Origin: Nitzschia sp. pyKryTriq1
Taxonomy: Eukaryota > Bacillariophyta > Bacillariophyceae > Bacillariales > Bacillariaceae
NCBI GenBank assembly: GCA_956465555.1
Contig: OY101125.1
Location: 622,501 to 686,500 of the forward strand
DNA length: 64,000 nucleotides
Direction of reading: 5' to 3'
A program made the position numbers and the translations under genes. The notes beneath the pieces were generated by a model. It worked only from the letters and a program-made list of their open reading frames with translations. It was not told the DNA's origin and did no database searches. Each line of letters begins with the position of its first letter. Within the stretch, counting starts at the first letter, position 1. Positions 1-64,000 of this stretch are shown here, piece after piece.

Positions 1-420
1 ACCATCTACACCGTCATCATACCTCAAGGGGCTAGAGGCTCCACTCGTCCTGTTGGACGCCATGTGATGGCTGGGGGGCAACAACACTTGCGGCGGCATG
101 CCTGGTGGGGCGAAGACGCCATTCTGGGAACTAGAGTCATCATCGAAGCAATCCTCGGAGGAACTCTGACGATACAGGTTTGACTTTTGCACAGAATCGA
201 TTGCTCTTGATATCAAGTTGCTGTCTGGACATTCAGCTTGACGGTAGTGTGTGCCCCTCCCAACCATCGCCCGATGCTTGTTCTTGGCGGCATCGTCGAC
301 AAATCCACCACTACTTGTCGATGCCGCTGGACGAAGTGGGTTGATTCCGAGTCTCGAACTACTGGTAGAACTATGGGGCATCATCGCACCACTATAGTAG
401 TTGAGATCTGACCAAGACAT
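1..420 (-). CDS. Unknown Ser-rich protein, N-terminal 140 residues (runs off left edge)
   Basis: The frame is open from an ATG at 420 to the window edge with no stop, giving 140 residues of the amino-terminal part. It begins MSWSDLNYYSG and is rich in Ser, Asn, Pro and Asp, with clusters such as SSTSSSR and CFDDDSSSQ. There is no signal peptide or membrane segment, so a disordered cytosolic or nuclear protein is the simplest reading. I recognise no domain; any domain would lie outside the window. It is divergent from the SEC14-like gene that starts near 1013, so the 600 bases between them probably hold both promoters. That it is coding is inferred from the uninterrupted frame and protein-like composition. 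Confidence 0.6.
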   Translation of the reverse strand, partial: MSWSDLNYYSGAMMPHSSTSSSRLGINPLRPAASTSSGGFVDDAAKNKHRAMVGRGTHYRQAECPDSNLISRAIDSVQKSNLYRQSSSEDCFDDDSSSQNGVFAPPGMPPQVLLPPSHHMASNRTSGASSPLRYDDGVDG

Positions 421-1012
421 GTTTACCGTCATGATTGTTACAGTATTTTGAGTTAATTACAGGTAGACAGTTGATCAGCGGAGGAGGGAGCATTGTGGAT
501 TTTGTAGACGGAAGATGGTCGTTTTTTCTTGTGAGACGCCAAACAACGAACAACAAAACTAAAACTAATAACGACTTTCCCAACAAAACGTTGGAGTTTG
601 AATTTGTTATAAATACTCGTTGTCGCATAAGACAAAGGATCGTTAATTATTTGTTTTTGCGAGCATGCATGCATGCACATGCATCCATAAAAAATACGCA
701 ACGAGCGAGTAGATGCATGGCAAGCGAATGCACACTGCACATACAACGCAACGAAAGAAAGTAGTGTTCGTTCATAAATAAAAAAATCGCATCACTCTCA
801 TTCATTGCTTGAAAGTACCGATAGTGCGGCCGGCCCATCACGCCGTTCATCCAACGCACGGCATTTCGGGCGCAACATAAAAAAAACCCGAAGGGACTCA
901 AAATAAAATAATAATCACAGCAACTCCTCCCTCCGAATCATCATCAATCATTCATTAACATTCCGACCAAGCCTTCGCATGGGAAGGGCACAACCACCGG
1001 ACTACATTCATA
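421..1012. other. Divergent intergenic region, no gene seen
   Basis: This stretch lies between the left-edge gene on the minus strand and the SEC14-like gene on the plus strand. Short open frames exist on both strands but their composition is not protein-like. A run of GCAT repeats occurs near 663-682. I see no RNA gene. It probably holds two promoters and 5' UTRs. Confidence 0.5.
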
Positions 1013-2728
1013 ATGCTTGCCATGTCACACGTAGCACCGGGCGCACCAGTGGGGCAAGCCTCCGCCGCTTTACACACAGTGCTCTCACAGCTCTCATTCA
1101 CGACCGATATTGTCGAGGAGGATCAGTCGAGAAAGCCTGGATCTGTTTGGAACGGACTTTTTTGCTTTAGCTTTGAAGACGATGATATTGATCTATTTTT
1201 TGATGCACACCAGAGTCTCAGGACATATAATGAATCATCGGATGACTGCTCCTCACTTGTTTCGGTGGTAGAACAAATTCGTGGTGGTGGAGGTCGTGGG
1301 GAGGATGGGGATGGGGACAACAACGACAAAAAGTCGCAAGGTAAGATGATCGACTCCATCGACTCCAATGTGACTTTTCGGCGCGCGTTGTGGCGTGTGG
1401 CCTACACGTACAGTATCAGTACGAATACTTCGTACAGCGCATGCCTGGTCGTACTTGTACGGTACTGTAGTAGTGTTGACGCTTGACGCCCGCTCGCGTT
1501 TCTTCAATAGACACATCAACGCTGTGTTCCTCCTCGATCATCCGCGGGCCGGCCGGCGATGAGCGATGGTTCCAGTCGCGAAACAGCGTTGTCGTGTTAC
1601 TTGACACTTGACAGCATTCATTCCTTGGGCGCGGCCTTCTACCTCTTCTTCGAAAGAATTTTACGATTGCGTACCAGAATGCCAACCCAGAGGACTCGTT
1701 CAAGATTCACAACGGCACTTGTAACAACCTACTTGTACGACATTATTTCTCACCAAGAAAATTGTGTTTCCACCACCGCAGAGATGATTTTTCAAAACTC
1801 CCCAGGTCCTGTCATTGCGGAATCTGCCTCTCCCACTCTAAATACCGGCGGTGAGAGACTCGAAAGCCAACCCGGAGAGAAAGAAGCACAGCCCGAACAG
1901 AACGGACGGAGTGGTCACTTTGAACCTCTGCCGGCGCCTCCCCCCCCTGAGGAACTACCAGTGCGATTTCTGCGTGCTGGCAAGGGCGATGCCGAGGAAG
2001 GCCAGAGACGTTACGCAGCTACTCTAGAATGGCGGAAAGAGAATGGCATTGACCACATTTTGACCGATGCCCATCCCGATTTTGATCTGATTAAGAAGCA
2101 CTACCCTCATTACTATCACCTGCGGGGCCGTGACGGGGAACCGGTATTTTTCGAGCAACCACCCAAGACGAATTTACAAGCGATGAAAGACGGAGGCGTT
2201 GTGCTCGAAGGTCTGTTGCGTCACTACGCCATGGTCACCGAGTTTCAGTGGCAATGTGTAGAAAAAGATGACTTTGCAAGAAGCATCACGGTGCTCGATT
2301 TGGAAGGCATGCGCATGATGGATTTTGTAGGAGAGTGCGTCGAATACGTTCGCAGATGCAGCGAGTTCACTGGGCAACACTATCCAGAACGCGCAGGATT
2401 TGTATACGTTATCAATGTTCCGGGCTGGTTCGCGATGGTCTGGAACGTGGTCAAGCCATGGGTCGACGAGGTGACTCTCAAAAAAATCAACATTTTGCGA
2501 GGCAAGAAGGAAATTTTCGAAGCCCTCCTGGAAAAGATTCCGATCGAGAATATCCCACCTGAGTATGGTGGCGAAAGTGTTCCACTCGGGGAATCTCCAG
2601 AGGAGCATCTTCTGCGAGATCTTGTACATCACAATAACGCTGTGGCTCATGGCGATCATAGCTGTGGAGGAAGGGCAGTTGATCCGCCATGCCGCTTCTG
2701 CTCTTTCGCCCCTGCTCGAAGCTACTAG
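1013..2728 (+). CDS. SEC14-like CRAL-TRIO lipid-transfer protein
   Basis: The region from about 1960 to 2580 encodes a CRAL-TRIO/SEC14 module. The N-terminal helical part is marked by VRFLRAGKGD and YAATLEWRKENGID. The lipid-binding lobe contains YYHLRGRDGEPVFFEQP, TVLDLEGMRMMDF, YPERAGFVYVINVPGWF and IPIENIPPEYGGE, the usual order in this family. SEC14 proteins exchange phosphatidylinositol and other lipids between membranes and support lipid signalling and trafficking. The proposed model joins exon 1013-1340 to exon 1782-2728 by GTAAG at 1341 and CAG ending at 1781; the phases fit and create a Glu codon at the join. That intron (441 nt) is much longer than others here, so the first exon is uncertain; the domain-bearing exon can also start at ATG 1784. 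The stop codon lies inside a 28-bp tandem duplication. Confidence 0.7.
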
Positions 2729-2777
2729 GAAGTAGTATGTGAGGCGTGGCTACTAGGAAGTAGTATGTGAGGGGTGG
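2722..2777. repeat. 28-bp tandem duplication spanning the SEC14 stop codon
   Basis: Two adjacent copies, 2722-2749 and 2750-2777, differ at one base (GGCG against GGGG). The TAG stop of the SEC14-like frame at 2726-2728 lies in the first copy. Confidence 0.9.
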
Positions 2778-3485
2778 CTACTACTGCACTAGTTCTACTG
2801 TATACAAACGATTGATTGATTCACTCACTCTAGAAACGTATTATTATCTTTTTCGAGCTTTCGTTATCCCAGTAGTAGAATATTATTTGTAGCGACCTCG
2901 GTCGATGATAATCTCTCTCCTCTGTCTCTCTCTTCCTTGCACAATTGCTGATCGGTGCGGATCAGAGAACCACATGGTTCTCTGGTGCGGATCGCTGCTG
3001 CTGATCGCAGTCACAGCATTTCGAAAATCCGATTGGTTCGACTTGTTGGCTTCGTGCTAATCTTCCATTGGTCAACATATGTCGCAACGACATTTCAATG
3101 CTATTTTTATGCGAGGTGAAAATTCTCGCAACCAATCCGTTGATCGTGCACCTTTTTGGCATCAAACAAAAGAGCAAGTAGATCGGGTCGTGGTCGGGGT
3201 CTTGTGAACCAGAGTTGGCGCGCTGTCCATGGCATTTTGATTTTCATGGCTCTGCTTGCCTCACCAATTTTGTCTTCGGCTTGCATGTATCGAATCAAAC
3301 GGCGTGACAAGAGGCAAAACAAGGAGCCAGGCATTGACACAACGAAGAATTTCTCTAGTAGACGAGAGAGAGCTGGATCGAAGGCTTGCTTTTGAAGGCA
3401 AAGAACCAATAGTCCGTGTCCTCGCAGGGATAGTAGCATTGCTGCAATAGAGCGTAACCATCACGGAACCTTAAAATCATTCACT
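2778..3485. other. Intergenic region, no gene seen
   Basis: Between two genes on the same strand. Short overlapping frames of 60-110 codons exist on both strands near 3100-3460 but have no recognisable motif or protein-like bias. An imperfect inverted repeat around the bases GAGAACCACATGGTTCTC lies near 2967-2984. Confidence 0.5.
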
Positions 3486-4958
3486 ATGAAATTCGGATTG
3501 AAGAAAATATTCAAGAGAAAGTCCAAGACCGAAAAGGTCTCGACGACGACAACTCCCACCAAGAGTAGCACTCCTGTCACTCCTTCCACACAACCCGTCA
3601 ACGAAGACGATGATTCAGCCGTATTTGACGAACGACGCGATGACGGCCCACCGGCTTATTCAGCAGCAGAACAGGACTTACCTCCCAAGAATCTCCTCGA
3701 GGAGTTGAACGTTCACGCATCCGGATTGGCCGTTGCCGGTGACACAGAACTTGTTCTCGGGGAAGAATCGAGTATGGACGTTCCCGACGACGAGGAACCA
3801 TATGAAGTTCCTGACAATAATTCTGGTTGGTATGTTGAAGAAGAAGCCGAGCTAGAAGTGGAAGTGGCAGAAACGGAATTGCAGGACGTAACCCCTGAAA
3901 GTATGGATTCAGCGAGCGAAGAAATGTCAGCAGACTCCCCATTACGTCCCCGTCAGCTAGATCCGTCTGGCAAGATTGCGAGAGACGACGAATCGATAGC
4001 GGAACCACTAGGCCCACAGCTTTTTGAGAAGAAGGAGGAAAAGGGCATCGCAGATACTATAATGAACATGCTGGAAAAGGCCACAGCATGTGTGTTCCAA
4101 ACCGAGCCAATCCAGAGACTCGTACCGACGGCAGATAATGCTCTCTGTTCATCGATCAGGCCCGGTCAAGTGCGATCCGACCTTTCAGCGAATCGTCCCA
4201 AGCTGGTGCGACAGTACTCCTATTACGACGAAACGTTCGCGCTCAAAATCTTGGATGTGAGTGCCAGTATATTGTTGCGTGTCTCTACTGAGCAATTTTC
4301 ATTCACGATGCTGGACTAACACCGCGCTGGCTTCGCCTGCCTGTTGAATCGTTCATTTTTCTAGGAGCTGGTCAATGTTGGCTATGCGTTGGTAAATCAC
4401 CAACAAACCTCGGACGACAATGAAAACGGAGACGAGGAAGGAGACTGGGTAGGACGAAGTGTGACGCTGATTTTGAAGCCAGGTACTTGCAATTCTCGTG
4501 TCGTGCAGGCACCTTATCTGGAATGGTCAACTCTGGGCGGAGGGCAACAAAGTGGCATCGAAACTACTGCAGTCAGCCTTTTGGATATTCATTCGATTGC
4601 TTCCTCAAATATCGAAGACATGGAGATGGACGATGGAGAAAATCCCAACAACGAAGCAGGAAAAGATGATGATGATGATGACGAGGAAGAAAAGGAAGAT
4701 TTGCAGTGCTTTTTTTCTCTGACGACCAAACAAGGACAAATATACGTCATGGAGGCAATTACAGCGGACGAGTCTCAACGGCTTGTGGCTGGAATAAAAA
4801 ATCTGGCGTCGCGTCTATCAAAGCAACTGGTTGCGGGCGACAAGGCCGTCCTCTCAGACTTTTTCGACAACTCACAAGACTCTGACGATATTCGAGTGAC
4901 GGAGGAAGAAGCAATGAATCGGGTGTCTCATTTGATGCTGGATCGCATCATGGGATGA
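3486..4958 (+). CDS. Acidic protein with basic N-terminus and PH-like C-terminal region
   Basis: The coding sequence is 3486-4256 joined to 4365-4958. Donor GTGAGT at 4257 and acceptor CTAG ending at 4364 give a 108-nt phase-0 intron and a 454-residue product. The start MKFGLKKIFKRKSK is strongly basic. A long Asp/Glu-rich, probably disordered stretch follows, with a DDDDDEEEKED run in exon 2. The last 200 residues look structured: a helix before the intron (YYDETFALKILD) continues as ELVNVGYALVNHQ, then strand-like pieces (RSVTLILKPG, CFFSLTTKQGQIYVMEAI) and a closing helix (DESQRLVAGIKNLASRL). That pattern resembles a pleckstrin-homology fold, which would suggest lipid or protein binding; this is inference from pattern only. 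No enzyme motif is visible. Confidence 0.75.
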
Positions 4959-5977
4959 GCGAGCTTGGTGAGCCGAGTTGGTGGATATTATTGCGGTTCT
5001 TTCATCTGTATATTTGTAGCTACACACTCTTCATCGAAGGGTAAGCGTACCGGTACTGTAAAATGCATTCATTCTTTCAGGTCTATCGAAAGGAGCAGTT
5101 TCATTAGTATGGTAGCCTCTACTAGAGTAAAGAACGCCTGGTGGCCCCGTAGTCGAGACTCATTGGTCGTTACTTGTGGCGCAGGCGCCAACTAGCCCTC
5201 AACTCTCTCGGACATTCTAGACCGATGAATATTAGTGTATAGTATTTCAAATTTGTTGGCCTAAGGGTAGGGCAGTGTCGCACTTTGATTCTCAGCGCTT
5301 CCCACAATCGACAGGTTACCCGTGGAAGGAAGACGGACAGGGAAGTCCTAGCGTTCGAATGAGTCCTCTGAAAACGAAGGGTGCAACTACAAAACTACAT
5401 ACCCGAAGGCACCAATCGCGAGGCCCAGGAAATCTATGAACTGACTCGGCTTATGGCCACCATGAACCGTACTCACCAAGACCTGGAAAGGCACGGTTCG
5501 AGCATATGCTCCAGTAACTAGACCGTAAATTTTCCAACTATTCCAGTCCTACGAGTCCGGCGGAAGAAGACTAGCAGAAGCGGTGAGCGGAGCGTGCCGC
5601 TTATGAAAGAGTGAGCTCCAACCAGCACACGTGACTCGACACAGACCCGCGCCCTGCGGCGCTGCTCTCATCCAGGCAAAACAACGCAGAAATGAGTACT
5701 ATTACCCTTACTGTTGTATCACGCAACACGCAAAAAACATAAGATCGAAATTCTCGATCTTGTGTGTGATGATGTCTAAAATACCGATAAGAGGACCAGT
5801 ATCCTGATCTCTCTCCACCTTTCTTTGTCTTTCATTGCGACTACTTTTACTCCCATTCGAGCGTGGGCACAGGTATTCACAGCTTGTGATACTGTGTTTC
5901 GAGTTGCCAGTTTTCATCTCTAGTAGAGCGTTGTCAATTACGCACGTTGGAGCGAAGCAGAAGGTGTTCCAGTCATC
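4959..5977. other. Intergenic region with a possible degenerate coding relic
   Basis: No intact gene. From 5405 to 5521 one plus frame reads EGTNREAQEIYELTRLMATM and then NRTHQDLERHG before an in-frame TAG. This looks like helical protein but is short, has no start and is bounded by stops. It may be a decayed gene or transposon fragment. Confidence 0.35.
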
Positions 5978-7651
5978 ATGCCGTCAATAATGACTTCTGC
6001 GGAACAAGAATCGTCTCCGGTCCCTGCGCTACTGCCACTGAGCATGCTGGACAGCGATAAAGACACTGCTGAAGAAGGAGCAATGATTGACGAAGATGAC
6101 TTTGATTTCCAGTTTAGTCCTTCTGTGTTCAAGGACTTATCAAGGGCGATTGCCACGCAGAAATCTTTTCCAGACACACATAATGATCAGGAGAAGAATG
6201 CTTCCAAAAAAGACGATGAAAAACCCAAGAACGAGCCCCCGACATCATTGGAGTTTCCTGATCTTGACATGCCAATGTTTCCTTCTGCAACCAAGAGCCT
6301 GTCCTCAGACTTGCAACAATCCATGCCGAGCCAAGAAGTGACGGAGGGAGGCGATCGTAATTTCTCTCCGGAAAAACAACTGTAAGCGTTGCCCATTCGC
6401 CCTTTTGCGTTGAAGAACTTTCCAAATGACCTCTTTGAGTCAGGCCCTATGGATAATGATGACACAGATACTCCAGTAAATTCTGTAGGTGTGGCAGAAG
6501 ATGGCTGGATCAATCAATTGATACCTTCCGAGACACGGTCTTCCACACATGAACTGTTCCAAGAAGTGACCCCTACTATCAGCACGACTCCATCGACGCC
6601 TCCTCCGCGGGTGGTACGAGTAGCGGGCCGGCGACAGAGATATCGATCGGACCGCAACGCCAACGTGAATAATCAGAATTTCTACAATGCCTTTGGTAAC
6701 AGATCCCCTACATCATCATCTCAAACAGGGCCAAGTGCGGCGGCAGTGGGTGAACCTCTTTCGAATGAAGAATGGATTGCCCAACGACGTCGTCGTGAGC
6801 GTCGACAAAGGAGGCGCCAGTTGCAGAGACAAAGAGAGGCCGAATGGGATGGCAACGGAATGCAGGTCGTGTTTCGTAGCGACGACTTTCGACCTTTTGC
6901 CGTGGAGCGTTTGGAGCAGGGCGACAGTTTGTTGCGGCAACAGGAGAGAGAACAACAGCGACCACAGCTGGAAATTTTGCAGGCTGTAGAAGACCAGCAT
7001 CTCGATGCCGACTCGTCGCCGGCACCAGGGGGTGGAACAACACACCGACGACGCCACGCTCGTCGACTCCCAGGCACCACTGAAGCTCGAAGGGAGCGGC
7101 TTTCCCATTTGTCCACATCATTGGTGAAGGCCTCCTGGCGTCTGCTGAAGTCACCTTTTGCGGCTGTGGCGTCCACTATTGTACGCAGCGACAGCCGACT
7201 AGCTTCTAGGGACTATCGGTATGAGGAGAATCAACGAGGTACTGTTGCGATGGACATACGTGAGCAAGAGTTGGTCGATGAAACGGCATTCTTGGGTGGG
7301 CGAGGTTGGCACCATCGCATAGACTATCGCACATCTGCAAACGGGCATTCGGCCTCATCGGATCGAGATGATTCGGCCTCCTACTATTCGGGTCATGACG
7401 CCAGCACGGCTTATTGGAGCACGGGTACGGCCATGGAGACGAATTGGGATTCTTCGTCAGAAGAGTCGTCGTCGTCGTCGTCGTCAGCAACAGCATCGAG
7501 TAATTCTTCAAGCTCGACTGCGTCCAGAAATTTTGCCAGCACTGATGGGGAAGATACAGATAATGCCCCCATGTCGCCGCCAGACGAGGCGCTAGAAAGA
7601 ATGGTCGGGCCGCACTGGCAGGATTTTGTGCCGGATTTTGTAGACTACTAG
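5978..7651 (+). CDS. Disordered Arg/Ser-rich protein of unknown function, frame interrupted once
   Basis: A frame from ATG 5978 continues to TAG at 7651 with one in-frame TAA at 6383-6385. An 87-nt intron from GTAATT at 6357 to TCAG ending at 6443 would remove the stop and keep frame. The stronger-looking donor GTAAGC at 6382 overlaps the stop but has no acceptor in the right phase nearby. The product begins with acidic sequence (DEDDFDFQFSPSVFKDL). It then has an Arg/Gln-rich helix near 6790-6840 (RRRRERRQRRRQLQRQRE), a basic segment before 7160, and a run of Ser encoded by TCG repeats at 7464-7486. It ends in the conserved-looking MVGPHWQDFVPDFVDY. No domain is recognised. A true nonsense mutation is the alternative to the intron. 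Confidence 0.6.
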
Positions 7652-7742
7652 AGTCACGGCTCACTCTTCCATGCAGTAACAATTTTCAAACTTGAGCAAA
7701 GGCGAGCACTTTGTCTAGTCCATTTTCCCCCTAGTCGAACTT

Positions 7743-8701
7743 CTATTTTTCTGTAGTAAATGGCTGGTATTCATAGTATTTCGGTCGATCATCCAACCGA
7801 AAGTGCAACCAAGCAACGCCGGTTCCGGCGGTCGACAGCCAAATGGTCCTTTCGTGACGAGCCGCCACTCGATCCAAAAAGGACAGCGCAACAAGCCTCC
7901 ACGTATCTGCAACTTGAGAAGTGGAAGCCCCTCTCATGAAATTACCACAGTGCCCATAAATGCCTTCCGAATTGGTGGTGGAGAGAGGCCGAGGAACAAT
8001 CAAAACGGCGTCATTGCCTAAATTTGGGAAGACCACTGCAGGCGAAGAGGAGTCGTCTCGAAAATGCTCTGCAAATGCAGAAGCATCGGCGGAAGCTGCA
8101 AAGGTGGACAAAAACACGTCGTTGACCAGTACAAACTCGAACTGTTTTTCACCCATGTTTGCCTCGTGGCATCCCTTGGTTTCAAATCGAAAGGCTGGAA
8201 AAGGTGATTCCTGGAAGATCTCAAACGAATGAGTTGTGATACCAACGCATATAGATATTTCCTCCAATTACCCCTACCTCGGCAGCTTACCTTTAGGATA
8301 GAGGATATATTGCGAGCTAATACGGCCGAATATTCGGAATCCTCATCAGCCATCAGTTGGGCCCACCGTCGAATAGTCAGGGGTTTCTTCTTGTCGAGGA
8401 GTCCAGCTCCAGGGCCCTCCACCACAAAGGCAGCGTAGCGATGCACTTGATCGTCCGAGTGCTTCATCACTTTGTCATAGTAAACCACGGGTCGCCCATT
8501 GCTCGGTGGATGCATGCTAGCTGATCCTGTTGTCTTGTTGGTGACTGCCGTGACTTGAGCGTTGGGAAGATCGTTGCCTCCTCCGAAAAGGACCGACGAT
8601 AGAAATATGAAGACAACTGGCAACGAAAGGAGAACTACTGTAAACAGGGAGCGCGAAAAGGGTGATTGAATCCTTTTCTTTTGTGGAGCACGGACTTTCA
8701 T
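7743..8701 (-). CDS. Membrane-anchored DUF6940 family protein
   Basis: Coding sequence is 8701-8291 joined to 8210-7743 on the minus strand. Donor GTAAGC and acceptor CCAG bound an 80-nt phase-0 intron. The product is 292 residues from ATG 8701; an in-frame ATG at 8755 would add 18. Residues about 15-38 form one hydrophobic helix (RSLFTVVLLSLPVVFIFLSS), suggesting a type II anchor or uncleaved signal. The rest matches the DUF6940 pattern as I know it: AFRFETKGC, the FEFVLVND strand, VVFPNLG, the YGHCGNFMRGA motif, and near the C-terminus WLSTAGTGVAWLHFRLDDRP followed by KYYEYQPF. DUF6940 has no assigned activity to my knowledge. I am fairly sure of the family and have no basis for a reaction. 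Confidence 0.75.
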
Positions 8702-8820
8702 GTTGATATCACAGATATTGGATACGCGTGAGCATTGAATGTGGAAAGTCTTCAATGGTCGGCGTTTGATGGCTGCAGATGGCTTTTAGGTGCTGCTTGC
8801 TGCGCGTTATTCTCTTGCTT

Positions 8821-9000
8821 TTTGTTGCTACCGGTACAGGTACAAGTATTCGTAGTTGTAGTCTACTGTGCCGGTAACAGGTACCTTTATTATACTGTAC
8901 AATACGTAGTACTATCTCGGCGTCGGACGAAGGTCGGACACGCAACGCATACCGGTGCTCGTAACCGCGGTACTGGTACGTGTACCAGGTACCTGGTACG
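8821..9000. repeat. GTAC-rich block upstream of the DUF6940 gene
   Basis: Ten GTAC tetramers occur in 180 bases, where less than one is expected by chance. Many sit in short palindromes such as ACCGGT and GGTACC. The block starts about 120 bases upstream of the DUF6940 start codon. Confidence 0.75.
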
Positions 9001-9217
9001 CTCGTCGTCACGCATGCTACCCGATGATCGAAAAGCAGATGCACAATGAGCGATGATGATCATGATGATGATTCTTGTTGTTGTTGTTTTTTGTGGCTGG
9101 TGATTACTTCTTTAGTAGTACACTCCTAGTAGGATGATACATGGCTGTTAGTGGCTGGTACGTATACGGTGGGTGGGGAAGAGGAATGATGATGATAGTA
9201 CTCGTCCTGCTGATCGT

Positions 9218-9481
9218 CTAACCACAGGCCGCGTTGCTGGGGTCGAAAACTTCAGCATCGCACTGGTTCTCGCATGTCAATTCCATGACACCAGAGAAAG
9301 TATATCCACATTTGAAGCATGGTTTGTCATCGCCATTGCAAATACCATTTCCAATCTCCACAGACGATGGCCAGCTTGATGGATTAGTCTTTATCTTATA
9401 GCAGCAATATCCTGCAACTGGATTGCGATTCGCTCGGCGAAACAATGGCCCGTACGTCACTGGACCATTAATTAACGCCAC
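9218..9481 (-). CDS. Small Cys-rich open frame, possibly a fragment
   Basis: An 87-codon frame with eight cysteines, seven of them in its last 50 residues (pieces: GYCCYKIK, GICNGDDKPCFKCGY, LTCENQCDAE, NAACG). The cysteine spacing and the Asp/Glu/Asn context look like a secreted disulfide-rich domain. The first 20 residues do not form a clear signal peptide, so this may be a terminal exon or a leftover of a larger gene. No family is recognised. Confidence 0.3.
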   Translation of the reverse strand: MALINGPVTYGPLFRRANRNPVAGYCCYKIKTNPSSWPSSVEIGNGICNGDDKPCFKCGYTFSGVMELTCENQCDAEVFDPSNAACG

Positions 9482-9685
9482 TCCGATCGCCCCCCTTTCG
9501 AGGCCCCTACAAGTACATACGTACCGCTACCGGTGCCAGTGTTTTACTGGTTTTCGGACAACGATGAGCTTTCGGACAAAAAAACGACCCAATCTCATTG
9601 GCAGACTGTAACTTGGCGTTAGTGGTACTATGTCTTCCGCTATCATGTGTACGCTAGTTTATTCCTACTAAAACACTGGTACCGT

Positions 9686-9730
9686 ATAGGGGCCTCGAAA
9701 GTTTTTCTTGAGGCCCCCCGAGGCCCCTAT
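9686..9730. repeat. Perfect 12-bp inverted repeat (hairpin)
   Basis: The arms ATAGGGGCCTCG (9686-9697) and CGAGGCCCCTAT (9719-9730) are perfect reverse complements with a 21-base loop. A third, near-identical arm, CGAGGCCCCTAC, lies at 9499-9510 in the same orientation as the second. Confidence 0.8.
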
Positions 9731-10828
9731 TTTCTTATGCTCTGGAGAGTGGAGGATTGGCAGCCATGAGTATCATGGAACAGGATAGCTTCGTATTCCA
9801 ATGTGTCTCGGTACAACAAGTTGTATTCTTATTGTGCTTCTCGCTGACTACGCCTGGAGGTGCGGGAGCGGCGGCTGCGGCAAGACTTATTGGACAACGT
9901 AGAGGCGTCATTGTCAGTCGTTTAATTTGGTGATAGTGATCCATTGCCAGAGAGGTGGCTACTACTTTGTGATACAATGCGTTGAAATAGAGCGCGGGAG
10001 GCGCCCGAGGGGTGCAAGTTGCAAAAGGGACGCGGAGGATTCCTACAGTCTGTCCGTCAATACATGGTCCGCGGCCGACCACTGCGGAGTGCTCTATACC
10101 CCGACTCGTATTTACCCCTCTGTAACCTGTCGATTGTGCTGAGGTTTCAAGAGCAGAAATTTTTTTTAAAAAATATGCCCAATGCCCATCGACGTCATTA
10201 ATGTCAAAGAATAAATCCAAAACTACTGGTCGGTACCGGTACGATGAGTCGGGACCCTACTGTACTATGTACTTCTTTTACTCGTTCTACAGTAAATGTT
10301 GTATCTACTCTCTGTACGAGTAGAAGGTAGACTAGAGTAGATCTAGTATCGCTATCATCGCCTCGACCCCTCAACAAACATTGAAGAGATGTTCGGAACG
10401 CTGAGTAGTCTGCTCGTACGAACATGACTACAATATTCATTGTGAGTATTCCTAAAAAGGAGTAGTCGAAGTCTCTGTCGTACAAACAACAACTACAAGT
10501 ACATAGCATTGTTGCACTACAACCATACTGTACGGATCAGTACAGTTCGTATGGTCACAGCTACAGTAATTGTACGAACCCCCAACCAACCACAGCAGAA
10601 CTAGCTGGTAGTACTACTACCCCGAGAGCATGAGATGACACAAAAGCCAAGAATCAAAAATGAAAGCAAAATCTAATGATAGAGGGGTATGGTAGTAGGT
10701 AAAGGGATGGAACTGGCCACCGACGAGACCTCTGCCATCCAACATCAAGGGGAAGCATCATTCGATGAAAGTATCCTCAGAGCGCAGAGACATTGGAGAT
10801 GATTTGTTTCCCAAGCACCGATCGATTT

Positions 10829-11860
10829 CTACCCCCCAGTCGTTCCCATTCCCATGGTCGTCTTGAAGGTATCATAGGCAAACCACTGAAAGCCAATGAT
10901 GCTTCCCGTCAAGCCAATCCTCGGTCCCAGTCCTTTCGTGGCCAAGTTCCACCACCCGACTTGCTGAATCAATTCCCGCACGGAGGAATCTGGGTATCTG
11001 GCTTTTAAGGAAATGAGGGAATCGGCAGGGTGCGATACCAGGGTGGATACCAGACCGGAAACATATCCCGCGCAAAATGTGACGGCCAGCTGAGTGGATA
11101 CTGAATAATCCTCCTTGTAACCTTCCAAGATATGTCGATAGATAACGTTGGCGGAATGTTCAAAGGTGAGAAAGTTCGCCATTGTGCCAGCAATTTGGCG
11201 GCCCCAGAGTGGAGGAAGCGCGCTCAGCAGTTGTTGTGGCTGCTGGGCGAGGGATACCATGGCAGGACCGAGTCTCGGCGGAGATGCGGACGGATGAGCA
11301 CTCGATGTTTGCATTTGGACCTTGAGTGTCTCCCAAGGACACATGAGGACATCTGCTATCGCTTCGGCGCCACCGGCTGCAGTGATGTAAATCAAAGATT
11401 TGTAGGTTTCCGCGTAATCGTCTCCCGCCATTTCGTTTAAGTGATCCTTAAAGTACTCGTACATCATGTATTTGGTGCCTGTTTGCTTGGAATAACTCAT
11501 CACTGTTGGAATGAAGCCACGATAAAGTCCTCGAAGACCTTGCTGTCGATATACCATCTGCAGACCCCCAGCAAAGTTGGGATACTGCTGAGGATTCACC
11601 TGCATATTGCACTTGACGGCATCGAGAGGCGTCAAGACCCACCGAATGCTGCTTGACAAGACACCGCCTACCAGACAGTTGCGATAATAAATCGAATCAT
11701 GATGATGTTGAGCACCAGACGGATGCTGATGTGTCGAAACGGAAACGTGCAGATCTTTCGCGTGATGGTGAGGGTTGTGATTTTGTTGGGCTCTCAGCTT
11801 ATTTGGATTGAAGCCAGCACTGCTGGAGTTGCCGTTTTCTTCGAGATACGCTTCGCTCAT
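10829..11860 (-). CDS. Mitochondrial phosphate carrier (SLC25 family)
   Basis: A 343-residue member of the mitochondrial carrier family, which exchanges solutes across the inner membrane with three repeats of about 100 residues. The first repeat signature is PLDAVK (residues 78-83) and the second is PWETLK (175-180). The third is the degenerate PADSLI (278-283) followed by SLKA, a variant typical of phosphate carriers (SLC25A3/Mir1/Pic2). GFIPTVMSYSKQTGTKYMMYEYFK after the first repeat also fits that subfamily. Phosphate carriers import phosphate with protons for ATP synthesis. The first 55 residues are His/Asn/Gln-rich and unlike the carrier core; they could be a presequence or cytosolic extension. 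The gene is divergent from the P450 gene. Substrate assignment is by motif; a related copper/phosphate carrier function is possible. Confidence 0.88.
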   Translation of the reverse strand: MSEAYLEENGNSSSAGFNPNKLRAQQNHNPHHHAKDLHVSVSTHQHPSGAQHHHDSIYYRNCLVGGVLSSSIRWVLTPLDAVKCNMQVNPQQYPNFAGGLQMVYRQQGLRGLYRGFIPTVMSYSKQTGTKYMMYEYFKDHLNEMAGDDYAETYKSLIYITAAGGAEAIADVLMCPWETLKVQMQTSSAHPSASPPRLGPAMVSLAQQPQQLLSALPPLWGRQIAGTMANFLTFEHSANVIYRHILEGYKEDYSVSTQLAVTFCAGYVSGLVSTLVSHPADSLISLKARYPDSSVRELIQQVGWWNLATKGLGPRIGLTGSIIGFQWFAYDTFKTTMGMGTTGG

Positions 11861-12664
11861 GGCTTCATTGATATTGTATTGTTCGTTTCAGCTCGCCAGA
11901 TTCGTTTTTGGAGAAACAAGGAAGTTTTTGTGAGAGAAATAAGCAAGAAAGGTACAGCAGGCGAGAGGTTTATTGTGTGAATCCTAAGAAAGACGATGAG
12001 ATCTGAGATTTGTTGTGTCGTGTCAGTACTGTACTCGTAGAAGTACCGATAGGTGTGCGGCTTCCAACGATGATTGATTGACGACGACACAAAAAAGATG
12101 AAGAAAATGTATGATGCGCTATCTGGGAATGAGAAGAAACGAGACTCTACGTAGCTTCCATTACAAGTTCTACGTGCTGAGGTGGCAAATGCATCCACTG
12201 CGTCATGATGCACGGGCGAAATTCTGAAGAATGACGGACAGCGTACAGACCTTCGAATTCTACAATTCTCAATTCCGATTGGATTGACCGTGTCGCTTGT
12301 GACGTGGTGGCGCCGCGCGCGGGGCTTCATACGTACGTACCACCGGTACTCGTAGTCGATCAGATCGAATGCAATATCAAAACAATAAAACACAACAGCA
12401 CGCGAACAAGCACTCACACCGATGAGCGCACCACGTACAGCACGAAACACTCATCATTGCATTCCCAATAATTCCCATACCTATGCATTCTCATCATCTT
12501 GATCCAGCCAAGAAAGATACCCGGCACTGTCATGGCAACATCACCACCGACCTTGCAGTACACTTCTCACTTTTTGTCCTTTTTGTGTTCCTGCTTGGGA
12601 GACGGACTTGCATCATTTTTAGCCACAGAGTATATCGCTAGTAGAGTAGAGTCTTGTCAAGAAG
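11861..12664. other. Divergent intergenic region between carrier and P450 genes
   Basis: Holds the likely promoters of both genes. A GTACGTACC stretch and an ACCGGTAC motif lie near 12333-12347. A 197-codon minus frame (11857-12450) ends by overlapping the carrier start codon in an ATGA arrangement but has no protein-like features. Confidence 0.5.
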
Positions 12665-14296
12665 ATGCCGTCGCCAAAGAGTACCGCAGAGAAAAACCAA
12701 GTTCCTGTGGTGGTTCATTCCTTGTTTTCCGTTCTTCGCGAACATATCATAAAGGGCGCCATCTATTCCTGCCTACTCATACATGCAATTCGGTCCACTC
12801 TAGCGTCGTCAAGCTCGCCATTTTCAACCTTGGTGAATGCGTCTATCACAGTGTTCAGCGTATGGATGGTCCTGGGAGAAATCAAATTTATTCGAAGGCG
12901 TGTTCAAAAGAAGTTACCTCCAGGACCGATAGGTTACCCGGTGGCACGAGAAATCGCATTCATTCGAGGTATTGCTAATGGAAGTATGATGCAGCAATTG
13001 AAGGACGCCAGAAATCGATTCGGTACCATGTTCACGGCACAGACGCCTGCAGGACCAAGTGTAGTGCTGGGCGGGGAACAAGATCTGTCCTGGCTGTTCC
13101 GTCAAGATCGAAAGGCCATGACAGATGTTTCCTGGCCGCCCAACATTCAGATGCTCTTGGGGCCTAACGCGGTTCCAAATCAAGTGGGGAAATACCATCG
13201 CGTGTTGAGAAGATTACTCGAACCTTACTTTGCGCCGACCTTTGTGCAAAACTACTGCCACTGCATGGATGTTACGACGCAAGAAGAATTGGAAAAATGG
13301 AGTTCTACCGGTACATTTCAATCCTCGGAGATTTTCAAAATGTATGCATTGAGGCTATTTTACATTTCCTCGCTTGGGACGATTGACGAAGATATCTTAC
13401 ACCGTCTTCATGACGATTTCAAATTGTGGATCAGTGGCTTCTTTTCACTGACTGGTACCGCACGGATCCCTGGAACGAATTTTGACAATGCCATGAAAGC
13501 GCGAGATCGAATCCTCCAAGTCATTGATGGTCTCATTGATCAATTTCAGCGAGAAAACCCAGAGGGGTCCGAACGAGCACGGACTACCATCATCGGTTGC
13601 CTCATTTATGGAAAAGACAAAGATGACGGTAACGGCAGGGCGCTGTCTCGCGAAGAAATGAAAGATAACATTCTCGGTTTGATCTTTGCGGGGCACGACA
13701 CAACCTACATGTCCATTTCTACTATTATGCACCATCTAAACCAAAATCCAAGCGCTCTCAAGGCGCTCACAGAGGAAATTATGAATCTCAAACACGTCGA
13801 GCCGACACTCGATTGCGATGAATTAAAAGATGCTCCCGTTCTCAATGCTGTCATTTTTGAGTCATTGAGAATGGATCCTCCGGTCCCAGGTGGATTCCGC
13901 AAGGCTCAGAAAGATGTAGAACAAAAGGGATATCGATTCGATACTGGAACCATGTTCAATTACTCGATTCTCATGGCGGTTACGGACGAAAACATCTACC
14001 ACAATCATGACCAATTTTGTATGGAGAGATTTCTCCCAGAAAGTCACCTATTGTATCGCAAAGACCTCGTCGATTCCAATTATATCGATCCACGTCAGGG
14101 CAAGTCTGCGTATCCCATTTTTGGTGGGGGTACTCATGTCTGTCTTGGAAAAGCGTTTGCTCTCTTGGAACTTCGCATTCTGCTGGCTCGCATGATCCGA
14201 CAGTATACTCTGGAGGTACGGAACGAACAAAAAATTGTCTTCCCGGTCAATGGATGGAAAGTTGATTTCAAACTTACTAAGAGGAAGGAAGAGTGA
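12665..14296 (+). CDS. Cytochrome P450 monooxygenase
   Basis: A full-length, intronless P450 of 543 residues. These enzymes use a haem thiolate to insert oxygen into sterols, carotenoids, fatty acids or other hydrophobic substrates. The diagnostic motifs are present. The I-helix oxygen-binding AGHDTT is at residues 342-347, and the K-helix ExxR is ESLR (399-402). The haem loop FGGGTHVCLGKAF has its Cys at 493. A proline-rich hinge (LPPGPIGYP) follows two hydrophobic stretches in the first 75 residues, so it should be anchored in the ER or another endomembrane with the catalytic domain in the cytosol. Overall it resembles the CYP85/CYP26/CYP120 type more than CYP4 or CYP97; that is an impression, and the substrate cannot be told from sequence alone. 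Confidence 0.92.
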   Translation: MPSPKSTAEKNQVPVVVHSLFSVLREHIIKGAIYSCLLIHAIRSTLASSSSPFSTLVNASITVFSVWMVLGEIKFIRRRVQKKLPPGPIGYPVAREIAFIRGIANGSMMQQLKDARNRFGTMFTAQTPAGPSVVLGGEQDLSWLFRQDRKAMTDVSWPPNIQMLLGPNAVPNQVGKYHRVLRRLLEPYFAPTFVQNYCHCMDVTTQEELEKWSSTGTFQSSEIFKMYALRLFYISSLGTIDEDILHRLHDDFKLWISGFFSLTGTARIPGTNFDNAMKARDRILQVIDGLIDQFQRENPEGSERARTTIIGCLIYGKDKDDGNGRALSREEMKDNILGLIFAGHDTTYMSISTIMHHLNQNPSALKALTEEIMNLKHVEPTLDCDELKDAPVLNAVIFESLRMDPPVPGGFRKAQKDVEQKGYRFDTGTMFNYSILMAVTDENIYHNHDQFCMERFLPESHLLYRKDLVDSNYIDPRQGKSAYPIFGGGTHVCLGKAFALLELRILLARMIRQYTLEVRNEQKIVFPVNGWKVDFKLTKRKEE

Positions 14297-14851
14297 TCAT
14301 GGTGGTGACGATGCCACCCCTGCAGTTTTGTATTCGGTGGTAGCTCCATACATCATTCCGTACTAGCTAGCTAGAGAGAGAGAGAGAGTACTGTTTTCAC
14401 TTGTTCTCTTGAACACTCCATACCCAACTCTACTAGTACGACGACGAGGAGTAGGATGAAAGACTACAGACGACAGTCACTTATTTCTATGAGCTACTAG
14501 ACGAAAGCACGCGCACAAATAACACTAGTTCGTATTTGTAGATTGTTCGTACGAAGGACATTCATACTTCCTATCGCATGTGGGTTGTGAATCGGCCGAT
14601 TCGAGTCATTCCCGAATGAACGAATCCTGTGAAAATTCTCAACGGTCACACCGCGCGACGAGACGCGATGCTTTTGACAAGCTTTTGAGAGATGCGATGA
14701 TGATCGACGATGGAACATGGAACAAGGATGAAGCAGGGGACGATGGACGCGATAGAAGGTGTGATGATTGATGATGAGGAGTGAGGAGGTCGCCGTCCTC
14801 TATATCGTCTCCATATACGTAATGCTTCTATCTGCTCTATTAATATCATAA
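14297..14851. other. Intergenic region with a GA-run
   Basis: No gene seen. A CTAGCTAGCTAG segment followed by a GA dinucleotide run and TACTGT spans about 14361-14393; a closely similar string occurs at 55036-55057. Confidence 0.5.
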
Positions 14852-14893
14852 ATGTATAATAGTCGAGCCCATATCGTCCATCCGTCCAGTAGA

Positions 14894-17800
14894 ATGCAGC
14901 TATCCACAAAAAAGGAAATGCTACTGCTACGTCGGCTTGTTATTGGCCCCTTGATGTGCTGTCTCGGGATAATACTCCTCGCACCGGTGTTGTCGTTGTC
15001 AAGCGATGCCAATACGAGTACTCCGGCACTGGTACTGGATGATGATGACGATCATTCCGTCGAAGCACTACCAGTACTGGCATCTCCTATTCTTCTTTCG
15101 ACAGCAGCAGCCGCGGCAGCACCGAATAATTGTCAAGAATGGAATGCCGATAATCGCTTGGAGTGTTGGCTGTGGCAACTTCGGGTGGAAATTCCCGCCG
15201 AATCCTTTTCCGCCGATTGGATTACCATTTCCATCAAGGATATGGTATGCACTCACTTTGCGCTTCACAATCTACAATCCGACTATCTTGCTCCTCATTC
15301 GGTAGAACTTTCCGTACACACCTTACAAGCGACTTGTCAAGGAAAGTATCATGCGAGTGGAGGGATCTCTGGGAACGTGGAAGCCGGTGTGTCGACGCAA
15401 AAGAAGGCAGAAGCTCTGCAAGTCGCCTTTCGGGTAGTTCCCAGTACGGCGTATCCGTTGATACGACCCTACACATTTCAAACCACCAACTGTCAAACCC
15501 ATTTACAAGCGACCAATATTCATTTTAGTGGGAGCATGTCGGCCAAGCTCATTCAAGCCTTTTCGAAAACAATCGGGCACTATATTTCACAAGCCTTGCA
15601 AGAACAAACATGTCCCCTCCTGCCCAAAGAATTGGATCCGTTGGTGACCGACTATCTACACCAGCTCGATGATTGGATGAAACCCTATCTGATGCCCAAG
15701 AATAGCAATATGATGGTGGGGTCATCATCATCATCATCATCATCATCGATGGACTACTACTTCTCGAACTATCGAAAGAATGCAACCAAGCTGTCACCGT
15801 CCATCAGAGTACCCACTAATAATAACGGTAGGGAACGACGACTTGGGTCGACGATGCCACGAGTACAGTGGGATAATGTTTCAACTTCCGTCCTGGTAAC
15901 ATCGAACAACAACAAAAATACCGATGATACGGCGGCAGTCGTCGATCCGATTGATTGGGATGTCGTTTTCTGGGCTCTCAGTTTGTTCAACACAGAATTG
16001 GCGGAGCATTTGCAACAGGGATGGCTCTTCAACTCCAACAATACCCAAAAGTATTGTCCTCAACACAAGTGTCAAAACATGTTTCGGGGATTATCTGGAT
16101 GGTTCCGATCGATTGTGGGTCCCCAACTATTGATTCCATTACCACCCTACTTTCACAACATTTCCTTGCCGCCCTTGCCGCTTGATGCTAACGTGTCGGT
16201 GGGAGCGGATCACATTTCGATCCATGGGTTGGATTTGTTGAGTATATTGCAAGTCTTTCGACCAATGACTCTTCCAAAAGGCAATAGTACAAGTAGTACC
16301 AACGCTCTCGCCTCGCAGCTTTCAACAACCTCCGAGATTTCTATTGAAGCACCCATTGCATTGAACATTCAAATGGCGGCCAACTCCAACAAACATGCAT
16401 TGCTAGAGCCTTTCACCGTCAAGATCAATGTGACCAAACTGGACACACTTCTGACCACAACTCTCAAGGTGATGGATTGGGACCAGACGAGTCTACTACA
16501 AGTCGTCGATGCTGTCCAACGTTTTGTGGAACATCCGACACCTGACAACATTCGACCAGTGCTCGGCTGTTTGATTCGTACCATTGTCGATGTCGAGAAT
16601 GTGGATTGGATCACTTCGTTGGTGTTGGATTCGGTGACTGTGACACGACGGACAGCTCGTTTTCAAAATCAAACGGATTCGTTGGAAGATGATTTAGATC
16701 ATGTGATCAATTCGGTACTGGAATTGCTGCTTGGAGAATATTCGGACTTGTGGACCGACTTAATCCAGGGATTGATTCGAGATCCCGCCCGTCATAGCCT
16801 CAATGACTACCTCCGGAATTGGTTGCGGCACCACTCCTCGGCACATGTTTGCCCACCGGCTGTGGTTCCCACCACAGCCACGCCCAAGTGGCTCAATTTT
16901 TCCAAATTCTTGATATTGGATCATTTCAACGACTTTTTGAATCACGAATCGACGCTACATACCGTGAATCAGTATCTAGAATGTGTGGGGAACTACTTCG
17001 AGGGATATGTGGCAGCACGAGCGAGTGGAAACGATCATCATGCGAACAACAGAAGAATGGATGTTGCTGCTGCAAACCAACCTCGGTTGCAAGGTCTGTT
17101 GGAAGTAGTGCAAGTGGAAGCCAAGCATTGGAACGCCGTCCAACATATCCAACTAATGCAGCCAACGGATGACACGACGTTAGAATCTTCGATTCAATGG
17201 GGGTCCAACACCACAGTACCACAACTTCATGTTACCTTGCAAGTGGATACCGAACAACTATCAGGTATTGTTAATATTACTCTTTTTGCTGGACTCCAAG
17301 CCAAACTGGGAACAATGCTGAATTACAATCTGAATCGACTGGAAAACTTGACGGTCGCCCACTTGCTCCAACAAGTCCAATGTGGCATGGTTCCTACGAT
17401 CGATGTCCGCCTCTTGCCTCATGTGACAGCTGCCGATTTAGGACCGCGGGTTGGTCTTAATGTCAGTGCCATTCTGAACAACCAGAGCGTTTCCTACTCA
17501 ACGAACGACAGTACGAGTATTGGCAACAACAATACTGACAATGTGGCTAATCTTGCAGCTGGGGCCTTGGAATGGTCCGTGGAATGGGCTCGGAATCTGG
17601 CAAACAAGGCCTTGAAAGATTTGGTTGTACGATCCCCGGATATTTGTCCGGGCATCGTTCCTAACGAAAAAGTACCAGACGACCATGGCCATGACAATGA
17701 TGATTCTGCTTGGTACGATTATCCAATGATTTGGATTGTAGTTGTGTTCGTCGTGCTGGGCCAAGGCGGCCTGGTGGGAATTGTCAAGGGTCCAGAGGAA

Positions 17801-19498
17801 CGGGAGGAGTCGAATGGTGAGAATCCCGAGCCGAATCCTCTGACAACACCACTACTTGCCGCACCTCTTGAGGACGATATCATGGACCCTGCTCCGTTGG
17901 AGCATGATGTTGATGACTATGCTAGGGCTATGATGGAAATGGACCAAGCACTACTCAATGATATCCGAGACACAAGTGCTGATGGCGATCCACCGTCGAT
18001 GATTGTGGACGAAGAAACCTTTGTGAGCGACGAAGAGCTGGAAGACCTCAAACCGCTACTGATCGCTAGTGCAATCCCTGAAATCGTGCGATTTGCCATT
18101 CCAATGTTGATTATCGTGACGATCATTCTGCTATTTTCAAGCAACGTTAGCGTCGGCGCTTCGGTTAACATGTCCATTCGAGTCGGTGGCACTCCCATTC
18201 ATCTGCCTGGTCTGTTCGAGTTCAGTTTGGGAAACACCATATCGGAATTGTTTGGGGCGAGAATCTACCCATTACTCTTCCTGGTTGTCGTCTTTAGTGG
18301 CATCTGGCCCTACGCAAAGCTTGTCTTGATGTTCTACATTTGGAATGCTTCGTATCGAGATACTCTTCAAAGAGAGCAACGCTTGCTGACCCTGGATGCT
18401 CTCAGCAAATTCTCTCTTGTCGATACCTACGTGTTGGTTGTTATGCTTGTTGCGTTCCGATTCCATCTGGATTTATCAGAAGAGCTCGGCTTGGACGTGT
18501 ACGTTACCCCCGAGTATGGCTTCTATGCATTTCTGCTCGCCACGTGCATGTCACTTGTGCTTGGACACGGGATGCTGTACTTTCATCGCAAGGCCGAACA
18601 TCCCGGTCACCGCGAGACTATTGAACACTTAATTGAAAGGAAATCTGTCTTTGACCATGCCTTCGATGTCGAGGATAACGGGCCGCGACGACCTCTCTCT
18701 CATATCTTCCAAGTCATTGTTTTTACTTCATGTCTGTTCGCAATACTATTTTTGATCTTGGGCTTTGGTCAAGAGAGCTTTGCGTTTGAGTTTGGGGGTC
18801 TAGCAGGTATGGCGCTGAGTGAGAAGAACTCGACAAGTTATTCGCTTTTGTCCTTGGGCGCTGCCATTCCACGAAGTGTGGAAGATTCCAACAGCCTCGG
18901 GATCCTCTTCCTTCAAATCGCCTACTACTTTTACGCTGTCTTGACCCCCGTCGCCTGTTTGACGCTTCTGATGGTCTTGCTTCTTTATCCTGCCACTCCC
19001 AAGATGCAAAAACGCCTTCTCGTTGCCGCCGAGATCGCCAATGCTTGGAGTGCAGTGGAAGTTTTTGTCCTCTCCATCGTGGCCGCCTTGTTTCAGATTT
19101 CAACATTCGCCTCCTTCATTATTGGTGATAAATGCGACCTGGTCAACAAGATAGCTGTTAGATTGATTGGTGGTGAAATTATTCCAGCCAACGATGCCGT
19201 GTGTTTCCGCGTGGTTGCGTCCGTGGAACCAAGCTGCTGGTATCTGGTCGTTGGCGTCTTGATGAACTCCTTCGTTTCATCGTTAGTTTTGCGACTAGCT
19301 CATGCTGCTGTGCATGAAAGGTCCGGACACGGGGGCGGCAACACTTTCCCTCGCCAATTGTTCGGATCACCAATTGGTGTGGTGTTCTTTGGGCCGGAAG
19401 TTGGGGAAGATAATGGGCTGCAGGAAGGAGGAGCGGAGGGAGAAGAAGAAGCCGACGGCGAAGAAGAAAACGCACCCGATTGGAGGTTTTGGTTTTAG
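14894..19498 (+). CDS. TULIP/BPI-like lipid-binding protein fused to tandem PqiA/LetA-like membrane modules
   Basis: A single frame of 1534 residues from ATG 14894 (14852 adds 14). A signal peptide is clear (LLLRRLVIGPLMCCLGIILL). Next comes a luminal or extracellular part of about 930 residues, whose first 250 resemble the BPI/LBP/TULIP fold: ITISIKDMVCTHFALHNL, a Cys pair, then FSKTIGHYISQALQEQTCPLL. The C-terminal 600 residues hold about eight hydrophobic helices. Two PqiA-type signatures are visible. The first is GIWPYAKLVLMFYIW, then a basic segment, LDALSKFSLVDTYVLVVMLV and HRKAEHPG. The second is YPATPKMQKRLLVAAE with NAWSAVEVFVLSIVAALF. Bacterial PqiA/LetA works with MCE proteins to move lipids between membranes; TULIP domains shuttle lipids in eukaryotes. 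A lipid-transfer role is inferred. A long acidic loop separates the first helix from the rest. Confidence 0.75.
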   Translation: MQLSTKKEMLLLRRLVIGPLMCCLGIILLAPVLSLSSDANTSTPALVLDDDDDHSVEALPVLASPILLSTAAAAAAPNNCQEWNADNRLECWLWQLRVEIPAESFSADWITISIKDMVCTHFALHNLQSDYLAPHSVELSVHTLQATCQGKYHASGGISGNVEAGVSTQKKAEALQVAFRVVPSTAYPLIRPYTFQTTNCQTHLQATNIHFSGSMSAKLIQAFSKTIGHYISQALQEQTCPLLPKELDPLVTDYLHQLDDWMKPYLMPKNSNMMVGSSSSSSSSSMDYYFSNYRKNATKLSPSIRVPTNNNGRERRLGSTMPRVQWDNVSTSVLVTSNNNKNTDDTAAVVDPIDWDVVFWALSLFNTELAEHLQQGWLFNSNNTQKYCPQHKCQNMFRGLSGWFRSIVGPQLLIPLPPYFHNISLPPLPLDANVSVGADHISIHGLDLLSILQVFRPMTLPKGNSTSSTNALASQLSTTSEISIEAPIALNIQMAANSNKHALLEPFTVKINVTKLDTLLTTTLKVMDWDQTSLLQVVDAVQRFVEHPTPDNIRPVLGCLIRTIVDVENVDWITSLVLDSVTVTRRTARFQNQTDSLEDDLDHVINSVLELLLGEYSDLWTDLIQGLIRDPARHSLNDYLRNWLRHHSSAHVCPPAVVPTTATPKWLNFSKFLILDHFNDFLNHESTLHTVNQYLECVGNYFEGYVAARASGNDHHANNRRMDVAAANQPRLQGLLEVVQVEAKHWNAVQHIQLMQPTDDTTLESSIQWGSNTTVPQLHVTLQVDTEQLSGIVNITLFAGLQAKLGTMLNYNLNRLENLTVAHLLQQVQCGMVPTIDVRLLPHVTAADLGPRVGLNVSAILNNQSVSYSTNDSTSIGNNNTDNVANLAAGALEWSVEWARNLANKALKDLVVRSPDICPGIVPNEKVPDDHGHDNDDSAWYDYPMIWIVVVFVVLGQGGLVGIVKGPEEREESNGENPEPNPLTTPLLAAPLEDDIMDPAPLEHDVDDYARAMMEMDQALLNDIRDTSADGDPPSMIVDEETFVSDEELEDLKPLLIASAIPEIVRFAIPMLIIVTIILLFSSNVSVGASVNMSIRVGGTPIHLPGLFEFSLGNTISELFGARIYPLLFLVVVFSGIWPYAKLVLMFYIWNASYRDTLQREQRLLTLDALSKFSLVDTYVLVVMLVAFRFHLDLSEELGLDVYVTPEYGFYAFLLATCMSLVLGHGMLYFHRKAEHPGHRETIEHLIERKSVFDHAFDVEDNGPRRPLSHIFQVIVFTSCLFAILFLILGFGQESFAFEFGGLAGMALSEKNSTSYSLLSLGAAIPRSVEDSNSLGILFLQIAYYFYAVLTPVACLTLLMVLLLYPATPKMQKRLLVAAEIANAWSAVEVFVLSIVAALFQISTFASFIIGDKCDLVNKIAVRLIGGEIIPANDAVCFRVVASVEPSCWYLVVGVLMNSFVSSLVLRLAHAAVHERSGHGGGNTFPRQLFGSPIGVVFFGPEVGEDNGLQEGGAEGEEEADGEEENAPDWRFWF

Positions 19499-20134
19499 TT
19501 GTCTAGTAATTTGGTTCAGCTAGGATGCTTTTTCGAAAGCGCACCTTAGTCTACTAAGGACAAGAGCGTACCTCGTACGTTAAGTCTACCGCGGCTGGTG
19601 TTCATAAAGTAGCGTCTGGCCCCAAATTTGCGGATTGCGGACGTATCTCCTCCCTCGATACGACATCGAGAAATATTTTAAAGATTTTACAGTTGTCGTA
19701 TCGGGCTTTGAATTGTTCATTCTTCAAAGTCATGGTCGAACCAGGGTCCCATCCATTATGATAGGTCTACTCGTACCCTGGTTATGTTCCCATCAATAGG
19801 TCCCAGGCGGCGGATCGGAGTACCACCAGGTGCTCGCCCGGCTCGCCTGTCTGGCACACTTCAAATATGCCGTTTCCGTACGAAAGTAAAAGTTCGCTTT
19901 GCAAGGGCAGGTCGGTGCAGTCCTCGCGCTCGTCGGCATTAAAAAAATCAAAAATCAGCGACAAAAAAATTCGATCGATAGAAGATGATGTCGCCGATCT
20001 CCAACCCAGCTCAATCAAACAATATCAGCAGGAAGATATTATTATAAGTCACACAAGGCTCACCGGTAGGTCCCTACCTTACTCCTGGTCAGTCTCTGCT
20101 CTATATCCACAGCTACAGTAGCTGTTGTTGTGAG
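19499..20134. other. Intergenic region with a small hairpin
   Basis: No gene seen between the TULIP-PqiA gene and the GT49 gene. A perfect 10-bp inverted repeat occupies 19656-19665 and 19694-19703. Confidence 0.5.
19656..19703. repeat. Perfect 10-bp inverted repeat
   Basis: CGATACGACA at 19656-19665 pairs with TGTCGTATCG at 19694-19703 across 28 bases that are AT-rich. It lies about 160 bases past the stop of the TULIP-PqiA gene and could fold in its 3' UTR. Confidence 0.75.
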
Positions 20135-21448
20135 ATGACCAAGATTCCTCCGAGAAGGGTCATTGGCCTCCATCGTCTGCTGTTACCTTTTATTGCCATT
20201 GTGCTTTTCACATCTTTATGGCTATCAAAAAGACTACAAGCCGCTTGCCCATCACTGCAAACCAATGGTTCACTGGTCTTTCAAAGTGTATCTGATACTG
20301 CCGATGAGTGGTCTGTGCTGGAGCAGTCTGTGTTGAGGTTGTGGCAGACTTCACCCGAGACTAATGCCCGTCGTCCTTCCAAGCCACGAATTATCACTCA
20401 TCTAGTAAAGGGAGACACAACTACAAATCACAGCGTTGAAGATATCGTACTTGCTACTCATGTATCCGGCCACAAGTTTGATGTACTCTTGATCCAATTA
20501 GATCGCTGGGCTGGACCTGCGAGTGTGGCTGTGTATCTCACGAGTGCCCAAGAGATAAGTACCTTTTTCTCATTTGTGGCGCGGTATCGGCAGGAACGAT
20601 TGCGCCAGACAACCTTTCACGTGGCTTTAGAACAGCGCGCATCATCATCACCATCTTCTTCCACGGAGGATGAAAAGCCGTTGTATCCACACAATATTCT
20701 TCGAAATGTGGCCCTGGAAACCATCGAGAGTGATTATTTTGTGGCACTCGATGTCGATTTTATTCCTTCTCCGAATGCCCATGACCAATTAATGCACTAC
20801 CTACATCAGCCACCAAGCGACCACGGCGAGATGGAAGAGTCTCGATTTCGTCGAGAGCTTCGTAGCAAGCGTATGTTTGTGCTACCAGCCTTTGAACTCT
20901 TCCCACGAGAAGGGGAGCAGTACGCCACCGCCGATATGTTGCCTGATAACAAACGACAATTGATCGACATGGTTCAGAGCGAGAAGCTAGTGCCATTTCG
21001 CAAAAGTGCACCTGTCGGTCATTCACTGACAGACTTTAATAGGTGGTTGGGCATGCCGCCGTCATCAGAGACCAACAACAATAACAACAGTTCCTCCTTG
21101 TTCTACTATGAACTTCCTTTCAAAGGGACCAAGCGACGAGAAGTGTGGGAGCCCTATGTGGTTGGGTACCGCCCAGGTATTCCTCGATACTGGGAAGACT
21201 TTCGAGGTTACGGCTTTGACAAGTACAGCTTTTTCATTGAATGTCAGTTGGCCGGGTATACCTTTGCAGTGCTACATGACCTATTCTGCACCCATTTGGA
21301 TCATCCAGAAGTATCGAAAGACGATCAAGCATGGCTGTTGGAACGAAATGAAGTCTATTATGCACAGTTTCATATTTATCTACGAGAAAAGTACGGAAAA
21401 CACCATTGGTTGGTGCCTACCATGCAGGGCGATCACGGTCATCCTTGA
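20135..21448 (+). CDS. GT49-family glycosyltransferase (LARGE/B4GAT1-like), type II membrane protein
   Basis: A 437-residue protein with a short basic tail and one anchor helix (residues about 12-30, RLLLPFIAIVLFTSLWL). That is the layout of a Golgi glycosyltransferase. The lumenal part has the GT49 order of motifs: DRWAGPASVAVYLTS; then YPHNILRNVALETIESDYFVALDVDF, with the metal-binding DVD at residues 206-208; EPYVVGYRPGIPRYWEDFRGYGFDKYSF; and ECQLAGYTFAVLHDLFCTHLDHP. GT49 enzymes of animals add glucuronate or N-acetylglucosamine to dystroglycan glycans. The sugar used here is unknown, and in a diatom the acceptor is more likely a cell-wall or secreted glycan. A short Asn/Ser-rich insert (near 21070-21100) sits between the motifs. 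Intronless. Confidence 0.85.
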   Translation: MTKIPPRRVIGLHRLLLPFIAIVLFTSLWLSKRLQAACPSLQTNGSLVFQSVSDTADEWSVLEQSVLRLWQTSPETNARRPSKPRIITHLVKGDTTTNHSVEDIVLATHVSGHKFDVLLIQLDRWAGPASVAVYLTSAQEISTFFSFVARYRQERLRQTTFHVALEQRASSSPSSSTEDEKPLYPHNILRNVALETIESDYFVALDVDFIPSPNAHDQLMHYLHQPPSDHGEMEESRFRRELRSKRMFVLPAFELFPREGEQYATADMLPDNKRQLIDMVQSEKLVPFRKSAPVGHSLTDFNRWLGMPPSSETNNNNNSSSLFYYELPFKGTKRREVWEPYVVGYRPGIPRYWEDFRGYGFDKYSFFIECQLAGYTFAVLHDLFCTHLDHPEVSKDDQAWLLERNEVYYAQFHIYLREKYGKHHWLVPTMQGDHGHP

Positions 21449-22225
21449 CCAAATACATATTGCTGGCCACTGCTTCTCCTCCGTTATTGTGTTGACAAGC
21501 ATCTTGCTTGCTGTTTGCTTCTTGGGTGGGGTTTCTTGCATCGGCGGCAACCGTCGATGGTTGGCGGCAACTCATGATAATGGACTGTATGTACATGAAT
21601 GTAAAATCTAAGTGGGAAAGATCGAATGGCGTCAACGGCTCTTCCTTCTACGAGAGGAGACTGACTCACTCTGGCGCAAACTACTCATTCTTGCCATCCT
21701 CCTCTCGGTTGATAATGATGTAGAAACTCTGGGGAAGGCCGCACGACGGCGTACAGAAGCTCAGGGATGCACTCGGTGACCATCGTGTGGAGACGAGCGC
21801 GATGCAAGTTTTCCATCATTAAAAACATGCGGCGAGATTGTAGGGAGATGGCTCCTCCGCCACAAGAATCTCGACGATACCACCTGTTTGGTGGAGGAGG
21901 ACGTAGTCGAAAAGAGGGCCATGACAATACTCGTAGTATGCTGCTGGGACATGCTGCTGCGCTTCGTAAAGGTAGCAGCCGTTCTCGATCGAGCGCAAGA
22001 GGACAACGTATTGCCAGACTTCAACGACACTACCAAGGTTTTGCGGAGTAGTAGTTGTATCGAGGAGGAATAGCGCCGGTGGTGCTGGTCGCATTCTTGC
22101 AGAATCACCAGGTGGTGGGAGCGGAGCATTCATCCTTCTTGTAGTGTAGGGCAAAGATGATCTGAATTTTTTCGATGATGATGATGATGATGATGAGGAA
22201 AAACGGATCGTAATTCTTGCTATGA
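21449..22225. other. Region with overlapping open frames on both strands, unresolved
   Basis: Around 21750-22150 a minus frame (22154-21819) reads protein-like pieces such as VWQYVVLLRSIENGCYLYEA and YEYCHGPLFDYVLLHQTGG. A second minus frame continues towards 21685 (MFLMMENLHRARLHTMV). A plus frame is open over the same bases. A frameshifted minus-strand gene remnant or upstream exons of the TPR gene would each explain part of it. A (GAT)n run lies at 22172-22197. Confidence 0.35.
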
Positions 22226-22627
22226 AATCTTTTTCGTCCGCTACTACCAGAAAAGGGCGGTGATCGGATCTTCGCGATTCAGAATCGAGGGGCGAGATAC
22301 ATGCAACTGGGCAATGTGGCAGCGGCTGAAAGAGAATTTCGGCTTCTTCTTGACGAAGGTTTTACAACAACAAGCACGTATGTGAACCTGGCATCAACTT
22401 TAATTTACCAAGGTCGCGTTTCGGAGGCACTGCCTTTCGCCAAACTCTCCATTCAGTCGGCGTATACGAAAGAAGATCGTGCTCACCTGAGACATGCTTA
22501 CCATTCTCTAGGGCAGGTTCATTTGATGCTGAAGGACAAGCCTGCGGCTGTAAAAGTGTTGCAAAAAGCTCTTGAATTGTACCCCGACGATGCAGAATTT
22601 CAGATGCTTCTAAAGGGAGCGGACTGA
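22226..22627 (+). pseudogene. TPR-repeat protein, 3' end only (upstream part broken or in other exons)
   Basis: The frame ending at 22627 encodes about three tetratricopeptide helix pairs: FAIQNRGARYMQLGNVAAAE, then STYVNLASTLIYQGRVSEAL, then LRHAYHSLGQVHLMLKDKPA and VLQKALELYPDD. TPR arrays are protein-binding scaffolds. The first ATG (22301) falls inside a repeat, so the N-terminal part is missing. A neighbouring frame just upstream, ILAMKSFSSATTRKG, would continue the same helical pattern if the AAAA run at 22251-22254 were one base shorter, which suggests a frameshift there. Alternatively CTACTACCAG ending at 22250 is a splice acceptor and earlier exons lie further upstream. I cannot decide between these. 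Confidence 0.55.
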
Positions 22628-22881
22628 AGAAGAAACGGAGATGTGCCGTGTTAAGTGATCAATCAATGAATCAATCAATAAATCGCCATTGCTCAACTAG
22701 TAGGAACAACCATGCTCGACTGGTGGCCGACTTATTAGTACTAGCGGCTCCACACAACATACAATTCCATGACGATGATTATTATTATTATAATATTCGT
22801 ATATACGATGCTCTAGTGGTCTTTCAACACTCAATCAAGAAGCTTCCCCTTAATTCAAACAACCAAATGAATATAATTTAC

Positions 22882-23493
22882 TCACTCTTTGGAGAGTTCA
22901 ACTCCTTCCATGGCTGCACCGGCAGCATCCTCATCCTCGTCCTCATCGGACGACGGTGACAACAAGTCCTCCTCGGCTAATGCTTCTGCTTCTGTTACCA
23001 ATTCAGTGGTTCCTTCCTTCAATTGAGGATTGGGTTCCCATACAATTTCGGCACTCTTGGCCACCAACTCTTTTCCCCGAATCGCATGCCACATGTCAAT
23101 CGGAGCATGATGGAGGGAAGGATTGTGAGAAATGACCAATCGTTCCAGTTTGGGATGTCTCGAGACAATACCGGCAGGCAGACTCGTCAATCCACAACCA
23201 TTCAGATAGAGTTGCGTGAGTTCTTCCATTCCTCGTTGTCCTGCTCCATTGTTACTAATATTATTTAGTAATAGAGCATCCACATTGATCAAGGATGGAT
23301 TGGAGGACAAGTGTAGGATCTTGAGCGATTGCGATGGTAGACGGCGGGGAAGGCGGGTCAAGTTGGTGTGACGTAGGTACAGTTGCTCCAGCTGCCGCAG
23401 TTCGTGCCAATCCTCCGGCAAGTATTCGAGCGGATTCCTGTCCAAACACAAGACTTTGAGAGTGCCGCCCCACCACTTGTTATTGGTAGTGTT

Positions 23494-23524
<31 letters not shown>

Positions 23525-24081
23525 TTGTTGTTGCTATCATTCTGAACAGCAGCACTAACCATACTTTCCGGGATGTGAGTGATGCGATTGTTGGGTGCCC
23601 GGAAGGATTCCAAGTGTTCGAGCTGTGACACACAATCCGGCAAGGGACCCGTCAATTGACAATCGTCCAACCACAGTTCCTTGAGGGACGGCGAGAGTGC
23701 CGCCAGTTCGTCGGGCAACGTCGTGATGGGATTCCGGCCTAAATTGAGAATTTCCAGTCGGGGGCAGGACTGCGCGAGGAGGCCCATGTCATTGAGATTG
23801 GAAATGGCGCAGTCGTAGAGGTTCAGATTTTGGAGCATTTGAAGTTTTGGCAAATACTGCGGCTGACATAAGATCTGAATCGAACCTTGAAACTCTGATT
23901 GGCGTCGACTGAGACGAAGTTCGGAAAGGGGCGCTTCGACTTTGGAGCGTTTGCTGGGCCGCCCGTCTTTGGAAACGGTGGCCGCATTGTCGTCATTGTC
24001 ATCGTCGTATGCGGCGGGATCGCACAGAGCGGCATCCTCCATAATCTTGGGGATCTTGCGCAAGTCCTTTTTGATGAACAT
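22882..24081 (-). CDS. Leucine-rich-repeat protein
   Basis: A 399-residue soluble protein without signal peptide. It starts MFIKKDLRKIPKI, followed by an acidic stretch and a basic KRSKVE segment. From about residue 75 to 340 it carries LRRs of the typical LxxLxLxxNxL type, for example LEILNLGRNPITTLPDEL, LKELWLDDCQLTGPLPD, LKVLCLDRNPLEYLPED, LEQLYLRHTNLTRLP and LTQLYLNGCGLTSLPAG. They resemble the SHOC2/RSU1 class of intracellular LRR proteins, which serve as binding scaffolds. A Ser/Asn homopolymer insert, encoded by GCT/GTT repeats on the plus strand at 23484-23538, interrupts one repeat. The tail is acidic (SSDEDEDEDAAG). Divergent from the SET gene. No catalytic domain, so the partner is unknown. 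Confidence 0.88.
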
Positions 24082-24596
24082 TGTTTAAAATTGATGAATA
24101 GATTGTTGTGGCCGATACCGATACCGTGGACGATGATGGACGAAAGAGACAAGAATGAATTGAGCACGTTACTGCGGTGATGTAGCGCCAAAAGAACGAG
24201 AGGAGGAGGCGGGCGGCGGCATCCCGAGATGAGACAGCCGGCCGCCCGCCAAGGGCTTTGCGAAAAAGATGGCGCGAATGATCAAACGGACGAATGCCAG
24301 GCGAGTAGAGAGTTTGACGTTTGACTAACTCGACTTGACGACGACTTATCCGAATCGAATACCAGCAGTCGGTCCGTCATCCATCCTTCTCGGCGGCATC
24401 CGCGGGTCATCTTCGGGAATATAACAAGACCGCCAAACTGCACTCGACGCGACGATGGTAGTCGATGGTCGATGAGCATCGCAACAGCTAACTAGTAGAA
24501 TGGTCTCGTACCCACTCATAAAATAGAGAGGCAGGCATCAGAACTCTTAACGAATTAAAGCTACTGGAACGGTACCGCATATATCACCCAATCGTC
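24082..24596. other. Divergent intergenic region between LRR and SET genes
   Basis: No gene seen. It should hold both promoters. A GC-rich segment (GGCCGCCCGCC and similar) lies at 24209-24250. Confidence 0.5.
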
Positions 24597-25385
24597 ATGC
24601 CCAATGTCTTGGATCAAGTGTTTGGATGGATGAAAAAGCACGACGAGCAGCAGCAGCAGCAGAAGCAGCAAGCCAATGAGGCGGGAGAAACTACTAATGA
24701 GGCGGGAGAAACTACTAATGAGGCGGGAGAAACTACTAATAAAAGTATTACGGAACCAAAAGCTGGGCCAGCAGACGAAGAAGACCACGAGCAAGAAGAG
24801 CAAGAATGGGAAGACGATAGTCACCTCTTCCCAACACATGCTGCCTTTACCATTCCTGTGGAGATCAAACCAACTCCTCGTTTGGGGAAGGATCAATATG
24901 GGGTCTTTGCTGCGCAAGACATTCCTGCCAATACCGAATTTTGGCTGTGGACCCATCGGGTGGTCGAAATACCGTCATCGCAGGTGCGTTCCCACATTGC
25001 CGAACACTACCAGCCAGACGATCTGGAAGGAATCCGAGCCTTTTTACGGCGCGGCTTTGTGCTACCTTCACCCTACGATGATTGCTTCTACTCCAATCCC
25101 ACGGATGCCGGAACCTTTATGAATCATTCTTCGACATCCCCCAACTGTGCCAGACCCAATGGAACGACTCGGCTAATCAAGGCGGGGGAAGAACTGACCA
25201 TGGACTATAGTGGAAATGGAAATCCGGTATGGTATGCCGATATCTGTCACGAATATGGCATCTTGACTCCTGTCGAAATCGCAGAGGAAGAAACCAAACG
25301 TGGAGGAGTTGTTCAACCAGCAGTCTATGATGGGCCCGTTAGCAACTCTTTGTTGGACAGCATGGTGTCACTGACGGGGCTCTAG
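24597..25385 (+). CDS. SET-domain-like protein
   Basis: A 262-residue protein. The first 70 residues are Gln-rich and then contain three perfect NEAGETT repeats. The second half has the layout of a short SET domain: GVFAAQDIPANTEFW near the N-terminal strand, then TFMNHSSTSPNCARPNG (the NHS..PNC motif that forms the cofactor pocket), then IKAGEELTMDYS (the conserved E-L-T-x-D-Y piece). SET proteins transfer methyl groups from S-adenosylmethionine to lysine on histones or other proteins. The typical post-SET cysteines are absent; the chain ends soon after NPVWYADICHEYG. The central insert is short. Catalytic activity and substrate are not shown by the sequence. Many related stramenopile proteins are annotated only as SET-like. 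Confidence 0.75.
   Translation: MPNVLDQVFGWMKKHDEQQQQQKQQANEAGETTNEAGETTNEAGETTNKSITEPKAGPADEEDHEQEEQEWEDDSHLFPTHAAFTIPVEIKPTPRLGKDQYGVFAAQDIPANTEFWLWTHRVVEIPSSQVRSHIAEHYQPDDLEGIRAFLRRGFVLPSPYDDCFYSNPTDAGTFMNHSSTSPNCARPNGTTRLIKAGEELTMDYSGNGNPVWYADICHEYGILTPVEIAEEETKRGGVVQPAVYDGPVSNSLLDSMVSLTGL
24675..24737 (+). repeat. Three perfect 21-bp tandem repeats inside the SET gene
   Basis: Identical units at 24675-24695, 24696-24716 and 24717-24737 encode NEAGETT three times. The identity at synonymous positions indicates recent expansion. Confidence 0.92.
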
Positions 25386-25855
25386 CAGTACGTGTTAGAG
25401 CTAGGGGAATAATGGTTGGTGGAGAAAGAACGAGTACAAAAAGGCTGATTGTGCTGCATACGTACTGTATGCTATAGAACCAGCAAAGTGCTGCGGCCAT
25501 TTTTTCGAATGACATACGCTCAAGTTTCAGCAAGACACGATTCTTTTCCACACCAGTAACATAAGTGGTGGTGGTGGCAGTAGCTCTTCTCGGGCGCAAT
25601 GAAGCTGGTACAGCGAGTCAGTCACACAAAGATTTTTGGTCAATATCTACGAAGCAGAGAGAACATAATATGGTATCTTCTTCCATAGCCGTACTTCATC
25701 TGCGTGGTCTGATTTTAAAGTCGAGACATTCAAGTTATATTGTTGTTTTTGAGACACTAACAATACCATTTAACCAAGGGGGCATTCATTTGTCTTATTT
25801 CCGAGGAGACCTGCATTCGGTGTTCTATTGGCATAGCATCTGTCTACGTTCCGTC
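25386..25855. other. Intergenic region between convergent genes, no gene seen
   Basis: Lies between the 3' ends of the SET gene and the Cys-rich membrane protein gene. Open frames here are short, and the longer plus frame from 25565 is mostly antisense to the neighbour. Likely two 3' UTRs. Confidence 0.5.
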
Positions 25856-26896
25856 TTAGTCCATGGGTCGGCGCTTCGAGCTATCTTCAGAGGAGTCCGT
25901 ATCGTCTGCCATGTAGTATTCCGTATCACCCTTTGCGTCCTCCGATCCTTGTCGCCTGCTTTGACACAAGAAATAGCAAACGCCGTCGCTCATCCCAAGT
26001 GCTTCGAGCTCTCTCTTTCGTCTACCATCACGCAAAAGTTGGTACAAAGCTGCACCAAGAACGAACAATGATGTAATCCAAAGGAAATGACCAATCAACT
26101 TCCTTCCATTGGTAGTAGCTACTCCTTCCACCTTTTTGATTGTTTCAATTTCGGTGCAGCCAGCGGTGTTGTGGGAGATCGTAGCATTGAAATGCGTTTC
26201 GCACTTGGTGTACGTATATTTGTAGATGTCTTCACATTGCTCAAGAATATCATCCTGGTCGCCCTCGTCATCGTATACATGTTCATTGCATGTAACGCAT
26301 TCATTAGCGATAATGCTGGATTCCGAATACGGCAGGTTGTATCCATGGTAGTTAAAAAATATCGACGCGTGTGCGTGTGTTGTGCAGTACGCGTCGCTGA
26401 AAACTCCAAGGAAAATGCTGTAGTTGTCTTTTCCGCAGTAGGGTCCAACATAGTAGCCATTGGCGAGTGCAGTGCATCCAAGATAGTCTTGAAGGTTGAA
26501 ACCGTTTACGTTGCCTTGGTCATTGTTACAATTCTCCAGGCCAGCAGCAGTGTAGCACGCAGACTCGTCATCGGACGAGCAATTTTCTCGGGCCATCTCG
26601 CACTGGTATTCACGGGCGTTGAGTTGCGCCTCTGTGAATGCATCGATAAAGTATCCTAGGTCTGCAAGGTATTCTCCTCCATTGGAGCATCTTTCCCTGC
26701 ACACTTTATCAGATGGACACAGTCGGAACGAAACGACGTTTTGAGTATGGAAGCAATTCTCGTACTTGATATTGTATTTTCCGATCCACGAATAATCAAC
26801 GTCTTCTTTCAATTGACGAGGAGTCTGCTGGACGTCGCCCTTGCTGGCCAAGGCACCAGCGACGAGACTCGATAATGCAATGGCACGATAAATCAT
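25856..26896 (-). CDS. Cys-rich type I membrane protein of unknown function
   Basis: A 346-residue protein with a signal peptide (MIYRAIALSSLVAGALA) and an ectodomain of about 250 residues holding roughly 18 cysteines. One transmembrane helix follows (residues about 271-292, LIGHFLWITSLFVLGAALYQ), then a charged cytosolic tail. Ectodomain landmarks are FRLCPSDKVCRERC, CEMARENCSSDDESACYTAAG, GYYVGPYCG and ECVTCNEHVY, with potential N-glycosylation sites. The tail contains Asp/Ser-rich segments (ADDTDSSEDSSK) that could be phosphorylated. I know no named domain for this arrangement. Similar Cys-rich single-pass proteins are common in diatoms, so a lineage-specific surface or endomembrane protein is the likely class. 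Role unknown. Confidence 0.75.
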   Translation of the reverse strand: MIYRAIALSSLVAGALASKGDVQQTPRQLKEDVDYSWIGKYNIKYENCFHTQNVVSFRLCPSDKVCRERCSNGGEYLADLGYFIDAFTEAQLNAREYQCEMARENCSSDDESACYTAAGLENCNNDQGNVNGFNLQDYLGCTALANGYYVGPYCGKDNYSIFLGVFSDAYCTTHAHASIFFNYHGYNLPYSESSIIANECVTCNEHVYDDEGDQDDILEQCEDIYKYTYTKCETHFNATISHNTAGCTEIETIKKVEGVATTNGRKLIGHFLWITSLFVLGAALYQLLRDGRRKRELEALGMSDGVCYFLCQSRRQGSEDAKGDTEYYMADDTDSSEDSSKRRPMD

Positions 26897-27406
26897 GACT
26901 AATGTTCAGGAATCTATCCCGGCCCGATGAAGATAATACGGTTCAATGTCTTTTGGTGTGATGCTTTATTTTTCCATCGTCGAGGTGCTTGGTGCTTTGA
27001 GCTTGTCGCTTGCCCTTTGTTGGCGTTGGGAAATCCGACGACGACGACGACCACTCCTCACTCTCCTCTAAAAAGTGAGCCCCGCCGGCCGCCGCCATCG
27101 TCGCTCAAACCATCGACACATAAGTATGCGCGCACCGGGCGCGTCCATCAATTAAGAAAAAATAACCGTCATGGCCGTTGACATGTGAGGATAATATTAT
27201 GTCCATCAAACTTGTGCCTGGGATCCACACAGAATTACAGTGTGATTATCATCCATATTAGGCGCCTGTGCTCCGTTTGCTTGGATCGGTGGATATTATA
27301 TCCAATTACCCGCGATACCCGATGAGAGGATAATAGATCCAAAATTCGCGCCTTTGAGCGTAGTAAAGCTTATCTCAAAGATCTTAGGTCTTACAGTCTT
27401 TCTGGA
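26897..27406. other. Intergenic region, no gene seen
   Basis: Upstream of the Cys-rich membrane protein gene and of the DUF268 relic. Contains GC-rich and AT-rich blocks but no convincing frame or RNA gene. Confidence 0.45.
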
Positions 27407-28410
27407 TTGATCTGTAATAGTCATCTAGATCCGACTATTCCGCCAGTTGTGACCGAACCTGGGTCTAAGTGCCTACCCAAGGAATACGACAGACGAAGAG
27501 CATGTATGGATGATAGAAGTGTTTATAATCCTGAAAGTTGTTGCGTGTTGGGGAAGTCGAAATCCCTACGTACCCGAACCGGAACGGGGGGAGCCTCACG
27601 ATTGCAAGAATCACGCTGTGATTCGCCAGGAGCAAACTGGGTCGCAGTGTTAGTGGGTAGAGAGGGAACGAGTCCAATTTCTCCACGTCAGCTTGCCAAA
27701 GGTGGAGTTGCTGAAGCAGGGGTCTTGACCACAAGAAGTGGTGGATGGCCCGTATGGCGCCCGGAAGTTCTCGATCAGCACTTGAAATTGATTCAAGAAG
27801 GAGGAGATGTAAGCCCTATTCATTACCCTGGAGTCCGTATAGCTATACAGAGAGCTTTCGAAGTGGTAAAGATAGACAAGATGAAGAATGTCTCTATCTT
27901 TGGCAGCATCAGTTCGTGGGTGGAATCGATTCTTTATAATAATGGAGCAAAAGTCCCAATCGTGACTGTGGATTACAACCAGCCCAAATCGTTTGATGAG
28001 AGGCAAAAGACGGAACTGACGACAATCTTGAAAAATGAGCAACTTTTTGATGTTGCCGTTTCATAGTCTTTGATTGAACATTTTGGTCAGGGGCGTTGTG
28101 GTGATCAGCTTGATCCAGACAGTGTTCTTGCGGCTATGAAAGAAGTTTGGCTCAAAGTGGATTTTTCTTCCTAAACGTACCAGTTGGAAACGACGGGTTC
28201 TTTTGGTACTCAATACGAATTTATGGAACATCTAGGCTACCTTTGCTCATTAGGGGAGGAAGGGAGTATGTAGGTGTGGCTACCCCCGACAAATTGTTCA
28301 AATCAAAAGATTCGTTCTCGCTGAGGGATGTGCGTGAAAGCAGCAATGTGATTATCCTCCGCAAACCCGAATCGGTAGGAGCTGACGAGGTACTTGATCC
28401 CACAAAGGTT
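27407..28410 (+). pseudogene. DUF268-family pseudogene
   Basis: The translated pieces match the eukaryotic DUF268 family in the right order: WVAVLVGREGTSPISPRQLA, VLTTRSGGWPVWRPEVLDQH, VSIFGSISSWVESILYNNGA, VTVDYNQP, SLIEHFGQGRCGDQLDPD, AAMKEVWLK, FFFLNVPVGND, IRIYGTSRLPLLI, FSLRDVRESSNVIILRKPES. The reading frame is broken at least twice. An in-frame TAG at 28064-28066 falls between DVAVS and SLIEHF, where the family normally continues without a gap. The frame then shifts near 28150 before FFFLNVPVG. No ATG is seen at the expected start. Neither lesion is explained by a plausible intron. The family has a methyltransferase-like look, but its function is not established. This copy is not expected to make a protein. 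Confidence 0.8.
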
Positions 28411-28669
28411 GGAGGGTTGGAGTGTGATAAACAAAATGGAATGCAAGTTCAAACCATGAAATGCAGGAGGCACCTACCAAGCATGAGAATGGAGCCAAAG
28501 CAAAAGGCGAATACACACGAGCAGACCTTTCCATGTTGCAATATGACTTTCAGTACTCTAAAGCACTACAATACTCTCGGTTGGTATCCAGCCAGATGCA
28601 TTATTCCTAACGGTGGATTCATTCTACACGAAGTTGCTAAAAGTCCGAACAAAGGATAAATCAATCCTG

Positions 28670-29356
28670 CTAGGATACGTTTCCAGTAGGCTGATCGTAA
28701 TCAATATCGTACTTGGATATCACAAAGCCATTTGAATATGCTTGCGTAGAAAGGTGATTCAATGTCCTCTGCTTAGCGTCGGAGCCTCCGTCAAAAAGAG
28801 GGATGCCGTCCCCGAGAAGTATTGGAATCCGTGTCAACGTCATGTGATGAATCAGCCCAGCATTCAAAAATGATTGAATAGTCTGACCCCCATCCACATA
28901 AGCACGTTTGTATCCTGGCTTCTTTTCTAGGTCTTTCCACAATTCGGCGGGAGACGGTGCCGATTTGACTGATACACTATCCGGCAGCCAGTCGGGCACT
29001 CGGACGCTATCAACGTTACGTGTCCAAACAACTACTGGTAAATCCCCATAGGCCCACGCATCTTTGCCAAATCCCGCTACGACATCAAAAGTATTTCGTC
29101 CCATGATTATGACGTCGATGGACTTTAAAAAGTCACTAAATCCGAAATCTTCACCCTCGACAACCGGTTGGTTGTTCAACCAATCAAGACCCCCGTCTTT
29201 TCCAGCGATAAAGCCATCGACGCTCGTTGCAATGTTGACACATCCCTTTAGTTTCGTCATGGGAGGAGATGACAAACCTCGAACAGAAATTAGTGCAGCA
29301 GCGGAAAAAGATATCAATGCAAGGATACGGTGATTGAGACCACAGCTGGAATGCAT
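28670..29356 (-). CDS. RibD C-terminal / dihydrofolate reductase-like oxidoreductase
   Basis: A 228-residue protein. Residues about 35-225 form a RibD_C/DHFR-like fold of the bacterial YwjB/YyaP type. NIATSVDGFIAGKDGGLDWL carries the N-terminal strand and a catalytic-site Asp. It is followed by DVIIMGRNTFDVV, LPVVVWTRN, YVDGGQTIQSFLNAGLIHHM, and TRIPILLGDGIPLF. These proteins bind NADPH and reduce pterin-like or pyrimidine substrates; most of this subgroup have no proven substrate. The first 33 residues are hydrophobic (ILALISFSAAALISVRG) and precede MTKLKG, so a targeting signal is likely; the classic A|F plastid junction is not obvious. The closeness to bacterial sequences suggests an old transfer, which I infer only from family distribution. 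Confidence 0.82.
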   Translation of the reverse strand: MHSSCGLNHRILALISFSAAALISVRGLSSPPMTKLKGCVNIATSVDGFIAGKDGGLDWLNNQPVVEGEDFGFSDFLKSIDVIIMGRNTFDVVAGFGKDAWAYGDLPVVVWTRNVDSVRVPDWLPDSVSVKSAPSPAELWKDLEKKPGYKRAYVDGGQTIQSFLNAGLIHHMTLTRIPILLGDGIPLFDGGSDAKQRTLNHLSTQAYSNGFVISKYDIDYDQPTGNVS

Positions 29357-29876
29357 GCCGTCGCTCTTGGCGATTTGGCTACTTCCTCTGCCTGCAGCGT
29401 TCGGTGTGTGAAGCCTTACAGCCCACCTATGGTGATAAGAGATCCAAAAGTAATGATATCGAGCACCGACGCCACTTTTACAAGACGCTGTTCGCGGTCA
29501 TTGTTCATTGTCGTCTGTCTTCTCTCTTCTCTTGCTGATGGAGTGCGAAGATGGGCGAGAATAGAAGATATCCTTTTTTTCGTCTGGTCGAATGAATCAA
29601 TCATCATCACATCTAATGGACTCATTCGACCAACAAAAAGGCGGCAATGGTGCTCACAACATGGATACGGTATGATGCGACGATGATGATGATTTTTTTT
29701 CGGGATACCAGCTACTGGAGTACGAAGTAATCGGTAGATGCTGATGAAGCTCCCCTATTGTTTGATAATGTTACCCACTAGCTAGTCGAATAGAATGAAA
29801 GACGACAATGATGATTGATTCGTGATTCTGTTGGAATTTTCTGCATGTTTTTTAACAAAAGCCCGATTTTCTTTCC
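29357..29876. other. Intergenic region, no gene seen
   Basis: Between the reductase start and the 3' end of the BTB gene. A poly-T tract follows GATGATGATGATT at 29682-29700. No convincing frame. Confidence 0.45.
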
Positions 29877-32800
29877 TTAGGCACCAAGATTCTGCTGGTG
29901 GTGGAATTGGGCTGGTGGCAGTGTCTGCGCCATGGTCATACTCGAATCCATTTGTTCCTCATCGGAAGGGTTTTCCGGGCGGCATCCAAACCATTGACCA
30001 AACAAAGAGCCTTGTTGCTGACATGGTGCGGTAACCGTTGGTGCTCTCCGAGGTGGCGTTGGGGCTTCAAGAGTCCTGGGTGTCCTCGTCTGCTTTTGCA
30101 GGGATGCATTTTCAGGATTTGAAATAGGTGATGGTGACATACCTGCTCGAGTGTGTTGCAGCCTTGGAATTTGACTTTGTGGCGAAACGACACTCCAACT
30201 ACGCCCCGGAGAGAGTGCTCTGGTGTGGGCAAAGCCACCACTGCTCCTCAAAGCCCTGCGACTGGTGGCATCTTCATAATTTGCCAATTCCGCTTCGAGT
30301 TTTTGCTGCCTCTCAAGCAATTCCATTACCATGAGTTCGTTTTCTTCCTTGATTTTAGCTATTTGGGTTTCTCGTTGCGTTTCGGCATCGTCAAGCTTAG
30401 CTCTGTACCGCTTGGTGAGCTTGCTTTGCACTGACATAGTCTCAACAAGCTCGTTGTAGTACTCATTCTCAACGACGTTGAAGATCTTGGATACAAGCGC
30501 TGCATCAAGAGTGCGCATAATATTGAACGTCATATCACGATTTTTGGCTCGCAATGTCTTCCAATTGCTAATCAACAACTCAGCGCATCGCTGGCGAATT
30601 TCTGCAAAGATGCCGACCCCCTTGGATTTCACCGAGCTCATAACGTCTAAAAGCTTCAGAGCAGACTCTAGATCGACGTCTTTCATAGGCACTTGTTTCA
30701 TCAGCTCGGCCAAGAGTGTCTCATCGAGGTCGTGCAATGTGAAATATTTGGCAATCAAAATGTTGATATGGCATGAGGCATCCTTATCAATCTCTGTTGA
30801 CGCAATGATACGGCCAAAGAAATCTGGCTTTATTCCAGCCAAAATTTCAGACTCGGCGTCTATTCCCGTTATCCTAGTGGCGCACTTTTGAACGGCAATG
30901 CTCGTGATCCGCTCATCGTCGTACATTTCAGCCTGTTCCAGGTAAATCAGTAGATTGGAAAAGTCCATGTCTTTCTCCACATATTCAACAACTTTTTTGT
31001 TCAGCATCCACATTCCGAATACCCTTGACAAGAATCGGAGAGCAGAGGCTGTTGTAGTAGTGACGATGAGGTGATGCTCCGGCGAGTACATGAAATCCAA
31101 TACAACGGGAACCAACTCGGCAGGCGCTTGCGATAGCTCAATCATGGTACTGCCTTTTCTCGAATTCTTGTGATCCTCGGACAGAAATGTGTCAGCAAAG
31201 AATGAGCTGCTGTATTGACCGATCGACAGAATGTGTTTGTGCACATGGTACACATCCAGCTTCCCGTCATTTTTGTGCTTCACTTTCATCGTCCAGTCGC
31301 TAAAACTGCGGCCAGGATCCATTTTCCAACTCAGTGGCCGATCTAGGTCACCTTTTAGGTGGTTGCGGTTCTTGTCAATCTTACCACAAAGTGATTCCAC
31401 AGTGAAGGAATTAGCACGTTTGTAGCCCTTGAGGTGAGCAGTGCGCTGTGTATCGTCCCTCAAAGCCTTTGAGACCGCAGGGTCAATCAGAGCAGAAGCG
31501 TTTCCTGTTTCCACAACTTCCAAAAAATCAACTGTGAAATTTGACGGTAAGCTCCGCAGAAGCGAGAAGAGACGTCTCCGATCCGCATCACTAGTCGTCT
31601 TCCAGTGGTGCGCCACTACTTGGGCGCATCGTTTTTGGAGTGACTGAAGGGATCTTGGTGTTCCGTAATCTTCGCAAATTTCAAGGAGCGGAATGGCTGC
31701 TTCACGATCGACCAATGGCAGAATAGATACAGTTGTCATGTCTAGAAACATAGTCACGTCCATCTCGTATTCATGAATAGTGTGGTACTCGACCAGAAGG
31801 ACACTAAGTTGGCGGCTGACTTTCTTGCGATCAATATCAGGACAGGAAATGACCCGTAAGAACAATCTAGGGTCCATTACCGTCCAAAGTTCATCCGAGA
31901 CATCGATTGCTTCAATTTGCTCTCCGCACATGGCCGCGATCATTTTCGTGACCGTTCGGTCACTGTAGCGTGAACTTTCTGAAATATAGGTGCTCATATT
32001 CTCAATTCGTATATCCTGTACGATGAATTCGGCGGCCTGCTTGACGATTGGGATGATCTGGAATACGCCTGCCAAGTAACGATATACCATCACATTTGCC
32101 GTCGTCAAATCCAGCTCCAGGTCATGGCAGTATGCAAAGTCCAATATGTCCGGCATGTAGACCAAGGACTCGTCCACCAAAGCAAGTTTCGTGGTAGTGT
32201 CGGCACTTGAACGGAAAACTCCTCCCAAAAACTCGCTACGGTGAGGGCCAACACCCACAATATGCTTGTGCACGTGATACGATGCACTAGCACCGGACTT
32301 GGTGCAGTACGCCAGGATTTCGAAATCAGATAGACTTTCTGCCGGGAGCATTCGCCAACTTGGAACTCCAGCGCTTGCAGAGACACCCAAACTAGGGATT
32401 TCTTTATTTCCGGAAGTCGAAACTGTAGATTTGATATCGGGCTTGTTGATCTCCGATTTCGGCGGGGCAAGTGTTGGGCTGATCCCTTTCGATTCGCTCT
32501 TGGGCTGCTGCATCGTCATAGTTTCTCCAGTAAGTGTTGAGGCGACGTTTAGTATATCGGCGGCATATTCTGATTCATCTGCATGAGACCGAGTGCTTAA
32601 GAAGTCTTGTTTTTTCTCAAAGAAACGTTTTGCGCCAGTTATAATCATTTTCTTTCGACATAAATCGACTGATGAGTTTGCGGCGCTCGCCTCGTTTCGA
32701 TGGATAGCTGCTTGAACAGCTGCATCGGGCTGTCGTTTGTCGAGACCTACTGGTGCATTGACTTCGCTCCGGTTGTAACTTGGCAAAGTGGTAGTGGTAG

Positions 32801-34997
32801 TTGCAGGTGTTGGTTCTGGTACTGGAATGTCTGTTGGCCCCCTGGGAGAAGGCGCAAGGCCAATAGCCCCCCCAGCTCCGCTATCTTCACATCCAGGCCT
32901 GGCAAGTCTGCCGTGTCTAGCGCTTGTTGCATAGTTTTCATCAACTCGATGAGGCATGGATATTAGCTCCTTTACAACGACCGCGCCCGTGTTGACGATT
33001 CCACTCGGTGGCTTTCGTCTTCTCTCATCGTTGACACCAATAGAGCTGTCAGCGTCCGAGTTGGGATGAGGAACCCGAGCTGATAAGTTATTTTCTGGCT
33101 CAGCCTTTTGTGAAGGGGTGGGATTTTTTGTAGATCCCTCGAGCTGTTGAGTGGCTTTGGGGGGCGATATTGGATGATTTACACTGCTCTTTCGGTTCCC
33201 GAAAATTGACATCCCGCGTTTGAATGCAGATTCAAAGTCTGCGTTACCGGTAGATGGACAGTCACTGATAGAAGATGAGCTGTTCTTGGAATATAGTTCA
33301 TCACGATAGCTACTGCACTCTTGTGAGCCTTGTTCAATAATTTCTGACGAAAGGGGATTGCGTTTGACATTCGGCGATCCCTTTTGTAATTTCTCGTTGA
33401 CAAGGCTTCTCCCGTTCTTTTTCCACCAGGACAGACCTCTTTCTGGTCGCAAATCAGAGTTTTCCCCTTGACTCTGTTCATCATATTGTCCATGTTCAGC
33501 GCACAAAGATTGTGATATATCACTGAGAGTCTGACTAGCACTGGATTCACTTGGCATGAGGGAGATTTCGATTTTCGGTAGTGGAAAATCCTCATTTGCA
33601 TGACCAACAAACGATTCCCTGGACCGATTCTCATGCTTAGGTGACAGCTTCTTCAATGGGGCCACAATCTCCTGTTTTCTAGATAACGCGATCTTTCTGT
33701 CATTGCGTTCATCATCGGTGAAGTTGGATGATTTGGAACCACTTTTTGCCGCCTTCAATAAATCTCTTGCAGTGCATTCTTTCGGCGAAACGTTTCCATG
33801 AGTTGTTGTTTTGCTCGAAGAATGTGACGGCTGGTCAGAAAAATTAAGACCTTCATCGTGTTGCCTTCGTTGTTTGTCAGGTGAGGGGAGTCCTGTTTCT
33901 ATACAGTCTTGGATTAAGTCGTCTTCAAAGCTACTCCCGGACAAATTAATTCTTGGACTTGGGCAGCCACTGTTTACATCGAGAAGAGTATCACGCATTT
34001 CTCGTTCATTAAGATCCTCATTGTAGGAGTGGCTACTCTTAGGACGAGGTGGTTGTGACTCTTGGTCGTACTTTGAGCGTAATGTCTCCCATCGCGCATC
34101 GACTTCAGCTGACGAATCATCGTCTGCATCGGTGCTAGTAGTAGCCAACGAAGCTCTTGTGCGTTCGACAGGACTTTCGATCTCCTGAACGACTGTAGCA
34201 AGAGTATTAGCCACACCTTCCTTCTTCTTGCTCTTCAGGGACAACATGGAAGCTGGCGGTGATTGAGAAAAGTTTGGAGTTTTCTCATTGTTTCTTTGTG
34301 ACCGATTGTTTGTCACGGGTGTCTCGTCCTTTCGATCGCTGGTCCGTGGCGCCGGCTCTGCATTAACATCCACGAAAAGAGCTTTGTTGTTGCGTTTCAA
34401 GTTTTGAGAGTCCTGTAAGGATTGTTCAAATGCACTCATGATAGCGTCCTCCGAAAGATTTTGCGCATTCTTGTAACTTGCTACAAGGGAGCGAGCTTTC
34501 TGGGCAGTGGCCCGAAAGTCGGCAAAGTCAGTGCTTCTAACAGAACCCGACAATAGTTCTAAGGGAAAGTCAAGCCCACTCCCCTCTGAGCACACCGATC
34601 TCCCCGCTTCTGTGTCTCCGTTATCTACTTCGTCGTTTGATGAGCCAGAACCCCGTAGACTCGTTTCAACTTCAAAGCCCACCTCACCACCCGGAACATC
34701 GATTCTGCCCAGTTGGTCTTGTGACGTTTTGTGACTCTCCGCTTCATCCTGGCGATGGTCGTCACTAGCTTGATTATTTTTTGGAGCCCTTCGTTGTTGG
34801 TAAGATTTCTTGTTTTCCTCTGGGGAGTACTTCGACATCTCCGAATACTCCTTCATGGCCTCCTCATTGTTTTCGCCACAATGGACGGCAGTGCTTCTTT
34901 CAGTCGCTAATGCCGTACGTGTACTCATCCCAGGATTCTCCCCAACTCGAACCCGACTCCTTACTTTCGCTGTGAAATCGTCGCTCTTTATTGTCAT
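29877..34997 (-). CDS. Large protein with two BTB-BACK modules and a C-terminal coiled coil
   Basis: An intronless frame of 1706 residues from ATG 34997. The first 870 residues are charged, Ser-rich and presumably disordered. Two BTB/POZ modules follow. The first, near 32360, has the SDFEILAYC strand, YHVHKHIVGVGPHRSEFLGG and YMPDILDFAYCHD. The second, near 31335, has the SDWTMKVK strand, YHVHKHILSIGQYSSSFFADTF and LVPVVLDFMYSPEH. Each is trailed by about 250 residues of helices like the BACK region. Near 30410-30280 a coiled coil (KLDDAETQRETQIAKIKEEN, then ELLERQQKLEAEL) leads into a Pro-rich tail. BTB domains dimerise and often recruit substrates to cullin-3 ligases; no Kelch or zinc-finger partner is present, so a scaffold role is the cautious inference. 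Confidence 0.85.
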   Translation of the reverse strand: MTIKSDDFTAKVRSRVRVGENPGMSTRTALATERSTAVHCGENNEEAMKEYSEMSKYSPEENKKSYQQRRAPKNNQASDDHRQDEAESHKTSQDQLGRIDVPGGEVGFEVETSLRGSGSSNDEVDNGDTEAGRSVCSEGSGLDFPLELLSGSVRSTDFADFRATAQKARSLVASYKNAQNLSEDAIMSAFEQSLQDSQNLKRNNKALFVDVNAEPAPRTSDRKDETPVTNNRSQRNNEKTPNFSQSPPASMLSLKSKKKEGVANTLATVVQEIESPVERTRASLATTSTDADDDSSAEVDARWETLRSKYDQESQPPRPKSSHSYNEDLNEREMRDTLLDVNSGCPSPRINLSGSSFEDDLIQDCIETGLPSPDKQRRQHDEGLNFSDQPSHSSSKTTTHGNVSPKECTARDLLKAAKSGSKSSNFTDDERNDRKIALSRKQEIVAPLKKLSPKHENRSRESFVGHANEDFPLPKIEISLMPSESSASQTLSDISQSLCAEHGQYDEQSQGENSDLRPERGLSWWKKNGRSLVNEKLQKGSPNVKRNPLSSEIIEQGSQECSSYRDELYSKNSSSSISDCPSTGNADFESAFKRGMSIFGNRKSSVNHPISPPKATQQLEGSTKNPTPSQKAEPENNLSARVPHPNSDADSSIGVNDERRRKPPSGIVNTGAVVVKELISMPHRVDENYATSARHGRLARPGCEDSGAGGAIGLAPSPRGPTDIPVPEPTPATTTTTLPSYNRSEVNAPVGLDKRQPDAAVQAAIHRNEASAANSSVDLCRKKMIITGAKRFFEKKQDFLSTRSHADESEYAADILNVASTLTGETMTMQQPKSESKGISPTLAPPKSEINKPDIKSTVSTSGNKEIPSLGVSASAGVPSWRMLPAESLSDFEILAYCTKSGASASYHVHKHIVGVGPHRSEFLGGVFRSSADTTTKLALVDESLVYMPDILDFAYCHDLELDLTTANVMVYRYLAGVFQIIPIVKQAAEFIVQDIRIENMSTYISESSRYSDRTVTKMIAAMCGEQIEAIDVSDELWTVMDPRLFLRVISCPDIDRKKVSRQLSVLLVEYHTIHEYEMDVTMFLDMTTVSILPLVDREAAIPLLEICEDYGTPRSLQSLQKRCAQVVAHHWKTTSDADRRRLFSLLRSLPSNFTVDFLEVVETGNASALIDPAVSKALRDDTQRTAHLKGYKRANSFTVESLCGKIDKNRNHLKGDLDRPLSWKMDPGRSFSDWTMKVKHKNDGKLDVYHVHKHILSIGQYSSSFFADTFLSEDHKNSRKGSTMIELSQAPAELVPVVLDFMYSPEHHLIVTTTTASALRFLSRVFGMWMLNKKVVEYVEKDMDFSNLLIYLEQAEMYDDERITSIAVQKCATRITGIDAESEILAGIKPDFFGRIIASTEIDKDASCHINILIAKYFTLHDLDETLLAELMKQVPMKDVDLESALKLLDVMSSVKSKGVGIFAEIRQRCAELLISNWKTLRAKNRDMTFNIMRTLDAALVSKIFNVVENEYYNELVETMSVQSKLTKRYRAKLDDAETQRETQIAKIKEENELMVMELLERQQKLEAELANYEDATSRRALRSSGGFAHTRALSPGRSWSVVSPQSQIPRLQHTRAGMSPSPISNPENASLQKQTRTPRTLEAPTPPRRAPTVTAPCQQQGSLFGQWFGCRPENPSDEEQMDSSMTMAQTLPPAQFHHQQNLGA

Positions 34998-35320
34998 GGT
35001 CAAGCACAATCTGATCGTGATGATGGTTGTCTACTTCATACACTTCAATACTTTCAGGACGGTGTACAAGTACTTCTACCGGGTAACGGTACACCATACA
35101 AAAGTACAAAAAATAATACTTCTTAACATGTTTGTTTTGGCTCGCCAAACTCGAAAGGGCTGGCTAGCGCGTGCGTCTCCGCTTCGCGCTTTTTGACTGT
35201 AGAAATTGTACACTACTTCGCCATCAATTCGCCTCATACACATATTCAGACATGAATTTAAATAAACTCGCCGACGTCGCCGGCTGAGCCTGCCTTCGGT
35301 CACGCAATTTTTGTTTAGCC

Positions 35321-35393
35321 TGGTACTTGTAGTCTACCGGTACTTGGTACCGTACTTGTACCCCCCCCAGGTGTACCGGACCGTACAGTACCC
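35321..35393. repeat. Dense GTAC block upstream of the BTB gene
   Basis: Eight GTAC tetramers in 73 bases, several inside TACCGGTAC and GGTACC palindromes, about 320 bases upstream of the BTB start codon. Confidence 0.8.
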
Positions 35394-35583
35394 GATAGCT
35401 GTTTGTTTTACTGTATAAATTTCAATACTAGTTGACTACTTAGACTAGACCTACTTCTCAATCATCTCGAACATTCATACTCGTAGTACTGCCTGATGAA
35501 GATACCAATAGAAGTCTATTACTGCTTGTACAGCAGACAGTAGAGAGAAGGAGCTAGGTCGAAAATCGTTTGTAGTAGATTGA

Positions 35584-35629
35584 GGTGGTGGACGTTGATG
35601 TTGGCTGGTGGTGGACGTTGATGTTGGCT
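35584..35629. repeat. 23-bp tandem duplication
   Basis: Two identical units, 35584-35606 and 35607-35629, each starting GGTGGTGGACG. Confidence 0.9.
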
Positions 35630-35796
35630 AGTGACAGTACGCGCATACTTTTTCAGTAAACGAAACGATTCGGGCAAATAGCGGTCTTCATATCCAGTTA
35701 CAGCAAAAGGTTAGAATCAAGACTGCCAATAGTAGTACCATAATGATAAGGTTCACCTTTTCGCTGTTGCTCAAATTTCGTGGGATGGTGATTTGT

Positions 35797-37431
35797 TTAC
35801 CCCGCAGCAGCCTTGGCGCGCCAAGCCCGCACAAACGTTTGCACTCGTTCGGCTTGTTTGAATCGCAAAAAGAGCTGGTTGCGATTTTCGCTGGACCAAA
35901 CATGGGCATCCAAGCCTATTGCAAACTTTTTGACGGCCTGGAATTCCCCTTGTAGCATACATTGGTGCATAAAGACTTCACTCCAATTCAACCGATGACG
36001 TTCTCGGTCCCACAAAAAGATTTGATCTGTAATGTTGCCTGGCACGGGACTTGCAGTTCCTTGCCGGAGCTTGGGGTGGGCGTGCTTTTCCAAAAATCTC
36101 AGAATTTGTTGTGCTTGAATGCCCAAAGCAAAGGCAGCCTTGATACTGTCGCGCGTAATGGTCATGAACACACAATTGGGCAATCTTCGAATGGTTTGAA
36201 CATCGCAAAACAGACCCAACATGCTCACGTGGAGTTCGCTGGTGGTATAGGCACAAAGCTGAAAGTTCGTCTGGACGATAATAGCCAAATGACTAGAGTC
36301 ATGAGGCCGAGGATGTGCCAATGCAGCATCCAAAGCCTTGCTCGAAAGGGTCCACATGCCACTTCCGCCACCACCATTTCCGCCTCCATCATTACTTCCG
36401 ACTAGCTGCATGGCAATACGAGTTGGGTAAAATACTGACGTCTTTCCAACCTTCTTGACATAGAGTAGACCAAACAATGCCAGATCTTTCATAATGACTC
36501 TTCCATCCTTGGACAAAGATGCCGCGGAATAGCATTCCCCAAACCGCGAAAAGGATAAACAAATCAATACGAGCATTGCTTCTTTTTGCAACGCCTGCGC
36601 CTTGGCATGGGTTTCCATACTCTTCAAATACTGCATCACAAAATGCCATACCTGTTGCGCATTGTCTTGCAACATGAAATCGTAGCCTTTTTGCGTAATG
36701 ACGAGTGGTGCATCGTCCGGATCACTCCCGTGAAAGTCAGGATCGGGCTGCATCAGATTCGTCTCGAGTAGAAAGTGAGTGATTGCAGGGTTGGGTTGTA
36801 CTTGCATGTTGGGGGTACCGACAAGATAATGCAATACCGCATCCCACTGGTCCTGTGTGTATTTTTCCAGGTCTTCCGGTGTCATGGCGGGAAATTTCAC
36901 AGGGGTGCCCGAGACGCGGGTGGCCTCTTGTTCCAGAAACTCTATCTGTTCCTGTGTGAGCGCCGTCCAAGGGGAAGCGTCTAAGGATTGTAGCGAGTTC
37001 TTGAGAGAGTGAAAGAACTCATCAGTCAATGTGATCTCGCTGGAAGTGCTCCCCGGAATTTCTTGAATGATCGCCCATTGATACAGTTCCTCCACATCTC
37101 GTTTCTCCCGGGCTGGATTTTTGTATTTGGTCCAGATCGATAAGGCCGAGCGAGAAAAGCTTCCCCCGCAACACGATAACCGGATAATCGCTTGCTGTGA
37201 TGTTTCCGGTATACGCTGTAAGACGGCTCGGCAGACGTATCGGCCTCGCCCTTCGTCCTTGTACAGGTCCAAAAGGGCACTTCGTGGAAGATGACTCTGC
37301 AAATACGACATGACTCCATAACCACCTCCACCTTTGACACCAGAAGAAGTCGTCTTGGTGGGAGAATGCGACTTTTTTATTTTTTTAGCGGTAGGAGGCG
37401 AGAGAGACGGGGATTTTGTTTTCGACGACAT
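35797..37431 (-). CDS. TFB2: TFIIH core subunit Tfb2/p52 (GTF2H4)
   Basis: A 544-residue, intronless protein matching the Tfb2/p52 subunit of TFIIH, the complex that opens promoters and repairs bulky DNA damage. Tfb2 holds and stimulates the XPB helicase. Family landmarks are YLQSHLPRSALLDLYKDEGRGRY near the N-terminus, AIIRLSC, YQWAIIQE, VLHYLVGTP, the LLETNLMQPD region, the long middle segment LVLICLSFSRFGECYSAASL, and VQTNFQLCAYTTSELHVSML. The C-terminal clutch region is DQIFLWDRERHRLNWSEVF, with VKKFAIGLDAHVW after it. Length is close to yeast Tfb2 (513) and human p52 (462). The first 35 residues are a Lys/Ser-rich extension. A Gly/Asn insert (GGGNGGGGSG) interrupts the middle domain. Nuclear protein; identification is firm. 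Confidence 0.9.
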   Translation of the reverse strand: MSSKTKSPSLSPPTAKKIKKSHSPTKTTSSGVKGGGGYGVMSYLQSHLPRSALLDLYKDEGRGRYVCRAVLQRIPETSQQAIIRLSCCGGSFSRSALSIWTKYKNPAREKRDVEELYQWAIIQEIPGSTSSEITLTDEFFHSLKNSLQSLDASPWTALTQEQIEFLEQEATRVSGTPVKFPAMTPEDLEKYTQDQWDAVLHYLVGTPNMQVQPNPAITHFLLETNLMQPDPDFHGSDPDDAPLVITQKGYDFMLQDNAQQVWHFVMQYLKSMETHAKAQALQKEAMLVLICLSFSRFGECYSAASLSKDGRVIMKDLALFGLLYVKKVGKTSVFYPTRIAMQLVGSNDGGGNGGGGSGMWTLSSKALDAALAHPRPHDSSHLAIIVQTNFQLCAYTTSELHVSMLGLFCDVQTIRRLPNCVFMTITRDSIKAAFALGIQAQQILRFLEKHAHPKLRQGTASPVPGNITDQIFLWDRERHRLNWSEVFMHQCMLQGEFQAVKKFAIGLDAHVWSSENRNQLFLRFKQAERVQTFVRAWRAKAAAG

Positions 37432-37520
37432 GCTGATAGTGACTGGCTTTGTTTGGTTTGGTTTGTTTGTTTGTTTTCAGTTTTTGGCTTGAAGGGTAAC
37501 AATATCAATGAATCCTCAGT

Positions 37521-37553
37521 CGGATCGGATCGGATCGGATCGGATCAGATCGG
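37521..37553. repeat. CGGAT pentanucleotide repeat in the TFB2 upstream region
   Basis: About six units of CGGAT, the last with one substitution, 90-120 bases upstream of the TFB2 start codon. Confidence 0.85.
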
Positions 37554-37663
37554 TCACCACGTCCTTTGGCTGCTACTGGTAGACCGACTCTGTATTAGCT
37601 GCCGTAGTCCGTCGAAATCGAACGTTTTAGTAGGAGGAGGAGAATAGTGAATGACTGAATGAC

Positions 37664-37693
37664 TGAATGAATGAATGAATGAATGAATGAATG
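37664..37693. repeat. GAAT microsatellite
   Basis: A run of about seven GAAT/TGAA units, preceded by two ATGACTGA units. Confidence 0.85.
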
Positions 37694-38491
37694 CACACAA
37701 CTTTCAAAAAGGATTGTCGTAATAGCTGTAGCAGCAATAAGTACCAGGTATGTACTGTAGTAATGATCTGTACGAGAGTATTTCCCTCTTGCCCCCGCTT
37801 TTGCTGCCGCTCTGCCTCGTCCAACAACGCCTACCGGTAAAGTAGTGTACTTGTACACTCTCTACCGTGCCGGGGTTCGTACTGGTACTTGTACGAGTGT
37901 AATGTGTACTGTACTACTTGTAGAAGATTGGGATTGCACGTTTGGGACGTTTGACCGTGAAGCTTGAAGCTTGAAGCTTGACAAAAGGACGGGAGCATCC
38001 CACGGAGTCTCCAAGAATGGGCTTGACGGCGCGCCGGCCGGCAACCCCAACACGAAAGAAAAACATCATTGATTTTACATTTTACCCGTATTTTGCTGCG
38101 GGTGTCACACACGCGGAACTTTAGCGCCTACATACCGTACTGTACTACTGTTACATCATCGCGTCGTCTTTTGTTGTTGTTTGTCTCTTGTTCAATGGGT
38201 TCCTGTTGAGAGAACCCATCTCTATCTTGCAGCAACTCGATCGTATCCCGTGGTGGTGTGTGCACTCTACGGTACTACTACTAGTAGTAGAGATAGTAGC
38301 CGGACAAGAGCTCTTCTCGTTCATTGATTTATTTATTCGTACTTGTACTATTGGAACAACGAACGACAATAAGACAGAGAGAGAGAGAGAGAGCAGACGA
38401 AACACAATTAATACATGAAACCTTTCCTGCCACAAGCAAACACCCATTCTTTCCCGCCTCATTATTTCGCCCAAACAATTATACCGGTACT

Positions 38492-39250
38492 ATGACGGGC
38501 AAACAGCACAGCGATAATTATCACGACGACCCTCAAGAAGAGCGGCTTGTAGCGATGACAACCAGCATCCTTCATGCTTCGAACACGGAACACCAGAATA
38601 ATGATGATGATCTCACTCCTGGCGCCGCAATTTTCAACCCGTTGGTCGACGCTCCTCCCAGGCCACCGCTACAATCTTATCAACAAACTTCCTTTTCGAG
38701 GACGACAGCGAATCATCATCACCATCATCATCATCATCATCATCACCACCATCCTAATAGTAGTCGTACTGGTGGAGATTGCGAAGAAGGACGGGCCGGT
38801 CCTCCGGCGGCACCAACAATGAGAGGAGGATCGAATTATTACTATTCCTCGTCGCTGCCGTCATCGCCTACTATTAGTAGGAAGGAGTACGAATACAAGT
38901 CGGATTTGGGTGGTAATGGTGAATATGATGATTCGTCGGGGGTCATGATGTACGAACTGGAATTGCAACAACGGCGGCGGCGTCAACGAAATCGGTGTCA
39001 AGCGATATTATTCATTGGGTTTCTCTTGTTTCTTTCTTGGCGAAGCAGGCGGAATACCACCACCGCCACCACCACAAGAACCCCTCTGACGGAAATCCTC
39101 GACTTGGACGATGGTGATGATGATAGAGACAGTAGTAGTGAAGCCGTCGTCAGAGATAATTCCAGTTTTATCAATGGCCCAGCAAACTCGGAGCTGAATG
39201 CTTCGGATGCAGGTCGAGATGACTCGGCGACTTCAGAACCATTGAGCTGA
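38492..39250 (+). CDS. Low-complexity single-pass membrane protein, unknown function
   Basis: A 252-residue product from ATG 38492; the frame is open further upstream but that part is repeat-like. The N-terminal 150 residues are hydrophilic and contain a run of 13 histidines (38714-38752) and a Tyr/Ser-rich patch. A very basic stretch (QQRRRRQRNRC) precedes one hydrophobic helix (AILFIGFLLFLSW, about residues 171-183). Then comes a Thr-rich and acidic tail (LDLDDGDDDRDSSS). The basic side would normally face the cytosol, giving a type II topology with a short lumenal tail. No family is recognised. An ACCGGTAC motif lies immediately before the ATG. The gene call rests on the open frame and the coherent topology. 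Confidence 0.5.
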   Translation: MTGKQHSDNYHDDPQEERLVAMTTSILHASNTEHQNNDDDLTPGAAIFNPLVDAPPRPPLQSYQQTSFSRTTANHHHHHHHHHHHHHPNSSRTGGDCEEGRAGPPAAPTMRGGSNYYYSSSLPSSPTISRKEYEYKSDLGGNGEYDDSSGVMMYELELQQRRRRQRNRCQAILFIGFLLFLSWRSRRNTTTATTTRTPLTEILDLDDGDDDRDSSSEAVVRDNSSFINGPANSELNASDAGRDDSATSEPLS

Positions 39251-39523
39251 GTAGTGAATGTCGAAATGCTAGTGTACCAGAATGTAAATATAGTATTGTT
39301 GAATCTCTAAGAAATATTAGACTATCTAGTTACTCGAAGGGGACGCCGAATTATTTAAGCTTCGGACGAAACCCCACTTTCCTTCAAGATGTGTGAATTT
39401 GTGGTTCCCCTGCCATGCAAATACGACATGTTCTATATACTACTGCACCCCCCCCCCCCCTCCCCCATTCATGTCATGCGTATCATACATCGTTGTTTGT
39501 GGTAGTGCCAGATTGTGGTATGA
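39251..39523. other. 3' flanking region with a long C tract
   Basis: Between two convergent gene ends. Thirteen C residues in a row (39448-39460) followed by T and five more C. No gene. Confidence 0.6.
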
Positions 39524-41107
39524 TTAGCACAGTGCCCGACAGTAGTCGCCCAAAGAATCTTCGACATCGGATGCATCGGTATGCTTCGATTCAGCAATGT
39601 CAACTTCTACCAGCTCACCGTTCCCGGGACAGTAAAGATCCAAGTCTGTGAATACGGCATCGTCGTCACCCCGACGAAAGACCTCGGCTGAGACTGCATC
39701 GCAGCCATCGCAGTACCACCATTTCTCTTCCAACCAGAAAGGAAAGGGAGCACAAGAGATGTAGCGACATTCGTAGCACGGGCTTTTGAGGCCGTCACTT
39801 TCACTCAGCAGAATTGAAGTAAGGACGAGGAGCGCAACAGCAAGGACTGCTCCCATGGTACGAAGCATTCCAATTCGTATCTTGAAGAAAACTCCGTTGC
39901 CTCTGCCAAAGAAAGACAGCGGCAGGCGCTGCAGTACTGTCAGCGAGATCAAGAATCCATATGTCAAGCCTCCCAAGTGAGCATAGTTGTCAACAAAAGG
40001 AGTGAACCCGATGATTGAGTTCATAGCGAGGTCAGACAAGAGCCAGAACATGGAGCAGAAGCGAACCATGCATCCAGCTGGTTTACCATCTCGGCTCTTG
40101 AAGACGAGAAACAACAGCTTCCAGTTCAAGACGATATCGGCGACGCAGATACCTATGAGGCCAAAGATCCCACCCGAAGATCCAACGAGAATATAACCGG
40201 GCTGCATGAGGCATGAAATGATGTTGCCACCGATTGCAGAAGTGAAAAAGAGAATGGCAGTGTCGACCGGACCGTGATTACGCTCGACGGCTCGACCCAG
40301 AAGCCCAAGGACAACAAGGTTGACGAGGAGATGAAGAATTCCACCGTGTAGGAAGACAGCAGAGACCAATCGATACCAAGAATCGCTTTCAACCATCTCA
40401 CGCATCTGTAACGCTCCCAGCAGCATTAGAACTTCAGGCTTGGGCCCAAGTAAGGGGTTGACACTGAGCGTCTCGATCTTCCAGTGATTCCAATGGAACG
40501 CTACGAGCATCATAACAGTGCAGACGAAGAGCATGGTGTACGTGAAGTAGCATCGATTCATACCCTGTTGTCGAGCCTTCTCGTAATCTTTCCAGCGGAT
40601 GTAGGGCATGCCATGAGCACGACGCCACGCAGCATCTTCTGCCCAGTGCAGATCGGCGCGGGTGTCAGACAGATTGACAAAAAGGCCGATGATCCCATAA
40701 GGACGATAGGAGTAGCGTTTACGACGCTGATCTTGAGCGAATCGAAAGTCTTTGATTCTGCGTTTCAGATCAAAGTCATTAATCATGGCCAAATCACCAT
40801 CGCTCATTCGAATGCTGTCGACAAGAGCTGCTATGGACTCAGGACTGCTGCAGTGCGATCGGGGATGATGTTCCGCGGTATGCTCGACAATCTCACCATC
40901 AGGATCGGAAAGATTCACGATACGAAGAGGGAAACCGTCAATATGATCGACCTCCTCCTCCCCAACTTCGTCTAGGCCGTCTACGGCTTCGTCGCATCGC
41001 GATTCTTCCTCGCGATTGCCGATCGAACCATAGCCTATACTTTCTTCCAGAGAAGTGGTAGCAGCGGGGCTGTTCTGCATATTACTTTCTTCGAGACTAT
41101 CACTCAT
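39524..41107 (-). CDS. Rhomboid-family intramembrane serine protease
   Basis: A 527-residue multi-pass protein with the complete rhomboid catalytic core. Helix 2 carries RLVSAVFLHGGILHLLVNLVV. Helix 4 has the GxSG nucleophile motif, VGSSGGIFGLIG, with the catalytic Ser at residue 311. Helix 6 has NYAHLGGLTYGF with the catalytic His at 377. Rhomboids cut membrane proteins within or near their transmembrane helices. The 180-residue N-terminal region is cytosolic, acidic first (EEESRCDEAVDG) and then basic. After the last helix there is a Cys-rich region of about 100 residues (CYECRYISCAP, WWYCDGCDAVSAE) that looks lumenal and disulfide-bonded, unusual for simple secretase rhomboids. The iRhom pseudoenzymes lack the Ser, so this one should be active. 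It is divergent from NF-YA. Confidence 0.9.
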   Translation of the reverse strand: MSDSLEESNMQNSPAATTSLEESIGYGSIGNREEESRCDEAVDGLDEVGEEEVDHIDGFPLRIVNLSDPDGEIVEHTAEHHPRSHCSSPESIAALVDSIRMSDGDLAMINDFDLKRRIKDFRFAQDQRRKRYSYRPYGIIGLFVNLSDTRADLHWAEDAAWRRAHGMPYIRWKDYEKARQQGMNRCYFTYTMLFVCTVMMLVAFHWNHWKIETLSVNPLLGPKPEVLMLLGALQMREMVESDSWYRLVSAVFLHGGILHLLVNLVVLGLLGRAVERNHGPVDTAILFFTSAIGGNIISCLMQPGYILVGSSGGIFGLIGICVADIVLNWKLLFLVFKSRDGKPAGCMVRFCSMFWLLSDLAMNSIIGFTPFVDNYAHLGGLTYGFLISLTVLQRLPLSFFGRGNGVFFKIRIGMLRTMGAVLAVALLVLTSILLSESDGLKSPCYECRYISCAPFPFWLEEKWWYCDGCDAVSAEVFRRGDDDAVFTDLDLYCPGNGELVEVDIAESKHTDASDVEDSLGDYCRALC

Positions 41108-42049
41108 GAGACAGATGTCGAGCTGAAGTTACAAGCGATAGAAATACTTTGTCTGCAACGTTTCCGCTAAGATCGCGCGAAAGATATGTGACGTCTTGCG
41201 TCTCAAACGCATCACATCGTCCGAGTTTCCGATCGGGCAACCCTCAACGGGTGCAAGGAAAGCCGTTACTGTGTATGGCACATGATAAGGTCCTTGAACA
41301 GCTACGTAGCAGGAGACGACTCGAAACGATTTTGGAATCGACGAAGCGTTAAACAGCAACGATCGTTTGTTGCTTTCATCATGTATCATGGAAAAGGAAA
41401 AAAGATGGTTTTGGGTTTCGGGTTTCGGTTTTGTTGTTGGGAGTTTGAGAGAAGCGAGCAAAGCCAAGCAAGCAAGCGTTCTGCGTTGCGACTTGTTCGA
41501 TCGGAAGATGATCCAAAATTTCATGGCCTGTCCGCTATCAGTCAGCAAAAAGTGTCACATCCTCCCTTTTTTTTGAACGGGTGACACTCTACCACGCACG
41601 CAAAATGCTAACATACGGATCCGTATACTCGATATCATAGCTGGCGAACACCACATCGCTCTTTTATTGGTGGATCTGTGGTGAGTGTGTCAAGATCCAT
41701 CTCTGATTGGCGTCAGCGCGTCGCAGCGTCCGATCGATAAAGGAATTCACTACTCCATGGCGCCCGGCCGCCCGCAGCTACCCCACGTTCAAGTACTGGT
41801 ACCCATACCTGGTACTTCGAACTTCACGCCATCTTCCTACCAGCCGCAACAACGGGAGCAGTCACAAAATTGGTCCTCAAACAAACGTATGCGTGCGTCA
41901 AGGGAAACAATCGTGAGCTCTCTATTGGTTAGCAATTTTTTTCATCCATCATCAAGCAAGGTGAGTTGACAGGAGGTACGCGCTTCAAGGAAGCCGCAAC
42001 AACATGCTGCAAAGGGGGGGTCTCACTCTTTTGTTTCCTTTGTATTTCC
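41108..42049. other. Divergent region between rhomboid and NF-YA genes
   Basis: No gene supported. Four ATTGG pentamers lie in the 300 bases ahead of the NF-YA start and are annotated separately. Confidence 0.5.
41666..41928 (-). promoter_or_regulatory. Four CCAAT boxes upstream of the NF-YA gene
   Basis: The pentamer ATTGG (CCAAT on the minus strand) occurs at 41666-41670, 41706-41710, 41869-41873 and 41924-41928. CCAAT is the known target of the NF-Y trimer, whose A subunit is encoded just downstream. Chance would give well under one such oriented site in 263 bases. Function is inferred. Confidence 0.45.
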
Positions 42050-42989
42050 ATGACAGAGCATCCATCATCCAGCAGTTCACAGCAAGCATCAGCTCCCAGT
42101 AGTAGTTTTTCTTACAACAATCAGAACGTTCCTCCTCTTACATCTTCTGAATCTCTTCCTCCCACCACCGCCTTCCCAAACTTCTACACAGGAATGATAA
42201 CCACAGCGCCCGTTCAGCATCAGCCGGCCCAGCATCACTATGCTCCGCCAATGGCACATCACATTCCTCACATGCACCAGCATTCCCAGGCGCCTCAGCC
42301 AGCGGCTGCAATCCAGCATGCTCAGGCCCCAGCACCGACGCAACAACATCACCATCAGCAGCAACTGCAGCAGTCGCAGATGCACCAACACATGGGTCAG
42401 CCTCCAAATGGCGCCCTACTAGGACCTCCTTCGATGCCTCCGGGGCAGGCCCCTGCGCCACCGAATCTATGGGCGCAACAGCAAGCTGCTTCGCAAATGT
42501 ACGCGGCAGCGTTTGCCGCCATGTCGGGGGCGGCAGCGGCTGCTGAGGCCGCAGCCAACCCGACGCCAGCAGCTCCTCGTCCTACCTTTGTTAACGCAAA
42601 GCAGTATCGGCGAATCTTGAAACGGCGTGAAGCCCGAGCAAAGCTGGAAGAGTACTACCGGAAACGTCAGGCTCAACTCAAGGACGCAACGGATAAGAAA
42701 CCATACATGCATGAATCAAGGCACCGTCATGCCATGAAACGACCTCGGGGACCAGGAGGTCGTTTCTTAACAAAGGTGAGCTAAAGTTGTTTCATTTCAT
42801 CACTTTAAAACCCTCCGGATAACTTCCTTTTCCTCACATTTCTTCTTCGAAACACCGTCTTATCAGGCGGAGCTTGTAGACTACTACAAGGACCATCCGG
42901 AAGATGATCCGAGCCGCCCAGAAAATTACTATTCGCCAGACGAGCTCGAGGGGAACAAAAAGGCCAGAGTAGATAGCTTGGACGAGTGA
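42050..42989 (+). CDS. NF-YA: CCAAT-binding factor subunit NF-YA (HAP2)
   Basis: The coding sequence is 42050-42775 joined to 42867-42989, removing a 91-nt phase-0 intron (GTGAGC to ATCAG), for 282 residues. Residues about 180-242 are the CBFB/NF-YA domain. The subunit-interaction helix is [21 protein letters not shown], and the DNA-binding segment is [25 protein letters not shown] joins the histone-fold pair NF-YB/NF-YC to bind CCAAT in promoters. The N-terminal half is Gln/His/Pro/Ala-rich, as in activation regions of this family. The intron sits just after the conserved domain; without splicing the protein would end two codons later, so the second exon adds a 40-residue acidic tail ([20 protein letters not shown]). 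The frame is open upstream to 41966, but ATG 42050 gives the cleaner start. Confidence 0.92.
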
Positions 42990-43939
42990 TACTCTCTTTC
43001 TTGACTCTCTATGGCAAAACAGTCTGCGCACTCTCTTACAACCCACACCACGCACTCCAACAGTCCCACCCGCTACAGCGCAATTACGATACAGCACATA
43101 CTAGCACACCCTCGCACACATTATCTGAACCACCGCCACTCGCACATGTCTTTTTCGATAACCGACTTGCGAGAGTAGGTCCAGCCGCACTCAGCACAAC
43201 TGCTAAGTAGATCAAGCTTTCTGGTGTGGCTACTACGATATTGCTGGAACAAAAAACGCCCTCTCTCAGATGAACGAGTGAACCAGGGTTCCAGATATCT
43301 CTCCTTACTTCTTCCCTTCATTATTTACTGCCAACGCCTAGCTGATAGGCCCTGGAAGGAGTCACGGAGGATTCTACTACTACAGTAATGACGACTGGGG
43401 TTTCAGATTTTGTATTTATATTATTTAGATCGGAAGACACTTCATTTGCTACGTCGTTCTCCTGCAGAAGTTTGCTTGCCCAACTCTAAATAGAACAACT
43501 CATTACACTTTTCTCTCTTTGTAGCATGGACTTTATACTGGAGTGTTAGAAGAACTGGAGCAATAGACTTTAGTGGGGAAGTAGTGTTGCAGTAAATAGT
43601 AACTTCTCCATCTACCGGCGGTAGCTCTTATAGAGTACGAGTAGTAGACTACTGGTACTGTAGAGTCAGTCTTCTACGAAGTAGTCTATTAGTTGGAGGC
43701 AATTATCAACACAATGATCGTCTCGGGGGCGAATAACACGCTGGAAGCGTAACGGTACCGGTACAGGTACATGGTACTGTACAAGTACAACCATCACATT
43801 CTACTACTAGTGGCATCTGATTGGATGGCTGGAAAGCAAACGATGACGTTTTTAGATTCAAGATGACGTCTGAAAGATACAAGTACTACTGTACCAGTAC
43901 TCAGGACCAGGTACGTACTGTACCGCCGGTAGAGCGAGC

Positions 43940-43962
43940 GGGTGGGGGCGGGCGCGCGGGGG
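43940..43962 (+). other. Potential G-quadruplex tract
   Basis: Four G runs of three to five bases separated by T, C and CGCGC (GGG-T-GGGGG-C-GGG-CGCGC-GGGGG) satisfy the usual four-run rule for a G-quadruplex on the plus strand. Confidence 0.55.
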
Positions 43963-44040
43963 CGGAAGCGAAAATCGAAAAATCTTCAAGGTACTAAGAT
44001 AGCGCCTTTAAGAGGTACAGTCCCGGTATCGATGAACGTA

Positions 44041-44240
44041 ACCGGCGTACCAGGTACTGTACAAGTACCAAGTACCCTATGTACCCATCCAGAGGGTACC
44101 AGGTACCCCACAATAGAGACTACCGGTATGGTCTACTTGTACCCTGTCTGCCCGGTCCCGTGCGGCAGTACTTGCTGTACTGCACATACCGGTGCGGTAT
44201 GGCACTGTACCAGTACGAGGCAGGTACCTGGTACTTTCTG
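44041..44240. repeat. Dense GTAC block upstream of the GH78-like gene
   Basis: Fifteen GTAC tetramers in 200 bases against an expectation below one. Typical strings are CAGGTACTGTACAAGTACC and GGTACCAGGTACC. The block ends about 260 bases before the GH78-like start codon. Confidence 0.85.
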
Positions 44241-44498
44241 TGGTGTGTGATCAGGCATTTGTTCCGGAACGAGTAGTAGAGTGATTTGGGGAGCTAACTT
44301 TGTTACGTTTCGTCCCTGGTTTCGTCATTGTCGATTTCGGGTAGTTTCGTACCGGAGGTCAACGTCGATTTCTACGTGCTATTTATTTAGCTTTAGTTTC
44401 ATATCCTCAAAAAAGATGGGAGAAAAGATATGTGTACGGTGTACGGTTCCGTTGACGATGAGAAAAAGATCCCAAACCCTACCATTGTCTCTCCCGCA

Positions 44499-47219
44499 AT
44501 GACTTTCTTCCCAACGAAAATAATATTGCCTTTGTCGCTTTTCCTTGCGACAGTGTTTGGTGCTCACACCGAGTACTTGACGGCTTACGAGGCGCCTGAA
44601 CCTTATGAATACCTCAACGATAATTGCGAGCGTTGCAACCCTCCGGTGGAGGCAAGCCCTGATCCCCTGGTATCAATGACATGGAGTGATAAAACCAATA
44701 CTTCTCAGCTTCAAATATATCGGATTGATCGACCAGTCAAGTTCTGGGTTTCCCCTCCCGGTGCGGCGGATTTCGTCGCTACCCGTACTACATATAGTAC
44801 TACTTCGGGTTTGTCACCTCCGTTCTCGATTCTAGTATATCGAAATTGCACTGTGACATTGGACTGGGGAGTAGAGCGAGCGGCTTGGTTCGAATTGATT
44901 TCAGATGACGGCCTTGATAGTAATGGTCGTTTCCAGGTCAAGGCTTCCATATCGGAATACAATGAGCCTTATCCAGACAAGACAAGGTCACTAACCAAGT
45001 ATGGAAATCGCACGTATCGACTCGAAACCAATCCACAGCTCTACGAGGGTGTTCGGTTTTCTTTTCTTCATTTCGACTTTTTCGAAGCATCCACCACTGT
45101 ATCAACTCCAATTGAAATTTCAAGCATCTCTTTGGTAGGGAAGATCAAGCCCATCAACTACACAGGAGCATTCTACTCTTCGGATACGGAGCTTACAGAG
45201 GCTTGGTACACGGGCGCCTATGCTGTTCGACTGAACATGGAGGAAAATGATTTCAACTCAGTGTTGGTAGAGCGGGGAGATCGGGTAGCAATCCAAGGGG
45301 ATGGTCATCCCACTATTGACGCAGCCTTAGTCGCGTTTTCGAAGTACGATCTCATTCGAAATGTTTTATTTCAGACGGATTCGGGGAACAAGCGAGTTGT
45401 GGATGACTACATCATGGCATACCCTCTATACTGGTGCCTCAGTGCGATGGACTACTTCATGGAAAGCGGAGACTACGGTACCTTTAACAACCTGGTTGAA
45501 GATATGATGATTTTGGTGGACAAACGGATCCAGGATTTCCTCGATCCGAATTTGGACATCACATGGTTCGGCTGGGATGATCGGCTGGGGAGCGGTTGGT
45601 GCTTTCACTCGAAGAACGACCAATGCACTCGTGAGGCTTTATTGGCTTTTGCGGGCCTAGTCGTAAGAGTGTGTAAAGACTTTGCACGGATACTTGGCTT
45701 GGCAGATATGCCACTGGCTGCTCAAAAGTACGCAAATGCGTATTCGACTATGAAAGATCGTCTGCGTCGTGTGCCGGAGTGGCCGAGTGGATTTGGAACC
45801 CATGCTGCAGCAAACGCTATCAATGCTGGTGTTTCCAGCCCATCGGAAATAGCTCTTTGGATGAAATCGACTCTCAACGATCCCGTAAACATTTGCTCCT
45901 TTTCGCAATTCAATCAATATTGGATTCTCCAGGGATTTGGCAATGCGGATCGAATGGAGCATGCGCTGGCTTCCATCAAACTATGCTGGGGTCCAATGAT
46001 GACTCTGGGTAAAGGTTGCTTTTGGGAAATGTCGTCTCCCGAATGGCTGTCATTTATGAAGGAAGGGGATCAAGCTCCTCACTTACCCTCGTACTGTCAT
46101 CCGTGGTCCTCTGGCGTCACTCCATGGCTATCGCATATTTTGGCGGGTCTTCAGCCGACTCAACCGGGATACAAGCGATTCGTAGCGGCCCCGTATGTGT
46201 CACTGAGCTATCCATCCGTCAGTGCCGCGATTGCAACGCCACAAGGGACAATCACTGTGAACGCTACATTGCAGAATAGTACGATGGACCAAGGTGGCTT
46301 CTCCTACAGCGCCACAATCGAATGTCTCACTCCAGGAGTCTTTGGAATCCGTTTCAATATTTCGGATATGAATGACAAAACAGTGGGTAGTTTGCAAGAT
46401 TTCTCTCTCAATGGAATTCGAGGAGACGTGATTTCACATGAAGAAGTTGCCGAACTTCTTGGTGATTCCCATCGAATACATGGGTATCTCTTTCTTCGAA
46501 TCTTTGAAAAGGGGACACATCGCATACAAGCAACCTACCGCCCCTTTGTATTTTCGAGAAATCACGAGGGCAGCAACGACAAGGCATCGAAACGGATACG
46601 CCCCTTTCCCGAACCAAAGTATTTGGCGCCTACCCCTTCGGTCGACCGAAGCAGCCAAGGCGATGGTCTAAACATCCATGGTCGGGATGGCTATCTTCTC
46701 CTTGGATGCGACAAGGGTGGAAATGATATCGAACGTTTACCGTCTTACGTTTCCAAAATTGCAATCCGCCGCCATGGATTCCCTGGCTGGTTAGTACCGG
46801 ACAGAGAATATGTGGGTACTTCGGATAGCAACCCAGTATATCTACCAATTTCCAAGAATCAAGGTACAAGAAATACTACGGTACAAAAGCGAGCACTTGG
46901 TATGGTTGGAATAGATGATACCGGAGGGGGAGATATCAATTGTATTTTTTTGGACATCACTATGAAGGAATCTGAACCATCCTTTCTGAATTATCGTCAG
47001 GGTCCAGTTTTGATTTCGGTATACTTTGTGGCCAAGTCTGATAAAAACCAACACGCCATTCGTGTCATGGACGGCAAAACTTTGAATGTGATTGCTCCTA
47101 CTTCCTTTATGACCGACTTTAAGGGCGGTGTTTGGTGGACATTGGAGTACAACAGTAACATTCGTCTTCGGCTGATGGATGTGAAAGGAGTCCATGTGTC
47201 AGCCGTTGCGTTTTCTTGA
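44499..47219 (+). CDS. Secreted GH78-like (alpha-L-rhamnosidase family) glycosidase
   Basis: A 906-residue protein starting at ATG 44499, which gives a proper signal peptide (MTFFPTKIILPLSLFLATVFG); the frame opens earlier at 44430. An N-terminal beta-rich part of about 240 residues is followed by an (alpha/alpha)6-type catalytic region. The acidic entry segment is DRVAIQGDGHPTIDAALVAF, followed by YPLYWCLSAMDYFMESGDY and WFGWDDRLGSG. The closing block HPWSSGVTPWLSHILAGLQP, then PGYKRFVAAPYV, is very typical of GH78. GH78 enzymes release terminal L-rhamnose from glycans. About 270 further residues after the GH78 core, from DGLNIHGRDGYLLLG on, form an extra domain resembling a sugar-binding or beta-sandwich module. 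Substrate is unproven. The family is mainly bacterial and fungal. Confidence 0.8.
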   Translation: MTFFPTKIILPLSLFLATVFGAHTEYLTAYEAPEPYEYLNDNCERCNPPVEASPDPLVSMTWSDKTNTSQLQIYRIDRPVKFWVSPPGAADFVATRTTYSTTSGLSPPFSILVYRNCTVTLDWGVERAAWFELISDDGLDSNGRFQVKASISEYNEPYPDKTRSLTKYGNRTYRLETNPQLYEGVRFSFLHFDFFEASTTVSTPIEISSISLVGKIKPINYTGAFYSSDTELTEAWYTGAYAVRLNMEENDFNSVLVERGDRVAIQGDGHPTIDAALVAFSKYDLIRNVLFQTDSGNKRVVDDYIMAYPLYWCLSAMDYFMESGDYGTFNNLVEDMMILVDKRIQDFLDPNLDITWFGWDDRLGSGWCFHSKNDQCTREALLAFAGLVVRVCKDFARILGLADMPLAAQKYANAYSTMKDRLRRVPEWPSGFGTHAAANAINAGVSSPSEIALWMKSTLNDPVNICSFSQFNQYWILQGFGNADRMEHALASIKLCWGPMMTLGKGCFWEMSSPEWLSFMKEGDQAPHLPSYCHPWSSGVTPWLSHILAGLQPTQPGYKRFVAAPYVSLSYPSVSAAIATPQGTITVNATLQNSTMDQGGFSYSATIECLTPGVFGIRFNISDMNDKTVGSLQDFSLNGIRGDVISHEEVAELLGDSHRIHGYLFLRIFEKGTHRIQATYRPFVFSRNHEGSNDKASKRIRPFPEPKYLAPTPSVDRSSQGDGLNIHGRDGYLLLGCDKGGNDIERLPSYVSKIAIRRHGFPGWLVPDREYVGTSDSNPVYLPISKNQGTRNTTVQKRALGMVGIDDTGGGDINCIFLDITMKESEPSFLNYRQGPVLISVYFVAKSDKNQHAIRVMDGKTLNVIAPTSFMTDFKGGVWWTLEYNSNIRLRLMDVKGVHVSAVAFS

Positions 47220-47821
47220 CAGGTAAATGCTGCCAGCTACACGAAATACGAGTACGAATACTCTGTTGAAACACTATAATATCTCACGATCCAAGAGGCC
47301 TCTGTTCTCTGGTGCTCGTAATGAACAACCAATAGGTTCTATCGTGTACTAGTAGGATGAAATAAAAATGTGAATACATTGTACATGTTGTCTTTTCTTC
47401 TCCTCTCATCGACTCCAATTATTAAACAACGAACAACTCTAAGGTACGGTATGAGAAATGTACGAGTATCACTTTAGTAGTATTTCCCTCTCCCCCAACA
47501 AGGATTGTTCCCCTTCATCGGGCCCCCTAATTCCTCCCCTCTTCTCCCGCGGCGCAAAACCCGGACGATGTTTCGACACTTTCGTTGATACCGGTAGCTT
47601 GCATCCTTCGTCGCGGGAGCGCACGTACAAGCACCGTACATACCGGCACGGTTGCTGTTGTCCTACGAGGGATGGCTTCATTGTGATAGACCTACACCTG
47701 CACGAGTAAAGTAAAGACCTCTATCGCACAACATATTAATCAAGGGTTAACTCATTGTTAGTGGTACAAAACGAAGAAAAGAATCAGTCAGTCAACCGTT
47801 GAGGAAAAGAACAAAAACAGC
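47220..47821. other. Intergenic region, no gene seen
   Basis: Between the GH78-like and Ctr genes. Five GTAC tetramers are scattered from 47442 to 47764. No convincing frame or RNA gene. Confidence 0.5.
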
Positions 47822-48469
47822 ATGACGCTGAAGCAAAAAATGGCAGCTCTCGTTGGAGTGGCGGCCACTAGCTTGCTTCTCGCGGTCCAAAGTTCCCCTA
47901 ACCACTCCGCTTCCTCTACAGTAGAAGGCGAAGCTTCTTCCGCTAGTGGTTTTTGCAAGAACATGTTCATGGTCATGTCGATGAGCGGCTTTCAGTGGTC
48001 CCTAGTGGGGCGGGAACCGGGTGATTGTTTGTCCTACTTTGCTCCCTCCTGGAAACTAGATGGACGGGGAAAATTCGAAGGGGCGTGTGTATACACGTTT
48101 CTATTGGCAATCATGACAGAGGGATCACATGCCTTGCAAGTGACGATTCAACCCTACGTCCCGAAACGACTACAACACTTGACGAATACGATTCTTTATG
48201 GAATTCAACGCTTTATGACGTACATCATCATGCTGATTGCGATGATGTATTCATGGGAATTATTGATCTCGGTCATTTTTGGAGTCGTGGTCGGGCGACT
48301 TTTATTTCCCAATGTGACTCGTCGGGAGTGGCGACGTGAGGCCCGTCGTGCCCAGACTTCGACTGTGCCATTGCATCCAACACTGGCAGCGACACTTGAT
48401 GAGAGCAACCACGCCGGGGAAGAGGAACCGTTGTTGGCAGGGGACACTGCGATACGCAAGAGACGTTGA
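47822..48469 (+). CDS. Ctr-family copper transporter
   Basis: A 215-residue protein of the Ctr/SLC31 family, which forms trimers that import Cu(I). An N-terminal signal-like helix is followed by a Met cluster (MFMVMSM, residues 48-54) that would bind copper outside the membrane. Then come the first membrane segment with LSYFAPSW, the GACVYTFLLAIMTEGSHAL helix, and the paired helices with the family hallmarks: MxxxM at 137-141 (MLIAM) and GxxxG at 154-158 (GVVVG). The 17-residue spacing between them matches human CTR1. The cytosolic tail is long, basic then acidic, and lacks the CxC or HCH ending of animal CTR1. Membrane location could be plasma membrane or an internal compartment. Confidence 0.88.
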   Translation: MTLKQKMAALVGVAATSLLLAVQSSPNHSASSTVEGEASSASGFCKNMFMVMSMSGFQWSLVGREPGDCLSYFAPSWKLDGRGKFEGACVYTFLLAIMTEGSHALQVTIQPYVPKRLQHLTNTILYGIQRFMTYIIMLIAMMYSWELLISVIFGVVVGRLLFPNVTRREWRREARRAQTSTVPLHPTLAATLDESNHAGEEEPLLAGDTAIRKRR

Positions 48470-48503
48470 TTTGTCCACCCATCGATCCATGGTGGTACAT
48501 CTT

Positions 48504-50125
48504 TCAGAAACCGCGGTGATCTTCCTCATGGAGTCGGTATTTGCGAAGAATGGAATAAAGCCGCCGCTGATTTTCCTTGAGGTTGTACACACACTCGACG
48601 AGTTCTTTCATATCTTCTTTGTCCATGACGACGGAATCCCGGTGATACTCGTATGACTCGGTCAGTCGCTGAGTTTGTCGCAGTGCAGTTTCCTCGTTGA
48701 CGATTGGACTGTCGTCGTCGACAGGTTTCATGGGGCGGGCCTCTGCTGCTTCCTCGTTACCGTCGTCGCCGTCGCCGCGCAGATCCTCAAATCCTTGAAC
48801 TTGTTTGAGTTCGTGTGACCACAACTCCGAAAAGACAGAAACAGGAAACGCAATTACCAAAACTCCGAGTAACATCGCAAAACATGCTACCCACTTTCCG
48901 CCTGCAGAAGTCGGATAGGTGTCTACAGATGATGATGCAGATGATGATGATCGTTGTGAGGGAGAGCATTGTCTCTTGTTCCAGTTGCAGAAAGAATCTA
49001 CATTCACATACCTCCATAGCCAACTGTGGTGGCTGTCACCATGAACCACCAAATGCCTTGTGGTATCGAAGAAAAGGGCGAAGGCTCTTCTGTCACACCA
49101 TCCGCCCCAAGTCTGAGGAATAAATACTCACCGGTCGGTTCGTGATATTGCCAAGTCCCCTTTTCCAACCAATAAATCATACTTCCAAACACAGCCCCTC
49201 CAAAGACCAAAATCAAAACAAGCAAGCGAAGATGGTTCAATGATTTTACCATCACATTCGTCAGAGTCCGAAACATCACATTGTATTGTCCCAATCGCAC
49301 CAGTTGAAAGATTCGAAAGAGACGTAGTAGTCGGAGACTGATAAAAGTATTGGGCATACTTTCCAAGTAGTAAGGAAATGTTGCAAGAGCATCCAAAAGT
49401 GTAGAGGGAGAGAGCAGATATCCCAACCATTGCAAGATCTGATAAAACAGTTCCGGGTCTGGATCTTCCGGCACGAAGGTACACACTCGAAGACACCATT
49501 CTACAGAAAAGAAATTCATTAGCCATCTCAAGACATGTCTGGTAGTTTGGATCGGTTCTGGCGGACATATGCACTTGACTCCCGCATTCAAACTGGTAAT
49601 ATTGACAGTGTCGTCGTCCTCGAAATTATAGGTAACATCCCTGAAAACAAGCATGCGGCCAGTTTGTAAATATTGGTACAGTAGCTAGTTCAACACTGTA
49701 CCTGTAAATAAACAAGGTTTCACTGTCACGTACCCTCCGCACACAGCGCAATCATCTGGAGTAAATTGCCACGATGGCATAGTTTGCAATACCATAATGA
49801 TGTTGGAACCAAAGATAGCGGTCAGTAGAAAGAAGTAGAATACGGCCGAAAGGAACGAGGTTTCTGGTTCCGTTATCAGCAAGAATATACGCCGCCGCAA
49901 TGATCGATGGTTTTGATTCAAAGTTTCTTCTTCGCTCGGCACCCAATTGCTCATGGATCGTTGGAGGAGAAGCCCCCTACGTCTACCAGGGCTTGCCGAC
50001 GGGCCACGCCGATGCATCAAGGGCGACCCATCGCCATTGAGGCGGCGAAGTCTTTCTCCTCCCTGGTAAGTATTGAATGTTTGGATTTTTCGATTGGATA
50101 AAAGAAAGTCATTGTTGATCGTCAT
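48504..50125 (-). CDS. Voltage-gated potassium channel subunit (Kv type)
   Basis: Three exons on the minus strand: 50125-49734, 49640-49012 and 48922-48504, with introns of 93 and 89 nt. The product is about 479 residues if ATG 50125 is the start, which is the least certain point. Six transmembrane segments are recognisable. S1 is VFYFFLLTAIFGSNIIMVL. S3 is STLLDALATFPYYLE. S4 is the voltage sensor, with four regularly spaced Arg in FISLRLLRLFRIFQLVRLG. S5 contains LVLILVFGGAVFGSMIYW. Joining exons 2 and 3 restores the selectivity filter TTVGYGDTYPTS, followed by S6 GVLVIAFPVSVF. Such channels are tetramers that repolarise the membrane. The cytosolic tail has a Glu/Arg-rich helix (NLKENQRRLYSILRKY). 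No T1 or cyclic-nucleotide domain is seen. Confidence 0.88.
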
Positions 50126-50779
50126 TTCCGTAAACTGTAGGATGCCAAGCAGCTCTGTCGTTCTGGTCGGTCCAGCAAGAAGGCGGTGGTAGTATTGCTT
50201 GTTGACCGGTTGTTCGAATGTCTTTTGTCTGCATACTTCTTTCCGCCTGCTAATCCTTGCAAGTTGACAAGACAAGTACGAGAAATAGAGGTACCGCACA
50301 TACAGTAGGTGTACCGGTACACGTACCTGAAATCATTGCGCGTCGTCATCGTCCAAAAAAATTTATCAGTGTAATATTTTTTTTGCAAGCAAAAGCACTA
50401 CTCATCAGAGGTAGTAACTCTGCTAGTAGAATGGAGAGTGAGACATACAGTCTACGGGATCAAAAAATATTTTCATTTTAAGGCGCGACTTTGAAATGCC
50501 GGCGACCCAACCTCCTAAATACCATAATCCCTTTACATAGTGCTTTCGTTTATGTCATATTCAGGTATGTTGGAAAACATGTGTCGCAAGGATAGTTACT
50601 TAAGAAGTCTTTATTCAATGCCCTCGCCAACGGGCACAAATATGCAGAAAACAGAAATTTACTCAACTGCTCTCAAGCAACCGATGGACACAAACCCCCG
50701 AAAACAACATCCTTTTTGATCACAACGACGGCAACAAAGCCCGTCTCCTTTGGCATCTCTTCCAAACCGCCACCCGACA
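50126..50779. other. Divergent region between Kv channel and Arg/Ser-rich protein genes
   Basis: Five GTAC tetramers lie within 50276-50327, on the Kv side. Minus-strand frames continue upstream of the chosen Kv start, so an extra 5' coding segment or exon is possible. Nothing else seen. Confidence 0.45.
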
Positions 50780-52750
50780 ATGAGATTTGGATTTGGATTG
50801 AATCGGCCTCCTCCGCTCGTAAAGCGACACAATTACGAGGAAGAAGTTGGTTACAGGGATTCCTTTGATAGACCTGCACCCACCGGGAGGCGCGATGTAC
50901 CGCTTCCGCCCAGGCCCCGCCAGAGCCCGTTCCGACCGAAGTATGAAGACGATTTTGATGCTGGTGATGGATATGAGGATCAACAATATATGCAAAGAAG
51001 TAGATCTTGTGGAAGAATCAGAGGAGAGAGTGCTGATTCCGATAGATGGTCACGTGGCTCATCCCGGATGGTGCAGTTTGAACAACAACAGGATCCTCCG
51101 CCATCCCAGGATTGGTATGAAACTAGAAGACATGCACAAGATGCGAGTGGATATCGAGGAGGCTACGACTTTAGAGATGAAGTCGAATCAATCGATAGCT
51201 GGGAGGAAGAGCGACGACAGCGTCGCAGAAGGGAACAAACGAGGCAGGAGGGACGATTGACTATGAGAAGAGAGCCTTCTCCCCCGGTGAGCTCAATGAG
51301 AAAGTTGAGTAGATACGGGTCACGGGATTCTCTACGAACGCCATTACAACGAGTAAGGTCTTCGTCACGAAATGCAAGCAGATATGATATTTTTGAAAAC
51401 AGCACAGAATCCTTTCCGAGACACCAAACAGGAAGATCCAGGCATAGCACACGTCGAGAAAAATTGAACTCATTTCGAAGAGACGGAAGCACCCTCGCTA
51501 GTACCATTGCCACAAACGAAGACTCGCTGAGCTTGAACAGAACAATATCGACATTCACACATGATTCATATACGAACCCACAATTTTTGAATGCCAAACA
51601 TGTTCCAGAGCTACCACCAGGATACCTCCAACGAAATGACGGTGTCGTGATTTCCATCGGAAGCTCCTCTGTCTCCGGCGAGAGATATTCAGATGCAGCC
51701 CCATTGCCCGAAGTGGCAGCCCAGGATGTCGTCGAAAATCTTCGTGCTTTGGGCTATGAAATCGACGATAGAGACGGCATCATCGGGAGCGAAAGCGAGT
51801 CTGCTTACTACTCGAAATACGGGGACGTGCATGCTTCGGTAAGATCAAGAGGTACAGAAGAAAAATCGCAATCGCGAAGGTTGAAAAGCATTGCAAGCAA
51901 GCACGCAGACAAAGGAATCCAATCTCCCGAAGCTGTCGTATTGCGTGCAAAGGTCAACGCTTCACCGGTGACCAGCGGCAATGGATCTGCCAGTCGAGCC
52001 AAGATTCGGCCTCCATCAAACGACGCTCCGAGCTTTTTCTCAAGGAGACGGCACGAGATAAAGCCATCAAGCGAAGCTCAAAGTTCTGGTTCGAGAAGAC
52101 ACGAGAAACGGGAGTTGATCGCTATCGCGGCAAAGAGTTCTAGCAGGAGTAGAGAAGGTCGTGAGCCACATATGTTTGTTCAGACGAGCAAGCATGGGTC
52201 AGATTTTATCCCATTGGCTCAAGCAAAACACGCGGCTAAAGCGGAGCTAGGTCCCCATCGTTCTACACTCGAGGAAAATGAGACCGATGACGGCACTGAA
52301 ACAAAGGAAGAGTCTACAACTTTGGCTGATGGATCAACTTTCACTAGTAGAGCAGATGATACAATGGACCGTCGACGAGGGCAAGTCATCATTGACATGC
52401 GCAACACACAGTTGGCGGGCTCTGTAAACGGTACAGGTCCAACGCCATCCCATAAAACACCGGCATCGGTGGATGAAAAATCGAGCCCTTCTACCAATGA
52501 ACTTGATGATGTTGTAGAAGAATCCCCAGAGGTTACAAAAGGCGGGGATCATGTTCCGGCACTTGTGACAAGGGTGCCTGGTCTGAACACAGTCGTATCA
52601 GATCTATCCCACCAGAGGTCTGTCGGAACCTCGACCTTGTCTTCGGTGACTTTTGGCCGCAAGCAGCCAGACTCATCTCTTGCCATGCTTTGTGACAAAA
52701 TTCTTTACAGCTGTCGGATTTCCGTCTTTCCGTCCGTCAAAGGAAGTTAG
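50780..52750 (+). CDS. Arg/Ser-rich disordered protein of unknown function
   Basis: A 656-residue frame from ATG 50780, intronless. The composition is rich in Arg, Ser, Pro, Asp and Glu throughout, with many RS and SR pairs (KLSRYGSRDSLRTP, RVRSSSRNASRYDIF, KSSSRSREGRE) and an Arg-rich helix (EEERRQRRRREQTRQEGR). Short conserved-looking spots are MRFGFGLNRPPP at the start and QDVVENLRALGYEIDDRDG in the middle. There is no signal peptide, membrane helix or recognised domain. SR-like composition suggests a nuclear or RNA-associated protein or a heavily phosphorylated scaffold, but that is only a compositional inference. It is divergent from the Kv channel and convergent with the GST-like gene. 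Confidence 0.65.
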   Translation: MRFGFGLNRPPPLVKRHNYEEEVGYRDSFDRPAPTGRRDVPLPPRPRQSPFRPKYEDDFDAGDGYEDQQYMQRSRSCGRIRGESADSDRWSRGSSRMVQFEQQQDPPPSQDWYETRRHAQDASGYRGGYDFRDEVESIDSWEEERRQRRRREQTRQEGRLTMRREPSPPVSSMRKLSRYGSRDSLRTPLQRVRSSSRNASRYDIFENSTESFPRHQTGRSRHSTRREKLNSFRRDGSTLASTIATNEDSLSLNRTISTFTHDSYTNPQFLNAKHVPELPPGYLQRNDGVVISIGSSSVSGERYSDAAPLPEVAAQDVVENLRALGYEIDDRDGIIGSESESAYYSKYGDVHASVRSRGTEEKSQSRRLKSIASKHADKGIQSPEAVVLRAKVNASPVTSGNGSASRAKIRPPSNDAPSFFSRRRHEIKPSSEAQSSGSRRHEKRELIAIAAKSSSRSREGREPHMFVQTSKHGSDFIPLAQAKHAAKAELGPHRSTLEENETDDGTETKEESTTLADGSTFTSRADDTMDRRRGQVIIDMRNTQLAGSVNGTGPTPSHKTPASVDEKSSPSTNELDDVVEESPEVTKGGDHVPALVTRVPGLNTVVSDLSHQRSVGTSTLSSVTFGRKQPDSSLAMLCDKILYSCRISVFPSVKGS

Positions 52751-52807
52751 CGAGGTAGCGGTAGCGTCCTTTGGAGCTAATGTAGTATAATACATGATTT
52801 CTTTGAT

Positions 52808-54544
52808 CTACTGTGAAACAAGTTCCGAAGCCACTGACTTGGCGGCTGAACTCGGAACGAGCAATAGCGATCTGACGTCCAAGAGCACTTTACGAAGTTC
52901 TTGGGCGGCAGGGTACGTCATGTCCCTTGGGACGCCGATTCTCTCCCTCAAGTAGTCTAAACAGTCAGCCAGTGCTTGGGTCGACACCTTGTCGAGCGTG
53001 CCCACAGCTTCTTGCAATAGATCGGAGCTGCTAGTTCCTGCAGACATCATCGCCACCGGAGACAACCAGCCACTGTTTGATTTTTTGTTCAACAGAGAAT
53101 TGGCAACGTGGCGCAATAACAAATCCACAGCTGGAAGAATGGATGCGTTTGGGGTTGCAGCTGGGTCGGCCAAGGGAGCTGATGCAGCCGGAAGTCCCGC
53201 AATCCCTGCCCCTCGTGCACTGAAGGCAACAATCTTTTCATTTCCTTCGATCAACTTGGTGGCAGCTTCTTTGGCCGCATTTGAAAAATCGTACCATTGC
53301 CAACCCGGCTCCGTCCAGTCTATCGTTCCATCCCCAACGGGACAACTGTCAATGGAAGCCTGCATATCTTCGCAAGCACCAGCTTCCGATACACAATCGG
53401 CGGCCCATTGAGGTGGCAAAGCACGACTGTGGCAATAATAGTCTGATTTGGTGGCCTGATAGGAAGGCCTCGATTCCATTGCCTCGAGCCATTTGACGAT
53501 ATTCGGATACCGTTTGGCATCGCGCAGATAGTCAGCACCTTTGAAGTATGTCAACGATGCCAATTGTCGTTCGACAAATGGAATGAATCGGATATCCACC
53601 ACCGACAATTCCTTGCCCAAGAAATAGGGCCCCGACGATTGTTCTCCCAATGCATCTTCCATTTCCTGCCAATGTTCTAGAAACAGTTCTTTGTATTCGT
53701 CGGGGCGACGAACTCCCGTCAGCCACCACATCCATCGTGTATATAGGCGACGTTCCAACGATTCTCTTCCGTTATCACAAAGATTTCGTATCCGATCTTC
53801 TTGGTTGCTGGGTCGTAAAGTGGGAGTCTTGCTGGTGGTTGCAGCAGCAGCAGCAGCAGGCGAAGAAGAAAGCACAGTCGCCAATGCCTCCAATCCATCA
53901 ATAATGTCATTGGATTCTCTCACGACCGTTTCCCTGTTGGTTTGTACATCTCTGAAAACAGCACAAGGTAGGTTCCCGTTGGGTTGCAGCTTGAGAAATT
54001 CCGATGGCTTGCCTTTTCCGTAACATCGCATGTCAATTCTGACCACTTGATAGGGAATTTGTTTCTCTTCCAAAGCTATCCAGACCTTTTGGCAGTACGG
54101 ACACCATGCAGCAGAATCCCGATAGAGCGTGACCACCGGTTCGTCCGATCGTCCAAACAAACGAGTCGTTGCAGCCGCAGAAGGCCCCGTATTAGTTGAT
54201 GACTGCTTGGATTTGGAAGGAAGTCGTTTCTCTAATTCTTGCCATGTCGGAATTTCGTCTGCCAACGCCGCACAAAAGGAATCCACTTGGACTTGCGCCA
54301 TCCCCTTCATGTTGGATTGTACAGCACCAGCGACTTGGGAGAGGTAACGGGGCTGCAAAGATCGAATAATATCCCCCAGCAGGTGCTGACTTCCACCCGC
54401 CATCCCCTGACCGTCGACGAACAATCGCGTGGTCATCTTCGGCAACGGTGATGATGATTGCAAGAATGATGCTGGTGGGACGAAGGCCTGGCACGAAGCC
54501 AACAGCAAGAGTAATGAAGACCCTCCAAATTTCATCGTTGACAT
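52808..54544 (-). CDS. Plastid-targeted glutathione S-transferase-like protein
   Basis: A 578-residue, intronless protein. The start has a signal peptide (KFGGSSLLLLLASCQA) directly followed by F at residue 21 and FVPPASF. This is the A|F junction that sends stramenopile proteins through the ER into the plastid. Residues about 135-220 form a thioredoxin-like GST N-domain with a dithiol motif, WCPYCQKVW (Cys 148 and 151), then QIPYQVVRIDM and LQPNGNLPCAVF, with ESNDIIDGL as the glutathione-binding Glu-Ser. The all-helical C-domain follows (PYFLGKELSVVDIRFIPFVERQL, WLEAMESRPSYQAT). Two additions are unusual: a 100-residue helical segment before the GST and about 170 residues after it. The double Cys resembles omega GSTs and glutaredoxins, so a thiol-transferase or dehydroascorbate-type activity in the plastid is plausible. 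Confidence 0.82.
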   Translation of the reverse strand: MSTMKFGGSSLLLLLASCQAFVPPASFLQSSSPLPKMTTRLFVDGQGMAGGSQHLLGDIIRSLQPRYLSQVAGAVQSNMKGMAQVQVDSFCAALADEIPTWQELEKRLPSKSKQSSTNTGPSAAATTRLFGRSDEPVVTLYRDSAAWCPYCQKVWIALEEKQIPYQVVRIDMRCYGKGKPSEFLKLQPNGNLPCAVFRDVQTNRETVVRESNDIIDGLEALATVLSSSPAAAAAATTSKTPTLRPSNQEDRIRNLCDNGRESLERRLYTRWMWWLTGVRRPDEYKELFLEHWQEMEDALGEQSSGPYFLGKELSVVDIRFIPFVERQLASLTYFKGADYLRDAKRYPNIVKWLEAMESRPSYQATKSDYYCHSRALPPQWAADCVSEAGACEDMQASIDSCPVGDGTIDWTEPGWQWYDFSNAAKEAATKLIEGNEKIVAFSARGAGIAGLPAASAPLADPAATPNASILPAVDLLLRHVANSLLNKKSNSGWLSPVAMMSAGTSSSDLLQEAVGTLDKVSTQALADCLDYLRERIGVPRDMTYPAAQELRKVLLDVRSLLLVPSSAAKSVASELVSQ

Positions 54545-55271
54545 GCCCGCGTTCTACTGCTCTTGTGAGTCGATCTTGCTGGAGTATGGTGGTAATTGAA
54601 ATGGGACAGGATGGTAGCTAGGATGCTACTACACTACTCTAGAGGATGGAACGAGGTGTGACAATAATTGACAATTGCTATTATTGACAATCCTTCCGTA
54701 ATAGTCTATGGAAAGACTTCGGAGACAATAAAAAGGAGGACACACTGCTCGCTCCAAATAAGATCGCGGTGACGTGTGATGACGTGGCCTGGGATATGGG
54801 AAAGTCGGATGAGTCGATGTCTGACCGTAGTCCGTCAAGTGTCCCTACTGTACTCCCTACCGGTATTACTAAGGTCCGGTCGGGAGGCAGGTCGGGGGTC
54901 TCTCGTCTCCACTCTGAGATAAAACGTTAGCTCTCTCTCTCTCTCTAGCTACTAGAGTAGAGAGTATGAGATAAGTGTCGACTCGATCTACTCGAAGAGA
55001 ATAGAGTGGTCTACCGGTAGTAGTAGCTAGACTACTAGAGAGAGAGAGAGAGTACTGTAAATCGAGAATGGAGAGCATTTTTCACTAGCGAGAGAAATTA
55101 GTATAGCTCAGAGTAGAGACAGACCAAAACTAATATTGCTGATCCGTCACTTCCACTCATATTCTTCTACTAGCGACAGAAACACCCAAAATAATGCCAA
55201 GTCTCGACCCCATAACGACATTGAACACTGCTAGTAGTAGCACATAATAACTCTCTTCTTGTTCGAATTAC
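54545..55271. other. Intergenic region with facing CT and GA runs
   Basis: A CT run (54931-54946) and a GA run (55036-55052), each next to CTAGC/CTACTAG segments, face each other as an imperfect inverted repeat. No gene seen. Confidence 0.55.
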
Positions 55272-56171
55272 CTACAAATATAACCAGGAAGAGGACGCGA
55301 GGACTACGAAGGTCCAGCATGCTGCGGATGTCCTCGAGCTCCTCCTACCAAAGAAGAAGGCATCCGTTGCTGTCGAGGTGTCGGTGGGGGGATCAGTAGG
55401 CGACGTGGTGGGCTCAATCACGGTGCATGGTTCTCCTGGAATGTCATTGTTGAAACCTCCTCCATCGGCAACTGTAGCAATTTCACACGTGCAAACGGGG
55501 CTACAAGCCACAATGCAGTCGCCTCCATTCTCATCGCAATTCGTCCATCCCCACGACACGTCGTCCGAAATTTGATAAGACAAGCTTCCTTGGATCACAT
55601 CACAGTAGTTTTCTGGAGTACTGACCATGTCAACGTTGTCGCACCTGAAGCGCAAGGCACTGGGTTCTTGGATATCCGTTGCGGAGTATAGAGTTGCTTC
55701 CGCCACATCAAAGGTGGGCGACCCCGATGGCGCTGCGGTTGGAGGTTCCGTAGGCACGGATCCAGGATTTGTGGATACAATTTCACACGTCCCCCCATCG
55801 GGCTCAAACGATCCACCGCCATCTGTCACCAGTACCCCCGTTTCACATCCACAAACCCCGTCACAAACAAAGGTGCATATTTGTTCTTCGGCCTCACAGT
55901 CTTGAGCGATAAAGTTATCAAAATCCCTTTGAAATGAAACAATGCCTCGTCCTCTTGGATCACCTGAAACGCTGTAGGAGTAGCCTCCATAGGATTCTTC
56001 AAAGGTGCAGACAGCCGGTGCAGGGTCACATGTGATCCGAAAACCTCCCGTGGACGTGTCAAATTCGTTCACAACCACCTCTTGTTCTTGACCCGAGACT
56101 GGTTTCAGCAGCCGAGCAGGAAACTCCACAACAATCAAAGCAACAAGGGAGAAGAGCAGGGATCGGACCAT
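55272..56171 (-). CDS. Secreted Cys-rich protein with two tandem repeats, possibly GPI-anchored
   Basis: A 299-residue protein with a signal peptide (LLFSLVALIVVEFPA). Two homologous Cys-rich domains of about 90-100 residues follow. The first runs FRITCDPAPAVCTFEESYGG to ICTFVCDGVCGCETG, VTDGGGSFEPDGGTCEIV. The second runs RFRCDNVDM, SLSYQISDDVSW to CIVACSPVCTCEIA, VADGGGFNND, EPCTVI. They are separated and followed by Pro/Thr-rich linkers (PTEPPTAAPSGSPT; PTTSPTDPPTDTST), typical of diatom cell-wall and adhesive proteins. The last 20 residues are hydrophobic after an RR/SS-rich spacer, which could be a GPI-attachment signal or a short anchor. No named domain is recognised. A surface role is inferred from the architecture. 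Confidence 0.7.
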   Translation of the reverse strand: MVRSLLFSLVALIVVEFPARLLKPVSGQEQEVVVNEFDTSTGGFRITCDPAPAVCTFEESYGGYSYSVSGDPRGRGIVSFQRDFDNFIAQDCEAEEQICTFVCDGVCGCETGVLVTDGGGSFEPDGGTCEIVSTNPGSVPTEPPTAAPSGSPTFDVAEATLYSATDIQEPSALRFRCDNVDMVSTPENYCDVIQGSLSYQISDDVSWGWTNCDENGGDCIVACSPVCTCEIATVADGGGFNNDIPGEPCTVIEPTTSPTDPPTDTSTATDAFFFGRRSSRTSAACWTFVVLASSSWLYL

Positions 56172-56436
56172 GGTGGTACACTTTTCGGAAAGCTTGATGC
56201 AGAATCACCTTTTGTGCTGGGTGCTGTGGGTGCAGCAATCATTGGAGACTTGGCTGTTTCTCCTATCGGTATCCAAGATCCATATGTGACGTCACTGTCC
56301 GTCCATCGTCCGTCAACGACCCATACCGGAGCCATGATGCTCTCATCACCACTAGTCTCATAAATCTACTAAGCTCCTCCTATTGATTTACTTCACACGT
56401 AGTGACAGAGCTTAGTGATTTTTCTTAGTTTTGACC

Positions 56437-57372
56437 ATGATGTCCTCCCGTATTCCCAGTGTCAAAGACACTTACTTCCAGCACAAAGTGCTCACTCGTC
56501 TCCACGGTCAACCTGTGTACGAGTCCCTACAAACTCTACTCACAGAACTCAAGGCCAACGCCAGTTCTGTGCCCACCACTCTCGGTGGCGGACTATACGG
56601 CCATTTGGGCCTAATTTTGTCCGACGTCAGGTACGCAACGCTACCCAACACTGTCCCATGGGTGTCCCCAGCGAACCCAGGACCATTCGTCCCCCCCGCC
56701 AATGGCACGGGCCCTCAAATTGAAGCGGCCAAAGACGTTTGGCGCGAACTGAAGCAAACGTTCGACCTCTGTCAAGCTACAGAAAAAGCGCTCATCGCGC
56801 AGATAGTCGAAACCATTGACCCTATCTACCTGCGTGCAGTACTCAACAGAGCCACCGGCCAGTACTCGGCAAGCATCCGCGCGCTGCTACTGCATCTCTT
56901 CGGTACTTACGGCAAAATCACACCCCAACAAGTGAAAGGCCGCGAGATGGAGTTGTATAACATGCACTTCGACATCTCACAACCTGTCGACAATGTCTTC
57001 AACAGCATTGTCGATCTTGCAGAACTCGCCGAACATGCGACTTCCCCCATGACCGAACGTCAAATGATCGACCTAGCCTATGTCATCCTTGCTAAACAAC
57101 CAATCCTCCAACAGGATCTTCGCCAATGGAACCGCCGCCCAGCCGCCGACCATACCTGGCCCACCATGATGACCCATTTTCGCGAAGCACAAACAGATCT
57201 GCGCTCTCTTCCAACCGCAGCCGATATCTACCATCAGCAGCCTCCTGCACACCAAGTCAACAATGTTTCCGAAATGGCCGATCTTGTCGCTCAACGCCTC
57301 CTTGACGCCCTGGCACTGTCCCCCGCATGCCAACTTTGTTTGCACCATGCCACATTGTTGAACCCCCGATGA
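56437..57372 (+). mobile_element. Copia-type retrotransposon gag-like ORF, no pol or LTRs seen
   Basis: An intact 311-residue frame from ATG 56437 whose layout resembles the gag polyprotein of Ty1/Copia elements found in diatoms. Landmarks are YGHLGLILSDVRYATL, TVPWVSPANPGPFVPPANGT, a helical block FDLCQATEKALIAQIVETID, YLRAVLN, IRALLLHLFGTYGKITPQQV and MTERQMIDLAYVILAKQ. The frame ends soon after a region that would precede a zinc knuckle; no CCHC motif is present. No protease, integrase or reverse-transcriptase frame follows in the next 700 bases, and I found no flanking long direct repeats. It is therefore a truncated element or a gag-derived gene. Gag packages element RNA in cytoplasmic particles. 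Confidence in the gag assignment is moderate. Confidence 0.6.
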
Positions 57373-58100
57373 AGAATGATGATGATTCGGCAAATCGAGG
57401 GTGCGGCTTTATTTGTTGGAGAAGAGTGAAGGCGACCGGTCAAAGAGAACTGCAGAATCTCGCTCGGACCGACCGATCGACAATCTTCTCACAATTCGAC
57501 AATTCGACGCATTGACAAGCCTCGTATGGCTGGAATCTATAAGAGTAGAGTAAAAAGCTTTCCCGCCCGCCCACACCTTTAAGGGCAAGGCGAGCACTAC
57601 TGTACCAAACCAAATTCAATCAGAATTGGGCTCGGTCGGTCTTAGCACCCCGTTACCTGCCAAGAAGTAGTACTCGTACAGACCACTTGTTGATTACTTG
57701 GAGCTAAGGAGAGGCTTCCACGTGGAGATGCGGAGAACGACAAGGCGTGAGAGAGGCTGCGTCTGTACATAGGAATCCACGTATTCCCAAAGACTCGGAT
57801 GATGGCGCGAACGCGCTCGCTCTCAGCCAACCGATCATCATCGCGTCAAAATTCCGCGATCGCGCTTTCTTTCCCGCCACATCTCTTGCCTCCCTTTCCG
57901 CCTTCTTGACTTGGTATCTGGTATCTCTACTACTAGCCAGTAGAGAGTGGAAGAGAAAGCGAGACATCATAGCTAGTCTTGACGATGACGATGACAAAGA
58001 TCGATCACGGCAAACAAACACAACAAACAACCTTTCCAGCATTGATTAGACGATGATGTGAGCCAAGAAGAAGGATAAGAAGAAAAGAGACGACAAAACT
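57373..58100. other. Intergenic region, no gene seen
   Basis: Between the gag-like ORF and the RNA kinase gene. A 100-codon plus frame (57747-58049) and a 112-codon minus frame overlap each other and show no motif. No pol remnant is visible. Confidence 0.5.
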
Positions 58101-60173
58101 ATGGAAAATGATCAGGACCCCAACAACGAAGTGAAAACGGACGTAGTCTCCGAGACTGCAGAAATTATTGACGCCGATGATAATGATAGTGATAATGATG
58201 ATGATTCTTCACCCGAGGGTGACGATGCCGAGGTGGATGACGACGAACAATCATCTCCGCGTGGCCAGAAGCGCCCACTTAACGGCGACAATACTGATAT
58301 CGATGTTTCAACGGCGGGCGCTGCAACGACCACCCGGGATCTGCCTCCAGGAGTTGCGGTTTCCTGGAAGAAGAACAATTGTGATTTGATTGCAACCTTT
58401 TCGGTGGAGACGTCTGGCGACGACGGCTTCAGCAGCACCAGTACTGCAGATGTGAGTGTGGCTCCCACCACCATTCAACTTTGTCTGGTTGGCCGCGCAC
58501 GGATACGCTGTCTCGAAGGGACGGCAGAGGTGCTTGGACACACAATGACACCTGATATCGAGGAAATCTCGATCTCCAGTCCCTTTTGGTCGAGTTGGAC
58601 GACGATTCATGTTCCTATTACGCCAACAACCCCATCACAGCCGGCTGTGACCAAACTGCAAGTCTCCTCGATTCGAGGGTCTCCTAGCTTTCGTTTAGTC
58701 CCTCCGAATCGACCTACAGTCATCCCACCCTCATGGAAGTCATCTGCCGACGAAATCTGCAAGGACTTTGTCAATGCCCCTAATCCAGTTCGGGACTCTT
58801 TGGAAGACGACGCCCCATTTCAGCATCCAAGAGACCTAGTGGTGATCATTTGTGGTGCCAAAGGTGTGGGGAAAAGTACGTTTTTGCGGTATTTGAACAA
58901 TCGACTGCTTCAAAGCCATTCGAAAACTATAGATCCAGCATCTGAGACTGCAGTGGTGGCTATTTTAGATGCGGATGTGGGCCAGCCCGAGCTGGCTCCA
59001 CCGGGCATGCTACGACTCAGTTTACAGCGACGACCTCTACTGCATCCTCCCTATTGGAATTTGTGCGACCAGTCAAACGACGACGACGAACTCATAGTGG
59101 AACAGATCAGTGCAGTGTACTATGGTGCAGTGACATCCAAAGGGGACCCCACTCGGTATATTGAGGCTGTCCAACAATTGCTCCAAGACTATCGTGCGTT
59201 AGTGGCTCAATGTCCGACGAGCATTCCTCTGCTCATCAATCTCGACGGATGGATCAAAGGGATGGGTTTTCAAATTTTGACGACTTTGATAACGAGTGCA
59301 TCCCCGTCCCATGTTTGCCAGCTACTTGGAGATACCAAAGCCAAGATGTTTGATCTATCCGAAGTGGTCATACCCCCACTACAGGACGATGATGGTGGTG
59401 GTGGTAATGATCCAGTGGTTTCCACAGGACCGACGACGACGACACCAACGACAACGACCGCTCAGCTCTTCTTTCTAGACGTTTGTACTAAACATGTGAC
59501 GACACCCTGTAGTATCCCGGCATCGACATTACGAACGCTTCGACTCGCGACTTATTTTGGACCGCATTTGGTGGAACTTTGGGATACACTTGATTTTCTT
59601 CCCGCGAAACAGTTGCAAACTGGATGGTCGGGGGACGACGATTGCACTCTTGCTCGCTATCTGGCACAGGAACGCCCTTACTGTGTATCCATGGAAGCCG
59701 TGCAATGCAGTCATTCCAATACAGGAATCCTGGCCGAATGGGATGCTCAGCAACCCGGAGAACAAAAAGAAAGCCAGTATATCCAGGCCTTGAATGGCAG
59801 TATCGTGGGCCTTTGCACACTAGAAGGAAATTGCCTTGGACTGGGCATTGTGCGAAGCATTGATAGGAAGAATCGACTTTTTTATATTTTGACACCAGTG
59901 CCTCCAAACCAACTTTACAGCGTTGGGACTTTGGTGGGTGGAAACATTCCTCTTCCGATGCCCCTTCTTTTTCGAGGAGTCTACGCCGAATCCTTTCCCT
60001 ACCTGACAACGGTAGAAATGGGCACAACGCCAACTACTAGTAGTAACAGCAACGGAGATGAGACGAGCAACGCTACCACATTCAGAAACAACAACAGGAT
60101 TTTGGGATCCGAACCAATGAAGAGTCGCAACAACATCGGCCGTCGTGGATTTGTAGGCGGAGGCGCGAAGTAG
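58101..60173 (+). CDS. NOL9: Polynucleotide 5'-hydroxyl kinase Grc3/NOL9
   Basis: A 690-residue, intronless protein of the Clp1/Grc3 RNA kinase family. The Walker A motif is GAKGVGKSTFLRYL, about residues 255-268. It is followed by AILDADVGQPELAPPGMLRLSL, the DxDxGQ signature in which Grc3/NOL9 and Clp1 share the metal- and substrate-binding Asp and Gln. Further family marks are INLDGWIKGMGFQIL and the C-terminal beta-rich block LNGSIVGLCTLEGNCLGLGIV and RSIDRKNRLFYILTPVP. Together these fit Grc3/NOL9, which phosphorylates the 5' end made when Las1 cuts ITS2 during large-subunit rRNA maturation, rather than Clp1. The N-terminal 90 residues are acidic and Ser-rich with a QKRPLNG segment that could hold a nuclear signal. 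Nucleolar location expected. A Thr/Pro/Gly insert (59391-59460) interrupts the kinase. Confidence 0.88.
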   Translation: MENDQDPNNEVKTDVVSETAEIIDADDNDSDNDDDSSPEGDDAEVDDDEQSSPRGQKRPLNGDNTDIDVSTAGAATTTRDLPPGVAVSWKKNNCDLIATFSVETSGDDGFSSTSTADVSVAPTTIQLCLVGRARIRCLEGTAEVLGHTMTPDIEEISISSPFWSSWTTIHVPITPTTPSQPAVTKLQVSSIRGSPSFRLVPPNRPTVIPPSWKSSADEICKDFVNAPNPVRDSLEDDAPFQHPRDLVVIICGAKGVGKSTFLRYLNNRLLQSHSKTIDPASETAVVAILDADVGQPELAPPGMLRLSLQRRPLLHPPYWNLCDQSNDDDELIVEQISAVYYGAVTSKGDPTRYIEAVQQLLQDYRALVAQCPTSIPLLINLDGWIKGMGFQILTTLITSASPSHVCQLLGDTKAKMFDLSEVVIPPLQDDDGGGGNDPVVSTGPTTTTPTTTTAQLFFLDVCTKHVTTPCSIPASTLRTLRLATYFGPHLVELWDTLDFLPAKQLQTGWSGDDDCTLARYLAQERPYCVSMEAVQCSHSNTGILAEWDAQQPGEQKESQYIQALNGSIVGLCTLEGNCLGLGIVRSIDRKNRLFYILTPVPPNQLYSVGTLVGGNIPLPMPLLFRGVYAESFPYLTTVEMGTTPTTSSNSNGDETSNATTFRNNNRILGSEPMKSRNNIGRRGFVGGGAK

Positions 60174-60365
60174 AGCAGGCGCAGAGGAGAAGGCAGAGAT
60201 TTCAAGTACCAGGTACCGTCACATAAAAAGTCAATTTTATTTGTTACTGAAACCTACGCGCAGTGAAATCAGCTACTAAAAACGTAGTGAAGAAGATACG
60301 AACGATGACAGCATCCACTACCTACCCCCACCAGAGATATCACTAATCTTCAGAGCAAGGCCAAA
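60174..60365. other. Short spacer between convergent genes
   Basis: Separates the ends of the RNA kinase and cyclase-PDE genes. Contains CCAGGTACC and AT-rich DNA; probably two 3' UTRs. Confidence 0.5.
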
Positions 60366-63300
60366 TTATTGCTCCCCGTCAAGCTCCAACACAGGCAGTT
60401 CTTGCGTACGACCAAAATATTGCTCCACCATCGCCTGGACGATGGATTCCCCCTTTCGTTCCCATTCCTTGCGATTTTCCAGAGCATAGGAAAGATATTC
60501 GTCACTCGAGACCCCAAAGACTCCGCAGTCCTTCAATTTCTTGGACAACGGAATGACGTAGTTATCAAAGAACCACAATTCGCCCTTGTACCAGCCCAAG
60601 GAGGGGTCGGTCTCGCTTCTTCCGTCTTGAAAGGCTTGGTACATTTCATTGAACAGACGTTGGTTCCATCGCTGGTAGATATGCCAATGCTGCATTGTGT
60701 GAGCGACATCTGAAGCTTGGATCACATGCTCAATGACAATGGTCGCCTTGCGATTGATATCAAATTCGGACTGGCTGCTGCTATTCTCGACCGCAAAGGC
60801 CTTCTCCCATCGCGATTTGCGCAATTGACCAAGGTCCTTGTCAAAGATATCTGTCGCGATGACACAATTGACTACCAACTTGCGGAACAAGTCCATGTCG
60901 GCCTTGGTTGCAAAGATGCACTTGCGAAGATTTTGATACTCAGGCTCCATGAGGAAATCCCACGCAATATCCACGGACTGCTGTTCGGCGAGACTCTGGT
61001 TTCGGTACTTTTCAGCGATCTCAGGGCTTTCCTTTGCGAGTATTGCGTTGGGGACACCGCTGTGACCAGCGTCGTGAATCATTGCGGCAAAGACGCAAGC
61101 AAATTGTGTCATGGGATCCGACGTAATGCCATAGGTTTGATCATATATGGAGCGGGCGACCTGTTCCCTCTGCTCCGCCACCGAACCGTTCAAGGTACCA
61201 ACCGTAACATCGGGAGATACAATGCGACCAAGAAGCTTTGTGACAGACATGGTCACGTGGGAACAGTGCTCGAAATTATGGAACGAGTTGGGTAGGTAGC
61301 AAGAAGCAATGGTGATTACAAAGTCTCGAAGCTCACCCGTGACGATCGGGTCCAATTCAATGGACTCAGGATCAACTGTGTTCCTATGTGCCGATGGGTC
61401 AAAGGCTGGAAGCTCGATCACTTCCCGAACCTCATCCATCACAATCATACCAGTACCAGAACTAGAGGGCTGGGAGTTATCGGCATCGGTAACCGACTTG
61501 TTTTTCTTCGTGTTGCTGGTCGCTTGGCGTCTGGCGACAATCTGACGAATCAAGCGGGCAAGAATGTCAGTATTCCATTGGATAAGTCGCTCGGTGCGCT
61601 CGTCCAAGTAATCGACGCCAGCTGCTCCCTCGGATGCCTCGCCACCCGACGAAGCAGAAACCCCGCTGGCGACGGACCCAGCGTTGCGAAGTCGAGGTTC
61701 AATCCAGTAGGTTTGCATCTCGCCCTTGCCCTTGGCTGTCACTTTTTCCTTGCGAGCTCGGACCCAACTATTCTTTCCAGCCGTCAGCAGATAGTCCACT
61801 GTTGATTGCGATGCTTGGATACGACCGGGTATTCCCGTTGACTCCATCCGACTGGCGGTGTTAACGGTGTCTCCAAACAATTGGAATCGACTCTTCTGTC
61901 CTCTGAGCACTCCAGCGGTCACGGGACCCGAGTTGAGACCAAAACGGAGCATCAAATCGGCAGTGTCGGGGCCCAACTCTTTTTCGAGTTCTCGAGTCAA
62001 CAGGTCGAACTTCTCACGACAATCCCTTGCAAATTTGCACATTACAGTTGCATGGTTCGGTCTGGGTTCAGGCAAGCCGCAGGCGGCGACATAGGAATCA
62101 CCAATGGTCTCGACTTTGAAGACCTTGCGCTTATCCGCAAGGGCATCGAACGCTCCGTAGACACTCTCCAAGAGACAAAAAACTTGTTGAGGATCTCTCG
62201 TGGACGACCAGGCCGTGAAGCCTGCAATATCGGCAAACATGACCGTCTAGGACGGAAGGAGCAAGCGCGAACGAAGGTTGGTGGAGGGTGATTAGTGTTG
62301 TTCAACTGGATCGAATATGTGACAAACCAGAACGCCCACATAAACTTACTGCCTCGGGGAATAAATCTGCAATGGCCGGCCCCTTGTTTTTGATCACGCC
62401 CGAAGAAAGGGTTGTGCCATCCTCTCCATATTTGTCCATGGCCGAAGGAACCTGGCTGGTGAGGAAAGTCCCTTCCTTTTTTGAAACCTTTGCTTGCTTT
62501 TCATCATCAAACAAACGATCGCGCACGTTTGAGGGGAAGAGAGAACTGACGATGGCTGTAGATTTCTGGGCGGCGCCGTATACTTTCTTCTGCCGACGCT
62601 CCACGATGCAATCGTAAAACAAAAAGACAATTGCCGTAAATACAAAGATCATGACAGAAACAACAGTAAAGATGATCGCGTCATTGCTGATGTAGTCATC
62701 TTCCATCGTGACCGAAGGGTAGACTCGAATGTGGAAGGGACAATACTCCTCGTCGAGAGGAACTCCTGTATATGTCTGAATCTCACCCTGATATTCGCTC
62801 AACTCATTGAGCCAGGCCGAGATCTCAAGGTAGTCGAAGCTCGGGTCATGCCTATCTCCTCGACCAAGGTAGATTACATCGGGACCATTGATCTGAAAGG
62901 TGAAAGTAGGATTGCACTCGTTTTCAAAGACCAAAACAATGCCATCCGAACCAGGAGGCAAAATCTGAATGCGTACAATGAAGAAGTGAAAAATGGGTCA
63001 GAACGCGATATCATTTCTGTTTGTGTTTGCACTTGCAAAGTGGCCCATTTCAGGAACACTCACGTCTTCAATGAGGTCTCGCCAGTAGATTGACATGGCC
63101 ATGATAGCGACGAGCTTTCCCCCTTCTTCCGCCATGTCACCGTCGCTACCATAGACCTCCACATTTTCAGCGGCAGTATCAAATACGGGGTAATAAATGT
63201 CAGAGATCGGCTCAGAAGGATCTTGATCGGCGTCGACATAGTCAGCAAACCACTCGACCGACCATTCAGTTTCCTGCACCCAGACGGGGTCGTTCTCGTC

Positions 63301-64000
63301 TGGTAAGTGATAAGCTCCACTGAATATTACTTTTCCCGTGTCCAAAATCTCCTCGAGAGGCCAGTTATCCGCAATCGAGAAAATGTCCCAACTATACAGC
63401 GGGCATCCGTAGCTGCAGGGGATGACCGGGTATGTTTGCCACTGTGGCAAAAGAATGCTGCGATTGTACGGCATATCACCCCAGTCGCTATTAATGACGT
63501 CGTGTTGTACCCAAGTATAGTTCACTTCGCCAAGGTATGTGGAGTCTCGCTCTTGCACTGCGATTGTCTCGTTCACCCAGTAGTTGTTAGGGCCAGTGTA
63601 CGCCTCCCAGTCGAGCCTGGTCTCGTTGGTGACCACCGTGTAAATGGCCATCACGGCGGCATTGGAAAGACTTTTGGTCTTCTTGGCTTTAACCCCAAAA
63701 TCTGGGAGGGTCACGAAAGGCCAGGTTGAGTTAGATGCTTTGGCATAGCTTGCCAGCCCGACCACAAATGAGTCCATAGCTCCCATGGTGAGATCCAACT
63801 TGGAATCCAGAGAGACGAGCACCTTCTTGGCATCTGCAAGGAAATCTTCTTCGAACTGGGTGTTTTCCTGGTTATCAACGTAGAAAAATACAAGTAGGGC
63901 AACGGTGATGGTCGAGGCAACCAACACCAGAATTACCAAGAGACGGATTCCAATAACTTGTCGGTTCAATTCGTTGCCAAGGATCTTGTCCTCTTGAGCT
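60366..64000 (-). CDS. Receptor-type nucleotide cyclase fused to a class I cyclic-nucleotide phosphodiesterase (5' end outside window)
   Basis: Three minus-strand exons, >64000-63064, 62964-62350 and 62246-60366, joined by introns of 99 and 103 nt. The frame is open at the right edge. The order is: a helix (LLVILVLVASTITVALLVFF), an extracellular domain of about 350 residues with N-glycosylation sites, a second helix (IIFTVVSVMIFVFTAIVFLF), then a cytosolic class III cyclase. The cyclase has both metal-binding Asp (TVMFADIAGFT; VETIGDSYVA) and the transition-state Asn/Arg (NTASRME). A linker leads to a PDE with HNFEHCSH, IHDAGHSGVPN and ASDVAHTMQHW, the HDxxHxxxxN metal site. One protein would thus make and destroy cyclic nucleotide. 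The purine-selecting positions are Glu (as in guanylate cyclases) and Gln instead of Cys, so nucleotide preference is uncertain. Confidence 0.9.

Follow-up and report, generated by a model that had tools for sequence, protein, structure and literature searches.

A protein encoded within a 64,000-nucleotide stretch of the Nitzschia sp. pyKryTriq1 genome (contig OY101125.1; the whole stretch is referred to below as the window) appears to handle lipids from an anchored position in the membrane and to be of the CETP/BPI plus PqiA kind, in which two PqiA modules and a TULIP domain would move the same lipid; we give this reading a probability of roughly 0.58. From the N- to the C-terminus it consists of a signal peptide, a BPI-type TULIP domain, approximately 650 further ectodomain residues, a single membrane anchor, an acidic loop, and two PqiA modules with four predicted helices each. 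The homologies to TULIP and PqiA proteins, this order of parts, and the existence of a paralogue family are apparent from the sequence. The preliminary description of this DNA had already noted a signal peptide, a BPI/LBP-like N-terminal part, and two PqiA-like signatures in one protein, and hydropathy, Pfam, and a paralogue profile bear out this architecture.

The protein is encoded by a single open frame on the forward strand (14852-19498), which gives 1548 aa when counted from the first ATG; an in-frame ATG at 14894, 14 codons downstream, yields 1534 aa, and residues are numbered here according to the 1534-aa form (14 is added to convert to the 1548-aa form; Table 1). Because more than 1500 codons stay open at 47-49% GC, the frame is not due to chance. 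The flanking genes encode CRAL/TRIO, mitochondrial-carrier, P450, glycosyltransferase-49, LRR, and SET proteins, which identifies the window as a eukaryotic nuclear region; the genome to which it belongs comprises 40,651,789 bases in 20 contigs and contains 72 matches to light-harvesting proteins. As regards the neighbours, a CRAL/TRIO lipid-binding protein (1559-2728, +; E = 6.2e-24) lies approximately 12 kb 5' of the fusion gene, and a SET-domain protein (24597-25385, +; E = 3.4e-8) carries a short AGETTNE-type tandem repeat close to its N-terminus. A 929-aa ORF (44430-47219, +) matches the bacterial alpha-L-rhamnosidase C-terminal domain just under the cut-off (21.7 vs. 22.1 bits), and a single ORF on the reverse strand (60369-62240, -) combines a nucleotide cyclase domain (E = 1e-45) and a domain of the cyclic-nucleotide phosphodiesterase type (E = 1.2e-25).

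Table 1. Features of the fusion gene and its predicted product (positions in the window; residues of the 1534-aa form).
Feature	Residues	Position	Strand	Basis or remark
Whole ORF		14894..19498	+	1534 aa plus stop; first in-frame ATG at 14852 adds 14 aa
Predicted signal peptide, hydrophobic core	15-33	14936..14992	+	hydropathy alone
Module A, very probable BPI-type TULIP domain	80-271	15131..15706	+	PF01273 below cut-off; paralogue profile to BPI
C200 codon, aligned with BPI C135	200	15491..15493	+	alignment, paralogue conservation
C240 codon, aligned with BPI C175	240	15611..15613	+	alignment, paralogue conservation
Module B	350-655	15941..16858	+	by-eye boundaries; resembles C12 (blastp E = 4e-5) and C8 (E = 0.002)
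Module C	666-920	16889..17653	+	by-eye boundaries; paired with paralogues by position alone
Predicted single membrane anchor	946-964	17729..17785	+	hydropathy
Acidic loop, predicted cytosolic	965-1063	17786..18082	+	D+E 29 vs. K+R 5
PqiA module 1, four predicted helices	1064-1228	18083..18577	+	Pfam, hydropathy, bacteria-only profile
PqiA module 2, four predicted helices	1271-1469	18704..19300	+	Pfam, hydropathy, bacteria-only profile
Acidic C-terminal tail	1470-1534	19301..19495	+	D+E 14 vs. K+R 3

In the membrane half, Pfam profile PF04403 matches two stretches with an E-value of 7.7e-12 (45.8 bits; cut-off 23.8). A module profile built from bacterial proteins only, run against the 498 window frames of at least 60 residues together with 200 shuffles of the membrane half, retrieves the fusion ORF (E = 6.8e-15; the individual modules, 1.5e-7 and 5.1e-8), the next best target being a shuffle at E = 0.55. 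The PqiA assignment made earlier is thus confirmed: PF04403 is above its cut-off, there are two modules, and no other ORF in the window is found by the bacteria-only profile. When searched against the PDB, a profile of four algal paralogues returns one distinct sequence at E <= 10, namely LetA/YebS (9n8w; E = 1.2e-5), in a match composed of two stretches that are weak singly (E = 0.1 and 0.058). The NCBIfam two-module PqiA/YebS model (TIGR00155) yields 13.7 bits, far under its cut-off of 260.35. Residues kept in four algal paralogues include K1142 and D1177 in module 1, which are aligned with a K and a D of the LetA C-terminal module, and C1414 and C1437 in the last outside loop of module 2. 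An AlphaFold model of the membrane half, computed from the window sequence alone, has a mean pLDDT of 40.1 and is unusable.

With PF04403 and the window protein as combined queries, at least six PqiA loci are found in the same genome: C11 (the window), C12, C8, C9, C16, and C6. A large ectodomain is joined to the PqiA half in three of them, i.e., in C11, C12 (1699 aa), and C8 (a 2445-aa frame); the N-terminus of C12 is homologous to that of C11, for which a blastp match (E = 2.2e-10) is the sole basis. Within the flanking stretches examined, no upstream same-strand ORF of at least 150 aa was found at C9 or C16, and none of at least 250 aa at C6. Thus, half of the loci (C9, C16, and C6) encode PqiA with no detected ectodomain, which suggests that the PqiA half is not always in need of a TULIP domain. 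The PF04403 cut-off of 23.8 bits is passed by C12 (52.5) and the first exon of C9 (48.4) and failed by the whole proteins of C8 (18.7) and C6 (20.7). Scans of viral contigs confirmed no relative. Near the C9 PqiA gene lies a Lys/Ser/Gly-rich, repetitive, secreted-looking protein (L018:1-1520), the N-terminal stretch of which has no Pfam match at E <= 0.001; it resembles diatom silaffins or silica-associated proteins and, together with the light-harvesting matches, points to a photosynthetic eukaryote, probably a diatom.

Module A is very probably a BPI-type TULIP domain. A module A profile built from three paralogues, when searched against 177,635 PDB sequences, places two BPI chains first (E = 1.1e-4 and 1.2e-4), followed by LBP (E = 0.061) and by four unrelated proteins from 0.088 up, the first of which is a viral glycoprotein; a profile of the whole ectodomain (three paralogues) retrieves at E <= 10 only BPI (two chains, 0.0012 and 0.0013) and LBP (0.55). 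Moreover, C200 and C240 are both invariant in the three paralogues and are separated by 40 positions, exactly as are C135 and C175 of BPI, with no gap between; the BPI pair forms a disulfide. A secreted ectodomain of some unrelated kind, whose BPI match reflects a chance helix and two cysteines, is very improbable, even though PF01273 remains under its cut-off in the window protein (E = 5.2e-5; 23.4 bits vs. 28.8) and covers only positions 110-165 of its 168, C12 has no PF01273 match at E <= 10, and an AlphaFold model of the ectodomain, from the window sequence alone, has a mean pLDDT of 33.4, too low to indicate a fold or cavity. The match between the module A profile and BPI spans approximately 108 positions, the part before the helix included, and in C8 PF01273 is covered from position 20 to 167 of 168 (E = 0.0034); together with the cysteine spacing, both argue against chance. 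The TULIP part proposed in the preliminary description fares differently in the two kinds of profile search, falling short of the Pfam cut-off but ranking BPI first in the PDB with the cysteine pair kept. BPI, LBP, and CETP, with which the protein shares the cysteine pair and, very probably, the N-terminal TULIP signature, differ from it in having approximately 456-467 residues in the solved chains and, being secreted proteins, no membrane half.

The remainder of the ectodomain comprises modules B and C, in neither of which was a second barrel of the BPI type recognised by profiles against the PDB. No significant Pfam family was found in the corresponding residues of the window protein, module B from C12 and C8 has no Pfam match at E <= 10, and B and C profiles of three rows (C12 and C8, with the window rows left out) gave nothing significant against the PDB. 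In C8, the B-C cassette occurs twice: a slice of the C12 ectodomain matches C8 over 7-817 (E = 1e-94) and, over 273-830, matches it again elsewhere (E = 1e-51). Pairwise phmmer comparisons inside C8 likewise relate B to B2 (5e-16) and C to C2 (3e-21), with E-values that refer to a database of one; under the same setting, the pairs A-B, A-B2, A-C, B-C, and B2-C2 stay under the inclusion threshold. When modules A, B, and C were compared with one another by hhalign (alignments of 3 or 4 rows), probabilities of 0.5-1.6% were obtained. We considered the label "tandem TULIPs" for B and C and dropped it, since hhalign, phmmer, and the PDB profiles give it no support. In the C8 paralogue (L017:2002-9339), the doubled cassette precedes a weakly matching PqiA half within the 2445-aa frame.

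Judged by hydropathy, the N-terminal core listed in Table 1 is followed by a weaker hydrophobic stretch at residues 58-76, and eight hydrophobic segments, four per PqiA module, lie between residues 1064 and 1469 (hydropathy alone). With the signal peptide cleaved, nine helices are predicted, which would leave the ectodomain outside and put the C-terminus on the inner side. The loops assigned to the inner side contain 21 K+R in 246 residues and those assigned to the outer side 9 in 161, with loop boundaries set by hand; the hydropathy cut-off is crude, as fewer segments are recovered in C12 at the same value. It is reasonable to assume that the signal peptide would direct the chain into the secretory pathway, that the ectodomain of approximately 900 residues would be exposed to the outside or to the lumen of an organelle, and that the nine-helix C-terminal half would be embedded in the membrane. 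N-glycosylation sites exceed the shuffle mean in C11 (17 vs. 10.2) but not in C12 (6 vs. 6.1) or C8 (15 vs. 15.6), a point against the lipid-handling reading. An alternative is a receptor or scavenger, whose ectodomain binds environmental lipids or lipopolysaccharide in the manner of BPI and LBP and whose PqiA half serves as an anchor that signals via its acidic loops. Among solved proteins, BPI and LBP alone come near module A, and the predicted cytosolic loop and the tail are long and strongly acidic. However, the protein has both PqiA modules complete, with K1142 and D1177 conserved across four paralogues, which is more than an anchor would require, and Pfam detects no kinase or other signalling domain in the window protein, so that a receptor appears unlikely.

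The relationship of the membrane half to bacterial proteins bears on how such a chain could have arisen. Like E. coli LetA and PqiA, the window protein has two four-helix PqiA modules, but it contains no CxxC motif, whereas LetA has four and PqiA five, as zinc-ribbon pairs preceding each module; CxxC zinc-ribbon pairs are absent from the membrane halves of C11, C12, C8, and C6, bar one CxxC in C6. Unlike LetA and PqiA, it also possesses a signal peptide, an anchor, and an ectodomain, has modules that fall outside their clade in the tree described below, and has no detected MCE partner gene. Of 299 genomes from the phylum of an E. coli record (G001), 119 gave a match to the four-paralogue profile at E <= 0.01. 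The two best bacterial matches (L107, E = 2.3e-13; L108, E = 5.5e-12) are single-module, zinc-ribbon-free proteins of Pseudomonadota, which resemble the algal ones in having no CxxC upstream and differ from them in consisting of one module of approximately 190-250 residues with no ectodomain. The few genes neighbouring these singles (L107:1339-2082 and L108:1450-2019) appear unrelated to lipid transport.

For a comparison of individual modules, 30 bacterial loci (L107-L136, among the best matches) were combined with E. coli PqiA and LetA and with the algal loci; the choice of bacterial loci that score high with the algal profile biases this sample. It contains 17 N-terminal, 17 C-terminal, and 23 single modules, six of the singles being zinc-free. 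Many zinc-ribbon singles lie next to a second one within the same locus and could derive from PqiA genes that have been split. Against the N, C, and zinc-free single profiles, module 1 scores 12.4, 21.2, and 39.7 bits in C11 and 28.4, 34.6, and 42.3 bits in C12; C9 module 1 favours the C profile (46.5 bits, vs. 43.3 for the zinc-free single). C11 module 2 shows no clear preference (22.5 bits with the N profile, 25.7 with C, and 23.4 with the zinc-free single). In a 69-row tree, a branch with support 100/99 places 50 rows (17 N, 17 C, and 16 singles) on one side and all 12 algal modules with 7 singles on the other; only 27% of the bootstrap trees set the algal modules apart as one side of a branch, and a long-branch warning applies. 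Six module-1 rows group together (93/83), and module 2 pairs C11 with C9 and C12 with C8 (both 99/93, subject to the same warning), which suggests that the duplication of the PqiA module probably predates the paralogues.

Within this context, descent of the membrane half from a bacterial two-module LetA/PqiA protein, with zinc ribbons lost and module order swapped, is quite improbable. The alignment with LetA matches module 1 to the C-terminal module of LetA and module 2 to its N-terminal module, as a swap would require; nonetheless, all 34 sampled modules of two-module bacterial proteins lie opposite the 12 algal modules across the 100/99 branch, module 1 favours zinc-free singles, and module 2 shows no clear preference for the N profile. 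The swapped order hinted at by the alignment was thus not upheld by profile scores and the tree. Because the algal modules fall outside the LetA/PqiA clade and near the zinc-free singles, their tandem looks to have arisen independently of LetA.

The same evidence bears on the suggestion, made in the preliminary description, that a TULIP domain may take the conduit role of an MCE protein. A six-frame search of the genome gave no match to MCE (MlaD, PF02470) at E <= 0.1, although introns or divergence could hide one, and this makes action without MCE plausible. Bacterial genes for two-domain PqiA proteins lie upstream of those for lipid-binding MCE proteins (PMC5561183). MCE genes are present in all six genomes of the zinc-free singles, and the best PqiA single lies on another contig in four of them, 2.3 Mb away in one, and approximately 9 kb away in one. 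With the algal modules outside the LetA/PqiA clade and their zinc-free relatives mostly not beside MCE genes, this protein probably did not arise from a LetAB system in which a TULIP domain replaced the MCE tunnel, though the two could work alike. A more elaborate origin, in which a single zinc-free PqiA module was duplicated independently of LetAB and joined to a chain of TULIP-like tubes (C11 and C12 with three each, C8 with five) that serve together as a covalent lipid bridge in place of an MCE tunnel, seems to us distinctly doubtful.

The preliminary description knew of no system of this kind, and this proved mistaken. CETP/BPI proteins with a C-terminal PqiA domain have been reported in protists and amoebae, where a lipid ligand common to both parts was suggested and 9-12 helices were given (Wong & Levine 2017, PMC5507252), and members of this kind would be expected in the plasma membrane; both the fusion and nearly the same inference are therefore in print. 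By its description there, the fusion resembles the window protein in having an extracellular CETP/BPI part followed by a C-terminal polytopic PqiA part, for which nine helices are predicted here, within the published range. The window protein thus belongs to a kind already published, and the idea of the fusion is not new. Section 2.1 of that paper makes no mention of modules B and C, of a duplicated cassette such as that of C8, or of PqiA-only paralogues. What is added here is the finding of six PqiA loci in one genome, three with large ectodomains and one with a duplicated cassette, together with the zinc-free affinity. Among the matches listed from the open-access literature, there was no further treatment of the fusion, of a zinc-free origin, or of a duplicated cassette.

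As a lipid-handling protein of the CETP/BPI plus PqiA kind, the chain might work as follows. The two PqiA modules would form a route for a lipid into or out of the bilayer on the side of the ectodomain, and this route would be either passive or coupled to ions; if PqiA transports at all, this could be passive, driven by an unidentified ATPase, or driven by proton-motive force (PMC10897342). TULIP tubes bind lipids (PMC5507252), and the BPI-type tube could receive or pass on the same lipid in the aqueous phase, with modules B and C serving for spacing, relay, or cargo selection. A single chain would then do the job of LetA and LetB (MCE), probably by convergence, because its modules are nearer to zinc-ribbon-free bacterial singles than to LetA.

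The protein unites, on one chain, a lipid-carrier fold of eukaryotes with a family of bacterial lipid permeases. Since both parts should then meet the same ligand, the fusion could reveal what PqiA modules move, and how. Within the paralogue family, the duplicated ectodomain cassette of C8 offers a natural test of whether such an ectodomain acts as a relay or a bridge.
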